64,000 nt of DNA, taken from NCBI RefSeq assembly GCF_016938855.1, contig NZ_JAFHAP010000002.1:62001-126000 (forward strand), given 5' to 3'. Each line of letters starts with the position of its first letter. Position 1 is the stretch's first letter. The notes beneath the pieces were generated by a model that was given only the letters and a program-made list of their open reading frames with translations, made no database searches and was not told the origin of the DNA. Positions 1 to 64,000 of this stretch are shown here, one piece after another. The position numbers were made by a program, and so were the translations under genes. Source of the DNA: Polycladomyces zharkentensis (lineage in GTDB: Bacteria; Bacillota; Bacilli; Thermoactinomycetales; JIR-001).

Positions 1-78
1 TCTGCTTCCTTTCAGAACGAGTGGAGCAAGCAAAGAAAAGATGCAAACGAGTTGAAACAACGTAAAAGGGGAATACAT

Positions 79-882
79 ATGCGGTTTAGCATACTGGCCA
101 GCGGGAGCACCGGCAACGCCGTGTATGTGGAAACGGATGAAATCCGTTTGCTGGTGGATGCGGGACTCAGCGGAAAACAACTGGAACAACACCTGAAAAC
201 CATCGGTGTGGACCCCGCTTCCATCCAAGCCTTGCTTGTCTCACATGAACACATCGACCATGTGAAAGGGCTGGGTGTGTTTTCCCGTCGATACAACATC
301 CCCGTATATATGAACGAACCCACTTGGCAGGCGTTGCCTTCCAGCGTGGGGGTCATCGACGAACGTAACCGTCGCGTGTTCGAAACCGGCACCACATGGG
401 GAATCGGCAACCTGACCGTCCACACCTTCCCCGTGTCCCACGATGCCGCTGAACCGGTCGGTTTTCGTTTCGAGCATGCCGGTCACGTATTGGCCCTGGT
501 GACGGATACGGGGTATGTCAACCAGCGCATCAAAGACGTCGTATCCGGTGCGGACGTCCTGATCTTTGAAAGCAATCACGACGTGGAAATGCTGCGGATG
601 GGCGCTTATCCCTGGAATGTGAAACGCCGGATTTTGAGTGACGTCGGCCATCTGTCCAACGAAGACGCGGGCGAAGCGTTGGCAGACATTTTGACGGGGA
701 ACGGAGAGGACGTATATTTGGCGCATTTGAGCCGGGACAACAATTTGACCGAATTGGCCCATATGACAGTGAAGCAAATGTTGGAGGAAGCCGATTTTTC
801 CGTCGGGCGTCATGTGCGACTGTGGGAAACCCGTCATGATCAACCCACTCCGCTCCGCCCGGTGTTGAAAAAACGGACTTGA
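79..882 (+). CDS. walJ: MBL-fold metallohydrolase WalJ/YycJ
   Basis: A 267-residue metallo-beta-lactamase-fold protein. The metal-binding signature HEHIDH is visible about 55 residues in, after the typical start MRFSILASGSTGN. In Bacillus the homologue sits at the end of the walRKHIJ operon and is a putative exonuclease/phosphodiesterase tied to cell-wall and replication coordination. The ATG at 79 is chosen because AAAGGGG lies just upstream; an in-frame ATG at 52 lacks a ribosome site and adds a basic tail foreign to the family. The walRK genes would lie left of the window. The following HtrA-type gene agrees with the wal locus order. Family assignment is firm; the exact biochemical role is known only from relatives. 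Confidence 0.93.
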   Translation: MRFSILASGSTGNAVYVETDEIRLLVDAGLSGKQLEQHLKTIGVDPASIQALLVSHEHIDHVKGLGVFSRRYNIPVYMNEPTWQALPSSVGVIDERNRRVFETGTTWGIGNLTVHTFPVSHDAAEPVGFRFEHAGHVLALVTDTGYVNQRIKDVVSGADVLIFESNHDVEMLRMGAYPWNVKRRILSDVGHLSNEDAGEALADILTGNGEDVYLAHLSRDNNLTELAHMTVKQMLEEADFSVGRHVRLWETRHDQPTPLRPVLKKRT

Positions 883-892
883 TCTCCCCGGT

Positions 893-1129
893 TCATCCGT
901 CCTCATTTTGTTGCCGGGGAGACATCATCTCCCGATCCAGACGGCAAGCGCGCTCGACCAGTTCTTCCCGGGTGATCACCCGCTTGTCGATCAGTTCCTC
1001 AATCAATGCCGTAATCAATAGAGAATCATGATAGATCATTTGTTTGACATCAGCCAGCTCCGCACCTACGCTCCATTCCGCCCACCGTCGATTTTCCGGC
1101 GTCAACGGCGGTCGTCGATCCTGAGACAT
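893..1129 (-). CDS. small conserved-looking hypothetical protein
   Basis: A 78-residue acidic/basic mixed, soluble protein with no signal peptide or membrane segment. It is convergent with walJ, 11 bases from its stop. The start at 1129 is supported by AGGAGGG ten bases upstream; a longer frame to 1168 lacks this. The middle reads as two amphipathic helices (ITALIEELIDKRVITREEL). I do not recognise a family. Coding is supported by the strong ribosome site and by tight packing against walJ. Function unknown. Confidence 0.6.
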   Translation of the reverse strand: MSQDRRPPLTPENRRWAEWSVGAELADVKQMIYHDSLLITALIEELIDKRVITREELVERACRLDREMMSPRQQNEDG

Positions 1130-1278
1130 CCGTCGTTTCCCTCCTTTGCTTGATGCGTTACCACCCATGCTGGATACGATGACCGGTTCCGCCTGTTGAT
1201 TGTTTCTTCACCAAAACAGGCCCGGCTGCAGACGATCAGGCTGTCAGAACCTTTTGTCTGCAGTTTCATCATTTTTTC

Positions 1279-1309
1279 AGTTTATACCTCCGACGATATG
1301 GTATAAACT
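1279..1309. promoter_or_regulatory. perfect 10-bp inverted repeat, candidate operator
   Basis: AGTTTATACC and GGTATAAACT form perfect 10-base arms around an 11-base spacer. The repeat lies in the 319-base space between the divergent small gene (start 1129) and the protease gene (start 1449). AT-rich arms and a two-turn centre spacing look like a dimeric repressor site, not a terminator: there is no T-run. Which regulator binds is unknown. Confidence 0.45.
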
Positions 1310-1355
1310 CAATATGACAAAAAAAGCAATATCTCGCACCCACCGCGCGGGCATC

Positions 1356-1385
1356 TTCCTGACGCAAGTTCCCGATTAGTATAAT
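1356..1385 (+). promoter_or_regulatory. candidate sigma-A promoter of the HtrA-type gene
   Basis: A perfect -10 TATAAT at 1380-1385 is preceded by a weak -35 (TTCCTG at 1356-1361) with an 18-base spacer. It is about 65 bases upstream of the protease start. The weak -35 suggests activation by a regulator, which would fit an HtrA-family stress gene, but this is inference. Confidence 0.45.
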
Positions 1386-1448
1386 ATGATTGCACCATTC
1401 GCATAATGAAAACGATCGCGAGAAATCAGTGAGGAGGCGGGGATTTCA

Positions 1449-2789
1449 TTGGACTTTCGACAACATTCACAGGGTCCGGGTCAGTCGAATGATCCAACAT
1501 CGTTTCGTCCGCAGTTTTCGTTCAATCCCCCACCCCAAGGCGGGAACAGGTCATCCGAGCCGATGAACCACGGTGGCGCGCCGCAACCTCCGGGACCGCC
1601 ACCCCCTGCCGGAAACGGTGGATCAGGGAAAGGGGAGAATGGTCCGCGACGGGCATCCGTTTGGCTGATCGCCCTTGTGTCCGGGTTGATCGGCGGTTTG
1701 CTGGTGTTGTTGCCGATGACGGTTCTGATGCAAAGCGGTTGGCTGACTCCGTATGGTGCAAATGACAGGCAATTGCAAAACGCGCCGGGGACACAGAAAA
1801 ATGTCAGCGTAAGCGTCAATTCAGACATCATCAATGCCGCCAAAAAAGTGCGCCCGGCGGTGGTGGGTGTGGTCAACCTGCAAGAAACCGGTGATCCATT
1901 CAACCCGGGAACCGTGCAAAAAGGAACGGGATCGGGGATCATCTTCGAAAAAGTCGGCGGCAATGTGCACATTATCACCAACAACCATGTGATTGCCGGT
2001 GCGGAAAAAGTGCAGGTGGTTTTGCCCAAGGATAACGGCGGCGCCAAATTGACGGCCAAGATACTGGGGGCCGATCCGGTCACGGATCTGGCGGTGTTGG
2101 AAATTCCGGCACGCGGGATCAAAACCATCGCAACGCTGGGCAACTCCGATACGTTACAACCCGGGGAACCGGCCATTGCAATCGGCAACCCCCTGGGACT
2201 CGACTTTTCCCAGTCGGTCACCGTGGGTGTCATCAGCTCCACCAAACGCTCGATTCAAGTGAATGAAACGACGGCAATCGACGTCATTCAAACCGATGCG
2301 GCCATCAACCCCGGCAACAGTGGCGGCGCTCTCGTCAACGCAGCCGGACAGGTGATCGGCATCAACACACTGAAAATCGCGGAACAGGGTGTAGAAGGTC
2401 TCGGTTTCGCCATTCCGATCAATGAAGCCAAGCCGATCATTCAGGATCTGATCCAACACGGCCGGGTGATTCGCCCATACTTGGGGATCAACCTCATGGA
2501 TTTGGAGGCCTTGCCCCAGGAATATTGGTCGGAACTGCAACTGCCCGACAACGTGAAATCGGGCATCATCATCCGGGACGTGCAACCGGGAACACCGGCC
2601 GATCAGGCGGGATTGGAAGCACACGACGTCATCGTGGCCGTGGATGGCAAACCGGTACGCACCGCCGCGGCATTCCGCAAATACCTCTACAACAACAAAA
2701 AAGTGGGCGACACGATTACCATCACGTACTACCGCGGCAGCAGCAAACAGTCAGCTACGGTCCGCTTGTCAGAACAACCCGCATCGTAA
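1449..2789 (+). CDS. HtrA/DegP-family membrane-anchored serine protease
   Basis: A 446-residue HtrA-type protease (HtrC/YycK position in Bacillus). It begins with about 68 Pro/Gly/Asn-rich cytoplasmic residues, then one membrane span (about 71-95), a trypsin-like domain and a C-terminal PDZ domain (about 345-440). The catalytic triad is His180 (TNNHVIAG), Asp213 (DPVTDLAVLE) and Ser291 (NPGNSGGA). The protease faces the outside and degrades misfolded exported proteins. The start is TTG at 1449, fixed by GAGGAGG upstream. A hairpin with a short T-run follows the stop. The long disordered cytoplasmic tail is typical of Gram-positive HtrA proteins. Confidence 0.95.
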   Translation: MDFRQHSQGPGQSNDPTSFRPQFSFNPPPQGGNRSSEPMNHGGAPQPPGPPPPAGNGGSGKGENGPRRASVWLIALVSGLIGGLLVLLPMTVLMQSGWLTPYGANDRQLQNAPGTQKNVSVSVNSDIINAAKKVRPAVVGVVNLQETGDPFNPGTVQKGTGSGIIFEKVGGNVHIITNNHVIAGAEKVQVVLPKDNGGAKLTAKILGADPVTDLAVLEIPARGIKTIATLGNSDTLQPGEPAIAIGNPLGLDFSQSVTVGVISSTKRSIQVNETTAIDVIQTDAAINPGNSGGALVNAAGQVIGINTLKIAEQGVEGLGFAIPINEAKPIIQDLIQHGRVIRPYLGINLMDLEALPQEYWSELQLPDNVKSGIIIRDVQPGTPADQAGLEAHDVIVAVDGKPVRTAAAFRKYLYNNKKVGDTITITYYRGSSKQSATVRLSEQPAS

Positions 2790-2798
2790 TGTCAAACA

Positions 2799-2831
2799 AC
2801 CCCTGTCAACCCTGTGTGGCGGCAGGGGTTT
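2799..2831 (+). terminator. terminator after the HtrA-type gene
   Basis: AACCCCTG and CAGGGGTT form a stem followed by a short T-rich tract, ten bases after the protease stop. Confidence 0.5.
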
Positions 2832-2835
2832 TGCC

Positions 2836-2864
2836 TGTGGATAATGTGGATAACTTGTGGATAA
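2836..2864. promoter_or_regulatory. three-box DnaA cluster outside oriC
   Basis: Three perfect copies of TGTGGATAA (reverse of TTATCCACA) lie at 2836-2844, 2845-2853 and 2856-2864, all in one orientation with roughly one-turn spacing. They overlap the space just before the CxxH/CxxC gene, about 34 kb from oriC. DnaA-box clusters outside oriC control initiation timing in B. subtilis; a similar role here is inferred. Confidence 0.75.
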
Positions 2865-2886
2865 GTATGTCTTGGAGGTGAAATCC

Positions 2887-3096
2887 TTGCCGGAATCCTC
2901 GTATCGATTTGCCTGTGAAGAACACATGGATGTAGTAATCGACGGAATCGTCGATGATTTTGCCGTCGCCCCCACCATATTGCCTTGGCCGGACCCCACT
3001 GTCCGTGCGGAATCCCCCGCTGTGTGCCACTGGTGTGGCAAAACGGCCGATTATGTACTGACTTGGACGACGGAAGCGGAAACCCCCTCTACATGA
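2887..3096 (+). CDS. CxxH/CxxC small protein, YyzF family
   Basis: A 69-residue protein with a CEEH motif near the start and a CHWC motif about 40 residues later, the pattern that defines the YyzF-like CxxH/CxxC family of Firmicutes. The four residues look like a small metal site; the function is not known. The family typically lies between the HtrA gene and rlmH, exactly as here. The TTG at 2887 is preferred because GGAGGTG ends seven bases upstream; a GTG at 2857 is in frame but falls inside the DnaA boxes with no ribosome site. Confidence 0.8.
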   Translation: MPESSYRFACEEHMDVVIDGIVDDFAVAPTILPWPDPTVRAESPAVCHWCGKTADYVLTWTTEAETPST

Positions 3097-3367
3097 GACG
3101 GGGGGGAATGTTGACGAAGGTGGCAGATCAGCGCTCACCGCGCTTTTGTTGACAAAGCAGTAAATCATTTATTTACCCGTTGTTTATAGGCGAACCCCCA
3201 AAAGGAAGGTTTTCAGATGATAAACTGTAGTAAATAGCTGAAGCCGTTTCCCGACCAACTTGAGATGCCAGCTACATGCAGAGATGGGATACGGCTTGCG
3301 GAACTTTGTCAGCAGTCTAACCCCTCATAAGAGAAGGGGGAATGTTTTCAAGTGAGGAGATACAGAG

Positions 3368-3847
3368 ATGAACATTCAAATCATCGCCGTAGGGAAACTG
3401 AAAGAACGTTACCTCAAACAAGGGATCGACGAGTATGCAAAACGCCTGTCCGCCTACGCCAAACTGGACATGGTGGAAGTGGCGGAGGAACAAGCCCGCG
3501 ATCCGGTCAGTGAAGCGGAAGCGGAAATCATCAAGAACAAGGAAGGAGAGCGCATTCTGAAACGGATTCATCCCGATGCCTACGTGGTTGCGCTGGCCAT
3601 CGACGGGAAATCGATGTCCTCCGAGCAATTGTCCGCTCATCTCGACCGATTGGGTACCTACGGAACGAACCGGATTGCTTTTCTCATCGGCGGTTCTTAC
3701 GGGTTGTCCGGTGAGGTGCTCCGGCGCGCCGACATGCTCCTTTCCTTTTCCAAGATGACCTTTCCCCATCAACTCATGCGCTTGATTTTATTGGAGCAGA
3801 TTTACCGCGCGTTCAAAATCAGCCGGGGAGAGACGTATCACAAATGA
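3368..3847 (+). CDS. rlmH: 23S rRNA (pseudouridine-1915-N3) methyltransferase RlmH
   Basis: 159 residues, the normal length for RlmH, a SPOUT-class methyltransferase that methylates pseudouridine 1915 in helix 69 of 23S rRNA using S-adenosylmethionine. The knot-forming C-terminal motif [13 protein letters not shown] is intact, and the N-terminus [16 protein letters not shown] is typical. The ATG follows GTGAGGAG. The 270 bases between the CxxH/CxxC gene and this start hold no gene that I can support. It is convergent with purA, sharing a terminator hairpin. Confidence 0.97.
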
Positions 3848-3872
3848 AAAAAGAACGCCCGAAGGCGTTCAC
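3848..3872 (-). terminator. purA terminator (convergent with rlmH)
   Basis: GAACGCC and GGCGTTC flank a four-base loop; on the minus strand the stem is followed by TTTTTT, so it terminates purA and also closes the short gap to rlmH. Confidence 0.75.
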
Positions 3873-5155
3873 GCATATACGGGCCGCATCTGAATCGTCT
3901 GGTCCCGGTCCGGTCCCACCGAGAAGATCGCCAGCGGAATGCCGGTCAATTGGGTAATCCGTTCCACGTAGTGTTGAGCGGCCAACGGCAGTTCATGGTA
4001 ACTGCGCACTTTGGTGATATCCTCTTTCCATCCGGGCAATTCCTCATAGACCGGTTCGCAATCCTTCAACACTTCCAGATTGGCCGGATAGTTTTCGATG
4101 ATTTTCCCTTTGTACCGATATGCTTTGCAGATTTTCACCGTATCCAAACCGGTCAGCACGTCGATCGAGTTGAGCGACAATCCGGTAATGCCGCTGACGC
4201 GGCGCGCATGACGAACCACAACGCTGTCAAACCAGCCCACCCGACGCGGACGCCCGGTTGTGGTGCCGTATTCGCGCCCGATCTCCCGGATGCGATCCCC
4301 GATTTCATTGTGCAGTTCCGTCGGGAACGGGCCGTCACCCACCCGGGTGGTATACGCCTTGGCTACCCCGATCACCTGATGGATCTTGGTCGGACCCACT
4401 CCGGAGCCGATGCAGACACCGCCTGCCACAGGGTTGGACGAGGTGACGAAAGGATACGTCCCCTGGTCGATATCCAGCATGACGCCTTGCGCCCCTTCAA
4501 ACAGCACACGGCGCCCCTGATCGATCGCATCATTCAATACCACCGATGTATCCGTTACATACGGACGAATCCGTTCCGCGCAGGCGAGATACCGTTCGTA
4601 CACCTCATCAAAATCAAATCCGGTCATATCATAGAACCGCTCCAGCAAGCGGTTTTTCTCTTCCAAATTCCGTTTCAGCTTCTCGGCAAAAATGTCTTTG
4701 TCCAAAAGATCAGCCACGCGAATACCGATCCGCGCCGCTTTGTCCATGTAAGCGGGACCGATCCCTTTGCCGGTGGTGCCGATTTTCCCCGCACCCTTGC
4801 GCGTTTCCTCAGCCTTATCCAATTTGAGATGATACGGCATGATGACGTGCGCTCGATCGGAGATGCGCAAATTGTCCGTGGACACGCCATTCTGGTGCAG
4901 GTAATCCAGCTCTTCCACCAATGCTTCGGGATGGAGCACCATTCCGTTACCCAATACACAAATTTTGTCCGAGTAAAAAATGCCGGAAGGGATCAAGTGC
5001 AGTTTGTAACGTTTTCCTCCGAACACAATGGTGTGTCCCGCATTGTTACCGCCTTGGTATCGTGCCACAACTTCGGCTTTCTCAGCGAGGAAATCGGTGA
5101 TTTTTCCTTTCCCTTCATCTCCCCACTGCGTGCCGACCACGACCACCGTCGACAT
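3869..5155 (-). CDS. purA: adenylosuccinate synthetase
   Basis: 428 residues. It joins IMP and aspartate using GTP to make adenylosuccinate, the first committed step to AMP. The start has the GTP-binding loop [14 protein letters not shown]. Further family motifs ([29 protein letters not shown]) are all present, so the enzyme should be active. The ATG at 5155 is preceded by GGAGGAAT. It is transcribed alone, leftward, from a sigma-A promoter under a pair of PurR-type boxes, and ends in its own hairpin. Confidence 0.98.
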
Positions 5156-5207
5156 GGGTCATTCCTCCTTCGCGGCGGTTTCCACCAGTTTTCCGAACAC
5201 ATTACAT

Positions 5208-5237
5208 AGTCTATCCCAATACAAGCCAGAGTGTCAA
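5208..5237 (-). promoter_or_regulatory. sigma-A promoter of purA
   Basis: On the minus strand TTGACA (5232-5237) and TAGACT (5208-5213) are separated by 18 bases. It lies about 55 bases upstream of the purA start, directly downstream of the PurR-type boxes. Confidence 0.7.
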
Positions 5238-5241
5238 TGTC

Positions 5242-5285
5242 AAAACCGAACATTCTACCTGAATAAATGTAATATATTCGGATAA
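5242..5285. promoter_or_regulatory. PurR double PurBox upstream of purA
   Basis: Two inverted PurBox-like sites: AAAACCGAACATT at 5242-5254 and its inverse partner around ATTCGG at 5273-5285, 18 bases apart. This matches the AWWWCCGAACWWT pair bound by Bacillus PurR. They sit just upstream of the -35 element. A further CCGAAC half-site lies at about 5193. The second box has one departure (CCGAAT for CCGAAC). Confidence 0.65.
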
Positions 5286-5332
5286 ATAGATTCACACACC
5301 ATCGTTTATCATTTCACATTTTCCAAGCGAGT

Positions 5333-5508
5333 GAAACGCGGGCAATTTCTCAAGGACGTGTCCGGAAAATCCACGAAGGAGCAAATGCTTTCCCAGGGCA
5401 AACAAATACCTGAGCACGGCTGAGCGAAGCCCCGGAAAGCACAGGGATGAAATTGCGGACAACTTCCTCCAAACAAGCGTCATTTGCCCTCGTCCAGCGC
5501 TTCAGGTT
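5333..5508. repeat. dispersed intergenic repeat, copy 1 (internally deleted)
   Basis: Fills most of the purA-dnaB gap. Bases about 5385-5508 match, in reverse complement, the right two-thirds of the copy at 24.75-25.03 kb (shared blocks include CTGAGCGAAG and GGGAAGCGCAGG-like segments). Bases 5333-5372 instead match the left end of that copy in direct orientation. This is what a deletion derivative with inverted ends would look like. No reading frame of note. Confidence 0.6.
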
Positions 5509-5528
5509 GGCGCGACCAGCGCCTCATT

Positions 5529-6875
5529 CTAGATCGACGGCTCCCCATGGCGCAGATCCAAGCTGAGAAATTTGTTATAGTTTTTGAGGAACAGCAATTC
5601 GACCTTGCCGACGGGGCCGTTCCGTTGCTTGCCGATAATGACTTCCAAGATGTTTTTCTTCTCCGAGTCCTCGTTGTAATAATCGTCCCGGTACAAAAAC
5701 GCCACCACGTCCGCATCCTGCTCGATCGAACCGGATTCCCTGAGGTCCGACAGCATCGGTCGCTTGTCCTGACGCTGTTCCACCGCACGCGACAACTGGG
5801 ACAGCGCAATGACCGGCACATTCAATTCCCGTGCCATCAACTTGAGAGAGCGGGAGATTTCGGAGATTTCCTGTTGCCGGCTTTCCCCGCCGCGACCGGA
5901 GATCAACTGCAAATAGTCGATCAGCACCAGGCCCAGTCCATGTTCCGCCTGCAACCGACGCAATTTGGAACGGATATCGAACACCGTCACCCCGGGCGTA
6001 TCGTCGATGAAGATGGGCGCTTCCGATAACGTGCTGATCGCCATCGTCAGCTTTTCCCAATCCTCCTCAGTCAGATTGCCCGTCCGGAATGCCTGGGCGT
6101 CGATATTGCCCTCTGCCGCCAGCATCCGCATCACCAATTGCGGCGCCGACATCTCCAGGTTGAAAATGGCGACGGGCAGTTTCGAGCGGATGGCCACGTT
6201 TTGCGCCAGGTTGAGGGCAAACGCTGTCTTTCCCATACTGGGTCGGGCGGCGATGATAATCAGATCGGATGGTTGCAAACCGGACGTCATTCGGTCTAAA
6301 TCAGTAAATCCGGTGGGAATCCCGGTTAATTCCCCCTTTTTGTAATGCAATTTCTCAATGTGTTCGTACGTCTCCATCAGAATGTCGCGGATCGGCACGA
6401 ATCCGTTGCGGTGACGCCTTTGGGAGATGTCCAGGATCTGTTTTTCCGCCTCATCCAGAATCTCGGCCACTTCCGCACCACCCGAATACCCTGCGGAAGC
6501 GATCTGTGTCGCCGTCCGAATCAGTCGGCGCAGAATCGATTTTTCCTCCACGATACGAGCATAGTATTCCACGTTGGCAGAAGTGGGAACGACTTCAGCC
6601 AGCTCGGCCAAATAACTGACGCCCCCCACCTCTTCCAACAGCTTCCGGTCCTGCAGCTCGGATGTGATCGTCACCAGATCGAGCGGTTCCCCGCGTTCCG
6701 ACAGTTCGATCATCACCTGAAACAACCGCTGATGCCCCTGTCGGTAAAAATCCTCGGGCCGAAGCCGCTCGGTCACCGTCACCAACGAGGATGGATCAAT
6801 CAAGATGGCACCCAGAACAGCCTGTTCCGCCTCAAGATTGTGAGGAGGGAGACGGTCTGCGAACAACTCACTCAT
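5529..6875 (-). CDS. dnaB: replicative DNA helicase DnaB
   Basis: 448 residues. The hexameric helicase that unwinds DNA at the fork (called DnaC in B. subtilis). An N-terminal DnaB domain (PPHNLEAEQAVLGA) is followed by the RecA-like C-terminal domain with Walker A ARPSMGKTAFALN near residue 210 and Walker B LVLIDYLQLI near 320. The C-terminal half carries the usual DLRESGSIEQDADV motif. No intein is present. The start at 6875 has a GGATGATGGAAC ribosome region. It follows rplI in the same direction, separated by a hairpin. Confidence 0.97.
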   Translation of the reverse strand: MSELFADRLPPHNLEAEQAVLGAILIDPSSLVTVTERLRPEDFYRQGHQRLFQVMIELSERGEPLDLVTITSELQDRKLLEEVGGVSYLAELAEVVPTSANVEYYARIVEEKSILRRLIRTATQIASAGYSGGAEVAEILDEAEKQILDISQRRHRNGFVPIRDILMETYEHIEKLHYKKGELTGIPTGFTDLDRMTSGLQPSDLIIIAARPSMGKTAFALNLAQNVAIRSKLPVAIFNLEMSAPQLVMRMLAAEGNIDAQAFRTGNLTEEDWEKLTMAISTLSEAPIFIDDTPGVTVFDIRSKLRRLQAEHGLGLVLIDYLQLISGRGGESRQQEISEISRSLKLMARELNVPVIALSQLSRAVEQRQDKRPMLSDLRESGSIEQDADVVAFLYRDDYYNEDSEKKNILEVIIGKQRNGPVGKVELLFLKNYNKFLSLDLRHGEPSI

Positions 6876-6902
6876 GTTCCATCATCCTCCACCCGTTGCC
6901 AT

Positions 6903-6931
6903 AAAAAAACGCCCCACCCGCGCGTGGAGCG
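6903..6931 (-). terminator. terminator between rplI and dnaB
   Basis: On the minus strand CGCTCCAC pairs with GTGGGGCG around a short GC-rich loop and is followed by TTTTTTT. Confidence 0.65.
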
Positions 6932-6945
6932 CTGATCGGCACGGT

Positions 6946-7392
6946 TCATTCTTCCACCACGTGGACTGCCACGGTCGCCGTCACTTCCGGATGCAGTTTC
7001 ACCGGAACCCGTGTGACGCCGAGCGAACGGATCGGTTCTTCCAACAGGATCTTTTTCTTATCTACTTTCAGCCCGTGTGCCTGTTTCAATTGTTCGCTGA
7101 TTTGCTTGGAAGTCACGGCACCGAATAACCGGCCGCCTTCACCTGCTTTGGCGCGGATGGTGACTTGAAGGTCCTTCAATTTCTCAGCCATTGCTTGGGC
7201 CTGTTGCCGTTCTTGTTGTTGTCGGGCTTCTTCCCGCCGTTTCTGATCCTTCCAGGCGTTCAGATTGCCCTCGGTCGCTTCCACGGCCAGCTTCCGTGGA
7301 AACAAGAAATTGCGCGCATATCCTTCGGAGACTTCCTTGATCTCCCCTTTTTTTCCTTGTCCTTTGACATCTTGCTGGAATATGACTTTCAT
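6946..7392 (-). CDS. rplI: 50S ribosomal protein L9
   Basis: 148 residues, standard length. L9 binds 23S rRNA domain V through its N-terminal domain ([20 protein letters not shown]), connected by a long charged helix ([17 protein letters not shown]) to a C-terminal globular domain. The ATG overlaps the stop of the upstream gdpP gene, so the two are translationally coupled, as in many Bacillales. Confidence 0.98.
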
Positions 7393-9368
7393 TCAGCGTC
7401 GCTCCCTTCTTCGTGCACCTTCTCCAAAATCTTGAGCAAACGCTCGCGCGCTTCCGATACCGTCAGGTTATCCAGTTGAACGGCGGCATTGGTCAAATGG
7501 CCGCCGCCACCCATCTCTTCCATGACGACCTGCACATTGATATCTCCCTGCGACCGGGCGCTGATGGACACTTTTCCATCATCCCGCTCGCATACGACGA
7601 ATGCGGCGCGAATTCCGTGCATGTTGAGCAGGGTGTCGGCCGACTGGGCAATCAGGATCTGGTCGTACCGTTCACCTTCCTCGCCCGTTGCAATCGCAAT
7701 TTTATCGTATACCACTTCCGTATTTTTGACAATCTCCGCCCGTTTGACAAAGCGGTCCAAGTCCTCCTTGAGCAATGTCTGCACCATTGCCAGGTCCGCT
7801 CCATGCTGCCGAAGGAATGAAGCGGCCTCAAACGTACGCGAACCGGACCGGAATGCGAAGCTTTTGGTGTCGACGACGATGCCGGCGAACAACGCCGTCG
7901 CTTCCAGCGTATCCATGACGATCCGGTCTTTTTGGTACTGCAGAAGCTCGGTCACCAACTCGCAAGTGGAGGATGCATACGGCTCCAGGTAAACCAATAC
8001 CGGATCGCGCACGAACTCTTCCCCGCGCCGGTGATGGTCAATCACCACCACCCGCTCCGCTTTGTCCAACAGACGTGGTTCGATTGCGAGTGAGGGTTTG
8101 TGGGTGTCCACCAATATGACGAGTGTGGTATCGTCCACCATTTGCAGCGCCCGCTCGGGTGTGACGATCCGTTCACGCAGATAGTCGTGTTTCTCAATCG
8201 CCTCCAACAACCGTTCGATCCCCAGGTTGTGGTCATCCTCATCCAATACGATGTAACCGGGGCGGTCATTCTTTCGGACTGCGCGCAAGACGCCGATCGC
8301 CGCCCCCAAGGCGTCCATGTCCGGCTCCATGTGTCCCATGATCAACACCTGTTCGCTGTCGCGGATCAAATTGCCGAGCGCATGTGCAATCACCCGCGCA
8401 CGGACCCGGGTCCGTTTTTCCACGGCATTGGTTTTGCCGCCGAAAAAGACGATGCGTTCACCGTTGTGCACGGCCGCTTGGTCGCCTCCGCGCGCCAATG
8501 CGATATCCAGCGCGGCTTGGGCGTTTTGCGTCCGTTCGATCATCGTGTCGCCCGTGGCGGCCAGCCCGATGCTGAGCGTGATGGGGATCTTGTTTTTTCG
8601 CGTCTTCTCCCGCACTACATCCAGAATGTCAAACCTGCTTTTCATCAGGCGATTTAATTCGCGCTGCTCCAAGATGAGCAAAAACCGGTCGGTATCATAA
8701 CGGCGTAAGCTGATGTCGTGCTTGATCGCCCATTGGGAAATGGCCCCTGTCACTTCCGTCAGCATCAGGTTCCGCTCCTGATCGTTCATCCCCTGCCCCG
8801 CTTCATCGAAGTTGTCCAGATGCATCAACCCGATGACAACCCGTTCCTGTTCGTATTGTTCCTGCAGTCGCACCAATCGTGTCACGTCACGGAAATAATA
8901 GAGTCTCTCTTTCCGGTGGTGAATGACCTCGTACGTCCGGTCGCCGATCCCGACGTTGAAAGACTCCCCTTCTTTTTTCTCGGCTGACTTCAGTACAGGC
9001 AGCAACTCGTCCAATGACGTCCCAATCAATTCCTCTTTTTGGATCATGTGCCGCACAAACGGATTGTGCCACTCAATGCGACGTTCGCGATCATACAGCA
9101 AAATACCCACCGGCAAATGGTCGATCGCTTCCTGGGTGGCTCCTTTCACCCGTTTCGACAATGTCAGCACATATTGCGAAAACTCTTGGCGGAACGCACG
9201 TTCCGCCCGCACCAACATCAACGCGATGAAAAAAAAGAGAGTGAGTCCCATTATGCCGTATTCCCAACGGTAGATGGAGAGAAGCGCGATCAACATCAGG
9301 CTGAAACACATGGACAGCACCATGTGTAACCCGTGCCAGCGCTGAGTGATAAATTTCGGCATCGTCAC
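7389..9368 (-). CDS. gdpP: c-di-AMP phosphodiesterase GdpP (DHH-DHHA1)
   Basis: 659 residues, the normal size. Two N-terminal membrane spans (about 15-55) are followed by a PAS domain, a degenerate GGDEF domain lacking the GGDEF signature, and a DHH-DHHA1 catalytic unit. The DHH metal ligands are visible: [20 protein letters not shown] and VIDHHRRG; the DHHA1 domain has [10 protein letters not shown]. It hydrolyses the second messenger c-di-AMP to pApA, controlling potassium and osmolyte balance and wall stress. It overlaps rplI by four bases and lies downstream of the DUF2232 membrane gene, as in B. subtilis (yybS-gdpP-rplI). Confidence 0.96.
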
Positions 9369-9465
9369 ATCCCCTCGACCCGCTCTTCCTGTATGTTCTT
9401 AACCTTATTCCGCGCAGTTTGGTTCTATTTTACCAAAAGCGCCGGAAAAGCAAAAAACGGTTGAA

Positions 9466-9585
9466 ACCGGGCGCAGCACGCTGGCAAAGTACACTGCCCA
9501 GGGGGAATTTCCTCGCGCGAATCCGTTCTCCTCTCGCTTGGGTTCAGGTTCGCACACCCGGAAAAACATTTCCCCCTGTTGAAAT
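9466..9585. repeat. dispersed intergenic repeat, copy 2
   Basis: Lies in the gap between gdpP and the DUF2232 gene. In direct orientation it parallels the right half of the 24.75-25.03 kb copy, from GCGCAGCACGCTGGCAAAGTA through CCGGAAAAACATTTCCCCCT, with many substitutions. It is the most diverged copy. Confidence 0.5.
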
Positions 9586-9601
9586 GACCGGACTCACCGG
9601 T

Positions 9602-10501
9602 TTACTCACCGTTCTCTTTCCATTTTCCACGTAAATCAAAGGCCATATCCATCATGCCGATCAGGTGAATCCCCATCAACAGAAGCGGAAACGGAAAGGA
9701 CAGGACGGCGACGGCAACAACCCATCCCCGACTCCAACCGCGGCGACGAAAGACGAACGCCAGGAAGCTGAAACCCTGGATCAGAATCAGCAATGTAAAG
9801 ACGGGTAACGCCGGAGCCAAGCCACCAGCACCGTCCTTGCTCAACAGCGTGAACAAGATCAGTGCCAAATAAACGACAAAGAAAGACCGGGGAAACCGCC
9901 ACCGATCAAAAGACGGAAGGTATTTACCAGGGAACCCCCGTTTGATTAACCACTTTCTGCCGATGAGGAAACTGACCGACACGACACCGAACGTCACAGT
10001 GCCCAAGGTGACAGGCAGGAAGAGCGAAAGTGGCAGTTTCGGCATCACGTAGTCCATATCATATCCCTGCATCATCCGCTCGGTTTCCGCCAGTTGCTTT
10101 TGCCATTCGGACTGAAACGCTTCCATGATGTGGAATGATTGCTCCGCGATAACCAATGTCAACAACAGGAGCAACACGGAGACGATCCAGCCACCCAGCA
10201 CGACGTCCACAGCGCGCATACGCGGCAGCCGGTACAGCTCTCCCATCACGATTCCTGCGGCCATGCCGAACAGCGCCAGTGAAAGCACAACCGGATGAAA
10301 GAGCAGCAAAAGAAGCAATCCCAACACTGACGCAAATCCAACGGCGGAAACCCACGAGCGTTTGGCGGTGTGAATGAAAAATGGAAGGGGAAAAAGCCAG
10401 ATGGTGAAAAGGGAGAACGGGGTAAAGAGCGAGGCGAACAGCGGGATGAATGCCGCGCACAACCAAAACCCGTCCCGTACCCGATCAGTTGGTCCCGTCA
10501 A
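9602..10501 (-). CDS. DUF2232 multi-span membrane protein, YybS family
   Basis: 299 residues with about eight hydrophobic segments and a substrate-transporter-like S-component architecture, the pattern of DUF2232/YybS. It is always found upstream of gdpP, and the order is kept here with 233 bases between. The start is TTG at 10501, chosen because AGAGGTGA lies just upstream and the protein then begins TGPTDRVRDGFWL with a cytoplasmic N-end before the first span; a frame open to 10711 runs through the neighbouring gene. Function unknown; a role in membrane transport is only inferred. Confidence 0.85.
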   Translation of the reverse strand: MTGPTDRVRDGFWLCAAFIPLFASLFTPFSLFTIWLFPLPFFIHTAKRSWVSAVGFASVLGLLLLLLFHPVVLSLALFGMAAGIVMGELYRLPRMRAVDVVLGGWIVSVLLLLLTLVIAEQSFHIMEAFQSEWQKQLAETERMMQGYDMDYVMPKLPLSLFLPVTLGTVTFGVVSVSFLIGRKWLIKRGFPGKYLPSFDRWRFPRSFFVVYLALILFTLLSKDGAGGLAPALPVFTLLILIQGFSFLAFVFRRRGWSRGWVVAVAVLSFPFPLLLMGIHLIGMMDMAFDLRGKWKENGE

Positions 10502-10508
10502 AACCGCG

Positions 10509-10820
10509 TCACCTCTTGTTGATATAGTCGTCCAGTGCGGAGAGATCCCCGTACCATTCTTCCAATTGATGTCCTTCGCGAATGTGCTCGCGCAATTTAT
10601 GTTTGACAACCTGATCAATTTCCCTGTAGGAATAACCCAAACGGCGCGCCATGACATATGTCGCCATAACCAGACTGGCCAGACTGTCAAGGATGATATG
10701 CTGATTGGCATGATGCAACCCTTTGAACAGATTGGCCTGCTGATCCAGCATCTCCGTCTTCAACCAATCGATCACTTTCACACTTTTGGCTATCTGTACA
10801 TGTTGCTCCGGCCGGCTCAT
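10509..10820 (-). CDS. MazG-like family protein
   Basis: 103 residues, all-alpha, resembling the small MazG-like/dUTPase-fold proteins found beside rpsR in several Bacillales. Helices such as LKTEMLDQQANLFKGLHHANQHII and the segment DSLASLVMATYVMARRLGYSY fit the nucleotide-pyrophosphohydrolase fold, but the EExxE metal motif is not obvious, so enzymatic activity is uncertain. The ATG at 10820 has AAGGAG eight bases upstream. Its stop is seven bases from the start of the DUF2232 gene, so the two form one unit. Confidence 0.75.
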   Translation of the reverse strand: MSRPEQHVQIAKSVKVIDWLKTEMLDQQANLFKGLHHANQHIILDSLASLVMATYVMARRLGYSYREIDQVVKHKLREHIREGHQLEEWYGDLSALDDYINKR

Positions 10821-10907
10821 GGCAAACACTCCTTAGGAAACTTTGAGGAGTGATTTCAACATGCCGCGCGCCTTTTCCTGCTTTTCCATCCTTCTCCACC
10901 GCCCATT

Positions 10908-10941
10908 GCAAAAAAACAGGGGCTGCCTGTGCCCCTGTCGC
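10908..10941 (-). terminator. terminator of the rpsF-ssb-rpsR operon
   Basis: On the minus strand ACAGGGGC and GCCCCTGT enclose a seven-base loop and are followed by TTTTTTT, immediately after the rpsR stop. Confidence 0.85.
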
Positions 10942-10942
10942 T

Positions 10943-11170
10943 TTAGTCGGTCGTGTACGGCAACAACGCCATTTGGCGTGCCCGTTTGATCGCACGGGTC
11001 AATTGCCGCTGGTATTTGGAAGAAGTTCCGGTTACCCGACGCGGCAGGATTTTCCCGCGCTCGCTGATGAACTTCTTCAGCAGGTCCACGTCTTTATAAT
11101 CGATGTAATCGATTTTGTTCACCGTAAAGTAGCACACTTTGCGGCGTTTGTGTCCACGACGGCGAGCCAT
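10943..11170 (-). CDS. rpsR: 30S ribosomal protein S18
   Basis: 75 residues, standard. Basic N-terminus [15 protein letters not shown] and the S18 signature [25 protein letters not shown]-type core. It sits on the platform of the 30S subunit with S6. Only one cysteine is present near the start, so this is not the four-cysteine zinc form. Last gene of rpsF-ssb-rpsR. Confidence 0.98.
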
Positions 11171-11218
11171 GTTCCATCCTCCTTTCGCATAAGCGGGATT
11201 TCAATCAGTGATTCCGTA

Positions 11219-11671
11219 TCAGAAGGGCAGATCGTCGTCAGAGATGTCGATCGGCTTTCCATCATCCGCAAACGGGTCGTCGAAATCGTTGTTGCTCTTC
11301 GGCGAGAAGCGCTGGGAATCCCCCTCCATGCCGGGATTCCGGGACGCACCTCCAGCCGGTTCGAGGAAACGGACATCTTCAGCCACTACTTCCGTCACCC
11401 AAACCCTGCGTCCTTCATTGTTTTCGTAACTGCGGACCTGCAATCGACCGTCCACCCCGACCAGGCGGCCTTTTTTCAGGTAGTTGGCGCAGTTCTCCGC
11501 CAACTGGCGCCATGTGACAATCGGGATGAAGTCAGTCTCCCGTTCCCCTTGCTGATTGGTGAACCGACGGTCCACAGCGATGGTGAAGGAAGCCACAGCG
11601 ACACCGCTCGGCGTGTAACGGAGTTCGGGATCCCGGGTCAACCGACCGATCAGAACCACCCGATTCAGCAT
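11219..11671 (-). CDS. ssb: single-stranded DNA-binding protein
   Basis: 150 residues. An N-terminal OB fold ([20 protein letters not shown]) is followed by a short polar linker and the acidic tip DISDDDLPF, which recruits replication and repair proteins. It coats exposed single strands at forks. It lies between rpsF and rpsR, the standard arrangement, with a GGAGAG ribosome site. Confidence 0.98.
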
Positions 11672-11719
11672 GTAACAACTCTCCTTTTTTCGCCGATTCC
11701 TCTCTCAAACGACCTACCC

Positions 11720-12010
11720 TTATTTCTCTTCCAGGTTGATGATCATGTGACGGATCACGTTGTCGTTGATCTTGATGGTGCGATCCAGTTCATTGACGAC
11801 TTCCGGGGTGGCGTTGAACGTCACCACGGTGTACACGCCGTCACGGAACTTCTTGATCTCATAGGCAAGACGACGTTTGCCCATTTCGTTCACTTCGATG
11901 ATTTCACCGCCGTTGTTGGTGATCACCGAATGCACCTTTTCCCGCGTTGCGCGAAGGTTCTCATCGTCCAGATCCGGACGCACGATGTACATCAGCTCGT
12001 ATTTCCGCAT
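11720..12010 (-). CDS. rpsF: 30S ribosomal protein S6
   Basis: 96 residues, standard length; starts MRKYELMYIVRPDLDDE and ends with the conserved hydrophobic strand RHMIINLEEK. It pairs with S18 in the 30S platform. First gene of the rpsF-ssb-rpsR operon, preceded by AGGAGGTG and by a GC-rich leader that may be the S6:S18 feedback site. Confidence 0.98.
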   Translation of the reverse strand: MRKYELMYIVRPDLDDENLRATREKVHSVITNNGGEIIEVNEMGKRRLAYEIKKFRDGVYTVVTFNATPEVVNELDRTIKINDNVIRHMIINLEEK

Positions 12011-12017
12011 CCTTTAC

Positions 12018-12062
12018 ACCTCCTTTTGGACTTTGCGGTCCCTGCCCGTCGGCAGGAACAAG
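12018..12062 (-). promoter_or_regulatory. possible S6:S18 autoregulatory leader of rpsF
   Basis: On the minus strand the rpsF leader folds as two small stems, CCTGCC/GGCAGG and GGAC/GTCC, the second enclosing CCGC. The known S6:S18-binding leader RNA of bacteria presents an unpaired CCG in a stem just upstream of rpsF. The resemblance is by eye and the consensus was not computed. Confidence 0.35.
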
Positions 12063-12209
12063 GAGTGGATATACACAAAACCACAATTCTATATTCTAAC
12101 AGAATCCAAGAACGGTGGCAAGAAGTCATTTCAAAACGTCACGAGCTTGTCGGGCAACGGTGCCAGCATCGTTTTCCGTTCACTTCACCTGCGTCCACAG
12201 CTCTTTCTC

Positions 12210-13313
12210 TTATACATTGAACCGGAAATGCATTACATCACCGTCACGCACGACGTAATCCTTGCCTTCCAAGCGCAACAACCCTTTTTCCCGAGCCGCC
12301 GCGAGTGAACCTGCCGCCATGAGGTCCTCATAACCGATCACCTCGGCGCGGATGAAACCCCGTTCAAAGTCGCTGTGAATGACACCGGCCGCCTGCGGTG
12401 CTTTGGTCCCCCGGCGAATCGTCCAGGCCCGCACCTCTTTTTCCCCTGCGGTAAAATAGGTGATCAGCCCCAACAATTGATACGCCGCCGCCACCAACCG
12501 GTCCAATCCGGACTGTTCCAAACCCAAATCCGCAAGGAATTGCCGCCGTTCCTCTCCTTCCAATTCGGCAATCTCCGCTTCCAGCTGGGCACTGATCGGG
12601 ACCACCTCGGCTCCTTCTTCGTCCGCGATCCGCTTCACTTCCTGCACATACGGATTGGACCACGGATCAGCCGCATCTTCTTCTCCCACATTGGCGGCAT
12701 ACAACACTTTTTTCGCAGTCAACAAATTGAGCGTTCCCCTGACGGCCTCGCGTTCCTCATCGGACAGCTCCACCCGTCGGGCCGGAATCCCCTCCGTCAG
12801 GGCCTCCTTCAACTTGACCAGTGCCGCATGTTGCAACATGGCCATCTTGTCTCCGCTTTTTTTCTGCCGGCTGACACGCTCCAACCGACGCTCCACCGAC
12901 TCCAGATCAGCAAGAATCAATTCCAGATTGATCGTTTCGATGTCGCTGGCCGGATCCACTTTGCCCGCCACATGGGTGATGTTTTCATCCTCAAAACAGC
13001 GGACGACGTGAATGATCGCGTCCACTTCGCGAATATGGGACAAAAACTGGTTTCCCAACCCTTCCCCCTTGCTGGCCCCCTTTACCAAACCGGCGATGTC
13101 CGTAAACTGAAAATGCGTCGGCACCACCCGCTGGGGCTTCACCATCTCGGCCAGACGGTCCAGCCGTTCGTCTGGCACATCCACTACGCCCACATTGGGA
13201 TCAATGGTACAAAACGGGTAGTTGGCCGATTCGGCCCCCGCCCGCGTGATGGCGTTAAACAGTGTTGATTTCCCCACATTGGGCAAACCTACAATGCCCG
13301 TCGTCAATGGCAT
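12210..13313 (-). CDS. ychF: ribosome-associated OBG-family ATPase YchF
   Basis: 367 residues. A TRAFAC-class P-loop NTPase: GLPNVGKSTLFNA at residues about 8-20, switch regions and FTDIAGLVKGASKGEG, a coiled helical insert, and a C-terminal TGS domain. YchF prefers ATP over GTP and associates with ribosomes and stress regulation. It stands between the small DUF951 gene and the rpsF operon, matching B. subtilis yyaF. Confidence 0.97.
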   Translation of the reverse strand: MPLTTGIVGLPNVGKSTLFNAITRAGAESANYPFCTIDPNVGVVDVPDERLDRLAEMVKPQRVVPTHFQFTDIAGLVKGASKGEGLGNQFLSHIREVDAIIHVVRCFEDENITHVAGKVDPASDIETINLELILADLESVERRLERVSRQKKSGDKMAMLQHAALVKLKEALTEGIPARRVELSDEEREAVRGTLNLLTAKKVLYAANVGEEDAADPWSNPYVQEVKRIADEEGAEVVPISAQLEAEIAELEGEERRQFLADLGLEQSGLDRLVAAAYQLLGLITYFTAGEKEVRAWTIRRGTKAPQAAGVIHSDFERGFIRAEVIGYEDLMAAGSLAAAREKGLLRLEGKDYVVRDGDVMHFRFNV

Positions 13314-13370
13314 ACTGTCATCTCCCCCCGACCGGGATCAAAATCGCTCCCATCTTTTGTTCACATGAAA

Positions 13371-13390
13371 ATCCGCCTTTTTCAGGCGGA
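13371..13390 (-). terminator. hairpin between DUF951 gene and ychF
   Basis: On the minus strand CCGCC and GGCGG flank a seven-base loop, followed by ATTTTC, just after the DUF951 stop. Weak; may only attenuate read-through into ychF. Confidence 0.4.
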
Positions 13391-13394
13391 ACGT

Positions 13395-13613
13395 TCATTC
13401 ATTGCCTTCTTGATCGGCCGCTTGTATCAGCACTTTTTTCATTTTCTTTTCAAACTGCGACCGGGGCAAGAGCACGCTGTGGCCGCAACCGGTACACTTG
13501 ATCCGAATATCCATCCCCATGCGAATCACTTTCCACGCATTGGTTCCGCAGGGGTGGGGCTTTTTCATCTCTACGATGTCCCCCAAAGCGAACAATTTCC
13601 GTTGCAACACCAT
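13395..13613 (-). CDS. DUF951 small zinc-ribbon-like protein (YyzM-like)
   Basis: 72 residues. DUF951 proteins have a Cys in HPCG and a pair in CTGCG; both motifs are visible (KKPHPCGTNAW and IKCTGCGHSVLLPR). The fold is a small beta barrel with a likely metal site. It is regularly coupled to ychF, as here (about 80 bases upstream). Precise function unknown. Confidence 0.88.
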   Translation of the reverse strand: MVLQRKLFALGDIVEMKKPHPCGTNAWKVIRMGMDIRIKCTGCGHSVLLPRSQFEKKMKKVLIQAADQEGNE

Positions 13614-14015
13614 CCATCACGCTCCTGCTCATGGCCTGTCAACTCGGTCATCTGCTCGTATTCCAGTATAACCGATCTGATCAATCCTGCAACAAAACAA
13701 ACCCAACCTTGTTCGCCGGTGGAGTTGGCGATGAAATGATTCTTGAAATATGAGCCGCTCTTGTCCGAACCGGCTTGCGATCTGGTCTCACGCCAAGCAA
13801 AAAGCGATATCTACTCCCTTAACCGCTCCGAAGTATTCGTTGGGTCCATCATGGCATGAACAAGTCCGCGGAAGATAAAAAACCGGTCATCGCCCGGATA
13901 TCTGCGTGGATTCTGCTATTTGGAAATGATAGAATATTACGAGGATACAAGGAAAAGCGTTGAACCTCACTCTCGGGCAGAGCTGAAGTCAACAACGCCG
14001 TTTTGACATGCTCTT

Positions 14016-14183
14016 TTATCGCACCGCCTCGGGTTCGCAGAGCGGGAGAGAAAAGGAAACGGCGGTTCCGCGCCGGTATTTGCTGTCAATCCCGATTACC
14101 CGCCATGTGCCTGCATATCCGAAACCGGTCCCGCCCGTACAGCGCGAGCGGGCTTTGTCCACTCGGCAGAAATACTCGAAAAC
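14016..14183 (-). pseudogene. remnant of a sensor histidine kinase ATPase domain
   Basis: The minus strand reads VFEYFCRVDKARSRCTGGTG, closely matching the F and G1 boxes of WalK/PhoR-type kinases (IFERFYRVDKARSR..GGTGLGL), then GIDSKYRRGTAVSFSLPL, the end of the HATPase domain. The ten or so residues normally between these (the AI..IVEAHGG helix) are shortened, GLGL has become GFGY, and everything upstream (sensor, DHp helix, N-box) is missing. So this is the last ~55 codons of a decayed kinase gene. The rest of the 13.6-14.57 kb gap shows no gene that I can support; a hairpin (GGCTCCCAA/TTGGGAGCC) is at about 14307-14332. Confidence 0.65.
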
Positions 14184-14574
14184 CTGGCAAGAAATAACCG
14201 ATTCAATGATCGGCTTGCGCCATGTCCAAGTCGTTCGTCTTTTCCTTGACTGGCAACAGGCTCGAAAAAGAACAGCACTACAGCCGTTCCTGTGGTTTGT
14301 GTCATAAAGGGCTCCCAACGTTATCATTGGGAGCCGCCGGCCCAGGCAAGTGGGGCCTTGCTAGCACGCTTTCCTTGTCTCCGTTATATTCCCCGTTCCA
14401 ATCATGATCAATCCATAGGCGACCTTGATTTTTGCGGAATGATCCATTGGCGTTCCGCGACAAAGAGGATGGGCCTTATGGATTTTGATAACGGGCCCCG
14501 ACCTCATGATTCACTGTTGAGCAGATCCGGTAAGCTTCGGCAAACCGCCGGGAGTGAAAAAGGAGAAGTATCGC

Positions 14575-15540
14575 ATGAAACGTAAAAGTCTCAGAGTGCC
14601 GGCGGAGATTACCTTCATCGCCGTTTTTGCGTTCCTGATCAACTTGTGGACGGAAAATGATTCCCAGACATTGTACGACCGGTATTTCGCCTTCATCTTC
14701 AAATGGAAACTGCCGATCATCATCGTGGCACTGCTTTTTTCATCCTTTTATATCTATTTCCGTGAGCAAATCCGCGAATACAAGGAAGATTTGGCGGACA
14801 ACGCCCGCATGTTGCTGCAGGCTTATGACGAGCTGAAGGATTTCAAATGGCGGGCGCGCCTGTTGCATGCCATGAAACGGTTCACCCAAAACGAACCGTA
14901 CGTGCTCGCCGTCCAGTTGTACGAATACACCGTCAAGCGGGAAAGGCGGAAAGTCGTCTTCAAAATCAACCACTTGGACGGGTATGTATGGGAAAACATC
15001 GACCTCAACGCGATGGTGCAGGCATACTACGAGGTGGACGCACGATTGTTCCAGCAATTTGAGCAGGCGGTACGGGCATTTGAAGCGGACTTTCTTGATC
15101 CGCTGTTGGATTTCATCCAGCAGTATCAACCGGAGATCGAAGGAAAGGACGACATCGACGACCGCACGGCCATTCGGTATGCATTCGTGCAACTCGCCCT
15201 CGACCTCCTGGAGACCAAAATCAACTTCGATCTGTTTGTCGACCCCGAAACCAGAAGGAAAATCAACACCCGAAAGCGAACCGGTATTTTAAGGGGCATC
15301 ATGATGAAAGACCGGTTTTACACGTTTTTGCACGATGGGAATAGCGACAAGCAGGGACGAGTATATTTAACCAAAACCATCCGCATCAAAGGCGGGAATT
15401 ATGTTTTCTTGCTCACACTGAGCCCGGATATCCTGGAAGAGGAAAACCACGCCGAGCACTTCGAAAAACTGTCACAAGCATTTGCCCAGGAGATGCACCA
15501 AGCGGAGCAAATCACGTATAATAATGGTGAGATCGACTAA
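14575..15540 (+). CDS. unrecognised two-span membrane protein with long cytoplasmic region
   Basis: 321 residues. A basic start (MKRKSLRVPAE) leads into two hydrophobic segments (about 10-26 and 42-60) separated by a short outward loop, then a long soluble, strongly charged alpha-rich part with coiled-coil-like stretches (REQIREYKEDLADNARMLLQAYDELKDF). The start at 14575 is set by AAAAGGAGAA upstream. I recognise no family. It is followed 15 bases later by a 51-residue frame with its own ribosome site, so both are probably one transcript, ending at a hairpin near 15.8 kb. Possibly a sensor or scaffold; this is not shown. Confidence 0.7.
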   Translation: MKRKSLRVPAEITFIAVFAFLINLWTENDSQTLYDRYFAFIFKWKLPIIIVALLFSSFYIYFREQIREYKEDLADNARMLLQAYDELKDFKWRARLLHAMKRFTQNEPYVLAVQLYEYTVKRERRKVVFKINHLDGYVWENIDLNAMVQAYYEVDARLFQQFEQAVRAFEADFLDPLLDFIQQYQPEIEGKDDIDDRTAIRYAFVQLALDLLETKINFDLFVDPETRRKINTRKRTGILRGIMMKDRFYTFLHDGNSDKQGRVYLTKTIRIKGGNYVFLLTLSPDILEEENHAEHFEKLSQAFAQEMHQAEQITYNNGEID

Positions 15541-15555
15541 AAGGGGGACAAGCGC

Positions 15556-15711
15556 ATGGAGCGCGGCGAGCTGGACAAACAGCGGGAGCAGATGATTATC
15601 GAGCGGCTCAAACGGATGGGGATCAGGGTGGAACCAAAGGGCAACAAAAAAAGAACCCCCGATTTTTCCGCGATCATCGGCCACCCACAGCCGCAATGGG
15701 TAATCAAGTGA
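15556..15711 (+). CDS. 51-residue basic small protein
   Basis: A short frame (MERGELDKQREQMIIERLKR, then a basic tail ending in QPQWVIK) starting 15 bases after the preceding membrane-protein gene. AAGGGGGACA supplies a ribosome site seven bases before the ATG. Composition is helical and charged. Tight coupling and the ribosome site argue for expression; I do not recognise the family. Confidence 0.55.
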   Translation: MERGELDKQREQMIIERLKRMGIRVEPKGNKKRTPDFSAIIGHPQPQWVIK

Positions 15712-15798
15712 GTATGGGTTGAAGAAACCGGCTTATCGATTTTTTCTTTTATACATGCAAGGACTGATACATATTTCCCATATCGGAAATCTGAAGAA

Positions 15799-15850
15799 AG
15801 GGACCGTTTTCTGTGCCCCATGGCAGAAAGAACCGGTCTTTTTTTTGTTT
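15799..15850 (+). terminator. terminator after the 14.5-15.7 kb unit
   Basis: A long imperfect hairpin (GACCG..TTTCTGTGCC paired with GGCAGAAAG..CGGTC) followed by eight Ts, on the plus strand. It also lies just beyond the stop of the convergent YkvI-like gene. Confidence 0.65.
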
Positions 15851-15866
15851 CCGACACCCGCCTGCA

Positions 15867-16916
15867 TCAAATCAACCGTTGCCGGATCGGATGCAACAGC
15901 AATATCATTAAAATAAACAGATTCAATACACCATACAAAGGATACAGAATGTGGATCAAGGCGGCAAAACCCAGACGGCTGAGCGGGATCATCACGATTA
16001 GGACCATCGCCGCAATCATCCAGCGCGGCAATGGAAGCCAATGGGACAAGCGAGAGACCAGACCATGCACATTACTGACGGCGGTGGTGAAAATGGCCAA
16101 CCACAGCACCAGAGAAACCACTCCTACCCACCATGGAGAATAGTGACGCATCAAGGCAAAAAGGGGAATATCATACTGAGGCACCAAATGCGCCACGCGA
16201 AGCAAGGCCATATTGTACAGATACGCCACTGCGCCCAGGCAAACCGAACTGATCACGGCGGCGAACCAAATTTCCGATGAGCGGCGAATTTCCGTCCCCA
16301 ACGTGGACAATACCGCCAACAAAGAAATGATGTTGAACGCCGCATAAGTGATCGCTGACGACCATAACGGGGTTTGCTGAGTCACGTTGGACAGATGCCA
16401 AACCGACACCGGCTCCTTGGCATCCGTTTGCAGAAAGTGGCTGCACACCAACAACAGAATGAGGGTTAAAACCGGCATCAGCAGCGCATTGACCGTCATC
16501 ACCCCTCGCAGATCAAACAACAGCACCCAAAATACGATCGCACACAACACAAATCCGCCTAATATGTAGGATCCGTTCCACTGCTCAAACGTCGCACCAC
16601 TCCCCGCCACCATCACCAAAGTCCCGGTCAACAAAAACAACAGAATCACTCCGTCAAAAAAACGGGCGAGCCGGCCATCCATCAATTGCATCAACATTTC
16701 CGAGTAATGCTGGGTTCGGCGATACCAACTGATTTGAAGCATCGTAACGGTGGCCAAAAAAAACAATGCCATGGACAATACAATCCCCCACCTGCTGTTA
16801 TCGCCGTAAGTGCCAAAAAATTCCCATATTTCCCGACCGGACGCAAAACCCGCGCCAATGGTCGTACCCACAATGGTCATGCTGATTTTGACCGATCGCC
16901 AAACAGATGCCCACAC
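15867..16916 (-). CDS. YkvI-family multi-span transporter-like protein
   Basis: 349 residues with about ten membrane spans and the APC-superfamily style first helix GTTIGAGFASGREIWEFF, a hallmark of YkvI-type proteins. These resemble amino-acid/sodium symporters, but no substrate is known. It is divergent from yyaC with about 100 bases between starts. The start shown gives a short basic N-end before span 1 (MWASVWRSVKISM), as in relatives. Confidence 0.8.
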   Translation of the reverse strand: MWASVWRSVKISMTIVGTTIGAGFASGREIWEFFGTYGDNSRWGIVLSMALFFLATVTMLQISWYRRTQHYSEMLMQLMDGRLARFFDGVILLFLLTGTLVMVAGSGATFEQWNGSYILGGFVLCAIVFWVLLFDLRGVMTVNALLMPVLTLILLLVCSHFLQTDAKEPVSVWHLSNVTQQTPLWSSAITYAAFNIISLLAVLSTLGTEIRRSSEIWFAAVISSVCLGAVAYLYNMALLRVAHLVPQYDIPLFALMRHYSPWWVGVVSLVLWLAIFTTAVSNVHGLVSRLSHWLPLPRWMIAAMVLIVMIPLSRLGFAALIHILYPLYGVLNLFILMILLLHPIRQRLI

Positions 16917-16956
16917 ACCAACCGCCTCCCCAGGCTCGTCGCGGGTTGTCCGTATA

Positions 16957-16986
16957 TGTATATTTCAACCTGTGAATCCGTATACT
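16957..16986 (+). promoter_or_regulatory. possible forespore-type promoter of yyaC
   Basis: TGTATAT at 16957-16963 and TATACT at 16981-16986 are spaced about as expected for a sigma-F/sigma-G type promoter, some 35 bases before the yyaC start. B. subtilis yyaC is forespore expressed. Match judged by eye only. Confidence 0.3.
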
Positions 16987-17019
16987 GGTAAGGACCAAAA
17001 ATATCGGAGGTCGACTGCC

Positions 17020-17607
17020 ATGCGCGAGCTGGTTCCCAGACCCGGATCACCTTACTCCTATCCGTATCGCGTACAGTACACACAGCCTTATGCCGCACAG
17101 GAATGCGCGGAGCGGTTGCATCAAGTCCTTCGCACAAGTGGATCATTCACCCATTTGGCTTGCGTTTGTATCGGAACCGACCGCTCCACCGGGGATGCGC
17201 TCGGTCCGCTGGTCGGAACGTTATTGGAGAAGCACGCACCACCTTCCCTGCATATTTTCGGTACATTGGACGAGCCTGTTCATGCTGTCAATCTGCGTTC
17301 CACGCTGTTCCGCATCCATCAGGAACTGCCTCATCCGTTCATCATCGCGGTGGACGCCTGTTTGGGACAATTGAAAAGTGTCGGATGGATTCAATTGGGT
17401 TTGGGGCCGTTAAAGCCCGGTGCAGGGGTGAACAAAAACCTTCCGGAGGTAGGTCAAGTTCATGTCACGGGAATTGTCAATGTGGCCGGATTTATGGAAT
17501 ATTTCGTTTTACAAAACACCCGATTGGGCGTCGTTATGAAAATGGCGGAAGTCATCGCCGATGCAGTGCAGTTGGCCGTTCGTCAATACCACACCTTGCC
17601 GCGTTGA
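17020..17607 (+). CDS. yyaC: spore protease YyaC
   Basis: 195 residues. YyaC is related to the germination protease GPR and the hydrogenase-maturation fold. Motifs visible are CIGTDRSTGDALGPLVG near residue 50, HAVNL near 95, and IIAVDACLG near 115, which carry the conserved acidic residues. It is made during sporulation in Bacillus. The ATG at 17020 follows CGGAGG; longer in-frame starts run into the divergent gene. It ends in a clear terminator. Its presence indicates a spore former. Confidence 0.9.
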   Translation: MRELVPRPGSPYSYPYRVQYTQPYAAQECAERLHQVLRTSGSFTHLACVCIGTDRSTGDALGPLVGTLLEKHAPPSLHIFGTLDEPVHAVNLRSTLFRIHQELPHPFIIAVDACLGQLKSVGWIQLGLGPLKPGAGVNKNLPEVGQVHVTGIVNVAGFMEYFVLQNTRLGVVMKMAEVIADAVQLAVRQYHTLPR

Positions 17608-17643
17608 AGCACATCCAAACACATTCGTCAGACCGACGTTGTC

Positions 17644-17678
17644 AAGGGATCGGATCCAGTGTCCTGATCCCTTTTTTT
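17644..17678 (+). terminator. yyaC terminator
   Basis: AAGGGATC and GATCCCTT enclose a 14-base loop and run into TTTTTTT. Confidence 0.85.
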
Positions 17679-18060
17679 GTCCATCATCCCATCTTAGATG
17701 ATCTTTGTTCCCGCAATTATTTTTTTGCGATCGGATTGGCATTCGTCTGGGCAAGTTCGGGCGTAGCGGACTAACCGGCCCCAAATGGGGGGAACTGCCA
17801 CTTCAACACCTGATCCGGTATGTTCTATTCCTTGTTCCATTCATCAAGCCCCTCATTCGCCGTTCATGTATGACGCTTTTCCCCTTTTTCGAAGCAACCG
17901 CCCTGTGTTACCTGAATCATCATCATCTTCGTCATTCAAAAGTGCGAAGCCCCCTTCCTTGATTCCTTGGAAATCCCCCAATCAGGCAACTCCTGGATGA
18001 AAGAACGGAAACGACCAAACCCCGTTATCCGCGCTGCCGCCGAAGTGTTAACCAATGGTC

Positions 18061-18480
18061 GTGCCTGTTTTCAACTGCAGGGACGATAGACCGACAAGCA
18101 GAAATCACCGTAACCAATGTTCGTACATCATCTGCTCGGCCTTTGGGCAGTGAGGAGTATACCGCGGAGCCAAAAATGAGCGGGTTTCGGCTCCTCCTTT
18201 CGACAGTAGACGGTACACGTGCATATACGCAATATGGAAACGACGTGACGGATCATTACCCCGAACTGATTCTGTTGTCAGTGCCACAGGGAACAGTGTT
18301 AGCGGCGAATGGATCGTGACTGGTGACGGGGGTCGACCGGTTTTTGAAGCGGTTATCAGACGGTTGCAAACGAGGAAGCGGAAAAAGATTGAGCGACTTT
18401 CTCACCATCCCCCTGTTCAAAAGATGCCGGCTTTTCACACATTCAAAACCATATATTTCCATATTATCTAATGAAGTGGT
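18061..18480 (+). pseudogene. possible decayed gene, unrecognised
   Basis: Between yyaC's terminator and the hydrolase gene (17.68-18.59 kb) there is no intact gene. From about 18075 a plus frame without a start reads IDRQAEITVTNVRTSSARPL and continues as protein-like sequence (LLLSTVDGTRAYTQYG, ELILLSVPQGTVLAANGS) to a stop at 18318. After one frame change it seems to go on as GDGGRPVFEAVIRRLQTRKR. The balanced composition and the apparent continuation in another frame suggest a broken gene. I cannot name it. 17.68-18.06 kb shows nothing I can support. Confidence 0.3.
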
Positions 18481-18592
18481 TGGATCGCGACCACAAGCTA
18501 TGAACAGGGCATCGGATTATCCTGCCGGGGCATGCGGGCAATACTTCCGTTTTTCAAAGATCCGTTGGACAGACCGAATGGAGGGATTGCAA

Positions 18593-19342
18593 ATGGACTT
18601 GTATTACGAGGTTTACGGTAACGGAAAACCTGTCATTCTCCTTCACGGCGGCGGTGCTGATTTGCGAGATTGGACGTTTGTTGTACCTCTTCTGGCCAGA
18701 AACTATAAGGTGGTTGCTTTTGATGGACGCGGGGCTGGAAAGTCACCATCTCCTGTGGAACCGGCCAACTATGTTGAAGATTTGCGCGCACTACTTGATC
18801 ATCTGGAGATCGATAAGACCGCGCTTGTAGGTCACTCCTTGGGCGGTCAGATCGCGACGGATTTCGCCCTGACTTACCCCAAAAGGGTATCCGAACTTGT
18901 GTTGGTCTCACCCTCATTGTCAGGTTTTAGATTTTCTCAGGAGTTTGAAGAATGGATGCAACAAATCAATGCGGCCGCTCCAGATACGGAAAAGATGGTC
19001 GAGCTTTCGCTCAACTCTCCTTCGTATCGCGTGATCATGGCTGGTCCAAACCGGGATCTGATGATCCAAATGCTTCAACATCATATACAGCGGACATTTG
19101 AGTGGGCCACTTTCGAATCGGTTTGGCCACAGCCGCCAGCAATCGAAAGATTGGAAGGATTGACTGTCAAGACACTATTTATTATCGGCACAGAGGACCT
19201 GCCGGATCTCCATCGTGTTGCAGATTGCTTTCAACAAGTGCCAAATATCCGTTTCGTTGAGATCGCCGGTGCAGATCACAAAGTTACGCTTACCCACCCC
19301 GAGGAGCTGTATCGCCATATCACCCGTTTTATGGAGGAATGA
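18593..19342 (+). CDS. alpha/beta-fold hydrolase
   Basis: 249 residues. Classic alpha/beta hydrolase: oxyanion segment LLHGGGADLRDW near residue 20, nucleophile elbow VGHSLGGQIA with Ser near 84, an acid in IIGTEDLPDLH near 200, and the catalytic His in GADHKVTLTHPEE near 228. It resembles the esterase/chloroperoxidase/lactonase-like group; the substrate cannot be told. The ATG at 18593 has GGAGGG seven bases upstream. It stands alone, flanked on both sides by decayed DNA, which suggests a recent or mobile addition. Confidence 0.88.
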   Translation: MDLYYEVYGNGKPVILLHGGGADLRDWTFVVPLLARNYKVVAFDGRGAGKSPSPVEPANYVEDLRALLDHLEIDKTALVGHSLGGQIATDFALTYPKRVSELVLVSPSLSGFRFSQEFEEWMQQINAAAPDTEKMVELSLNSPSYRVIMAGPNRDLMIQMLQHHIQRTFEWATFESVWPQPPAIERLEGLTVKTLFIIGTEDLPDLHRVADCFQQVPNIRFVEIAGADHKVTLTHPEELYRHITRFMEE

Positions 19343-19515
19343 AGCCTGCCACGGCACGGCATAACGTCTCTTGGATTTCCGAAACCGCCCCGGAATTTCG
19401 GCCTCTGACGGGTCTCAAATCAAATTGCCAAGCCACCGGTCCTGATCAACCCGTATCTTCGTAATGCCAACCGGCTCGTGGATCATGGGGCGAAGCGTAA
19501 TCAGGTAATCAATCA

Positions 19516-19762
19516 CTATTGGAGCATCAATCTGATTTGGGTATGAAGCATCGCATCTGCTGTGCAATGATAAACAACTTCATAACCTTTGGCCATTTTT
19601 CCAATCGCAGTCGAATGAGAAAAGCCGATCCTAACGACTTTAACCCCCAAACTCTCCAAAAATGTTGTGTCGCTCGTATCGTGACAGCTGCCGTTACGTG
19701 ATGTCCATCCAAATGTGATCATTCAACAACATGACCTCCAATAAAACCGGTCCTCCAAAAAC
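19516..19762 (-). pseudogene. remnant of an NAD-dependent epimerase/dehydratase N-terminus
   Basis: Reading the minus strand with two frame changes gives TGFIGGHVV, then GHHVTA, then TSDTTFLESLGVKVVRI and KGYEVVYHCTADAM. These line up in order with the start of extended SDR epimerases: TGxxGF(I/L)GxxVV, GHxVxxLVR, LESLGVxVVRGDLxD and GxDVVYHxAA. The later catalytic YxxxK region is absent, so it is a truncated, frameshifted gene. The rest of 19.34-19.85 kb is featureless. Confidence 0.65.
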
Positions 19763-19853
19763 AATTGCTTTCATTTCTTATCTTGAAATATAGGAATTCT
19801 TGGTTTCTATCCTTCGGTCCAGTAACCATATCGAATAACCACTTTGCGTTTTT

Positions 19854-19904
19854 GTAAAAAACCATCTGTACCCCGTCAGGTGACGGAAGTACAGATGGTT
19901 TTTC
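19854..19904. terminator. strong bidirectional hairpin terminator
   Basis: AAAACCATCTGTAC and GTACAGATGGTTTT form a 14-base stem around a loop that itself contains CCGTCA/TGACGG. A/T runs on both sides let it work for either strand; it lies just after the stop of the DUF4446 gene. Confidence 0.85.
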
Positions 19905-19913
19905 CCTTGATCC

Positions 19914-20453
19914 TCATTTTCCATCGTTCACTTTTTTTCCTGTCAACACAGCGGTGTCTTCCTCTTTATTCCCGTTTAGCGCACGATGGATTGCTTGTCG
20001 TTCTTCGGAAGAAAGTGGATAAGAAGACTCCCCTTCTACGATTGGCTTCGCGTAAATATAGGACGGATTATGATGGCTGAACAAACTGCTGATCACCACA
20101 CCGTTCCCCTGTTCATCCAGCATGGCCAATGAAAAACTCATGTCAGTCGCACTCTCTCCCATGGCATTGTAACGTACCAATCCCATACGTCCTTTGAGGG
20201 AAGCGAGTGTCTGATCAATCCGTTTGAGATAGAACAGCAACTGTTCCCCATCTACCTTGCCGGATTCCAACAGGGCGGAAATGGAATCGGCATGCTGGAA
20301 ATAACGGTACAACTTACGCCATCTGCGCTTTTGAAGTGAGAAACGAATCCATCCGATCAACAAAAGAAGGAACAATACCACTTGTCCAATCAATACACCC
20401 ATGATCCAGGTGGCAGGATCCTGATGTATCCACCTGATCCATTGTTCCAACAT
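19914..20453 (-). CDS. DUF4446 membrane-anchored protein (YyaB-type)
   Basis: 179 residues. One N-terminal membrane span (about 15-40, WIMGVLIGQVVLFLLLLIGW) is followed by a helical region and a compact domain containing RMGLVRYNAMGESATDMSFS and LDEQGNGVVISSL, the DUF4446 core. Found beside parB/parA in many Bacillales; function unknown. The ATG at 20453 has AGGAGG seven bases upstream, so the longer frame to 20498 is not used. Confidence 0.85.
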   Translation of the reverse strand: MLEQWIRWIHQDPATWIMGVLIGQVVLFLLLLIGWIRFSLQKRRWRKLYRYFQHADSISALLESGKVDGEQLLFYLKRIDQTLASLKGRMGLVRYNAMGESATDMSFSLAMLDEQGNGVVISSLFSHHNPSYIYAKPIVEGESSYPLSSEERQAIHRALNGNKEEDTAVLTGKKVNDGK

Positions 20454-20509
20454 GGTTGAATCCTCCTGTCTTTCCCTTTCCATCATGAACATCAGCAATG
20501 ATAACCATT

Positions 20510-21652
20510 TTACAACAATGTCTCTCGGATCTCACGAAGTGCCGCCAGCAGGTCGTCGATATCCTTCTCGCGGTTGAAGTAACCCGGGCTGACGCGAACT
20601 GTTCCGGTTTTATCCGTTCCCAAACTACGGTGAGCCAATGCCGCACAATGAAAACCCGCACGTACGGCGATTTCGAAATGTTGATCCAGGATACCGGCCA
20701 CCGTCAAACTGTCCACACCTTCTATATTAAAAGAGGTAACCGGTAATAAGGAATCTTCGGGTCCGTAAACCTGGACCCCGTCCATTTCCCGTAAGCCCGA
20801 CCGCAACCGATCGTTCAACGCCATCTCCCGGCGGTGAATGGTGTCCAAGCCGGTTTGCGTGACAAAACGAACCCCGGCCTCCAATCCTGCGATCCCGGGT
20901 GTATTGGGTGTTCCGCTCTCAAACCCCTCCGGGCGAGCCGAAGGGTGTTCCAACGATTCGGAACGACTGCCTGTTCCTCCCTGAATCCAAGGTACCATCC
21001 TGACATCGGGATGTACGTACAATCCTCCCGTTCCCTGTGGGCCAAACAATCCTTTATGACCGGGAAACGCCAACAGATGGATGTTCATCGCTTCCACGTC
21101 AATGGGCAGCACACCCGCTGTTTGTGCCGCATCCACCAAAAGAAGAACGCCGTGTTTGACGGCGATGGCACCAATCTCTTCGATAGGCAGGACGGCACCG
21201 GTCACATTGGAACCGTGTGTCATCGCGATCAGACGGGTATCCGGCGTCAATGCTTCTTCCACTGAAAGCGGCTCCACCGTTCCTTGTCGAGAGGGTGGGA
21301 CAACGGTGACACGAATCCCGCGTTCCTTTTTCAGTGCCTCCAACGGACGTGCCATCGCGTTATGCTCCCAGGGAGAGGTCACCACATGATCCCCCGGTTG
21401 CAGCAAACCTTTCAGCGCTTGATTGATCGCTTGCGTTGCATTTGCGTAAAAAAACAGGTTTCGCGGGTCCCGAATCCCAAACAAATCAGCCAAGGCTCTG
21501 CGGGCTTTGGCCAACACTGCTCCCGCCTGCACCGACAGCCGGTGCCCTCCTCTGCCGGGATTGGCACCCAGCCGATCAATGCAATCTTTTACCGCCTCCG
21601 AAACCCCTTCAGGTTTCGGCCAAGTCGTGGCGGCATTATCCAGATAAATCAT
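20510..21652 (-). CDS. aminotransferase class V / cysteine desulfurase family protein
   Basis: 380 residues. A PLP-dependent NifS/Csd-like enzyme: N-terminus MIYLDNAATTWPKP, cofactor Asp/His region LLVDAAQTAGV near residue 178, and the Schiff-base Lys in AFPGHKGLFGPQGTGG near 205. A C-terminal cysteine (FHCAALAHR) fits the sulfur-acceptor loop. It likely releases sulfur from cysteine (or selenocysteine), feeding Fe-S or thio-modification. The ATG at 21652 gives the family-standard start; it follows a GGAGTGG region. It is in the same direction as parA-parB. Confidence 0.9.
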   Translation of the reverse strand: MIYLDNAATTWPKPEGVSEAVKDCIDRLGANPGRGGHRLSVQAGAVLAKARRALADLFGIRDPRNLFFYANATQAINQALKGLLQPGDHVVTSPWEHNAMARPLEALKKERGIRVTVVPPSRQGTVEPLSVEEALTPDTRLIAMTHGSNVTGAVLPIEEIGAIAVKHGVLLLVDAAQTAGVLPIDVEAMNIHLLAFPGHKGLFGPQGTGGLYVHPDVRMVPWIQGGTGSRSESLEHPSARPEGFESGTPNTPGIAGLEAGVRFVTQTGLDTIHRREMALNDRLRSGLREMDGVQVYGPEDSLLPVTSFNIEGVDSLTVAGILDQHFEIAVRAGFHCAALAHRSLGTDKTGTVRVSPGYFNREKDIDDLLAALREIRETLL

Positions 21653-21688
21653 TTCCCACCACTCCAATGCCGATGAACCCTATTCTCA

Positions 21689-21970
21689 TTATACTATGTC
21701 CGGGGGAAGTCGGTCCCGCTTGCCTTTTGGCGTCACCCCCCGCAACTGGTTGCGGGCTTTGTCCATCCCCTCTTCCAATCCGTGAGCCAATTGAATTTGT
21801 CCATCCGTGATACGAGTCAATCCGTTGCTCAAACGATCGGTACCTTCATCCAGTTGGAAAAGTCTGCCCGTGTTGCGGGCGAAATCCGTATCCCGCTCAT
21901 GCCGGCGGGATGATCTTTCCCTAAGGTTGCCCACAGGAAAATGATCACCCTTCTCTTTACGGACTTTCAC
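21689..21970 (-). CDS. doubtful small hypothetical protein
   Basis: A 93-residue GTG-started frame between parB and the desulfurase-like gene. The middle (LDEGTDRLSNGLTRITDGQIQ) has a heptad-like pattern as in phage/toxin spacer coiled coils, but the ends are very basic and there is no good ribosome site. It may be real, a fragment, or chance. No family recognised. If it is not coding, the 21.65-22.00 kb gap holds nothing else. Confidence 0.3.
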   Translation of the reverse strand: MKVRKEKGDHFPVGNLRERSSRRHERDTDFARNTGRLFQLDEGTDRLSNGLTRITDGQIQLAHGLEEGMDKARNQLRGVTPKGKRDRLPPDIV

Positions 21971-22003
21971 CCTTACGAAAGACAGGTTTGTCCTTTTTGA
22001 TCC

Positions 22004-22861
22004 TCAATCTTGCCATGATTCTCCTTGAAGGAATTCAATCAACCGTTCCAGTTCCCGTTCCGAATAATACTCAATCTCAATTTTGCCTTTTCGTTTTCCC
22101 TGCCGGATCCGAACGGGCGTGTTCAACGATTCCCGCAACAGTTCTTCATAACGCTTGTATGGGGAATGAAATTCCGTCTTTTCTTTTTTCTTTTTCGGCT
22201 TTACCTGTTGAACGTGTTGTACCCATTCCTCCAGCTGTCGTACACTGGCTCCTTCCTTTTTCACCTTTTCGGCCAATTTCTTCTGCAGCTCCCGGTCTTT
22301 CAATCCCAATAACGCCCGTGCGTGACCCATGGTCAATGTTCCACGTGAAACATCCTCTTGAATTTCTGGGGGCAATTGCAGTAACCGGAGAAAGTTGGTC
22401 ACATGCGGACGACTCTTCCCAACCCTCGCGGCCAGCTCTTCCTGTGTCAGTGAAAAATGCGTCATCAATTTCTGGTATGCCATCGCCACTTCCAGCGGGT
22501 TCAAATCCTCCCGCTGTAAGTTCTCGATCAGCGCAATCTCCATCATTCGATCATCGGAAAACTCGCGGACCACTACGGGAACTTTGCTTAATCCCGCTTC
22601 TTTCGCGGCACGAAATCGCCGTTCGCCTGCTACGATTTCATACCCTCGAATGCTTTTACGTACGACAATCGGTTGAACGATGCCGTGTTCCTTGATCGAG
22701 GAAACCAACTCCTGCAATGCTTCTGGATCAAAATGTTTGCGCGGTTGATAGGGATTGGGACGCAACTCCTCCAACGGTACTTCATTGACCGCATCGGATT
22801 CCTGGACATCAATGTCTGGTAATAATGCTCCCAGCCCCTTTCCCAGACGTTTACCGCTCAC
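22004..22861 (-). CDS. parB: chromosome partition protein ParB/Spo0J
   Basis: 285 residues. A CTP-dependent DNA clamp that loads at parS and spreads. Domains: N-terminal ParB CTPase region with GERRFRAAKEAG near residue 78, a helix-turn-helix domain (LTQEELAARVGKSRPHVTNF) near 135-170, and a C-terminal dimer domain. An 11-base overlap with the upstream parA shows one operon. A perfect parS lies inside this gene, as in B. subtilis. ParB with ParA controls origin segregation and, via DnaA, initiation and sporulation. Confidence 0.97.
   Translation of the reverse strand: MSGKRLGKGLGALLPDIDVQESDAVNEVPLEELRPNPYQPRKHFDPEALQELVSSIKEHGIVQPIVVRKSIRGYEIVAGERRFRAAKEAGLSKVPVVVREFSDDRMMEIALIENLQREDLNPLEVAMAYQKLMTHFSLTQEELAARVGKSRPHVTNFLRLLQLPPEIQEDVSRGTLTMGHARALLGLKDRELQKKLAEKVKKEGASVRQLEEWVQHVQQVKPKKKKEKTEFHSPYKRYEELLRESLNTPVRIRQGKRKGKIEIEYYSERELERLIEFLQGESWQD
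22337..22352. promoter_or_regulatory. parS site inside parB
   Basis: TGTTCCACGTGAAACA, an exact match to the 16-base parS consensus recognised by Spo0J/ParB. Its position inside parB copies B. subtilis. Confidence 0.95.
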
Positions 22862-23615
22862 GTCCGATCACTTCCTTTGCCAACTGAATGTAACACTCCG
22901 CCCCTTTGGAACGCGGATCGTATGTAACGATCGGTTTCCCGTGACTGGGCGCTTCACTTACCCGTACATTTCGCGGGATGACCACGTCATACACTTTGTG
23001 CTGAAAATATTTCTTCACTTCCTCCATCACTTGAACGGACAAATTGGTCCGACCGTCAAACATCGTCAGCAACACCCCTTCGATCTCCAATTGCTTGTTC
23101 AGGTGTTTCTGAACGATGCGGATCGTGTTCAGCAGTTGCCCCAAACCTTCCAGTGCGTAATATTCACATTGGATCGGGATCAGTACCGAATCGGCCGCCG
23201 TCAAGGAATTGACCGTTAGAACCCCCAGAGACGGCGGACAGTCGATCAACAGATAATCATATTGTTCCCGTACCTGCTGCAATGCCCGCTTCAAGCGCAT
23301 CTCCCTGGAGATCACCTGCACCAGCTCGATTTCCGCACCTGCCAACTGAATCGTGGCCGGCAACACATGCAGTCCTTTGATCGCGGTGGAGCGGATCGCA
23401 TCGGCCGGTGGAACATCGTTGATCAACACGTCGTAGATGCAATGTTTGAGATCAGCCTTGTTGATCCCCAACCCGCTCGTTGTGTTTCCCTGCGGATCGA
23501 TATCAATGATTAACACTTTTTTCCCCGCCATTGCCAGCCCCGCACCCAAGTTGATCGATGTCGTCGTCTTCCCGACTCCCCCTTTTTGATTGGCAATCGC
23601 GATGATTCTCCCCAT
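22851..23615 (-). CDS. parA: chromosome partition ATPase ParA/Soj
   Basis: 254 residues. A deviant Walker-A ATPase (IANQKGGVGKTTTSIN) with Walker A' and B segments (DYLLIDCPPSLG). ATP-bound dimers bind DNA and DnaA, monomers inhibit DnaA; ParB stimulates hydrolysis. The short N-terminus means this is the chromosomal type with no extra HTH. It is followed directly by parB with an 11-base overlap. A GGTGAAAAC ribosome region precedes the ATG at 23615. Confidence 0.97.
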   Translation of the reverse strand: MGRIIAIANQKGGVGKTTTSINLGAGLAMAGKKVLIIDIDPQGNTTSGLGINKADLKHCIYDVLINDVPPADAIRSTAIKGLHVLPATIQLAGAEIELVQVISREMRLKRALQQVREQYDYLLIDCPPSLGVLTVNSLTAADSVLIPIQCEYYALEGLGQLLNTIRIVQKHLNKQLEIEGVLLTMFDGRTNLSVQVMEEVKKYFQHKVYDVVIPRNVRVSEAPSHGKPIVTYDPRSKGAECYIQLAKEVIGRER

Positions 23616-23704
23616 GTTTTCACCTCATTTGCTCCGTTGTACTCATCGCGCGGGTACCTTCCTCTTTTATGTAACACCCTTTCTTTCCTTTGATCAAGTG
23701 AACA

Positions 23705-24532
23705 TTACTTCTGGCCTCCCTTGGGAATCCGAATCACCAACTCGTAGTAGTGCTCAGTGTCGTTCTCGTCTGCCAGAACGGTCATCCCGGTTTGTTTCAC
23801 CATGTCCAACGATTGACGAATGGTGTTCAGTGCGATCCGGACATCCCGCGAGACGGCCCGCTTACGGGGCTTTTTGGGGGGATTCTCCTTTTCCAGCAAC
23901 TTTTTCACACGTTCTTCCGTTTGCTTGACGTTCCATTCTTTTTCAATGATCTCCCGCAACAGGCGAACCTGCATTTCTTCATCCCGCAATGCTAACAGCG
24001 CACGGGCATGCCGTTCCGTTACTTTTCTCTTGAGCAACGCATCTTTCACTTGTTCCGGCAACTGCAACAGGCGCAATTTATTGGCGATTGTGGATTGCCC
24101 TTTCCCCAAACGCTGTGCCAGACTTTCCTGTGTGAGACCATGCAGCTCGATCAACTTTTGATAGGCCATCGCCTCCTCGATCACCGTCAACCCTTCCCGT
24201 TGCAGGTTTTCGATGAGGGAGGCTGATGCCGCCTGTGCATCGCTCATTTCCCTTACGATGGCGGGGATGGTCCGCATGCCCAACTTTTTTACCGCCCGCC
24301 ACCGGCGTTCCCCGGCGATCAGCTCATAACCGTTTTTCACCCGCCGTAACACCACAGGTTGAATCACACCATGGGTTTGAATGGTTTGGCACAACTCGTC
24401 GATCCGTTCGTCGTCAAAAACCGCACGCGGTTGATAAGGACTGGGCTGAATCGTATCAACGGGAATTTGCTTGACCTCTTCCTGTTCCTCTTTGTCCACC
24501 AAACCGAATAAGCGAGAGAAAGGTTCTCTCAT
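23705..24532 (-). CDS. noc: nucleoid occlusion protein Noc
   Basis: 275 residues. A ParB paralogue: [19 protein letters not shown] near residue 32, [12 protein letters not shown] near 82, and an HTH ([20 protein letters not shown]) near 140. The start [19 protein letters not shown] is the amphipathic membrane-targeting helix that separates Noc from ParB. It binds NBS palindromes and blocks division over the chromosome. Start 24532 (ATG after TAGGTGGTG) is preferred to 24547 since it begins with that helix. It lies next to parA, but a rightward inserted gene block now follows its promoter side instead of rsmG. Confidence 0.95.
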
Positions 24533-24753
24533 TTCGTTGAACACCACCTAGCATCAACTCATAAACTTGCCGAAGGGCCACTATGTTTCTATTCGAGGAT
24601 TCAACGCTGTCCCCCTTCTTGACAAATCCCGATTGACGTAAACGGCTCCCTTTCTCGGAGCGGTTTATTGCATAACCATACATACTCCAGGTGTGGCCGT
24701 TCATTCCATCAAAGGGGGATGATTTCCTGGATGAGCGGAAGAACTGAAAGACG

Positions 24754-25033
24754 CGAGCAATTTTCTCCAGGGCATGTCTGGTGAATACTGTCCACATTGC
24801 TTTCCCGGCTCGTTCCACCTCCGCCCTGCAGGGAAGCAGATGATGACCACTCCGACCCGGTCAGCGCAGGACGCGGGCAAAGTACGCTTCGCTTTGAGGA
24901 AATTGCCCGCGATTTCAATCCTGCGCTTCCCGAGCCTTCGCTCAGTCAGGGCTTGGTAAGTCACTCTCCTGGGAAAACATTTCTCCCTTAGAGAATGAAC
25001 AGACACGCCCTGGAAAAACATACTTGCCGCGCA
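24754..25033. repeat. dispersed intergenic repeat, copy 3 (longest)
   Basis: About 280 bases in the gap between noc and the actin-like gene. The ends are imperfect inverted repeats: CCAGGGCATGTCTGGTGAAT at the left and, reverse-complemented, CCAGGGCGTGTCTGTTCATT at the right. The centre has a GCGGGCAA/TTGCCCGC hairpin. Related copies lie near 5.4, 9.5, 30.5 and 40 kb. There is no credible reading frame, so it is likely a non-autonomous (MITE-like) element. To its left, 24.55-24.75 kb has only a segment later found copied at 57.2 kb. Confidence 0.65.
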
Positions 25034-25059
25034 GGGGATGCCAGGGTTCACGGCCAAAA

Positions 25060-25075
25060 TGTTTCACGTGGAACA
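25060..25075. promoter_or_regulatory. second parS site, upstream of the actin-like gene
   Basis: TGTTTCACGTGGAACA is the exact reverse complement of the parS in parB. It lies 135 bases before the actin-like gene and directly beyond repeat copy 3. Confidence 0.93.
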
Positions 25076-25123
25076 TTCCGAAAATACACGCGATCTCATT
25101 CATCGATTTGTTCCCAAACTCAG

Positions 25124-25153
25124 TTGACCCTCATCCATCCTGATTGATAGAAT
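25124..25153 (+). promoter_or_regulatory. sigma-A promoter of the actin-like gene
   Basis: TTGACC (25124-25129) and TAGAAT (25148-25153) with an 18-base spacer, about 40 bases before the start codon. Only about 50 bases separate it from the parS site, so spreading ParB could repress it. Confidence 0.65.
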
Positions 25154-25194
25154 CGATTATAGGAATTTTTCTTTCTATTATGGGAGGAGACTTT

Positions 25195-26370
25195 ATGAGC
25201 GCACCGGTATATATCGGGAATGACCAAGGTTATTACGGCACCAAAGTAGTGAGTCGGCAAGGAGACAAGTTCTACAAACTCTTTATTCGCAACATGGTGG
25301 TACCCAACCGGGTCGGAGAAATTACATACAACAACGATCCACACAACATCATTTATCGCGAAAAAGACGGGGATCGTGAATGGTTCTGCGGCAAATTGGC
25401 CATCGAACAGTCTGGCGATGACGAATTGTTTGACTCACATGAACGGCGTTTGTTCAGTCCGACCTGGTTCCGGGAAAAAGAATACCTGATTATGTTCCGT
25501 GTCAGCACCGGTTTGATGCTGCAAGGGAACACGGAGCCGATCATCTCGGTAGCGCTGCCCACCGACAGCTATATTGACTACAAAGAGGAATTGAAACGCC
25601 GGTTGATTGGAAAACACAGTTTTGAAATCAAGCAAGGTAACCTCCCCTTCCGTCGGATCGAATTTGAAGTGAAACGGGAAAACCTCTATGTGATCAGCCA
25701 GCCGATGGCGACGCTGTTCCACATCGCATTGGACCGCGACGGTCAACTGCTGAACGAGGATCTTTTTATCCAAAAAGTGAGCATCAACGACCTCGGCTTC
25801 GGCACTTCGGACATTGAAACCCTGCATGGCGAAACGATCATCAAACGGCAAAGCTTCACTTCTCGTCATGCGATGTTGAACGTGTACCACCTGTTGTCCA
25901 AACGCCTTCTTGAGTTTACCCGTGACGTGGACCCGGACGGAAACGGTAAAGAGTACCCGATCTGGAGCCTGAACCGGGTGATTCGATCCGGTGAAATCAG
26001 CTTCAAAGGAAAAGTGTACGACGTCTCCGAAATCGTACAAAAAAGCATTTCCGAAGTGGGGAACGCACTGGTGGACGAAGTATGGCATCGTCTGGACTAC
26101 GGTGACGACATCACCTACATCATCCTGACCGGTGGTGCCTCCATCCCCTTCAAACCGTTTTACCGCGAACGGTTTGGAGACAAATTGATTTTTGCCCAAG
26201 ACTACGGAATCGAAGCACAGTTTGCCAACGCTTTCGGCCTGTGCAAGTTCTCGCAATCCAAATCGCGTACCGTCCCGACCGAAAACATTCAAGAAGCCGC
26301 CGCCACCATTCAAGAAGAATTTTCGGTGCCGGCCTCCGTTCAAGAACAGTTGTCCCACGACAACGATTAA
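25195..26370 (+). CDS. actin-like ParM/Alp-type filament protein
   Basis: 391 residues. Actin-fold signatures in order: phosphate-1 region IGNDQGYYGTKVV at residues about 7-19, phosphate-2 SINDLGFGTSDIETL near 200, and the adenosine motif YIILTGGASIPF near 320. This is the ParM/StbA/Alp group that builds ATP-driven filaments to segregate plasmids. The ATG at 25195 follows GGGAGGAG. No ParR-like adaptor is adjacent; a 454-residue unusual protein follows after 209 bases. Fragments of this gene occur at 57.28-57.36 kb. A chromosomal partition, cell-shape or phage-derived role are all possible. Confidence 0.85.
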   Translation: MSAPVYIGNDQGYYGTKVVSRQGDKFYKLFIRNMVVPNRVGEITYNNDPHNIIYREKDGDREWFCGKLAIEQSGDDELFDSHERRLFSPTWFREKEYLIMFRVSTGLMLQGNTEPIISVALPTDSYIDYKEELKRRLIGKHSFEIKQGNLPFRRIEFEVKRENLYVISQPMATLFHIALDRDGQLLNEDLFIQKVSINDLGFGTSDIETLHGETIIKRQSFTSRHAMLNVYHLLSKRLLEFTRDVDPDGNGKEYPIWSLNRVIRSGEISFKGKVYDVSEIVQKSISEVGNALVDEVWHRLDYGDDITYIILTGGASIPFKPFYRERFGDKLIFAQDYGIEAQFANAFGLCKFSQSKSRTVPTENIQEAAATIQEEFSVPASVQEQLSHDND

Positions 26371-26393
26371 TCTCTCCACAAACGCATTTCGCC

Positions 26394-26415
26394 ACCCCCA
26401 GGGAGACCTGGGGGA
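26394..26415 (+). terminator. hairpin after the actin-like gene
   Basis: CCCCCAGG and CCTGGGGG enclose four bases 24 bases after the stop; the T-rich stretch downstream is loose. It likely separates the actin-like gene from the next gene. The remaining gap to 26.58 kb has nothing else. Confidence 0.5.
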
Positions 26416-26579
26416 TTGGCTATTTTCTTCTCATTTCAACCGCAGTATTTGTCGAAAAAAACCGTCGAACGTATGTCAGATCGTCGAAAATAACGGATGG
26501 AATGGATTGGGTTGGATTGGATCGGATCGTGCAAAGGTGATACGTGTTCGGTAAGCGAATCAACGAAGGAGGAGGCAAC

Positions 26580-27944
26580 ATGCAACCAACAGGCGGTGAA
26601 TATCATGTGATCGTGATTGGAGCCGGTCAAGCGGGACAAGAAGCAGCACGCACCGTTGCTGAAAAGGGATATTCCGTCCTTTATGTGCCGGCAAACCCGG
26701 GATCGATGTTTTCGATGATGTATCAATCCTCCCACGTGGGACAACCCGCTCAAACCGTTCAGGAATGGAAGCCAGAACAGCTGAATGATGCCATGTCTCC
26801 CATTATGCAGGTACAAAGTTTTTTCACACCGGGAGAAGGTAACGGTTGGGCCATTCAAGCTTATGTAGACAAACCGCTCATATCGTCAAGGAAAACGTTG
26901 CCGGAAGATCATGTGGTCCAGGAACGGGAACGATTTGTACGCGAAAAAATGGTCCGTCGTCACGGTCTGCTTCGAATGAATGGGAAATCGGCAGAACCAG
27001 TCGATACATCGGAAAAACCGGTGGAAACGGTGGAACCATCCGTCCCCGAATCCGAGCAGTATGTTTACCCTTCCGAACCTGTCTATCGGGAACGTGAGGT
27101 TCACCTGCGGAAAAAGATGATGGGATACCGGAACATTTGGAACGACAAACCGGCCGATCCGGAGCCGATTCCCGACACGCAACCACCTGCACCGGAGACA
27201 CCGGTACCAGCGAAGGAGTCCGGAGCAGAACCGAAGGAATCCCTCTACAGGGTAGAGGAAATTTGGACAGGATACCCTTCGTTGACCACCTCCAAGGAGG
27301 AAAAGAAACCGGACACATCGCAACGGAAAAAAACAAAACAACATTTGATTCGTCTGGACCCGTCGCGTTCGGGACGAAAAGTCCGTACCTTTGATACTCA
27401 AGCATCCAGTTGGAGTTCATCCTCTGCGACGTCGGAATCCTTGGTCTGGCAGGATAGCGAAACACAACCGGAATCCCGGACGGCAAGGCCTCAATCAAAA
27501 TCGTTTGATCAGGTTTCCTATTTGGAAGCGGAAAAACAGAAAAAACGAAAACCCGCCATTGCGAAAAAACCGTCCCTTCCGACCAAAGAAGCCAAGCCGC
27601 AGGTGCATTCCCCGTCTCCTGCCGGATCCCGAGAGACGGCACCGCCCAAACGTTCGGAAATTCCCATCAAACCTAAACCGAAAATGGTCAATCCACCCAT
27701 CCAGTCAAAGGAACGCACATCATTTTTACAACAGGATGCCGCACGGCAAGTATTGGAGCAAAGCGCCCCCAAAAACACGCTCAAACGCGATTCGATCGAT
27801 TTCGAAGACGCCTACGGATACAGCTCGTGGGACGATCTGTTCACGCCGTTTTCCAATAGCTCCAAACGACAGGAAATCCAACAGATCGAGAAGCGAAAGC
27901 TGGCTTTGCGCGGCTTGCATAATTTGATCAACAACTTGGGGTGA
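26580..27944 (+). CDS. unrecognised long protein: MnmG-like N-terminus plus disordered region
   Basis: 454 residues. The first ~30 residues, GEYHVIVIGAGQAGQEAA and following, copy the dinucleotide-binding start of MnmG ([18 protein letters not shown] in this genome). The FAD domain then stops. Residues about 120-420 are a Pro/Ser/Lys/Glu-rich, probably disordered stretch (QPPAPETPVPA, KPKMVNPP, KKRKPAIAKK). The last ~40 residues look structured again (DAYGYSSWDDLF ... KRKLALRGLHNLINNLG). The ATG at 26580 has GGAGGAGG upstream. The layout of a folded head, long tether and helical tail resembles scaffold or adaptor proteins; partnership with the actin-like protein is only inferred. Confidence 0.7.
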   Translation: MQPTGGEYHVIVIGAGQAGQEAARTVAEKGYSVLYVPANPGSMFSMMYQSSHVGQPAQTVQEWKPEQLNDAMSPIMQVQSFFTPGEGNGWAIQAYVDKPLISSRKTLPEDHVVQERERFVREKMVRRHGLLRMNGKSAEPVDTSEKPVETVEPSVPESEQYVYPSEPVYREREVHLRKKMMGYRNIWNDKPADPEPIPDTQPPAPETPVPAKESGAEPKESLYRVEEIWTGYPSLTTSKEEKKPDTSQRKKTKQHLIRLDPSRSGRKVRTFDTQASSWSSSSATSESLVWQDSETQPESRTARPQSKSFDQVSYLEAEKQKKRKPAIAKKPSLPTKEAKPQVHSPSPAGSRETAPPKRSEIPIKPKPKMVNPPIQSKERTSFLQQDAARQVLEQSAPKNTLKRDSIDFEDAYGYSSWDDLFTPFSNSSKRQEIQQIEKRKLALRGLHNLINNLG

Positions 27945-28001
27945 TGACCGTATCCGGTTGAGACAAAAAAGGGGACTTTGTCCCCGTTATGCGATATCGC
28001 C

Positions 28002-28037
28002 AACACGCCGCATTCTTCGATGCGGTGTTTTTTTATT
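28002..28037 (+). terminator. terminator after the 454-residue gene
   Basis: ACGCCGCAT and ATGCGGTGT (one G-T pair) enclose six bases and run into TTTTTTT. A smaller hairpin (GGGGAC/GTCCCC) precedes it. Confidence 0.75.
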
Positions 28038-28183
28038 GAACCGTCCTATCAAAAAAAATTGAAGCCGCGTTCCTATCCGCACAGAAGCCGGTTTTTCTTT
28101 GACATATACAAGTATACCCTTCTCATCCCTATGGTTGTACATATACTGCAAGAGACTATCGAAAGATGGAAGGTGAATCCTCT

Positions 28184-29581
28184 TTGTTTCCCCTCACTTT
28201 CAAACAACTGGCCGATATCATCGGGGGGCGAATCGTACGAGGTCCCCAACAACAACCCATCCGCGGTGTGGTATACCGGGGCGGTGAATATCTTCAACCG
28301 GGAGTGATCTGTTTCTTAGACCCAAAACGCTTCAGTTCGGCCTCTTTTTTGAGACACAAAAAAAGTTCGGGTGTGGTGGCACTGTTTGGGAGTGAGCGAC
28401 AGATTCCCAGTCATCATCCGCTGATCACGGTTCCCAATGTCACAGAGGCATTATGGAGACTGGTCCGTTGGCAACGAAGTCAATCCCGCGCCAAAGTAAT
28501 CGCGATCACCGGCAGTGCGGGTAAGACGACGACCAAAGAAATGCTCGCTTCCATCGCCATGCAAAAATACCCCACTCTGAAGACATTGGGCAATCAAAAT
28601 ATGCTGTATTCGCTTCCTTCCCATCTGTTTCGGATGAGCAATCTTCACCGCGTCGTTGTGCTGGAGGTAAGCCCCCCACACCTCCATGTCCAATGCCAAT
28701 ACGCTCAGCCCCACATCGGGATTATGACCAATATCGGCGAAGCTCATATCGGTAGTTTCGGATCACTTGATACCTTGGTTCGGTCCAAACAACAACTGAT
28801 CCAGGGAATCCATCCCAAGGGAACGCTGATCATCAATGCGGATGATCCTGGCACCAAAAGACTCAATCTGCAGCTGTTCCAAGGGAACATCATCCGGATT
28901 GGAATCGACCGACCAGCCGATCTTCGCGCCACCCATATCCGATTCAAAACCAACGGTATGCAGTTTCGGGTAGACGGGATTCCCTATTTTATTCCCACCT
29001 GGGGCAAACACCACGTCTACAATGCATTGGCTGCCATCGCCGCCGCACGAAAACTGGGCATTCCCGCCTCGCTCATTCAGCGAGGATTAAGCAGATACGC
29101 CGTCCCTCCCGGCAGACTGCAACCGCTACCCGGGATCAACGGCAGCACGTTGATCCATGATGCCTACAATGCCAACCCTTCCGCCATGATTGCGGGGCTA
29201 AAGGTACTAAAACAAATAGCCGGGTCACGACCGTCCATCGCCGTCTTGGGCAATATGCTGGAATTGGGGCCATACACCGCAAGCGGCCATCAAAGAGTGG
29301 GACATACGGTCGCAAAACTGGGGATTTCTCAATTGATCACCGTCGGATCCCATGCCCGTACCATCGCAGAGGCCGCCAGGATGAAGGGCATGCCTCCGGA
29401 ACGAATCCGCTCATTTTCCAATCTCCAAGCGGCGGCAGTCTCTCTCCCCAAGATGATCGTTCCCGGTTCCGTGGTCTATTTCAAAGCCTCCCGGAAAATA
29501 AACTTAAACCGTCTTATTTTTCAACTGCAAAAAAAGAAAAGCGGCTCGCATCGCTGTTGCGGCCGCTTGATTCATTTTTGA
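28184..29581 (+). CDS. MurF-like Mur ligase paralogue
   Basis: 465 residues with the three Mur-ligase domains: an N-terminal MurF-type UDP-binding domain (FPLTFKQLADIIGG), a central ATPase domain with P-loop ITGSAGKTTTKEMLA near residue 112, and a C-terminal domain with NPSAMIAGLKVL and AVLGNMLELG. MurF adds D-Ala-D-Ala to the wall precursor, but canonical murF is in the dcw cluster, and here the P-loop has Ala for the usual Asn. So this is probably a paralogue with its own amino-acid or precursor substrate. Start TTG 28184 is set by GGAAGGTGA; an ATG at 28166 is the alternative. It is plus-strand among minus-strand genes. Confidence 0.8.
   Translation: MFPLTFKQLADIIGGRIVRGPQQQPIRGVVYRGGEYLQPGVICFLDPKRFSSASFLRHKKSSGVVALFGSERQIPSHHPLITVPNVTEALWRLVRWQRSQSRAKVIAITGSAGKTTTKEMLASIAMQKYPTLKTLGNQNMLYSLPSHLFRMSNLHRVVVLEVSPPHLHVQCQYAQPHIGIMTNIGEAHIGSFGSLDTLVRSKQQLIQGIHPKGTLIINADDPGTKRLNLQLFQGNIIRIGIDRPADLRATHIRFKTNGMQFRVDGIPYFIPTWGKHHVYNALAAIAAARKLGIPASLIQRGLSRYAVPPGRLQPLPGINGSTLIHDAYNANPSAMIAGLKVLKQIAGSRPSIAVLGNMLELGPYTASGHQRVGHTVAKLGISQLITVGSHARTIAEAARMKGMPPERIRSFSNLQAAAVSLPKMIVPGSVVYFKASRKINLNRLIFQLQKKKSGSHRCCGRLIHF
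29531..29570 (-). terminator. terminator of the rsmG transcript, inside the end of the MurF-like gene
   Basis: AAGCGGC and GCCGCTT pair across 16 bases; on the minus strand this runs into CTTTTTCTTTTTTTG. It overlaps the final codons of the converging MurF-like gene. Confidence 0.7.
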
Positions 29582-29587
29582 TTCGAC

Positions 29588-29601
29588 ATTTCCCGGGAAA
29601 T
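29588..29601. promoter_or_regulatory. Noc-binding site (NBS) palindrome
   Basis: ATTTCCCGGGAAAT, a perfect match to the 14-base Noc site of B. subtilis, located between the convergent MurF-like and rsmG genes. With noc in the window the site is likely functional. NBS near the origin is unusual to note, since Noc sites spread over most of the chromosome. Confidence 0.85.
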
Positions 29602-29625
29602 GTTGATGAATGTCGTTTGTGCGAA

Positions 29626-30345
29626 TTACACAATCGGCTGTTTGGCGGGCGTCCCCGGCTTTCGGGGATATGCTTTCGGCGTGCTCGCCCGTTTGGGGAT
29701 CACCAGGAGGTGGCGGGTTCCTCTTCCTTCGGGCAACGTAAATATATGATTCGCTATTTCCCCACCGCCCAATCGCTGCAATGCCGTTTTCGCCTCCCGC
29801 TGTTCCTCGATCACGTCCGGCCCTTTCATGGCAACGAAGGAGCCGCCCACATGAACGAACGGGAGACAGTATTCGGCCAATACGTTGAGCCGTGCCACCG
29901 CACGCGCAGTGGCCAAATCGAAGGATTCGCGATACCCTGGCCGACGCCCCCATTCCTCCGCGCGCCCATGGATCGTTTCCACTTTGTCCAACCGCAATTC
30001 CCGTACCAACTCCGACAGGAACGAAACGCGTTTGTTCAGGGAATCCAGCAACACCACCCGCAAATGAGGAAAGGCGATTTTCAGCGGAATACCCGGGAAA
30101 CCGGCTCCGGTTCCCACATCGATCAAGGAGTTGATCTGATCGATGGGAACGACGGCGGCCAACAGCAAGGAGTCATAAAAATGCTTGATGTACACGTCGT
30201 CCCGTTCTGTGATCGCCGTCAGGTTCATCACCCGGTTTTTTTCGACCAACCGTTCATAATACAGCGCGAACTGATCCAACTGTTCATCGGTTAATGTGAT
30301 GCCCAACGGTGCTGCTTGTTCACGTAACCACTGACTGATGTCCAT
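29626..30345 (-). CDS. rsmG: 16S rRNA (guanine-527-N7) methyltransferase RsmG
   Basis: 239 residues. Rossmann-type methyltransferase with the SAM motif SLIDVGTGAGFPGIPLKIAFP near residue 70-90; it makes m7G527 in 16S rRNA and its loss gives low-level streptomycin resistance. The ATG at 30345 follows GGGAGGTTGCA, so a longer frame to 30414 is not used. It follows mnmG, but the usual tight junction is widened to 330 bases by repeat DNA. Confidence 0.96.
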   Translation of the reverse strand: MDISQWLREQAAPLGITLTDEQLDQFALYYERLVEKNRVMNLTAITERDDVYIKHFYDSLLLAAVVPIDQINSLIDVGTGAGFPGIPLKIAFPHLRVVLLDSLNKRVSFLSELVRELRLDKVETIHGRAEEWGRRPGYRESFDLATARAVARLNVLAEYCLPFVHVGGSFVAMKGPDVIEEQREAKTALQRLGGGEIANHIFTLPEGRGTRHLLVIPKRASTPKAYPRKPGTPAKQPIV

Positions 30346-30423
30346 TGCAACCTCCCATGAGAAAAACCTGTCGGCCCGGCTCTTGCCGAAGCGACACGGG
30401 ATTCGATTTCCCATCTTCGCTTC

Positions 30424-30556
30424 TCAGGGCAGCTGACAGGCAAGTGTCTCAATATCGTCCGCATCGCTTTCCCGCCTCGCTTCATCTGCGCCCTGCAAAG
30501 AAGCAGAACCAAACTGCTGAGAACCGAGGGTGCAAACACGGGCAAAACGTTGCCGC
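30424..30556. repeat. dispersed intergenic repeat, copy 4 (partial)
   Basis: In the rsmG-mnmG gap. In direct orientation it follows the left half of the 24.75 kb copy: CATCGCTTTCCCGCCTCGCTTC-like and GCCCTGCAAAGAAGCAG-like blocks, then ACACGGGCAAAACG. The right half is missing and it runs straight into a second repeat family. Confidence 0.5.
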
Positions 30557-30682
30557 CTGATTGAATCACCAAACGCGCCCCGGAGTCACTCGACAGAAAC
30601 ATGGGAATGCGAGTGGGGAACCGCTTTGGCGCAGTTCCCCGAACCGTCTTTTTTCCCAAGCCGCTTGAATTCTCGTCATTCC
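30545..30682. repeat. second repeat family, copy A (inverted pair with 56.9 kb)
   Basis: About 138 bases that match 56889-57033 in reverse complement at roughly nine bases in ten. Shared stretches include CACTCGACAGAAACATGGG and GAATTCTCGTCATT. It extends to the 3' end of mnmG, so the last few codons of mnmG may be inside the repeat. Confidence 0.75.
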
Positions 30683-32565
30683 GCTTTGGCGTGCGATTTG
30701 CCGCCCTGCTCGATATACACCATCAGGATCGAGATGTCGGCGGGGTTGACACCGGAAATCCGGGAGGCCTGCCCCAACGACAACGGGCGTACCTTTTTCA
30801 ACTTTTCCCGTGCCTCGGAGGAGATGCCCTGAATCCGGTCGTAGTCCACCCAATCCGGAATCCGCTTGTTCTCCATCTTTTTCATTTTTTCCACTTGTTG
30901 CAGCGACTTTTTGATGTAGCCCTCGTATTTCAGTTGAATCTCCACTTGTTCCGCCACTTCCGGCGCGATCGGTTCCGGTGCGGGGGAGATTTGTGCGATG
31001 TGGGCGTATGTCAGTTCCGGACGCTTGATCAGGCTGGCCAGGTCGATCGCATTGTTCAGTTCGCTGGAACCGGCTTCCCGTAGGATCGCCTGTACTTCCG
31101 GTGTGGGTTTCACTTTGGTTTCACGCAGACGTGCCATTTCCCGCTCGATCGCTTCTTTTTTGGCGACAAAACGGCGATAGCGTTCCTCCGGAATCAGGCC
31201 GATCCGATACCCGATCTCCGTCAGCCGGAGATCAGCATTGTCGTGACGCAACAGCAACCGGTACTCGGCTCGGGAAGTCAGCAGACGGTACGGTTCGTCC
31301 GTTCCTTTGGTGACCAGATCATCGATCAGCACACCGATATAAGCCTGTGAACGATCCAAAATGACCGGTTCCTTGCCCTGCACTTTTCGTGCCGCGTTGA
31401 TCCCGGCCATAATTCCCTGCCCTGCGGCTTCTTCGTAACCGGATGTACCATTGATCTGTCCGGCAGTGAACAGGTTTCCCACCAACTTGGTCTCCAAGCT
31501 GGGCCACAGCTGTGTCGGCACGATCGCATCATACTCGATCGCATAGCCGGTCCGCATCATCTCCACGTTTTCCAACCCGTTGATCGTCCGCAAAATGGCC
31601 AGCTGAACGTCTTCCGGCAAACTGGTGGACAATCCCTGCACATACATCTCCAGCGTGTTGCGTCCTTCGGGTTCCAGGAAGATCTGATGCCGATTCTTGT
31701 CTGCGAAGCGGACGATCTTGTCTTCGATTGACGGGCAGTACCGCGGCCCCCGCCCTTCGATCACACCGGAATACATCGGGGCCCTATGCAGATTGCTGCG
31801 GATGTATTCATGCGTCTTTTCGTTGGTATACGTCAGCCAGCACGAAAGCTGGTCGGTAATGTACTCGGTCGTTTCGTAGGAAAAGGCCCTCGGTACATCA
31901 TCACCCGGCTGTTCCTCCATCACACTTGTGTCAATCGTGTCTTTGTTCACCCGCGGAGGCGTCCCCGTTTTGAACCGGACCATCTCAAATCCGAGATCCT
32001 GCAATTGATACGCCAGATTGATGGATGGTTGCTGGTTGTTGGGGCCGCTTTCGTAAGCCAAATCCCCGATGATGATCTTGCCGCGCAGGTACGTTCCCGT
32101 GGTCAGCACCACCGCCTTGGCGCGGTATTCCGCTCCGGTCCGGGTGATGACGCCGCGACAGACGCCGTTTTCCACGATCAATTTTTCCACCATGTTCTGG
32201 TGGAGGTCGAGATTGGGCTGTTTCTCAATCGTCCGTTTCATCTCCTGTTGATACAGCACCTTGTCCGCTTGCGCCCGCAGAGCGTACACGGCCGGGCCTT
32301 TACCCGTATTGAGCATCCGCATCTGAATGTGGGTTTTGTCGATGTTGCGCGCCATTTCCCCACCCAAGGCGTCGATTTCGCGTACGACGTGCCCTTTGGC
32401 CGGTCCGCCGATCGACGGGTTGCACGGCATGTAGGCGATCGTATCGAGACTCAGCGTCAACAACAGGGTTTTACAACCCATGCGCGCGGCAGCCAATGCC
32501 GCTTCACAACCGGCATGTCCGGCACCAATCACGATGACATCGTATTCACCCGCTCGATACGTCAT
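30676..32565 (-). CDS. mnmG: tRNA uridine-34 carboxymethylaminomethyl enzyme MnmG
   Basis: 629 residues, standard. FAD-binding Rossmann start [18 protein letters not shown], a [17 protein letters not shown] motif, and the C-terminal helical MnmE-binding domain. With MnmE it builds the cmnm5 group at U34 of tRNAs reading NNA/NNG. It lies 14 bases after mnmE. An internal stretch (codons around [16 protein letters not shown]) recurs as a fragment at 62.18-62.33 kb. Confidence 0.98.
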
Positions 32566-32579
32566 CTTTCATCCCTCCT

Positions 32580-33956
32580 TTATTTTCCCAAGCAGAACTG
32601 GGAAAAGATCTGGTCAATCAAGTCTTCCGCCACCGCATCACCGATAATTTCACCCAAGGCTTGCCAGGCGTTTTTCAAATCGATCTCCACCATATCCAGC
32701 GGCATGCCCGATTCAATGCCGTCAATCACTTCCCGGACACTTCGCTTGGCCCGTTCCAACAGGTGAATGTGGCGGGCATTGCTGACGATGGCAGTTTCCC
32801 CCGCTTCCATTTTGCCGGTGAAAAAGAGATCCGCAATCGCTTGCTCCAAATCGTCGATCCCCCGCTCTTCCTTCAGCGACGTGGTGATGAGCGGTTTGTC
32901 GCCGATCAGCCGTTTTACTTCATCCAAATCGATGCGCCGGGGCAGGTCCGTTTTATTCACCATCACGATGGCGGTTTGTTCACGGATGAGTTCAATCAGC
33001 CGATGATCGTCCTCAGTCAAAGGCTCATTGTGATTGAGTACCAAAATGACCAGATCCGCCTGTTCCAGTGCACGATGGGAACGCTCCACCCCGATCCGTT
33101 CCACCACGTCCTCCGTTTCCCGGATACCGGCGGTGTCGATCAGCCGCAAAGGCACTCCCCGTACGTTGACGTATTCCTCGATCACGTCCCGGGTCGTACC
33201 GGGGATGTCGGTGACGATCGCTTTGTTTTCATGCGTGAGCGCGTTCAACAAAGAAGATTTGCCCACATTGGGACGGCCGACGATCACTGTGGCGATCCCT
33301 TCGCGCAAAATTTTGCCCTGACGGGCCGTTTGCAGCAGCCGGTCAATTTCCGCTTCCACCTCGCGGCATTCCTTGAGCAGCTTGTTGGCTGTCATCTCTT
33401 CCGCGTCGTATTCGGGATAGTCCACATTGACCGCCAGATGGGCCAGCGATTCGATGATTTTCTGGCGCAGGCGCCGGATCATCTTGGACAATCGTCCTTC
33501 CGCCTGGTGCATGGCGACCCGGGCCGCCCGGTCCGTTTTGGCGCGGATCAGGTCAATCACCGCCTCTGCCTGCGACAAGTCGATCCGTCCGTTCAAAAAC
33601 GCGCGTTTGGTGAATTCGCCCGGTTCCGCCAGCCGTGCCCCGGCAGACAACAGGACTTCCAGGGTGTTTTGGACGGGGACCATCCCGCCGTGGCAACTCA
33701 CTTCCACCACGTCTTCCCGCGTAAACGTACGGGGTGCCCGCATCACCGTGACCAATACCTCGTCAATTCGTTCTCCCGTCTCCGGATGAACGATATGTCC
33801 GTAATGTACCGTATGGGAATCCGCTTCTTTCAGCGATTGTTTTCCACGATAGACCGAATCCACGATCGGAATCGCCTCCGGGCCGCTCACCCGGATCACG
33901 GCGATCCCACCTTCTCCGACAGGTGTGGAGATGGCCGCGATCGTATCATTTTCCAT
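32580..33956 (-). CDS. mnmE: tRNA modification GTPase MnmE
   Basis: 458 residues. An N-terminal folate-binding domain ([22 protein letters not shown]), a helical domain and an inserted G domain with [15 protein letters not shown] near residue 228, DIPGTTRD and NKTD. The C-terminal CxGK motif FCLGK is intact. It activates one-carbon and GTP steps of U34 modification with MnmG. Start of the mnmE-mnmG-rsmG transcript. Confidence 0.98.
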
Positions 33957-34118
33957 CTCTGTTCACCTCATATCTGAAACCATCAACTAGCATTAGGATA
34001 CCACACCGGAACAGCGCTTGACACTGAATCGCCCGAAGCCCCGTATCTCCTCGACATGTACCCGATGAGTACTTTTTCCGCAATCAGATACATAGTATCT
34101 CCCGGATTCATCCGATAA

Positions 34119-34147
34119 ACAAAAAACTCCCCATACGGAGAGTTGGG
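34119..34147 (-). terminator. terminator after jag
   Basis: On the minus strand AACTCTCC and GGGGAGTT form a stem followed by TTTTTTG. It separates the rpmH-jag unit from mnmE. Confidence 0.75.
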
Positions 34148-34158
34148 TGAAACGGACG

Positions 34159-34785
34159 TCACGCTTTGGCGGCCAAGGCAACGACGACACGTCGGCGGGG
34201 TTCCTCCCCCTCGCTGTAAGTGGTCAGCCTGTCATACTTTTGAATGTGGGTGTGTATCACCTTTCGCTCCATTGGCGTCATCGGTTCCAACGCCACGGCC
34301 TTGCCCGATTTCAGTACTTGTTTGGCAATTCGATCAGCCAGATGTTGGAGGGATTCCTCCCGCCGTTTGCGATACCCCTGTGCATCCAGTTGAAAGCGGG
34401 TAAAACCTGAGTGATGACGGTTGGCCACGATATTGACCAGATATTGCAACGCATTCAACGTCTGACCGTGACGTCCGATCACCATCCCAAGATCGTCACC
34501 GCGAATGTCAATCACCACCGGACGGGAATCGGTCCGCGCCTCCACCGTGGCGGACACTCCCATCGTCGCAAGGACATTTTCAAGGAATTGCACGGCATCA
34601 TCGACAGGCGTGGTGACAAGCTCCGCCTCCACTTTGGCGGGGCGCACGCCGAACAAACCGAAGAAACCTCGGCTGGGCTCCTCCAGGACGGTCACGCGGA
34701 TCTTGTCGCGCGAGGTGTTCAATTGGCGCAACGCTTCCTCGATCGCCGCCTCCACTGTCTTCGCCGTCACAATTACCTTTTTCAA
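34159..34785 (-). CDS. jag: RNA-binding protein Jag/KhpB (SpoIIIJ-associated)
   Basis: 208 residues. N-terminal Jag domain (VIVTAKTVEAAIEEALRQL), a KH-like domain with VIGRHGQTLNALQYL near residue 110, and a C-terminal R3H domain (LEPMTPMERKVIHTHIQ). It binds RNA, often with KhpA, and affects cell elongation. It overlaps the end of yidC by four bases (start 34785, yidC stop 34782). Confidence 0.95.
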   Translation of the reverse strand: MKKVIVTAKTVEAAIEEALRQLNTSRDKIRVTVLEEPSRGFFGLFGVRPAKVEAELVTTPVDDAVQFLENVLATMGVSATVEARTDSRPVVIDIRGDDLGMVIGRHGQTLNALQYLVNIVANRHHSGFTRFQLDAQGYRKRREESLQHLADRIAKQVLKSGKAVALEPMTPMERKVIHTHIQKYDRLTTYSEGEEPRRRVVVALAAKA

Positions 34786-35528
34786 CGGGCCGCACCCTCC
34801 CGCTTCACTTTATATTTATCTCCTATGAAGTAATACTGCACCATAGTGAACAAGTTGCTGTACACCCAGTACAATGCCAGTGCCGACGGGAAGCTGAGCG
34901 CCAGCACGAAGATCATGACCGGCATCACGAACAGGAAGACGCGCGCTTGCGGGTTGTTGCCCATTCCCATCATGATCGATTGCAGGTATGTGGTGATCCC
35001 TGCCAGCACGGGCAGGACGTAGTACGGGTCCGCAGAACCCAGATGCATCCACAAGAAATCCGAGTTACTGATATGAGGGTTACCCATGAGCGACTGGTAA
35101 AAGCCGATCAGAATCGGTAATTGGATCAATAACGGCAGGCATCCGGCCATCGGATTGACATTGTGTTTCTGGAACAGTTTGACGGTTTCTTCCTGCAGTT
35201 TTTGCGGATTGTCCTTGTACTTCTCCCGCAGCCGGTTGATCTCCGGTTGCAGCTTCTGCATCGCCTGGGAACTCTTCATCTGTTTGATCGTCAGAGGCAG
35301 GATCAACAGGCGGATCAGCACGGTCAGCACCAGAATCGCCCAACCGTAGTTACCCAGCAAATCTTTGGCTTGTTCCATCAACACCGTGAGCGGATAGACC
35401 AAAAATCGGTCCCACAGGCTGTTCTTCGTATCGATATGGTATTTGGCATTGGTATTGGGAGCACAACCGGCAACGGTCAACACCATTGCAGCGATCAGAA
35501 TCAACGTAAGTATGCGACGTCCCTGCAA
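34782..35528 (-). CDS. yidC: membrane protein insertase YidC/SpoIIIJ
   Basis: 248 residues. A lipoprotein-type signal with lipobox VAGC near residue 22, then five membrane spans of the YidC/Oxa1 core; the conserved basic residue sits in span 1 (VLIRLLILPLT). It inserts membrane proteins with or without Sec and is needed for sigma-G activity in spore formers. It lies in the rpmH-rnpA-yidD-yidC-jag order. Confidence 0.96.
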   Translation of the reverse strand: MQGRRILTLILIAAMVLTVAGCAPNTNAKYHIDTKNSLWDRFLVYPLTVLMEQAKDLLGNYGWAILVLTVLIRLLILPLTIKQMKSSQAMQKLQPEINRLREKYKDNPQKLQEETVKLFQKHNVNPMAGCLPLLIQLPILIGFYQSLMGNPHISNSDFLWMHLGSADPYYVLPVLAGITTYLQSIMMGMGNNPQARVFLFVMPVMIFVLALSFPSALALYWVYSNLFTMVQYYFIGDKYKVKREGAAR

Positions 35529-35577
35529 GGGAGATTCCTCCTTGTCAATCTAAACGGTTATCGCGGTATTTGGTTCG

Positions 35578-35787
35578 TCATGGCACCGGATCGTAACCAC
35601 CGGGGTGAAAGGGATGACATTTGCCGATCCGTTTCGCCGTCAACCATCCGCCCTTGATGACGCCATACTTTCGGATCGCCTCGTAGCCGTACGCCGAACA
35701 CGTGGGATAAAAACGGCATGTAGGCGGTTTCAGCGGGGAGAGAAACCGACGGTAAAACCGGATCAGCCACAATGCGATTGTCCTCAT
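35578..35787 (-). CDS. yidD: membrane protein insertion efficiency factor YidD
   Basis: 69 residues. The cysteine pattern [15 protein letters not shown] and the end [18 protein letters not shown] are diagnostic. It is a small amphipathic protein assisting YidC. Its ATG overlaps the rnpA stop (ATGA), so it is translationally coupled; the AAAAGGAG upstream is 13 bases away, farther than ideal. Confidence 0.95.
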
Positions 35788-36161
35788 CCCGATGCACCAC
35801 GCTCCTTTTCGGTAACGACCGGTTTGGACAATACCTTGGCCCGGGAAAAGACGTGACGCAAACTGGATTTCACCTGATGGTAATCCATCTTTGCCGCCGG
35901 GGCACGGGCGATGATGATCAGGTCCACGCCGTTCGGCAGACGGTCGACCCACCGTCGGACCACTTCCTTGACCAGCCGCCGAATCCGGTTGCGCGTCACC
36001 GCGTTTCCCACCTTGCGACTGACCGACACGCCCACGCGAACCGGTTCGTCGTTGCCACGGTCGTATACATACAGGACAAACTGCCGGTTGGCCACCGATG
36101 TTCCCGCGCGAAACACGCGCCGGAAATCATTTCGCCGTTTCAAGCGGTATCGTTTCTGCAA
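35784..36161 (-). CDS. rnpA: ribonuclease P protein component
   Basis: 125 residues. The basic RNR-type core is visible: [33 protein letters not shown]. It helps the catalytic RNA remove 5' leaders from tRNA. Its stop overlaps the yidD start and it lies downstream of rpmH. Confidence 0.96.
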
Positions 36162-36276
36162 CGTAGCCCCTCCTTCCTGGAGTGAGCCGCTAGTCCCATT
36201 ATGTGGCGAAGTGGCGGAAAAATAAACACCCCGTGGCCTTTTTGATAGGAAAAAAGGCCACGCTGAGACGGTGGCC

Positions 36277-36411
36277 TTACGCAGACAGTACTTTTCTGCC
36301 TTTGCGACGGCGGTTGCGCAGCACTTTGCGGCCGTTTTTCGTGCTCATGCGCTTGCGGAAGCCGTGCACGTTTTTCCGTTTCCGCTTGCTCGGTTGATAG
36401 GTCCGTTTCAT
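36277..36411 (-). CDS. rpmH: 50S ribosomal protein L34
   Basis: 44 residues, full length ([20 protein letters not shown] ... [10 protein letters not shown]). It is the first gene left of oriC, as in nearly all bacteria. The ATG is fixed by homology; the upstream GGGGAAATGCC gives a weak ribosome site. Confidence 0.98.
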
Positions 36412-36599
36412 GGCATTTCCCCGATCATGACTGACACTGTGAAGACGAACCCACAGCGCAGCGGTGGCGCTCCGATCCGCCACCCGAACCGGGTTTCCTC
36501 CCTTCCTCTATATTCTTTCCACAAATGTGGATGCGAGTTTCCGACGACATTCTTTCTCATTATAGCTAGATGGATAAAAGATTGTCAAGGAATCCAAGG

Positions 36600-37015
36600 G
36601 CCGACACTCTCCGGTTGTTCACATGTGGATAACTGCTGACGCCGTTGCTCAGCTGTGGATAATTCGTCATGCCCCAATGCGAAGTTATCCACCGCTCACA
36701 CCCGGGTTATCCACAAATCCACACTTGTGGATAACTGTTATCCACACCCCTGTGGATTGTGGATATCTTATCCCCACTCCATTGTCATTACTGGGATCTT
36801 TTGATATCATATTGATGTTTTCCACAGTGGATAACTCCTGCTCTCACTCCTTTTATCCACAGATTGTGGATAACTCTGTGGGTGTTTATCCACAGGTGTG
36901 GAAAAAGTTATCCACAGGCTGTGGATACTGTGGGTAACTCTCTTTTTTTGTTGATATGATCGAGCAAACCGCTTCCCATTTTTGTGGATAAACCTGTGGA
37001 CAGTGTCGGAAGGGG
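36600..37015. other. oriC, upstream DnaA-box region
   Basis: The 610-base rpmH-dnaA gap holds at least ten exact DnaA boxes (TTATCCACA or its inverse) at 36624, 36654, 36707, 36726, 36738, 36853, 36865, 36886, 36908 and 36983, plus several one-mismatch boxes (for example 36685, 36826, 36920). They are in both orientations and grouped in two clusters, 36.62-36.75 and 36.85-36.99 kb. It corresponds to incA/incB of B. subtilis. A short T-rich stretch follows at about 36942. Confidence 0.93.
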
Positions 37016-37022
37016 GGAGAAG

Positions 37023-38372
37023 ATGGAAACCCACTATCAACAGTTATGGGATCGTGCTTTGCAGTATATCCAGGAGAAACTGAGCAAACCCAGTTATGAA
37101 ACATGGTTGAAATCCACAGAGGCGGTGGATTACCGGGATGAGACGCTGATCATCGCGGCGCCCAACGAATTTGCCCGTGACTGGCTGGAATCCCGCTATT
37201 CCAACTTGGTGCGGGAAACCTTGCGCGAAGTAACGGGGTCGGTGATCGGCGTACAGTTCGTCACACACTCATCGAAGGCGAACGACGACGACGAAACCGT
37301 TTCGTCGACGGATGAACCGGGGGAAATGGACGATTCACCCAAGACGATGCTCAATCCCCGGTATACGTTCGACACATTCGTGATCGGCTCGGGCAACCGT
37401 TTTGCACATGCGGCTTCGCTGGCAGTGGCAGAAGCACCCGCCAAAGCGTACAATCCCCTGTTTATCTACGGTGGCGTCGGGTTGGGCAAAACGCACCTGA
37501 TGCACGCAATCGGGCATTATGTATTGAGTCATAATCCGAGCAGCAGTGTGGTGTATCTGTCGTCCGAGAAATTCACCAACGAATTCATCAATTCAATCCG
37601 AGACAACAAAACGGTGGACTTCCGGAACAAATACCGCAATGTGGACGTGTTGCTGATCGACGACATCCAATTTCTCGCGGGCAAGGAACAGACACAGGAA
37701 GAGTTTTTCCACACTTTCAATGCGTTGCATGAGGAAAGCAAACAGATCGTCATCTCCAGCGATCGGCCGCCCAAGGAGATTCCCACATTGGAAGACCGGC
37801 TCCGCTCCCGATTTGAATGGGGACTCATCACGGACATCCAGCCTCCCGATCTGGAGACGCGAATCGCCATTCTGCGCAAAAAAGCGATTGCGGACAACCT
37901 CAACATTCCCAATGAAGTGTTGATTTTCATCGCTAACCGTGTCGACACCAACATTCGGGAGCTGGAAGGGGCACTGATCCGCGTCGTCGCATATTCGGCA
38001 TTGATGAGCAAACCGATTACGGCCGAACTGGCGGAAGAAGCGCTCAAGGACTTGGTCACCCAATCGGGACCGCGGGCGATCACGATTCGGGACATCCAAC
38101 AAGTGGTCAGCGACTATTACCGGTTGGAATTGGAGGATCTCAAAGGAAAAAAACGAACGAAAAGCGTTGCGTTCCCCCGACAGATCGCCATGTATCTGTC
38201 CAGGGAAATGACCGACTATTCCCTGCCGAAAATCGGGGAAGAGTTCGGTGGAAGGGATCATACAACGGTGATTCACGCTCATGAAAAAATTGCCAAGATC
38301 GTCGAAAACGATCCCCATCTGCAACAGGCGATCGAAGATTTGAAAAACCGTATCCGTCAGCGGACGACCTAG
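37023..38372 (+). CDS. dnaA: chromosomal replication initiator DnaA
   Basis: 449 residues. Domain I (helicase and SirA/DnaD binding) is followed by a short acidic linker (near 85-105), the AAA+ domain with Walker [13 protein letters not shown] at about 149-160 and Walker [13 protein letters not shown], and a C-terminal DNA-binding domain with the box signature [16 protein letters not shown]. The ATG at 37023 follows GGGGGGAGAAG; the longer in-frame start at 36984 overlaps a DnaA box. It is flanked by DnaA boxes on both sides, so it is autoregulated. Confidence 0.98.
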
Positions 38373-38384
38373 TGATTCACATGT

Positions 38385-38615
38385 TATTCACAGAAAACCT
38401 GTGGATCACTTTTCTTTTCTGAGTGTCCGCTGTCACCGCGGAAACAGGGCTGTGGATGAATGTGGATAACCATTGGTGTTTATCCCCAGCTTGTACACAC
38501 GTTATCCACATCCAAAAATACCGTCACATCTGGGTTTACGCCACTTATACACATTATCCACAGGCCCTATTACTAGTACTTCTGCTTTTATTTATATTAA
38601 TCCAATATAGAAAAC
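38385..38615. other. oriC, dnaA-dnaN region with unwinding candidate
   Basis: Three exact DnaA boxes (38461-38469, 38502-38510, 38554-38562) and several near matches are followed at about 38566-38612 by an AT-rich run including ACTAGTACTT and TTTATTTATATTAATCC. This corresponds to incC with the DNA unwinding element next to the last DnaA boxes and possible DnaA-trio repeats. The rest to 38.74 kb has the dnaN leader and nothing else. Together with the upstream boxes the origin is bipartite. Confidence 0.85.
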
Positions 38616-38743
38616 AGAACCGGAACCGCCCGAGAACATCCTCTCCGTTTTCACCGACCGCTTCTTTGAGATACGCCAACAAACCCGGTGATCCCCAAAA
38701 CTTTCACATCAACAGAGGAAAAGTCGAAAAAAGGAGGATTCCC

Positions 38744-39877
38744 ATGAAATTTCGCGTAAAACGCGCGGCATTGGTGGAAGCCGTGTCCCAAGTGTCCAAA
38801 GCGGTATCGCAAAAAACGACGATCCCCATATTGACGGGGATCAAAGTCTCGGCTGACGACGCAGGTTTGACGTTGACCGGGATGAACTCCGATCTGACGA
38901 TTCAAGTGCGAATTCCACACCGGGCGGATGATAAAGAACAAGTAAATGTGGAAAGAATAGGAAATATCGTCTTGCCCGGACGCATCTTGGGAGACATCGT
39001 ACGCAAATTGCCGGGTGATGAAGTGGAGTGGACGGCAGAGCGTCTGATCACCACGATTCGCTCGGGTCAGGCCCGGTTCCAGCTGAACGGGCTGGATGCC
39101 GAGGAATATCCGCGTCTGCCGCAACTGGAGGAACATCAAACGTTCAGCATGCAGGCGGACCTGTTGAAATCCATGATCCGGCAAACCGGTTTTGCCGTTT
39201 CAACACAAGAAGCACGGGGCGTGCTGACGGGGGTGTTGTGCCAGCTGAAACAGGGACGCCTGATCTTCGTCGCCACCGACAGTCACCGACTCTCCCGCCG
39301 GGAAGCCGAGGTGGAAGCCAATCCGGAACTGGATTTGCACAATGTCATCATCCCCGGCAAAAGCTTGTCAGAGCTGGCCAAGATTTTGGCGGATCAGGAC
39401 GGTTGGGTGGACGTGGTCGTCGCGGACAACCAAATCCTGGTCAAAGCGGACAACCTGATGTTCTTCTCCCGACTGCTGGAAGGGAATTATCCGGACACCA
39501 ACCGGGTCATTCCCCAAGGCGGCATCTCGGAGATGGTCACGTCCACGCGCGAAATGCTGGAATCGGTGGAGCGTGCCTCATTAATTAGTCGGGATGGACG
39601 TGATAATGTGATAAAATGGACTGTGAAAGCCGAAGGGCATGTGGAAGTCACTTCGGCCGCACAGGATGTCGGTGTGGCGACCGAAGAGGTTCCCGCCAAG
39701 GTGAGCGGTGAAGAACTGACCATCTCGTTTAACGCCCGATACATGATGGAGGCCCTTCGGGCCGTGGACAGCGAAGAGATCCGCATCACCTTCACGGGGA
39801 CGATGACGCCGTTCGTCATCCAACCGGCCGACCGTGAGGACGCCCTTCACTTGATTGTTCCGATCCGCACGCGCTAG
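38744..39877 (+). CDS. dnaN: DNA polymerase III beta sliding clamp
   Basis: 377 residues with three tandem clamp folds. It tethers the replicase and many repair enzymes. Typical start MKFRVKRAALVEAVSQVSKA. The ATG at 38744 follows AAGGAGG; although the frame stays open upstream to 38423, that stretch is oriC DNA and not protein-like. It is immediately after oriC. Confidence 0.98.
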   Translation: MKFRVKRAALVEAVSQVSKAVSQKTTIPILTGIKVSADDAGLTLTGMNSDLTIQVRIPHRADDKEQVNVERIGNIVLPGRILGDIVRKLPGDEVEWTAERLITTIRSGQARFQLNGLDAEEYPRLPQLEEHQTFSMQADLLKSMIRQTGFAVSTQEARGVLTGVLCQLKQGRLIFVATDSHRLSRREAEVEANPELDLHNVIIPGKSLSELAKILADQDGWVDVVVADNQILVKADNLMFFSRLLEGNYPDTNRVIPQGGISEMVTSTREMLESVERASLISRDGRDNVIKWTVKAEGHVEVTSAAQDVGVATEEVPAKVSGEELTISFNARYMMEALRAVDSEEIRITFTGTMTPFVIQPADREDALHLIVPIRTR

Positions 39878-39883
39878 GGTGTG

Positions 39884-40082
39884 TGATGTCCATGAGGCGG
39901 CACGTGTTTCCGGGCGGGTGAAAACGAAGCCCGACCGAACGAGAACCGAAAAGCAGGGATGGGGTCGCGGGCAAAATTCTGTAAGTGAAGCCTACTTTGC
40001 CCGCGTCCTGCATTTCTTCCTCACAGGACAAAGGTGGAGCGAGCCGGGATAACGGACGATATTCACCGAACACGCCACAAGC
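39884..40082. repeat. dispersed intergenic repeat, copy 5 (inverted)
   Basis: Sits between dnaN and yaaA, two genes normally close together. In reverse complement it follows the 24.75 kb copy through the end block (GGCGTGTTCGGTGAATAT), CCCGGCTCGCTCCACC, and GCAGGACGCGGGCAAAGTA. The central GCGGGCAAA/TTTGCCCGC hairpin at about 39968-40004 is intact. Best-preserved relative of copy 3. Confidence 0.65.
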
Positions 40083-40127
40083 GAACGGTTGCGGATGAGG
40101 AAAAGAAGGAGTTGGAGTGAAGACCCC

Positions 40128-40343
40128 GTGGAAATCGTCAAGATCGACACCCCCTATATTACGCTTGGTCAATTGCTAAAAGTGCTGGATGTGATCCAGA
40201 CCGGCGGGCAGGCCAAATGGTTTCTCGCCGAACACGTCGTGAGAGTGAACGGCGAAGAGGAGGACCGCCGCGGACGCAAAATTTATCCACAGGACATCGT
40301 GGAGATCGACGGGTTGGAGCCGGTGCGCGTGGTGGCGGACTGA
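40128..40343 (+). CDS. yaaA: S4-domain protein YaaA/RlbA
   Basis: 71 residues. An S4 RNA-binding domain (YITLGQLLKVLDVIQTGGQA ... VRVNGEEEDRRGRKIYPQD). B. subtilis YaaA is associated with 50S assembly. The start is taken as GTG at 40128, with GGAGTG nine bases upstream; an ATG at 40089 is also in frame but adds a very basic tail. It is followed 14 bases later by recF. One DnaA box (TTATCCACA) lies inside at about 40288. Confidence 0.9.
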   Translation: MEIVKIDTPYITLGQLLKVLDVIQTGGQAKWFLAEHVVRVNGEEEDRRGRKIYPQDIVEIDGLEPVRVVAD

Positions 40344-40357
40344 CAGGAGGGACCGTT

Positions 40358-41473
40358 TTGCGTGTACAACGTTTGCAACTTCGCCATTATCGCAACATCG
40401 ACCACCTCGACTTGACGTGTCCGGGGGAACTCCACCTCTTCATCGGTCCCAATGCACAAGGGAAAACCAATATCCTGGAATCCCTGTACGTACTGGCTTT
40501 GGGCAAGTCGCACCGCGCGCGTTCCCACAAGGAATTGATCCAGTGGGATCAACCGTTTGCCCAACTGAATGCGCGCGTCATGCGCGGCGAAGGAACAGAA
40601 CGGCTGGAAATCCGTTTGACGGAACAGGGGAAAAAGGCCAGCCGAAACGGGTTGGAGCAGCGCCGGCTGTCCGAATACATCGGCACGCTGACGGCGGTGT
40701 TGTTCGCCCCGGAGGATTTGGCGCTGGTCAAGGGAAGCCCGCAGGTTCGTCGCCGGTTTCTGGACATGGAAATCGGCCAGGTCAGCCCCGCCTATGTGCA
40801 TCATCTGTCGCAATACAACAAACTGATGGTCCAGCGGAACCATCTGCTCAAAGAATTGTTCCGCAACCGTCGCCAATTCACCCTGTTGGAAGTGTTGGAC
40901 CATCAGCTCGCGCAAGCCGCTGCCGTTGTATGGAAGAAGCGGGCCGCGTTCATTGGGCGGTTGGCCGTTTGGGCAGAAGAGATCCACCGGGCCATCACCC
41001 AAGGGCAGGAACGGCTGCAACTCCGGTATCGCCCCTCCATTCCCGTCGGGTCCGAAGAGGAGGAACCCGTGTTGGCCGAACGTTTGGTCCGTCAGTTGGA
41101 AAGGGTGCGTGAAAAGGAAATCGCCCGGGGCAGCACATCGATCGGACCGCACCGGGATGATCTGCAGCTTGCGGTCGGTGAAACGGACCTTCATACATAC
41201 GGTTCCCAAGGACAACAGCGAACGGCCGCACTTTCGCTCAAATTGGCGGAGATTGAACTGATTCGACAGGAAACCGGTCATTATCCCATTCTTCTTTTGG
41301 ATGATGTCCTGTCCGAATTGGACGATCACCGCAAAACGCACCTGTTGGAAGCGATCCGTGGAAAGGTGCAGACGTTTGTCACCGCGACCGGCTTGGAAGG
41401 AATCGGCTCCGACACGTTGGCACGGGCGCAAGTGTACGCGGTCAAGCAGGGGACCCTTTCCGAATGGAGGTGA
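40358..41473 (+). CDS. recF: DNA replication/repair protein RecF
   Basis: 371 residues. SMC-like ABC ATPase: Walker A FIGPNAQGKTNILES near residue 27, signature region and Walker B ILLLDDVLSELDDHR near 310. It helps RecA load at gaps. The start is TTG at 40358, four... seven bases after CAGGAGG at 40344-40350. It runs into remB with a six-base gap. Confidence 0.96.
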   Translation: MRVQRLQLRHYRNIDHLDLTCPGELHLFIGPNAQGKTNILESLYVLALGKSHRARSHKELIQWDQPFAQLNARVMRGEGTERLEIRLTEQGKKASRNGLEQRRLSEYIGTLTAVLFAPEDLALVKGSPQVRRRFLDMEIGQVSPAYVHHLSQYNKLMVQRNHLLKELFRNRRQFTLLEVLDHQLAQAAAVVWKKRAAFIGRLAVWAEEIHRAITQGQERLQLRYRPSIPVGSEEEEPVLAERLVRQLERVREKEIARGSTSIGPHRDDLQLAVGETDLHTYGSQGQQRTAALSLKLAEIELIRQETGHYPILLLDDVLSELDDHRKTHLLEAIRGKVQTFVTATGLEGIGSDTLARAQVYAVKQGTLSEWR

Positions 41474-41478
41474 TCCGG

Positions 41479-41742
41479 GTGTATATTCACTTGGGTGGCA
41501 ACAAGATGATTCGTTCCACCGAGGTGGTGGCCATCTTGGATGCAGGAACGCGTCGAGCACCCCATTCGCTCGCGCCGTTTTTGGAGGCGGCACAGGCGAG
41601 CGGGCGCATGGAAACCATTTCGCATGAAGAGGTTAAGTCCTACGTGGTGACGAAAGAGGCGATCTATCCCTCGCCGATCTCATCGACCACGCTGATGAAA
41701 CGGGCACAACCGCCCCGAAACAGTTCTCATCGATCATCTTGA
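41479..41742 (+). CDS. remB: extracellular matrix regulator RemB
   Basis: 87 residues of the DUF370/RemA-RemB group. GTG start at 41479 after GGAGGTGAT, which overlaps the end of recF. Core: YIHLGGNKMIRSTEVVAILD. In B. subtilis RemB (YaaB) has a mild role in matrix gene control. Synteny recF-remB-gyrB is conserved. The C-terminal part beyond about residue 65 is low in family similarity. Confidence 0.92.
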   Translation: MYIHLGGNKMIRSTEVVAILDAGTRRAPHSLAPFLEAAQASGRMETISHEEVKSYVVTKEAIYPSPISSTTLMKRAQPPRNSSHRSS

Positions 41743-41786
41743 ATTTTCCGCAAGCCGACGGCAAGTTTTCACATAGGAGAGAGTAG

Positions 41787-43709
<1,923 letters not shown>

Positions 43710-43737
43710 TACGGCGTGAATCGGAGGGAATAGAGAT

Positions 43738-46188
43738 ATGCCTGAGGGAACCGAGCGTATACACGAAGTGAATATCAGCCAGGAGATGCGCAACTCGTTT
43801 TTGGACTATGCGATGAGCGTCATCGTCAGCCGGGCCCTGCCGGACGTCCGAGACGGATTGAAGCCGGTGCACCGCCGGATTCTCTACACCATGTTTGATT
43901 TGGGGATGACCCCGGACAAACCGTACAAAAAATCGTCCCGTGTCGTCGGGAACGTGACTGCTCAGTTCCACCCGCACGGTGATGCGGCCGTGTACGACGC
44001 GATGGTTCGCATGGCACAGGATTTCTCCTACCGTTACATGCTGGTGGACGGCCATGGCAACTTTGGTTCCGTTGACGGGGACGCGCCCGCCGCGATGCGT
44101 TACACCGAAGCCCGGATGGCGCCGATCACTTTGGAGTTGCTGCGGGACATCCACAAAGACACGATCGACTTCGGTCCCAACTACGACGGTCAACAGGAAG
44201 AACCGCTGGTGTTGCCCGCTCGTTTCCCCAACCTGCTGGTCAACGGGGCATCGGGCATCGCCGTCGGGATGGCCACCAACATTCCCCCGCACAACTTGCG
44301 GGAAGCAATTGATGGCCTGATCCTGATGATTGACAATCCCGATGTGACGATCGATGAATTGATGAAAAAGATCAAAGGACCGGACTTTCCCACCGGCGGC
44401 ATCATCATGGGCAAGGATGGCATCAAGAAGGCCTACCGGACCGGCCGGGGAAGCATTCAGATCCGGGCCAAAACAAGGATCGAAGAAGCCAACAACGGCA
44501 AGATGCGCATCGTGGTCGAAGAGTTGCCGTACCAGGTGAACAAGGCGAAACTGGTGGAGAAAATCGCCGAACTGGTGCGGGACAAAAAGATCGAAGGCAT
44601 TACCGACCTGCGCGATGAATCCGACCGCAACGGCATGCGTGTCGTCATCGAATTGCGCCGGGATGTCAACCCGCAAATCATCTTGAACAACTTGTTCAAA
44701 CACACCGCTTTGCAAACCAGCTTCGGTGTGATCATGCTGGCCTTGGTGGACGGCCAGCCGCGGATTCTCAACCTCAAGCAACTGCTCCATCACTATCTGG
44801 AGCATCAGATCGAGGTGATCCGCCGCCGCACGGCTTACGATCTGCGCAAAGCGGAAGAGCGGGCTCACATCCTCGAAGGGCTGCGCATCGCGCTGGATCA
44901 CATCGACGAAGTGATCGCCCTGATTCGCGGCTCGCGCACCGCACAGGAAGCGCGCGACGGGCTGATGGGACGGTTCGGTTTGTCCGAGAAGCAGGCACAG
45001 GCGATCCTGGACATGCGTCTGCAACGTTTGACCGGTTTGGAGCGGGAAAAAATTGAAGACGAGTACCAGGAACTGCAAAAATTGATCGCTCACTTGCGCG
45101 ACATCTTGTCCAGTGAAGAAAAGATTCGCGGGGTGGTACGCGAGGAACTGCTGGAAATCCGCGAGAAATACGGGGACAACCGGCGGACGCGGATTCGCGC
45201 CAAGGCGGACGAGATCGATGAGGAAGATCTGATTCCGGAAGAAGAGGTGGCGATCCTGCTCACCCACCGCGGGTACATCAAGCGGATGCCGCTGTCCACC
45301 TACCGCGCGCAAAAGCGTGGAGGGCGCGGTGTCACTGGCATGGGCACGCGGGAAGACGATTTCGTCCAGCACCTGTTCGTCACCCATTCACACAACCACC
45401 TCTTGTTCTTCTCCAACAAGGGGAAAGTCTATCGGCTCAAAGCGTATGAAGTGCCGGAGCTGGGGCGGACGGCCCGGGGAACGCCGATCATCAACCTGAT
45501 CCAGATTGATCAGGATGAATACATCCATGCGGTCATCCCGGTCAAGGAGTTCGCTCAAGACAAATTCCTCTTCTTCGCCACCCGACACGGTGTCGTGAAA
45601 AAGACGGCGTTGCAGGAGTTTGAGAACATCCGGCGCAACGGCTTGTTCGCCATTAACCTGCGTGAAGGTGACGAGCTGGTCGGCGTCCACCTGACCGACG
45701 GCAACCAGGAGATCGTGCTGGGAACCAAGCACGGTATGTCCATCCGTTTCCCCGAGCAGGAAGTCAGGGAAATGGGCCGGGCGGCAACCGGAGTGAAAGG
45801 GATCACCCTGGCCGAAGGGGATGAAGTAATCGACATGGACATCGCCACGGATGGACTGGACGTGATGATCGTCACTTCCAAAGGGTACGGCAAACGGACC
45901 CCGCTGGAAGAGTATCGCGTACAATCCCGTGGCGGCAAGGGAATCAAGACGCTCAGTCTGAACAAGCGAAAGGGATATGTTGTCGGACATAAAGTGGTAT
46001 CGCCGGAAGAAGACCTCATGATCGTCACCACAGGCGGCGTCGTGAACCGGCAGAAAATCGCGGGTATCTCCACGCAGGGACGCTATGCCCAGGGTGTCAA
46101 GCTGATTCACCTGAAAGAGGGCGAGGAAGTGGCCACCGTCGCCCCGGTTCACAAAGAAGAGGAAAACGGAGAAGAGACAAATGAGTAG
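43738..46188 (+). CDS. gyrA: DNA gyrase subunit A
   Basis: 816 residues. Winged-helix/tower cleavage domain with the active-site Tyr in [10 protein letters not shown], then the C-terminal beta-pinwheel with GyrA box QKRGGRGV. The quinolone-determining region reads [14 protein letters not shown]: position 83 (E. coli numbering, here also residue 83) is Ala instead of the usual Ser. The tail is acidic ([10 protein letters not shown]). Forms an operon with gyrB and is followed by a strong hairpin. Confidence 0.98.
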
Positions 46189-46195
46189 GAACGAT

Positions 46196-46223
46196 CGGAG
46201 CCTCCCTTTGATGGGAGGCTCCG
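46196..46223 (+). terminator. gyrA terminator hairpin
   Basis: CGGAGCCTCCC and GGGAGGCTCCG pair over 11 bases around TTTGAT, eight bases after the gyrA stop. There is no T-run directly after. A near copy lies at 46.59 kb. Confidence 0.65.
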
Positions 46224-46588
46224 TGACTGATGGCAAGCTGAGGGCGTGTCTGGCCATTGATAAAGAGCGAGCGGGAAACCCCTCCCTTCAAGGTTGGGAT
46301 GAACGCGAGCGTCGGACGCGGGAGGGATTGGTCCCTGTCGCAAGTCCGACAGCATTTGGGTGCAACCAAGCCGAGAAGTACACAAACACTGGAAACGGCT
46401 ATGCGAGCAAGAACTCGTGAAATGAAAAATCCCGGGGCCTGGACGAAGCCATCGTGGAAGGATGTGGGTTGCCGCGCCGGATGAAGCGAGAAGCACAAGG
46501 CGACCGGGGGGAGTGCCTATGGTGCTCAGCGTGTGGGGCAAGTCACGTGATATGGACCCGGATTGGAACTTGCGGCCTTTGGCATGAA
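46224..46588. other. gene-free stretch between gyrA and the PH-domain gene
   Basis: No gene supported. It begins with a block resembling the end of the dispersed repeats (GAGGGCGTGTCTGGCCATTG at about 46239), and at about 46478 contains CGGATGAAGCGAGAAG, a motif seen again at about 63060. Flanked by two almost identical hairpins. Confidence 0.4.
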
Positions 46589-46620
46589 AGGAGGCCTCCC
46601 TTTGATGGGAGACCTCCTTT
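46589..46620 (-). terminator. hairpin beyond the PH-domain gene
   Basis: AGGAGGcCTCCC and GGGAGaCCTCCT around TTTGAT, with TTTTTG on the plus side. It shares loop and inner stem with the hairpin after gyrA. Confidence 0.5.
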
Positions 46621-46633
46621 TTGTCGACATCCG

Positions 46634-47248
46634 TCAGTTATTGATATAACGCTCAAAGACGAAACCGAAATCCTTGACGCGATATTGCTTGGTGGTGTCC
46701 ACCAGCCATTGGAAGGAAGCCTGGTTCAACTCTTTGAACTGATTGACCAATCCGCTTTCCGTGCTCGCTACCCGGCTCAGCGTTTGGGAAGCCAGCTCCA
46801 GGCTTTGTTTGGCATAGGACAGCAACACTTCATTTTCGTGGGTAATTTCCGCGATTTTGATCAACGCCTTGTATAAATCCTTCAACTCTTCCAGATGCTT
46901 TTTGTGTACATCGATGGAGTAGTGTTGGGAACCGATATTGAATTTGATTTCCACGTCCATGTCCATCGTACCGGCGGTTTCAAGCACAACATTGGAGATT
47001 TTGTGCGTCACGTAATCAAAGCGGCGGAGCACCCGCTTTTTGCTGGTCGCGCTGGTGCCGTCCAGGTGGATCAACGCCTTGTTGGTAAAGCAGTACTCAT
47101 CCGATTTCGACTTGATCAGAAAATAGATTTTCTCGCCGTCTTCATGCATCAAATAATCATCGGCGTCCACCTTGTCGTAATCCTTCGGATAGATCACAGA
47201 CCCGATATCGCTCAATCCCAATACGTCGGCTGCCACTTTTCCGAACAT
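46634..47248 (-). CDS. bacterial PH-domain protein, YvbH type
   Basis: 204 residues. An N-terminal bacterial pleckstrin-homology domain (GLSDIGSVIYPKDYDKVDAD ... YFLIKSKSDEYCFTNKALI) is followed by a helical extension like that of YvbH. Cytoplasmic, function unknown. The ATG at 47248 gives the common start MFGKVAADVLG and follows GGTTGGGA. It is opposite in direction to gyrA and not part of the usual origin set, so probably acquired or moved. The space up to 47.51 kb has nothing besides two DnaA boxes. Confidence 0.8.
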   Translation of the reverse strand: MFGKVAADVLGLSDIGSVIYPKDYDKVDADDYLMHEDGEKIYFLIKSKSDEYCFTNKALIHLDGTSATSKKRVLRRFDYVTHKISNVVLETAGTMDMDVEIKFNIGSQHYSIDVHKKHLEELKDLYKALIKIAEITHENEVLLSYAKQSLELASQTLSRVASTESGLVNQFKELNQASFQWLVDTTKQYRVKDFGFVFERYINN

Positions 47249-47499
47249 GATTCCCAACCTTTCTTTTTGAGGATGATCGTCATATTTTTCGCTCTATTCA
47301 ACCATGATTATAACATGAATGGAAGAATTGTCATATACGAGAGAAAGGATTTTATACAGGAAGTATTGGGTCCTGACGAAGTTCTGTGTCCCCGGCTTAT
47401 GTTAGCATATTGGTTGTGATAAGAACTTTAAATGAGATTCTTGCCCTTGGAAGGTGATATGGAGGTTGAAACCCAGCCTCATATCGGGTTTCCCACAGG

Positions 47500-47520
47500 T
47501 TATCCACAGAGTTATCCACA
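47500..47520. promoter_or_regulatory. pair of DnaA boxes at the end of yaaC
   Basis: TTATCCACA at 47500-47508 and 47512-47520, same orientation, 12 bases apart; the second overlaps the final codons of yaaC. A CCCACAGG half-match precedes them. Located about 10 kb right of oriC. Confidence 0.7.
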
Positions 47521-48549
47521 ACCCGTGGAGGAACTGTGGAAACATCCGTTCCGGCCCCACAGGGCTTCCCATACCAACAACGGCGTCTTGACCCGTACCA
47601 GAAATAAAAACGAACGGATCAACGCCGTCTCTTCGGCCGTACCTTCGAGATTCATCTCCGCCCACAACGGTGTTTCATAGCGGCAGAGCATACTGAGCGC
47701 AAACAGGATGGCATAGTGGACCAACAGCTCGGGGAGGAGTCCGCATACGGTGTTTTCACCTGAATATACGAAAGTTTGATTCGCCAGGGAAGTTCGAAAC
47801 CAGGGGTGAACCCCTTCCGGCCGGGCCGGTTTGCCATGATCGGATTGCAGTTGAAAGGAAACGCGGCCGTTGTCGGCGGATAAGAGGATAAAGGTATGGT
47901 TCCCTGCTGCCCGTGGTTCGTTCAAACGTCGAATCCAGCCGGCAGGTGTCAAGTGCAACGCATCGAGCAATGTTTCGGAAACCGAGAAGGAAAAAGGGGT
48001 TGTCACATCCTTATCGTGACAGACGATCGGGTACAGCGTGGTCCGCCCATAGAGAAACCGGTACGTTTCCTGCAATTCCGGAATCAACCCCCACAATTCC
48101 TTCAGGGGCAATACTTCGCCAGTCAGTCCCCATATTCCAAACAGGCCAAGCAGTAACGGAAACAAACCCTCCTTTTGCACACGAACTTCTTCGTCCCGAA
48201 AGCGGAACAGGCTTTTTTTCCGTTTGCGTGTGGAGAGTCCGTGCCGCAGGACCGAAGTGTTTTGGGGATAATCGGGCACCCGTGACAGTACGAGCGCCTT
48301 CATCAAATGCATCATGCCATAGTAGGCGGGAAGTGGTTGAATCAGCGGGTCACATGTCCGTATGGAGTAGATGGTCTCCCGGCCCAATTTGAGGTAATAG
48401 CGGAATGGTTGGGAACTGAGAAATGCCGCCCTTTCCGCATTTTCCACTCCCTGTTCCCGGTAGCGTTCGGTCAAAAACCGCTTGGCCGCCGGTTCGTTTT
48501 CCAACCGCAAAAACAACGACCAGACGGTTTCCTCCGTCGGTTGGATCAC
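47512..48549 (-). CDS. yaaC: YaaC-family protein
   Basis: 345 residues, cytoplasmic, rich in aromatic residues. The YaaC family has no known function but is invariably placed between gyrA and guaB, as here, on the opposite strand. Recognisable parts are FRYYLKLGRETIYSIRTCDPLIQPLPAYYGMMHL and YALLFALSMLCRYETPLW-like segments near the end. Divergent from guaB, so its promoter shares about 190 bases with the guaB promoter region. Confidence 0.85.
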   Translation of the reverse strand: MIQPTEETVWSLFLRLENEPAAKRFLTERYREQGVENAERAAFLSSQPFRYYLKLGRETIYSIRTCDPLIQPLPAYYGMMHLMKALVLSRVPDYPQNTSVLRHGLSTRKRKKSLFRFRDEEVRVQKEGLFPLLLGLFGIWGLTGEVLPLKELWGLIPELQETYRFLYGRTTLYPIVCHDKDVTTPFSFSVSETLLDALHLTPAGWIRRLNEPRAAGNHTFILLSADNGRVSFQLQSDHGKPARPEGVHPWFRTSLANQTFVYSGENTVCGLLPELLVHYAILFALSMLCRYETPLWAEMNLEGTAEETALIRSFLFLVRVKTPLLVWEALWGRNGCFHSSSTGCG

Positions 48550-48661
48550 TGGGATACACCTCGAATGTCAGGGTTTCGTTAGTCTGCCCGTTTCGTGGAA
48601 AGTCATGCTTTGTTTAGAAAATTCAACCTTGCAAAACTCCATGAAAATAAGGGGGTTTGTC

Positions 48662-50201
<1,540 letters not shown>

Positions 50202-50216
50202 GATATGGCGAAATTC

Positions 50217-50243
50217 GGCAGGGAATTATCCCTGCTTTTTTCT
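50217..50243 (+). terminator. guaB terminator
   Basis: GCAGGGA and TCCCTGC with a four-base loop followed by TTTTTT. Confidence 0.85.
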
Positions 50244-50338
50244 TGTCTTTTTTCTGTCATTGATTCTGCACAATCGCGAACGTAAAATGGAGATATGCTT
50301 GTGTTCAATTTTTCCAATTGTCGCCGGAGGTGACCCGT

Positions 50339-51583
50339 TTGCGTCGCTGGTTTCGGAGTGCTCCAAAGAGAAAAATCGCCGCACTCCTACTGATCTTTTG
50401 TCTGCTTCCCTCCCTCGTACCGGCACAGGCCGCTTCAAAACCGCCTCAGGTTCGCGCTGCTTCCTACATCGTGATGGAGTTCCAATCCGGCCGGGTGCTG
50501 GCGGAGAAAGAAGCGGATGTACCTCGTCCGCCGGCCAGCATGACCAAGATGATGGTGGAATACATCGTCATGGAAAAGGTTCGGCGAGGGGAACTTCATT
50601 GGGAAGATCAGGTGACGGTAAGCAAGCACGCCGCGGGTGTGAACGAGGCCCAAGTGAATTTGGTGCAAGGTGAAAAGCGGACCGTATTGGAGCTGTTTAC
50701 GGCCATGTCGGTCTATTCGGCCAACGACGCGACCGTTGCCTTGGCCGAAAAAATCGGCGGGAGCGAAGAAGCGTTTGTGGAATTGATGAACCGCAAGGCC
50801 CGGGAATTGGGAATGACCCGGACGCATTACCACAATGCGACGGGGCTGGACAACCATTTGTATGACGATCCGCCCAACGTGCCGGGCTCCCATGTCATGT
50901 CCGCCCGTGACTGTGCGCTTTTGGCACGTCGGTTGTTGAAAGATTATCCGGAAGTGACCAAGATCATTTCCCAACCGCGTATCGTGTTTCGAAAAGGGGA
51001 ATCGCGCCAACAACGTCTGACCAACTGGAATCTTATGTTGCCGGGACTCAAATTTTATTACCCCGGCGTGGACGGATTGAAAACCGGTCACACCAGAAAC
51101 GCGGGATATTGTTTTACCGGAACCGCCGTGAAAAATGGGATGCGGTTGATCACCGTTGTGATGGATACACCGGCCGAAAGCACCCGATTTACAGCCACGA
51201 AGCAACTGTTGGATTACGGTTTCGGCCAATTCACCCTGAAAACGATTCTTGCGGGCGGGCAAGTGATACCAGGATACGAACGTGTGCCGGTAACGGACGG
51301 TGCGGTGCCCGAGATTCCACTGGTGACAGATCGTCCTGTCGTGTTTCCGGTTGAAAAAGGCCAAGAGGGCCGGTTCGACTTGCAAGTGCATTACATAAAA
51401 AAACTGGAAGCACCGCTTCGTGCCGGAGAGGTAGTCGGTACACTGCGAATTTTGTATGATGGGAAAGAGATGAAAAATCCAGATCCCATTCCCGTCAAGG
51501 TTCTTCAGGATGTGGAAAAAGCCAGCTGGTGGGAGCTGTTTTTCCGGAAAATCGGTGAGGAAGTCAGTGGTCTGTTTTCCTGA
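50339..51583 (+). CDS. dacA: D-alanyl-D-alanine carboxypeptidase DacA (PBP5)
   Basis: 414 residues. Signal peptide (about 12-32, ALLLIFCLLPSLVPAQAA), then the serine peptidase domain with S67-M-T-K70, S127-A-N129 and K248-T-G250, a beta-rich C-terminal domain, and an amphipathic C-terminal anchor (KASWWELFFRKIGEEVSGLFS). It trims the terminal D-Ala of peptidoglycan stem peptides. Start TTG at 50339 is set by CGGAGGTGA upstream. Position after guaB is as in B. subtilis. Confidence 0.96.
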   Translation: MRRWFRSAPKRKIAALLLIFCLLPSLVPAQAASKPPQVRAASYIVMEFQSGRVLAEKEADVPRPPASMTKMMVEYIVMEKVRRGELHWEDQVTVSKHAAGVNEAQVNLVQGEKRTVLELFTAMSVYSANDATVALAEKIGGSEEAFVELMNRKARELGMTRTHYHNATGLDNHLYDDPPNVPGSHVMSARDCALLARRLLKDYPEVTKIISQPRIVFRKGESRQQRLTNWNLMLPGLKFYYPGVDGLKTGHTRNAGYCFTGTAVKNGMRLITVVMDTPAESTRFTATKQLLDYGFGQFTLKTILAGGQVIPGYERVPVTDGAVPEIPLVTDRPVVFPVEKGQEGRFDLQVHYIKKLEAPLRAGEVVGTLRILYDGKEMKNPDPIPVKVLQDVEKASWWELFFRKIGEEVSGLFS

Positions 51584-51828
51584 TGATGACAACCGGTGAA
51601 ACCGATTTGTCGACTATCGTCAGGATGTGTCTGATCAAACAGCCTTTTCCCGGCAAGTAACTTCTCTTTGTGGGGATGGGTTGATCAGTCATCCCGGGGG
51701 TTGGTCTCTCACAGCTCCACGGTTATTTGGTATAATAAATATACTGAGTGCGAGAATACAATCAACGATCAAGCATACATGCATTGGATGGAGACCCATC
51801 GGGATCGGAAAGAGCAGGGGGAGAAGCA

Positions 51829-52725
51829 ATGGCTGAGAAAACCGTGATCACAGGTACGGACCGTGTCAAGCGCGGCATGGCCGAAATGCAAAAAGGCGGC
51901 GTCATCATGGATGTCGTCAATGCCGAACAGGCCAAAATCGCGGAAGCCGCCGGCGCGGTGGCCGTCATGGCGCTGGAGCGCGTCCCGGCAGATATTCGGG
52001 CCGCGGGCGGCGTGGCGCGGATGGCGGACCCGACCGTCATCGAAGAAGTGATGAATGCGGTGAGCATTCCGGTCATGGCCAAAGCGCGCATCGGACACTT
52101 CGTGGAGGCACGTCTGTTGGAAGCGCTGGGCGTGGACTACATCGACGAGAGTGAAGTGCTCACGCCGGCGGACGACGTGTACCATATCGATAAAACGCAG
52201 TTTACCGTGCCATTCGTCTGCGGAGCGCGGGATTTGGGCGAAGCGCTGCGCCGGATCGGAGAAGGCGCTTCAATGATCCGGACCAAAGGGGAACCCGGCA
52301 CCGGCAATATCGTCGAAGCCGTCCGCCATATGCGGATGATGCAGAGCCAGATCCGCAAGGTGCAATCGATGTCCCGCGATGAGCTGATGGCGGAAGCCAA
52401 ACAGCTGGGGGCGCCGTATGAGCTGTTGTTGCAAGTGCACGAAACCGGGCGCCTGCCGGTCGTCAACTTCGCCGCAGGCGGTGTGGCGACACCGGCGGAC
52501 GCGGCGTTGATGATGCACCTGGGTGCCGACGGCGTCTTCGTCGGTTCGGGGATTTTCAAATCGGAGAATCCGGAAAAATATGCCCGTGCGATCGTGGAAG
52601 CGACGGCGCACTACGAAGATTTTGAGCTGATCGCCCATCTTTCCAAAGGGTTGGGCGGCGCGATGACGGGAATCGAAATTTCCCGCCTCGCCAAAGAAGA
52701 CCGCATGCAGGAACGCGGCTGGTAA
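51829..52725 (+). CDS. pdxS: pyridoxal 5'-phosphate synthase subunit PdxS
   Basis: 298 residues. TIM-barrel synthase that makes PLP from ribose 5-phosphate, glyceraldehyde 3-phosphate and ammonia. Motifs: [18 protein letters not shown], and the imine-forming Lys segment [15 protein letters not shown]. The ATG at 51829 has GGGGGAGAA upstream. It pairs with PdxT directly downstream. Confidence 0.98.
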
Positions 52726-52741
52726 TGGGAGGAATGGCACG

Positions 52742-53329
52742 ATGAAAATCGGGGTGCTCGCTTTGCAGGGAGCCGTTCGGGAGCATCTGCGTCTGTTGGA
52801 AATGGCCGGCGCCGACGCGGTGCCGGTGAAACGGTCCGACCAGCTGGCCGATCTGGACGGCTTGGTCATTCCGGGCGGGGAATCCACCACCATCAGCAAG
52901 CTGATGCACAAATACGACCTTGTGGAGCCGGTCAAACGGATGGCCGAAGCGGGGAAACCGATGTTCGGTACCTGCGCCGGTCTGATCCTGCTGGCCAAAC
53001 GCATCGAAGGGACGGATACCCACCATTTGGGTTTAATGGATATCGCCGTGGAACGGAATGCATTCGGCCGTCAGCGTGAAAGTTTTGAAGCCGATCTGAG
53101 CATTCGCGGGGTGGCCGATGACTTCCGTGCGGTGTTCATCCGGGCGCCGTACATCACACAAGTGGGTGACGGAGTGGAAGTATTGTCCGAGATTGACGGA
53201 AAAATCGTGGCGGCCCGCCAAGGTCACCTGCTCGGTGCCGCATTCCATCCTGAGCTGACTGATGACGTACGGGTACACGCCTATTTCGTGGACATGGTCA
53301 AGGAATCCCTGCAAGTCCCGACGGTTTAA
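52742..53329 (+). CDS. pdxT: pyridoxal 5'-phosphate synthase glutaminase subunit PdxT
   Basis: 195 residues. Class I glutaminase: [11 protein letters not shown] near residue 45, nucleophile Cys in [11 protein letters not shown] near 79, and His/Glu in [10 protein letters not shown] near 170. It supplies ammonia to PdxS through a channel. 16 bases after pdxS; the GGGAGG ribosome site is clear. Confidence 0.98.
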
Positions 53330-53439
53330 ATGCGGGATGTTGGATGATAATAGGATAGAAAGCACCAAAGCAACCGTGGATTCAACACGTGAATAACCGG
53401 CATCCAGATGTGCCACGGAAATCCATCTGACATATGCCA

Positions 53440-53710
53440 AATGCGCTGATGAGAACAAGTACCTTCATTTTGGCGGTTACAGAGAGGCGGTGGGTGGTGC
53501 GAACCGTCCCGCCGGATGAAGGGAATCCCTCTCGGAGCAGGGCGTGAAAGCGCGGACCCGTCAACGGTTCCGTGCCCGAAACGCTTCCGTCAGGCGGAAC
53601 GTTACTCCGTCGGAGAGCGGGCCGAAACGGTGGGAAACCATCCTTTTCGGTCAACAAGGGTGGCAACGCGGAACCTTCCGTCCCTTCGGTGGCGGGAGGT
53701 TTTTTATTTT
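53440..53710 (+). ncRNA. T-box riboswitch (serine) of serS
   Basis: The 400-base pdxT-serS gap is a T-box leader. It starts around GATGAGAAC (53446), has a Stem I region CAGAGAGGCGGTGGGTGGTG (about 53479), a specifier region around AATCCCTCTC (serine TCC candidate near 53526), the T-box/antiterminator AGGGTGGCAACGCGG (53657-53671) and a terminator stem CCTTCCGTCCC/GGCGGGAGG with TTTTTT (53673-53706). Uncharged tRNA-Ser would favour read-through into serS. The T-box sequence departs from the common GGTACCGCG by CAACGCG. Confidence 0.85.
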
Positions 53711-53726
53711 TGGATTGGGAGGTTGA

Positions 53727-55019
<1,293 letters not shown>

Positions 55020-55214
55020 CGGAAGGAAAAGCAGGGATGAACGTGAAGGGGGGACCGTTTTCCCGGTGGTATTTCCTTACATACCGCAACGGGAAAACAG
55101 GTCCCATTCCTTTCTCAATAAATCTCTCTGAACCAATCTGGGGGATTCGACACTCCCCAAGGCTAAAGCACCAGAGGCACTCCCTTTGGTCGCCGTGGGA
55201 TTCCCCTCCCTTGT

Positions 55215-55265
55215 CCGATCAGTAAAAATCTTCTCGCACCCATATTGTTGAAGCGCATCCAATTT
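55215..55265 (-). pseudogene. N-terminal piece of a serine recombinase, inverted
   Basis: On the minus strand SKLDALQQYGCEKIFTDR matches residues about 20-40 of Hin/TnpR-type resolvases. After this the similarity ends. It abuts, on the other strand, the C-terminal half of what was presumably the same gene. The neighbouring 55.02-55.21 kb has no gene that I can support. Confidence 0.6.
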
Positions 55266-55489
55266 GGAACGGGAGATGATCCGGGAGAGAAAGCAAGCCC
55301 GGTTTGGCGGCGGCCCGCGCACGGGGGAGGTTAGGCGGACGGCCGCGGGTGATGGATGACAGGAAACTGAAAATGGCTCAATCTCTTATAAACGACCCCA
55401 ATCTTTCCATTCAGGAGATTTGTGAAACGCTTCAGGTGTCCAAGGCGACACTTTATCGGTATCTGGGTAAGAAAAAACCGTCCAAATAA
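55258..55489 (+). pseudogene. C-terminal piece of a serine recombinase
   Basis: Plus strand reads SNLEREMIRERKQA, then after a one-base frame change near 55300, GLAAARARGRLGGRPRVMDD, and on to an intact helix-turn-helix (LSIQEICETLQVSKATLYRY). This is the E-helix and DNA-binding end of a resolvase/invertase. The catalytic serine region is lost, so it cannot recombine DNA. Likely debris of a transposon or invertible element. Nothing else is supported up to 55.59 kb. Confidence 0.8.
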
Positions 55490-55588
55490 AGGACCGGAGG
55501 AGTTTAGTTCCAATGGATGGAATCTGCTTTACCCCTAATGACAGCTTTACCTGATCCGAATTTTTCAGCGAATTGCCATTAACAATCA

Positions 55589-56737
55589 TTATTGGAAGGT
55601 CATTTTAATGCTGACCACTTCCGGTTGGTTGCCGATTCGTAACGGTGGACCCCATGTACCGTAACCTGATGATACGATGAGGTGGTAGGTCCCTTTCTTT
55701 AGCAGGCCCCAATCCAGTTCGTAGACTAGCCCGGTTATCAGGTTAGCGGGAAATATTTGTCCACTGTGGGTATGTCCAGACAGTTGCAGATCGATGCCGT
55801 TTGCTTCGGCCTCTTTCAGATCAACGGGCTGGTGGTCCAATAGAATTAAGGGCTTGGAAGAATCAATCCCCTTGATTAAATCTTTCAGTTCCATCCGTGC
55901 CGGTACGCTGTGTCGATTGGGATCGTCTCTCCCTATGAGATAAAAGCTGTCTCTGACGCTGACATAGTTGTCCTTTAAGACATGGATCCTTGCTTCTTTC
56001 AAGTATCGCATTAATGCACTGTTATCATCGCGCAGATCACGATCATGGTTCCCGGGAACAGCGAATGTTCCGTATGGTACTTGTATCTGCGCCAAAACTT
56101 CAGCTAATTTTCTGGCTTCTCTCTGCGGGAGACTCCCATCCGTTATATCTCCAGCCAGCACAACGATGTCAGGCTTGATTTCATGAATCATTTCGATCAA
56201 GCGGTTAAGCCGTTCAGTATCAATAATGGGGCCATAATGAATGTCAGAAATCATGGCTATTTGGAGTTGCTGCAGGGGGCCGGCATCTTTGTCTACCGTA
56301 ACATGATATTCTGTTATTACCGAGTTGCGGGCATTCCAACCGCCATAAGCCACGGTACCCAAAACGAGGATGACCACCACGACACCCAAAGTCAGCGGCG
56401 TCTTTGGATGTTCCTTTATGACCGCGGGTACAAAATTGACCCATTTATCAATCAGCCTGAGTAAATCGATCGTCAGGAGCAACAAAAAAACATACAAAAC
56501 AGCCACCATCGAATACCCTCCCCAAATGATGAACCAGGGCGCGATGGAGGCAGGTAGAACATCCTCTCCCAGTTCTGCTACGGGGAAGGGCAAGACCAAT
56601 AAGAAGAAAACAACCAAATAAAGTGTCCGGTTAAAACAGGAAGCCGATTTGCCAAGAGTATTCCATCCCTTGCGGCCTATGTAGTAACACATCACACCAT
56701 ATAACACTAAAAATACAGTTATAATGAGACCCCACAC
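55589..56737 (-). CDS. membrane-anchored metallophosphoesterase
   Basis: 382 residues. Four N-terminal membrane spans (about 1-20, 38-55, 64-90, 115-135), then a calcineurin-like phosphoesterase domain with all metal motifs: ISDIHYG, LAGDITDG, VPGNHDRD, LLDHQP and SGHTHSGQ. It probably acts outside the membrane on phosphoesters such as lipid or wall precursors; YkuE-like relatives act on lipids. GTG start at 56737 with GGAGGGG nine bases upstream. Stands alone. Confidence 0.9.
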   Translation of the reverse strand: MWGLIITVFLVLYGVMCYYIGRKGWNTLGKSASCFNRTLYLVVFFLLVLPFPVAELGEDVLPASIAPWFIIWGGYSMVAVLYVFLLLLTIDLLRLIDKWVNFVPAVIKEHPKTPLTLGVVVVILVLGTVAYGGWNARNSVITEYHVTVDKDAGPLQQLQIAMISDIHYGPIIDTERLNRLIEMIHEIKPDIVVLAGDITDGSLPQREARKLAEVLAQIQVPYGTFAVPGNHDRDLRDDNSALMRYLKEARIHVLKDNYVSVRDSFYLIGRDDPNRHSVPARMELKDLIKGIDSSKPLILLDHQPVDLKEAEANGIDLQLSGHTHSGQIFPANLITGLVYELDWGLLKKGTYHLIVSSGYGTWGPPLRIGNQPEVVSIKMTFQ

Positions 56738-56888
56738 GTTTGTTGATCCCCTCCGTGGTATAGTTCGAGATAATATTAAACAGGGCGTAGTGAATAGGAT
56801 CAGATGACTTTCGTGAATCTTTTGGTTGATATTGCGTGTTATTTTTTATTATAGGCGTACTTCATCCAAAGCGAAATACTGTGCCAAA

Positions 56889-57033
56889 TGACGAGAATTC
56901 AAGCGGTCTGGGAAAAAAGACGGTTCGGGGAACTGCTCCAAAGCGGTTCCCCACTCGCGTTCCCCATGTTTCTGTCGAGTGACTCCGGGGTGTGTTTGGT
57001 GATTCGCTCAGGCGGCAACATTTTTACCCGAGG
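56889..57033. repeat. second repeat family, copy B
   Basis: Inverted relative to 30545-30682 and about 90 percent identical by eye, from ACGAGAATTCAAGCGG to CAGGCGGCAACATTTT-like sequence. Lies in the 795-base gap after the phosphoesterase gene. Confidence 0.75.
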
Positions 57034-57165
57034 GGACCCCTTGTGTTACCACCAAACAAGCTTTCTTTCGGTCTCAAAAGTCAGTATCAAAATCACAGTC
57101 TCTCAATAAGGGTGTATTTGGATCTCAAGAACCGAAGGAATCCAACGGAGATGCACCAAAAATGA

Positions 57166-57210
57166 ATCCTTCACAAGTGAATCCGCCACAGGTGAGTCCG
57201 CCACAAAGGG
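57166..57210. repeat. three 15-base tandem units
   Basis: ATCCTTCACAAGTGA, ATCCGCCACAGGTGA and GTCCGCCACAAAGGG follow one another. Translated they give NPSQV-NPPQV-SPPQR on the plus strand or a CGG(L/F)TC-like repeat on the minus strand. Possibly the remnant of a repeat-containing gene. Confidence 0.55.
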
Positions 57211-57211
57211 T

Positions 57212-57360
57212 GATTGCATGACCATACATACTCCAGGGGTAGACGTTCATTCCATCAAAGGGCGATGATTTCCTGTTCGCAACATGGTGGTACCCAACCG
57301 GGGCGGAGAAATTACATGTCCCGGAACCAAGTCGGACTGAACAAACGCCGTTCATGTGAG
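57212..57360. repeat. mosaic of three displaced fragments from the 24.7-25.5 kb region
   Basis: 57212-57275 matches 24667-24729 (direct); 57276-57317 matches 25286-25327 inside the actin-like gene (direct); 57319-57360 matches 25434-25475 of the same gene in reverse complement. Each piece is nearly identical to its source, and pieces abut with zero to one extra base. Confidence 0.85.
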
Positions 57361-57432
57361 CCTGCCAGAAATACACCCACCGAAAATACAGCCTCCCCAA
57401 TTGAAACTCCCCAATGAACGCCTTTTAAGTGG

Positions 57433-57469
57433 AAAAATGTCCTGAGATGTTGATCTCAGGACATTTTCT
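57433..57469. terminator. strong bidirectional hairpin
   Basis: AAAATGTCCTGAGAT and ATCTCAGGACATTTT form a perfect 15-base stem around a four-base loop. It probably ends the leftward transcript of the lipoprotein gene. Confidence 0.85.
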
Positions 57470-57532
57470 TTCTCTGATGTTGCTGACAAACCCATACGCG
57501 GGCTCGGTCGGGATGGTGGGTCGTCACTGATC

Positions 57533-57988
57533 TCACGACTTCACCCGCCCCGGTTTTCGTTCCCCTCTACCGGGAACGACCGACTGCATCCGATCATAAT
57601 ACTTCAGCAACGATTCTCCCGCCGGTTCAACGGTGATAACCGTATCCCCGTCCCTGTTGTGTCCGATGAAGATCCGGTAATGATGGGAACCTTTGCTCGC
57701 GCGGATGACTTTGGGAGCGTGTTCCGAATATACCAACCAGTCCTCTCCCACCAGCCGGACGATCTGGTTTCGATAGACCACGTCGGTCGAAAAATCGTCG
57801 GCATCGATGGTGTATGCCGCTTTTTCTCCGGTCGATCGGGAGGGATCGGGTACGGCGCTATCGGGTATGGGGAGATTCCCCATTTTTTTCAGTTGGGTGA
57901 ATTGGAATGGAGTTCCCTGATTGGAACAGCCCCACAAAAAGATGAATAGCAAAATGAATAACAGAGGAAGCCACCAGATCCTTTTCAC
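57533..57988 (-). CDS. predicted lipoprotein of unknown function
   Basis: 151 residues. Signal peptide MKRIWWLPLLFILLFIFLWG followed by the lipobox Cys (WGC, near residue 21), so lipid-anchored outside. The mature part is mostly beta-strand predicted (VVYRNQIVRLVGEDWLVYSE, SHHYRIFIGHNRDGDTVITV) and ends with a basic tail. No family recognised. It follows the amidase gene in the same direction by about 70 bases, with a hairpin (GAGACGGGAA/TTCCCGTCTC, 58023-58050) between. Confidence 0.75.
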   Translation of the reverse strand: MKRIWWLPLLFILLFIFLWGCSNQGTPFQFTQLKKMGNLPIPDSAVPDPSRSTGEKAAYTIDADDFSTDVVYRNQIVRLVGEDWLVYSEHAPKVIRASKGSHHYRIFIGHNRDGDTVITVEPAGESLLKYYDRMQSVVPGRGERKPGRVKS

Positions 57989-58060
57989 TCGATCAGCACT
58001 CCTTCCACAAAAATGAGTGGAGAGACGGGAATATGATTTCCCGTCTCCCTTTTTGCCGCA

Positions 58061-59146
58061 TTATTTCGGGGGGACGAAAGGACCTTGGCGATTGGCCTGA
58101 TCCAACTCCCACATATAAACGGTGAAACCTCTTTGGTTAAGCACATCGGAAATGTCAACATCTTTTTTGTCTTCCGTGTGCTGCGTCCTCTTTCTGACGA
58201 TGCCATCCGCCACCATGATAATGGCCGTATGGTCCACATCCGGGTCGTTGCTGAAGTTGATGTTGATGACATCACCGATGTCCAAATCGAGGGGGTTGTC
58301 GGTCAATTTGGCCCGGACTTTCATATGTTGGAAAAAGTTGTTGGCGCCTCCCCAGGTATGGCTGGGGCCGAGTAACCACCAGTCATTGTAATACCAGTCG
58401 TATTCAGGAGGCAGCATTCCCCCGTACCATTCCACCATACCGCCCTTCTGCAGGGCTTGCGAGACGAAGTTGGTGCAATCATTCCAGCATTCTGGATTTT
58501 CCTCGTTGCAGTCGTGATACCAATAGTAAAAGCCGTATTCTTCGTTGTTGCGGCCGTCCCACCATTGATGGGCATAGTCCACGGCGGCTTTTCTATCATA
58601 GGGATAGATGGTCTCCTGGGTGGTCACCTTTCTCTTTTGCTGGTTTTTCATGATGGTTTCTCGATCCACATCGACGGGAAGCAGGGAGTGCAATGTTCGT
58701 CGTTCCTTGTCACTCAGTCCTTTTCCCTGTTTGATTTTATCCTGAAATTTTTTGATCTGCTCGTTTTTCTTAATATTTTCATAGCGATCGATGAACCGGA
58801 CGAAATCGACGATCTCATCCCGGTCGTCCTTTGGCAATTCACCGGGTGCAGAGCCCAATTCAAAAACAAACGCCTGAAAGGCCGGATCGTTGATGTCCGC
58901 CTTGATGTTCTTGCCTTTTTTTCCGCCAGTTCTTCGATGACAGCCATGGTCTTGGCGTATTTGGCCTTCGCCGAATGTACTTCCGATGGCTTCGGTTCCG
59001 GATAGTATGAGATTTCCGGAAGCTTCTCATGAGTGAGCGCCGTCTCGGGAGCCTTCGTCTTTTCAGCCGAAACCGTTGACACCTGCCGGCAGAGCGAGGG
59101 TGACAAAAAGCGCGGACACGATCAACCCATACACGAATCGTCCCAA
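58061..59146 (-). pseudogene. frameshifted secreted amidase-domain protein
   Basis: Would encode a ~350-residue exported protein. TTG start at 59146 (GGGAGTGATTAGGG upstream) gives signal peptide MGRFVYGLIVSALFVTLALPA. A frame change near 59090 is needed to reach STVSAEKTKAPETALTHEKL, and a second at the seven-T run 58916-58922 to reach ADINDPAFQAFVFELGSAPG and the rest. The C-terminal 200 residues are an intact Amidase_6-type domain: NDCTNFVSQALQKGG with the likely Cys, and DVDHTAIIMV with the His. Either a pseudogene, or homopolymer sequencing errors, or (less likely) a slippery expression site. The C-terminal frame alone is 265 residues. Confidence 0.75.
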
Positions 59147-59531
59147 CCCTAATCACTCCCATATTATAGTTCTATTTCCTGCAAATACATATTAACATGA
59201 GTAGAACTGAAGTGCTATTTTAAAAATGGGACTTTTTCTGACAAAAATCGACATGATGAAAACGATTGCAATCCGGTTTCATCGTGGCAAGTTTTAAAAG
59301 TGGAGAGATTCCTTTTTGTAACGGTAATGTGGAGTGAAGTTGCCGGAGGGTCCTTCGCAAAAACAACGTTTCAAGAATCCAGTGTTCATTGACGCAACGG
59401 TGTTGATCAATGCTGCCTCCAGCCCGGTTGGGCAGTTGGACGCTGACGGGTTGCTTTTGTTTTCGGATCAACAAAGCTTGCGTGATCGCGTTTGATTTGA
59501 CATTCTTCCGGGCAACGTCGTTTCTCAACCC
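59147..59531. other. gap before tRNA-Ser
   Basis: No recognised gene. A plus-strand open stretch at about 59337-59492 reads KLPEGPSQKQRFKNPVFIDA and then VLINAASSPVGQLDADGLLL, protein-like but without a good start, so possibly a gene fragment. Confidence 0.3.
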
Positions 59532-59559
59532 TTGACAATTTGACGTGTTTGAGTATAAT
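59532..59559 (+). promoter_or_regulatory. promoter of tRNA-Ser
   Basis: TTGACA and TATAAT, both exact, with a 16-base spacer, 23 bases before the tRNA. Confidence 0.8.
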
Positions 59560-59582
59560 GACATCATGTCTTCATCTATCAT

Positions 59583-59672
59583 GGAGAGGTGGTCGAGTGG
59601 TTTAAGGCAGCGGTCTTGAAAACCGCCGAGGGCTTACGCCCTCCGTGGGTTCGAATCCCACCCTCTCCGCCA
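59583..59672 (+). tRNA. tRNA-Ser(UGA)
   Basis: 90 bases including encoded CCA. Acceptor GGAGAGG pairs with CCTCTCC; the anticodon loop CTTGAAA carries TGA; a long variable arm (GAGGGCTTACGCCCTC) is typical of tRNA-Ser; T-loop GGTTCGAATCC. Reads UCA/UCN codons. Confidence 0.97.
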
Positions 59673-59682
59673 ATCGGGAAGA

Positions 59683-59715
59683 AGCCGTTCTGCTCATGCA
59701 GAACGGCTTTTTTTG
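59683..59715 (+). terminator. terminator of tRNA-Ser
   Basis: AGCCGTTCTGC and GCAGAACGGCT with a TCAT loop, followed by TTTTTTT. Confidence 0.9.
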
Positions 59716-59891
59716 ACTTGACATCATCATATTCGGTTTCGGGAATGAAATGCTTTCATCGTGGAAAGCAGGAGCGGGAAAATTGTCTGGGGTGCACAAG
59801 CTCAAACGGATGTAAAAGACCCAAGCACATCAGGTATTTTCTTCAGTTTGGAGACAGGGTTCGGGAATGACTGAACGTTCCGATTGGATGC

Positions 59892-59920
59892 GGAGCCGTC
59901 TCGATGACGGCTCCTTTTTT
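59892..59920 (+). terminator. hairpin facing the DUF1540 gene
   Basis: GAGCCGTC and GACGGCTC with a short TCGAT loop then seven Ts on the plus strand. It ends whatever is transcribed rightward from 59.7 kb, where no gene is visible. Confidence 0.6.
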
Positions 59921-60079
59921 TCACGATCTTTTCGGCTTAAACGTGTGACAATCGGTTTCCTCGGAGTTTGCTGCCTGCTCTCCTCGATGGCTGACGACAT
60001 AGATCCGATCGGCTTTGCATTTGTTGCCTTCGCCCCAGTAAGTGCAATTGTTGACTTCGCACAGTACGTCTCGCGCCAT
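59921..60079 (-). CDS. DUF1540 small cysteine-rich protein
   Basis: 52 residues. Start MARDVLCEVNNCTYWGEGNK, then a Cys, and a final Cys in EETDCHTFKPK. The spaced cysteines (CxxxxC ... C ... C) are the DUF1540 pattern of clostridial and Bacillales small metal-binding-looking proteins. ATG at 60079 follows AAGGGGTGAC. Divergent from asnB. Function unknown. Confidence 0.8.
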   Translation of the reverse strand: MARDVLCEVNNCTYWGEGNKCKADRIYVVSHRGEQAANSEETDCHTFKPKRS

Positions 60080-60272
60080 GCTTGTCACCCCTTTGCTTGG
60101 ACGTATGTTTATTGTTCACGATCCGGCCGCAAATATGACGGTGATTTCAGGAAGTATTTCCGAAACTCGGTGTCAAGGGCGCACCCTGATGCTTTTTACC
60201 ACATAGGATGAGGGTGTGGGGCAATCGCCCAGAACCAACAGGAGATCATCGGCATGGAGGGATGGGAAACCC

Positions 60273-62120
60273 ATGTGCGGCATCACGGGATGGATTGACT
60301 GGAAACGGGATTTGCGAAAACAGGTCGCGATTTTGGAGACAATGAACCAAACCCATTGTCATCGCGGACCGGATGCGGAGGGAAAATGGGTATCCCGGCA
60401 CGCGGCATTGGGTCATCGACGCCTGGCCGTCATCGATCTGGAAGGGGGAGCCCAGCCGATGGTCCGGCGGAGCGGGGAACGATCATACGTCATTGTATAC
60501 AATGGAGAACTGTACAATATGGACGAACTGCGCCGGGAGTTGGAGCAATGCGGCCACCGCATGGAATCGCGATCCGACACCGAGCTGGTATTGCGGGCGT
60601 ACATGCAATGGGGACCGGCATGCATGAGCCGGTTACGGGGAATTTTTGCCTACGCCATTTGGGATGAAGCGGAAGAACGACTTTTTCTGGCGCGAGACCG
60701 TATCGGTGTAAAACCTTTGTTCTATGCGGTACGTGATGGCGCGTTTCTGTTTGGTTCCGAGCTGAAATCCCTGTTGGCACATCCCGATGTGGAGCCGGTC
60801 ATTGACGCTGAGGGGCTGGCCGAAGTGCTGGTAATGTCACCGGCGCGAACACCCGGCCACGGTGTATTCCGGGGAGTGGAGGAATTGCGCCCCGGATGGT
60901 GGATGATCGTCAACCGGGACGGAATCCGCAAACAACCGTATTGGACATTGGAAAGCCGGGAACACAGCGATGATCTGCCGACCACGATCGAACGGGTACG
61001 GTCGTTGTTCCAGGATACGGTTCGACGCCAATTGGTTTCCGACGTGCCGGTGGGAACGATGCTGTCCGGCGGATTGGACTCCAGTGCCATTTCCGCCTGG
61101 GCGTCCCGGGTGATGGAAGAGGAAGGTGCCGGCCCCGTGGATACTTTTTCCGTCGACTACGTGGGAAATGACCGACATTTCACGCCAAACGAGTTTCAGC
61201 CCAATGCCGATGCGCCTTGGGTCAAACGGATGAGTGAATATTTGGGGTCTCGTCACCACGTCATCGAAGTGGATTTACCGGAATTGATCAAGGCACTGAC
61301 GGATGCCGTTCGGGCACGGGATCTGCCGGGGATGACGGATGTGGACGCTTCGCTTCTCCTGTTTTGCAAGGAAATCAAACAGACGGCCACGATGGTGCTT
61401 TCGGGTGAATGTGCCGACGAAGTATTCGGGGGCTATCCATGGTTTCACCGACGGGAAATGGTGGAAGCGGCCACGTTTCCTTGGGCGCGCATGACGGATC
61501 AGAGGGTCCGCTTCCTCTCTCCGGAGGTGACTCGCATCACTCATCCTGTCGAGTATGTACAGGAACGGTATCGGGAAGCGATTGCCGAAGTACCCGCGCT
61601 TGACGGAGAAGAGGGTTTGAACGCCCGTATGCGGGAGATGTTTTACCTCAACCTCACGCGTTGGATGCCGACGCTCTTGGACCGCAAAGATCGCATGAGT
61701 ATGGCGGTCGGATTGGAAGTGCGGGTGCCGTTTTGCGATCATCCGCTGGTGGAATACATGTGGAACGTTCCATGGGAATGGAAGGCATTGGAGGGAAGGG
61801 AAAAGGGACTGCTCAGACGGGCATTGACCGGTATCCTGCCTGATGACGTGTTGTGGCGCAAAAAAAGTCCCTACCCGAAAACGCACGATCCGGGTTATTT
61901 AACCGCTGTGGTGGATCAGGTCCTGCAATTGCTGGACGATCCGCAATCCCCGTTGCGTGATCTCTTGGATATGGAAGCGGTTCGATCATTTGCCCGTTCC
62001 GATCTTTCCAAGGTTCATCTTCCCTGGTTCGGACAACTGATGAACGTACCGCAATTATTTGCCCATTGGTGGCAATTGGATATGTGGATGCGCGAATATG
62101 GCGTGTCGATCAAGGTATAG
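60273..62120 (+). CDS. asnB: asparagine synthetase (glutamine-hydrolysing)
   Basis: 615 residues. An N-terminal Ntn-type glutaminase whose nucleophile is Cys2 (MCGITGWID), with the HRGPDAEG and HRRLAVIDL motifs, followed by a C-terminal synthetase with PP-loop [14 protein letters not shown] near residue 270 and [14 protein letters not shown] near 375. It makes asparagine from aspartate, ATP and glutamine; AsnO/AsnH relatives in Bacillus have sporulation links. ATG 60273 is forced by the need for Cys at position 2; GGAGGGATGGG lies upstream. Stands alone. Confidence 0.94.
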
Positions 62121-62181
62121 ATGAACAAACGGAAGCGTCGGATGTGAGCAAAACCGTTTTGCCCGGAAGCAAGAACGAACC

Positions 62182-62329
62182 GGCAGTACCGCGGCCCCCG
62201 CCCTTCGATCACACCGGAATACATCGGGGGCCGGTGCAGATTGTTGCGGATGTGTTCATGCGTCTTCTCATTGGATGTATGTCAGTCAGTCTTTTCGGTG
62301 GGTGTACGTCAGTTGGCACGAAAACTGGT
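62182..62329. repeat. displaced internal fragment of mnmG
   Basis: Matches mnmG DNA at about 31733-31850 (both printed in plus orientation), e.g. CCCTTCGATCACACCGGAAT. On the minus strand it still reads [14 protein letters not shown]. The second part repeats a ~30-base unit (CTTCTCATTGGATGTATGTC followed by CTTTTCGGTGGGTGTACGTC), so the copy has an internal duplication. Not an expressed gene. The remainder of 62.12-62.48 kb is featureless. Confidence 0.85.
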
Positions 62330-62496
62330 TCATGTCCGGTTTCATCTTTTCCCCACTCCCAAATTGTTATGCCGTTGGAGAAGGCCTCCCTCTCAAAGAG
62401 TGAATAATATGAGGTGAACGCTTGAGTTTTCCCTGCTGAGCGTTTCTCTGTTTTACGTGAGGATGAAAAAATTCTTGACCGTTTTTGTCGAAACCC

Positions 62497-62525
62497 TTCC
62501 ATGATACGAACATATGTTCTATAAT
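62497..62525 (+). promoter_or_regulatory. promoter overlapped by a LexA (SOS) box
   Basis: The SOS box CGAACATATGTTCT (62507-62520) is a near-perfect Gram-positive LexA site (CGAAC-N4-GTTCG). Its last base is the first T of a perfect -10 TATAAT (62520-62525); a weak -35 (TTCCAT) lies 17 bases upstream. LexA bound here would block RNA polymerase, so the next gene should be induced by DNA damage. Confidence 0.85.
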
Positions 62526-62560
62526 AGGGGTACAAATTACCCTCGTGAAGGGGGATGGCC

Positions 62561-62677
62561 ATGGAACGTTGGATTCAACTAATGGCCGCCATTATTGCGC
62601 TGTTTCGTTTGGTGTTGGAATTGCGGGAACTATGGGGGCGTCGGCAAAAACGGTCCAATCGGAGAAAGAGAAAGTGA
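62561..62677 (+). CDS. 38-residue SOS-controlled membrane micro-protein
   Basis: Frame MERWIQLMAAIIALFRLVLE followed by LRELWGRRQKRSNRRKRK. A hydrophobic N-terminal helix is followed by a strongly basic tail, as in small membrane-active peptides. AAGGGGG precedes the ATG by six bases; an in-frame ATG lies two codons earlier (62555). The strong LexA-box promoter 36 bases upstream argues for regulated expression. Division inhibitors and TisB-type peptides are the known SOS small proteins; no sequence match is claimed. Confidence 0.6.
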   Translation: MERWIQLMAAIIALFRLVLELRELWGRRQKRSNRRKRK

Positions 62678-62700
62678 CACCTTCTCATTCCCTGTATCGG

Positions 62701-62729
62701 TTGCAGGAAAATTTCCAATGTGGTAGAAT
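62701..62729 (+). promoter_or_regulatory. promoter of tRNA-Arg
   Basis: TTGCAG and TAGAAT separated by 17 bases, 15 bases before the tRNA. Confidence 0.7.
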
Positions 62730-62744
62730 AAACTTTGACCTTAT

Positions 62745-62821
62745 GCGCCCGTAGCTCAGCAGGATAGAGCAGCGGTTTCCTAAACCGCGTGTCGGAGGTT
62801 CGAGTCCTCTCGGGCGCGCCA
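62745..62821 (+). tRNA. tRNA-Arg(CCU)
   Basis: 77 bases with encoded CCA. Acceptor GCGCCCG pairs with CGGGCGC; the anticodon loop TTCCTAA carries CCT, reading AGG; T-loop GGTTCGAGTCC. No variable-arm extension. Confidence 0.97.
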
Positions 62822-62840
62822 CTTGGTATAAGGAGGCTCC

Positions 62841-62987
62841 ATGACTTTGTGATCGTTAGTGGCGGTGTCACTGGGTGCCATTGGAGTGGTCCTTCTCATT
62901 TTGGATGTTGTCACGGGCTATACTCTGTTGTTCAAATGGGGAATGGGTCTGCTTCAAAAGCGGTTCATGCGAAAAATTCACGAGTAA
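62841..62987 (+). pseudogene. small membrane protein with in-frame TGA at codon 4
   Basis: AGGAGG precedes ATG at 62841, but codon 4 is TGA. The same frame then runs on for 44 codons: hydrophobic VAVSLGAIGVVLLILDVV and a basic tail KRFMRKIHE. Either a single TGG-to-TGA change broke the gene, or translation restarts at GTG 62859 giving 42 residues. No selenocysteine hairpin is evident. Confidence 0.5.
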
Positions 62988-63128
62988 ACAGCCCGTTTCG
63001 TAACAGAGAAAAGGGTCGCCACCAAAGTCATGGCAGTGAATGAAGTGAGTTACCACGCCCCGGATGAAGCGAGAAGTACGCCCCGTCGGCGATGGGGTTT
63101 ACGGCAATGGTCTTTGAACGACAACAGC

Positions 63129-63157
63129 CCCGAACTTGTCTCGGGGCTTTTTTCGTT
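63129..63157 (+). terminator. hairpin terminator before the helicase gene
   Basis: AGCCCCGA and TCGGGGCT around seven bases, followed by TTTTTT; ends rightward transcripts from the tRNA-Arg region and converges on the helicase gene. Confidence 0.8.
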
Positions 63158-63161
63158 CGTT

Positions 63162-64000
63162 CTAGGCCCTGACTGGCTCCTGTTGCAATAACCGGTCAAA
63201 ATACGGGGTGAAGGCCGAGTCTCCGGAGTAGGATACAAACAAATAGTCACGGGCCCTTGTCATCCCTATGTACAGTAAGGAAGCTTCTTGGGCCGGATTG
63301 ACTTCTTGATGGTGAAATGGCATACTGTCTACGCCCGCCACGAAAGCTGCCTTGAAGTCCAGTCCCTTGCTGCTGTGTATCGTGCAGATCTTGACAGCTG
63401 CTTCATCTTTGTTGAAATTCATTTTGGTGTCTCTGCTTTCCGATATCCAGTAATAGGGAATGTCCCTTTGTTTCAGGTGTTGTTGAAGGAGCCGCACAAT
63501 CGGGTATGATTGATTGTTGTAGCGATATACAACGGCGATCTCCTCGTAAGGGACCCGTTTTTCATAGTGCAACCGTTCGATCTGTTGTGCCACCCATGCC
63601 AATTCTTCCGAGAGGGATGCCGCTTTGTGAATGACGGGTGTATCGCCGGGACGTTGAGAGCTTTCAGGAGGGATCACCTCCATATCGTCCCCCTGATCGT
63701 GGTCAGCCAACCCGTGTGTTTGATAAAAATCCCATGCCATCTGGATAATGGGTGCGGTGTTGCGGTAGTTTTTCTTCAAAACACGGGAACGTCCCCGAAA
63801 GCTCAAACCAATATCCTGAGCAAAGTTTCTCCGGCGGGAGTAGACGGTTTGGGCGCGATCCTCAACGATCAAGAGGGACATCGTTTCCGGATTGAGCAGT
63901 TTCACCACCAGTTTCAACCATTCGCTGGAAAAATCCTGTCCTTCGTCGATTAACACTGCGTCATATTGGGGAAAATGCTCCACACCTTTTTCCAAGCGTT
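63162..64000 (-). CDS. UvrD/Rep-like superfamily I helicase, C-terminal part (cut by window end)
   Basis: About 280 residues of the C-terminal half. Helicase motifs in order: II VLIDEGQDF, III VEDRAQTVYSRR, IV LKKNYRNT, V ICTIHSSKGLDF and VI LLYIGMTRARDYL. The Walker A motif and N-terminal half lie beyond 64000. The LIDEGQDF variant and short spacing resemble stand-alone DNA helicases of the UvrD/HelD group. Translocates along single strands; cellular role cannot be assigned from the visible part. Confidence 0.85.
   Translation of the reverse strand, partial: RLEKGVEHFPQYDAVLIDEGQDFSSEWLKLVVKLLNPETMSLLIVEDRAQTVYSRRRNFAQDIGLSFRGRSRVLKKNYRNTAPIIQMAWDFYQTHGLADHDQGDDMEVIPPESSQRPGDTPVIHKAASLSEELAWVAQQIERLHYEKRVPYEEIAVVYRYNNQSYPIVRLLQQHLKQRDIPYYWISESRDTKMNFNKDEAAVKICTIHSSKGLDFKAAFVAGVDSMPFHHQEVNPAQEASLLYIGMTRARDYLFVSYSGDSAFTPYFDRLLQQEPVRA

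What the first reader, a model, noticed from the sequence alone, without database searches (positions are those of the whole stretch)
62497..62677. LexA-box promoter driving a 38-residue membrane micro-protein
CGAACATATGTTCT is a textbook Gram-positive SOS operator and overlaps a perfect -10. The only gene it can drive is a peptide with one hydrophobic helix and a very basic tail. Small SOS membrane peptides elsewhere halt division (YneA-like) or depolarise the membrane (TisB). No such peptide is obvious from this sequence alone, so it may be a new one.
Basis: partly seen in the sequence, partly recalled or inferred. Interest (0 to 1): 0.7.

Follow-up and report, generated by a model that had tools for sequence, protein, structure and literature searches.

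The report
DNA-damage and sporulation controlled membrane micro-protein
A tiny, previously unnamed membrane peptide gene found in 14 related spore-forming bacteria carries a DNA-damage (LexA) switch and, right beside it, a sporulation (Spo0A) switch, so it may stop damaged cells from going on to make spores; what the peptide actually does is untested.

Summary
CGAACATATGTTCT (62507-62520) overlaps a perfect TATAAT (62520-62525), 35 nt upstream of a translated-looking 38-codon frame (62561-62677). Box and frame are conserved together in 14 of 14 genomes (10 genera, Thermoactinomycetales), and the peptide profile hits no other genome among 399 of the class. Codon evolution shows a protein under purifying selection, and the box matches those before recA and lexA in the same genomes.

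(1) A perfect Spo0A-box core, TGTCGAA (62486-62492), sits at a fixed distance upstream of the LexA box and abuts a degenerate -35; 13 of 14 genomes have the exact composite, with diverged spacer and flanks. (2) A hairpin conserved in this gene but not in its paralogue covers the Shine-Dalgarno. (3) A paralogue without a LexA box, convergent with recG, co-occurs in 14 of 14. (4) Sda, the LexA-controlled sporulation checkpoint of Bacillus, is absent from all 42 order genomes searched.

Best reading: a new family of SOS-induced, Spo0A-gated, cationic helical membrane peptides that arrest damaged cells, working like TisB or a sporulation checkpoint but homologous to neither. LexA control is strong, Spo0A control likely, the biochemical action inferred. 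New variant of a known kind.

The parts
62486..62492 (+). Spo0A-box core TGTCGAA (within TTTTTGTCGAAA, 62482-62493), at about -46 to -40 from the inferred start of transcription
   Evidence: Invariant at the same distance from the LexA box in 13 of 14 genomes; spacer identity 48%, upstream 30%. TGTCGAA is the published 0A-box core (PMC3485338). Spo0A DNA-binding domain present in 10 of 10 genomes searched, with TGTCGAA near spo0A itself.
62497..62502 (+). degenerate -35 hexamer TTCCAT, 17 nt before the -10
   Evidence: Only the first T is invariant among relatives; not recovered by the consensus promoter scan.
62507..62520 (+). LexA operator CGAACATATGTTCT
   Evidence: GAAC and GTTC invariant in 14 of 14 genomes; same motif class before lexA and recA in these genomes.
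62520..62525 (+). -10 element TATAAT
   Evidence: Invariant in 14 of 14.
62540..62554 (+). hairpin CCCTC-GTGAA-GGGGG covering the Shine-Dalgarno
   Evidence: A stem pairing with the Shine-Dalgarno in all 14 (5-6 pairs in 13, 3 in G027), mean score above all 300 shuffles; absent from the paralogue.
62561..62677 (+). 38-residue micro-protein gene (copy A)
   Evidence: Homologues in 14 genomes; pS > pN in 91 of 91 pairs; 11 synonymous and 0 nonsynonymous differences over 29 codons between the two genomes of genus g16.
62745..62821 (+). tRNA-Arg(CCU), conserved neighbour, not part of the system
   Evidence: ARAGORN; same order asnB - peptide - tRNA-Arg in relatives.

Best explanation
The locus encodes a founding member of a new family of small, helical, strongly cationic membrane peptides whose gene is repressed by LexA and controlled (most likely activated) by Spo0A. 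RNA polymerase meets a perfect -10 with a poor -35; a Spo0A box abuts that -35 and the LexA operator overlaps the -10, so strong transcription would need Spo0A~P present and LexA cleaved: DNA damage in a cell entering stationary phase or sporulation. A hairpin over the Shine-Dalgarno keeps translation low. The peptide (one helix from residue 2 to about 35, with E2, Q6, R16 and E20 on one face and a basic tail held at the cytoplasmic surface) then enters the membrane and arrests the cell, by self-assembly that drains the membrane potential (TisB-like) or by blocking a membrane protein needed for septation or sporulation. Shown here by sequence: operator, 0A box and coding conservation. Inferred: Spo0A acting as activator, membrane insertion, arrest.
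For: Box plus frame conserved in 14 of 14 genomes over 10 genera. Composite TGTCGAA-N15-GAACN4GTTCTATAAT in 13 of these 14, in none of the other 28 order genomes, and in one of about 360 other class genomes with different spacing; the reversed-pattern control gave 0. Block identities: 0A core 100% without G027, GAAC/GTTC/TATAAT 100%, spacer 48%, upstream 30%. lexA and recA boxes of the same form: CGAACYTATGTTTG, CGAATAAATGTTCG. LexA and Spo0A present in 10 of 10 genomes searched. Purifying selection. One long helix, mean pLDDT 80. Net tail charge +5 to +10 in every member examined. Sda absent from 42 of 42 order genomes while the Bacillus subtilis control rang; Sda is itself LexA-regulated and blocks Spo0A activation (PMC11925247). 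Shine-Dalgarno hairpin in copy A only.
Against: No expression or phenotype data. The sign of Spo0A control is not shown; 0A boxes at the sigma-A promoter of B. subtilis spo0A act mostly as repressors (PMC12090719). G027 (Paludifilum) lacks the 0A box. The helical moment of copy A is only suggestive (0.375 vs 0.22 for shuffled columns, p 0.086). Families without the peptide also lack Sda, so a replacement of Sda is not required. No antisense RNA promoter conserved near copy A.
Confidence: 0.5

Rival explanations
1. A TisB-like dormancy or toxin peptide of the plain SOS response: it oligomerises through its polar face and depolarises the membrane; the 0A box merely tunes the amount or represses during sporulation.
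For: LexA operator, size, single helix with polar residues on one face, basic C-terminus and a sequestered Shine-Dalgarno resemble TisB (hydrophilic face with K12 and Q19 essential, positive C-terminus needed; PMC11449926).
Against: No sequence relationship to any Pfam family; no conserved convergent (antisense) promoter; TisB is reported only from Enterobacteriaceae (PMC11449926).
Confidence: 0.35
2. A specific inhibitor of septation or of the sporulation pathway (a membrane checkpoint peptide acting on a divisome protein or on a kinase of the phosphorelay), replacing Sda functionally.
For: Joint LexA and 0A sites, absence of Sda in the order; invariant E2, W4, Q6, A10, L14, R16 suggest a defined helix-helix contact.
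Against: YneA-like LysM frames are present beside lexA in several of these genomes, so division control may already be covered; no partner identified.
Confidence: 0.3
3. SOS-triggered, holin-like self-lysis peptide of phage origin.
For: Weak PHROGs matches to holin families, best E 0.1 to 0.2.
Against: Fixed chromosomal place between asnB and tRNA-Arg in divergent genera; no homologue found in viral contigs, phages or plasmids.
Confidence: 0.1
4. The LexA box serves the downstream tRNA-Arg(CCU) or is fortuitous and the frame is untranslated.
For: No terminator-like site between frame and tRNA in the window.
Against: The tRNA has its own promoter-like sequence; the frame is under strong purifying selection at the protein level; Paludifilum keeps box and peptide with no tRNA detected in the 17 kb examined.
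Confidence: 0.03

Closest known systems
TisB (TisB/IstR-1 type I toxin, Escherichia coli)
   Same: LexA-controlled, very short, single amphipathic helix with charged and polar residues on one face, basic C-terminus (PMC11449926); translation damped by mRNA structure (general knowledge, not tested).
   Different: No sequence relationship; sporulating Bacillota; longer and more basic tail; a Spo0A box; no antisense RNA seen; a LexA-independent paralogue.
Sda (Bacillus subtilis sporulation checkpoint)
   Same: Small, under LexA control, would couple DNA damage to Spo0A-dependent development (PMC11925247).
   Different: Sda is not a member of this family (PF08970 absent from the order); the peptide here is a hydrophobic membrane-type helix and carries a 0A box itself.
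YneA / SosA (SOS division inhibitors of Bacillus and Staphylococcus)
   Same: SOS-induced small membrane proteins.
   Different: No LysM or extracellular part, not next to lexA; separate LysM proteins occupy the yneA place in several of the same genomes.

Membership tests
LexA (SOS) regulon | LexA operator of the host's own type overlapping the promoter | tested here: met
   GAACN4GTTC invariant in 14 genomes; same form before lexA and recA of these genomes.
LexA (SOS) regulon | LexA binds and the gene is induced by DNA damage | not testable with these tools
   Needs a binding assay and RNA or protein measurement.
Spo0A regulon | TGTCGAA core in the promoter, conserved, with Spo0A in the genome | tested here: met
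   13 of 14 genomes at fixed spacing; Spo0A in 10 of 10 genomes searched.
Spo0A regulon | Spo0A~P binds and changes transcription | not testable with these tools
   The sign of the effect is unknown; 0A boxes can repress (PMC12090719).
TisB type I toxins | sequence homology to TisB | tested here: not met
   No Pfam family at all for the window peptide at E up to 10.
TisB type I toxins | antisense RNA antitoxin | tested here: inconclusive
   No conserved convergent promoter near copy A; a trans-acting RNA cannot be excluded.
TisB type I toxins | helix with a hydrophilic face | tested here: inconclusive
   Single helix predicted; moment above shuffles but p 0.086.
YneA division inhibitors | transmembrane segment plus LysM domain, divergent from lexA | tested here: not met
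   38 residues, no LysM, different locus.
Sda | match to PF08970 | tested here: not met
   0 of 42 genomes of the order; control positive in B. subtilis.

The most novel reading that the evidence does not exclude
A promoter that computes 'damage AND sporulation entry' (LexA off, Spo0A~P on) drives a new membrane peptide that vetoes spore formation in bacteria that lack Sda; its always co-occurring, LexA-independent paralogue (copy B) is its partner, either as co-subunit or as the neutralising half of a heteromeric pair.
Probability: 0.2. Interest if true: 0.82.

Novelty: new variant of a known kind. Interest (0 to 1): 0.6.

Why it matters
SOS-induced membrane peptides are known, but mainly in enterobacteria (TisB) or as YneA/SosA-type division inhibitors. 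A peptide gene carrying an invariant 0A box at fixed spacing from an invariant LexA operator ties DNA damage to development at one promoter. It offers a candidate answer to how spore-formers without Sda avoid packaging damaged chromosomes, and it is directly testable with a reporter. It also shows that 25 to 50 residue families can be recognised by conserved control regions when protein databases have no entry.

Tried and rejected
Pairing between the 5' leader and codons 4-7: looked compensatory in one genome but not better than shuffles; dropped. A 20-nt inverted repeat linking the promoter (62477-62496) with the coding region (62636-62655): by eye less complementary in G002; treated as chance. 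Cis-antisense RNA for copy A: no conserved convergent element. Phage or plasmid origin: no homologues. Rfam: nothing relevant beyond the tRNA. PDB by sequence: no match. An ECF-sigma reading of the copy B leader failed because the spacing was not fixed.

Full report
Observation. The box CGAACATATGTTCT occurs once in the window, at 62507-62520, sharing one T with TATAAT at 62520-62525. GAACN4GTTC by itself is expected about once per 64 kb, but joined to TATAAT about 0.0003 times. The frame 62561-62677 encodes 38 residues, MERWIQLMAAIIALFRLVLELRELWGRRQKRSNRRKRK.

Conservation. Searching whole genomes of relatives found the peptide in the window's own genome and two others of its genus (92-95% identity to the window) and in eleven further genomes of two other families of the order. 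In a draw of 399 genomes of the class only these 14 match. All 14 keep the LexA box and TATAAT, which ends 33-64 nt before the start codon. The eight gene neighbourhoods examined all have asnB upstream, and 12 of the 14 genomes show the tRNA-Arg(CCU) start close downstream. In G033, from a family without the peptide, asnB is followed directly by tRNA-Arg with no box or frame between, so the gene is an insertion at, or a loss from, this place.

Coding. Synonymous change exceeds nonsynonymous change in 91 of 91 genome pairs (mean pS 0.71, pN 0.24); the two sequences of genus g16 (which includes Kroppenstedtia guangzhouensis) differ by 11 synonymous and no nonsynonymous changes in 29 codons. M1, E2, W4, Q6, A10, L14 and R16 are invariant, with L7 and E20 nearly so; the tail varies in sequence and length but stays at +5 to +10.

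LexA. lexA itself is preceded by boxes of the form CGAACYTATGTTTG, often with a second box such as AGAACATATGTTCC, and recA by CGAATAAATGTTCG. The peptide's box is therefore of the host's own operator type, and its terminal T (in place of G) also occurs in a lexA-upstream box (AGAACATACGTTCT in G015).

Spo0A. TGTCGAA is the published core of the 0A box (PMC3485338). It lies exactly 15 nt before GAAC in 13 of 14 genomes, Paludifilum being the exception. The composite is absent from the other 28 genomes of the order and appears, with different spacing, in one of about 360 others of the class. Identity is 100% in the core (Paludifilum left out) and in GAAC/GTTC/TATAAT, against 48% in the spacer and 30% upstream. 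The core covers about -46 to -40 and abuts a -35 hexamer of which only the first T is invariant, 17 nt from the -10: the anatomy of an activator-dependent promoter. This is inference; 0A boxes can repress (PMC12090719). The Spo0A DNA-binding domain was found in all ten genomes searched, with a TGTCGAA near the start of spo0A.

Translation. A stem pairing with the Shine-Dalgarno is found in all 14 copies (13 with 5-6 pairs, one with 3); the mean score exceeds all 300 shuffles, although the sequences are related. The paralogue shows none beyond chance.

Paralogue. Every genome with the peptide has a second, better conserved copy (B, 83% mean column identity, GTG start, no LexA box, a terminator, and in most genomes an apparent sigma-A promoter) whose gene is convergent with recG. 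Profiles of A and B are related (hhalign 95.7%). Weaker relatives of B are in G003 (MDDWILLFAAVIRLL...) and in G131, a 25-residue frame MEKWILLLTAVINLVTAIVNLSRKK with two TGTCGAA upstream, near a ParM-like partition gene.

Structure and function. AlphaFold2 gives one helix, residues 2-35, mean pLDDT 80. E2, Q6, S13 (in most), R16 and E20 fall on one face; the helical moment is above shuffled columns but not decisively for A (p 0.086), more clearly for B (p 0.0085). No Pfam, NCBIfam, PHROGs or PDB relative was found beyond noise. The TisB literature shows that such a polar face and a basic C-terminus matter for a LexA-controlled membrane toxin (PMC11449926); this is resemblance, not membership.

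Developmental setting. Sda, a LexA-regulated protein that blocks Spo0A activation in B. subtilis (PMC11925247), is absent from all 42 genomes of the order, with a positive B. subtilis control. LysM-type YneA-like frames lie divergent from lexA in several of the genomes that carry the peptide, though none was seen in the window's own genome. A peptide under joint LexA and Spo0A control fits the missing link between damage and sporulation, but families without the peptide also lack Sda, so this stays a hypothesis.

Verdict. LexA control about 0.9 likely, Spo0A control about 0.75, membrane-associated helix about 0.85, growth or development arrest about 0.5, sporulation checkpoint specifically about 0.25-0.3 (own judgement). 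New variant of a known kind.

Noticed in passing
L033:1590-1712 (own genome G000:C4:28789-28911) and L092: Paralogue B, a GTG-start 41-residue peptide convergent with recG, with its own terminator; more conserved than copy A and co-occurring with it in 14 of 14 genomes.
   Followed up: partly
downstream of copy B, e.g. L004, L008, L011: Past the B terminator lies a conserved element (TCACAA..AATATATG) that on the opposite strand reads like a promoter pointing at B; possible antisense RNA, as in type I toxin-antitoxin pairs.
   Followed up: no
L159:3059-3133 (G131): A 25-residue relative, MEKWILLLTAVINLVTAIVNLSRKK, with two perfect TGTCGAA sites upstream, about 0.7 kb from a ParM-like partition gene; suggests Spo0A control may be older than LexA control in this family.
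   Followed up: partly
L158, G003:C1:1434655-1434738: A 37-residue relative, MDDWILLFAAVIRLLDSIIQFMGRRKKGKKPPPGHDE, with CGAACGTTTTTTCG (one mismatch from a LexA box) upstream.
   Followed up: no
L107 (own lexA): The window's own genome shows no LysM-type YneA-like frame divergent from lexA, unlike several relatives.
   Followed up: partly
window 62859-62987 (+): Another small hydrophobic frame (GTG, 42 residues, MAVSLGAIGVVLLILDVVTGYTLLFKWGMGLLQKRFMRKIHE) just after the tRNA-Arg gene; conservation not tested.
   Followed up: no
window 62477-62496 and 62636-62655: 20-nt inverted repeat, 85% complementary, between the 0A-box region and the coding region; probably chance.
   Followed up: partly
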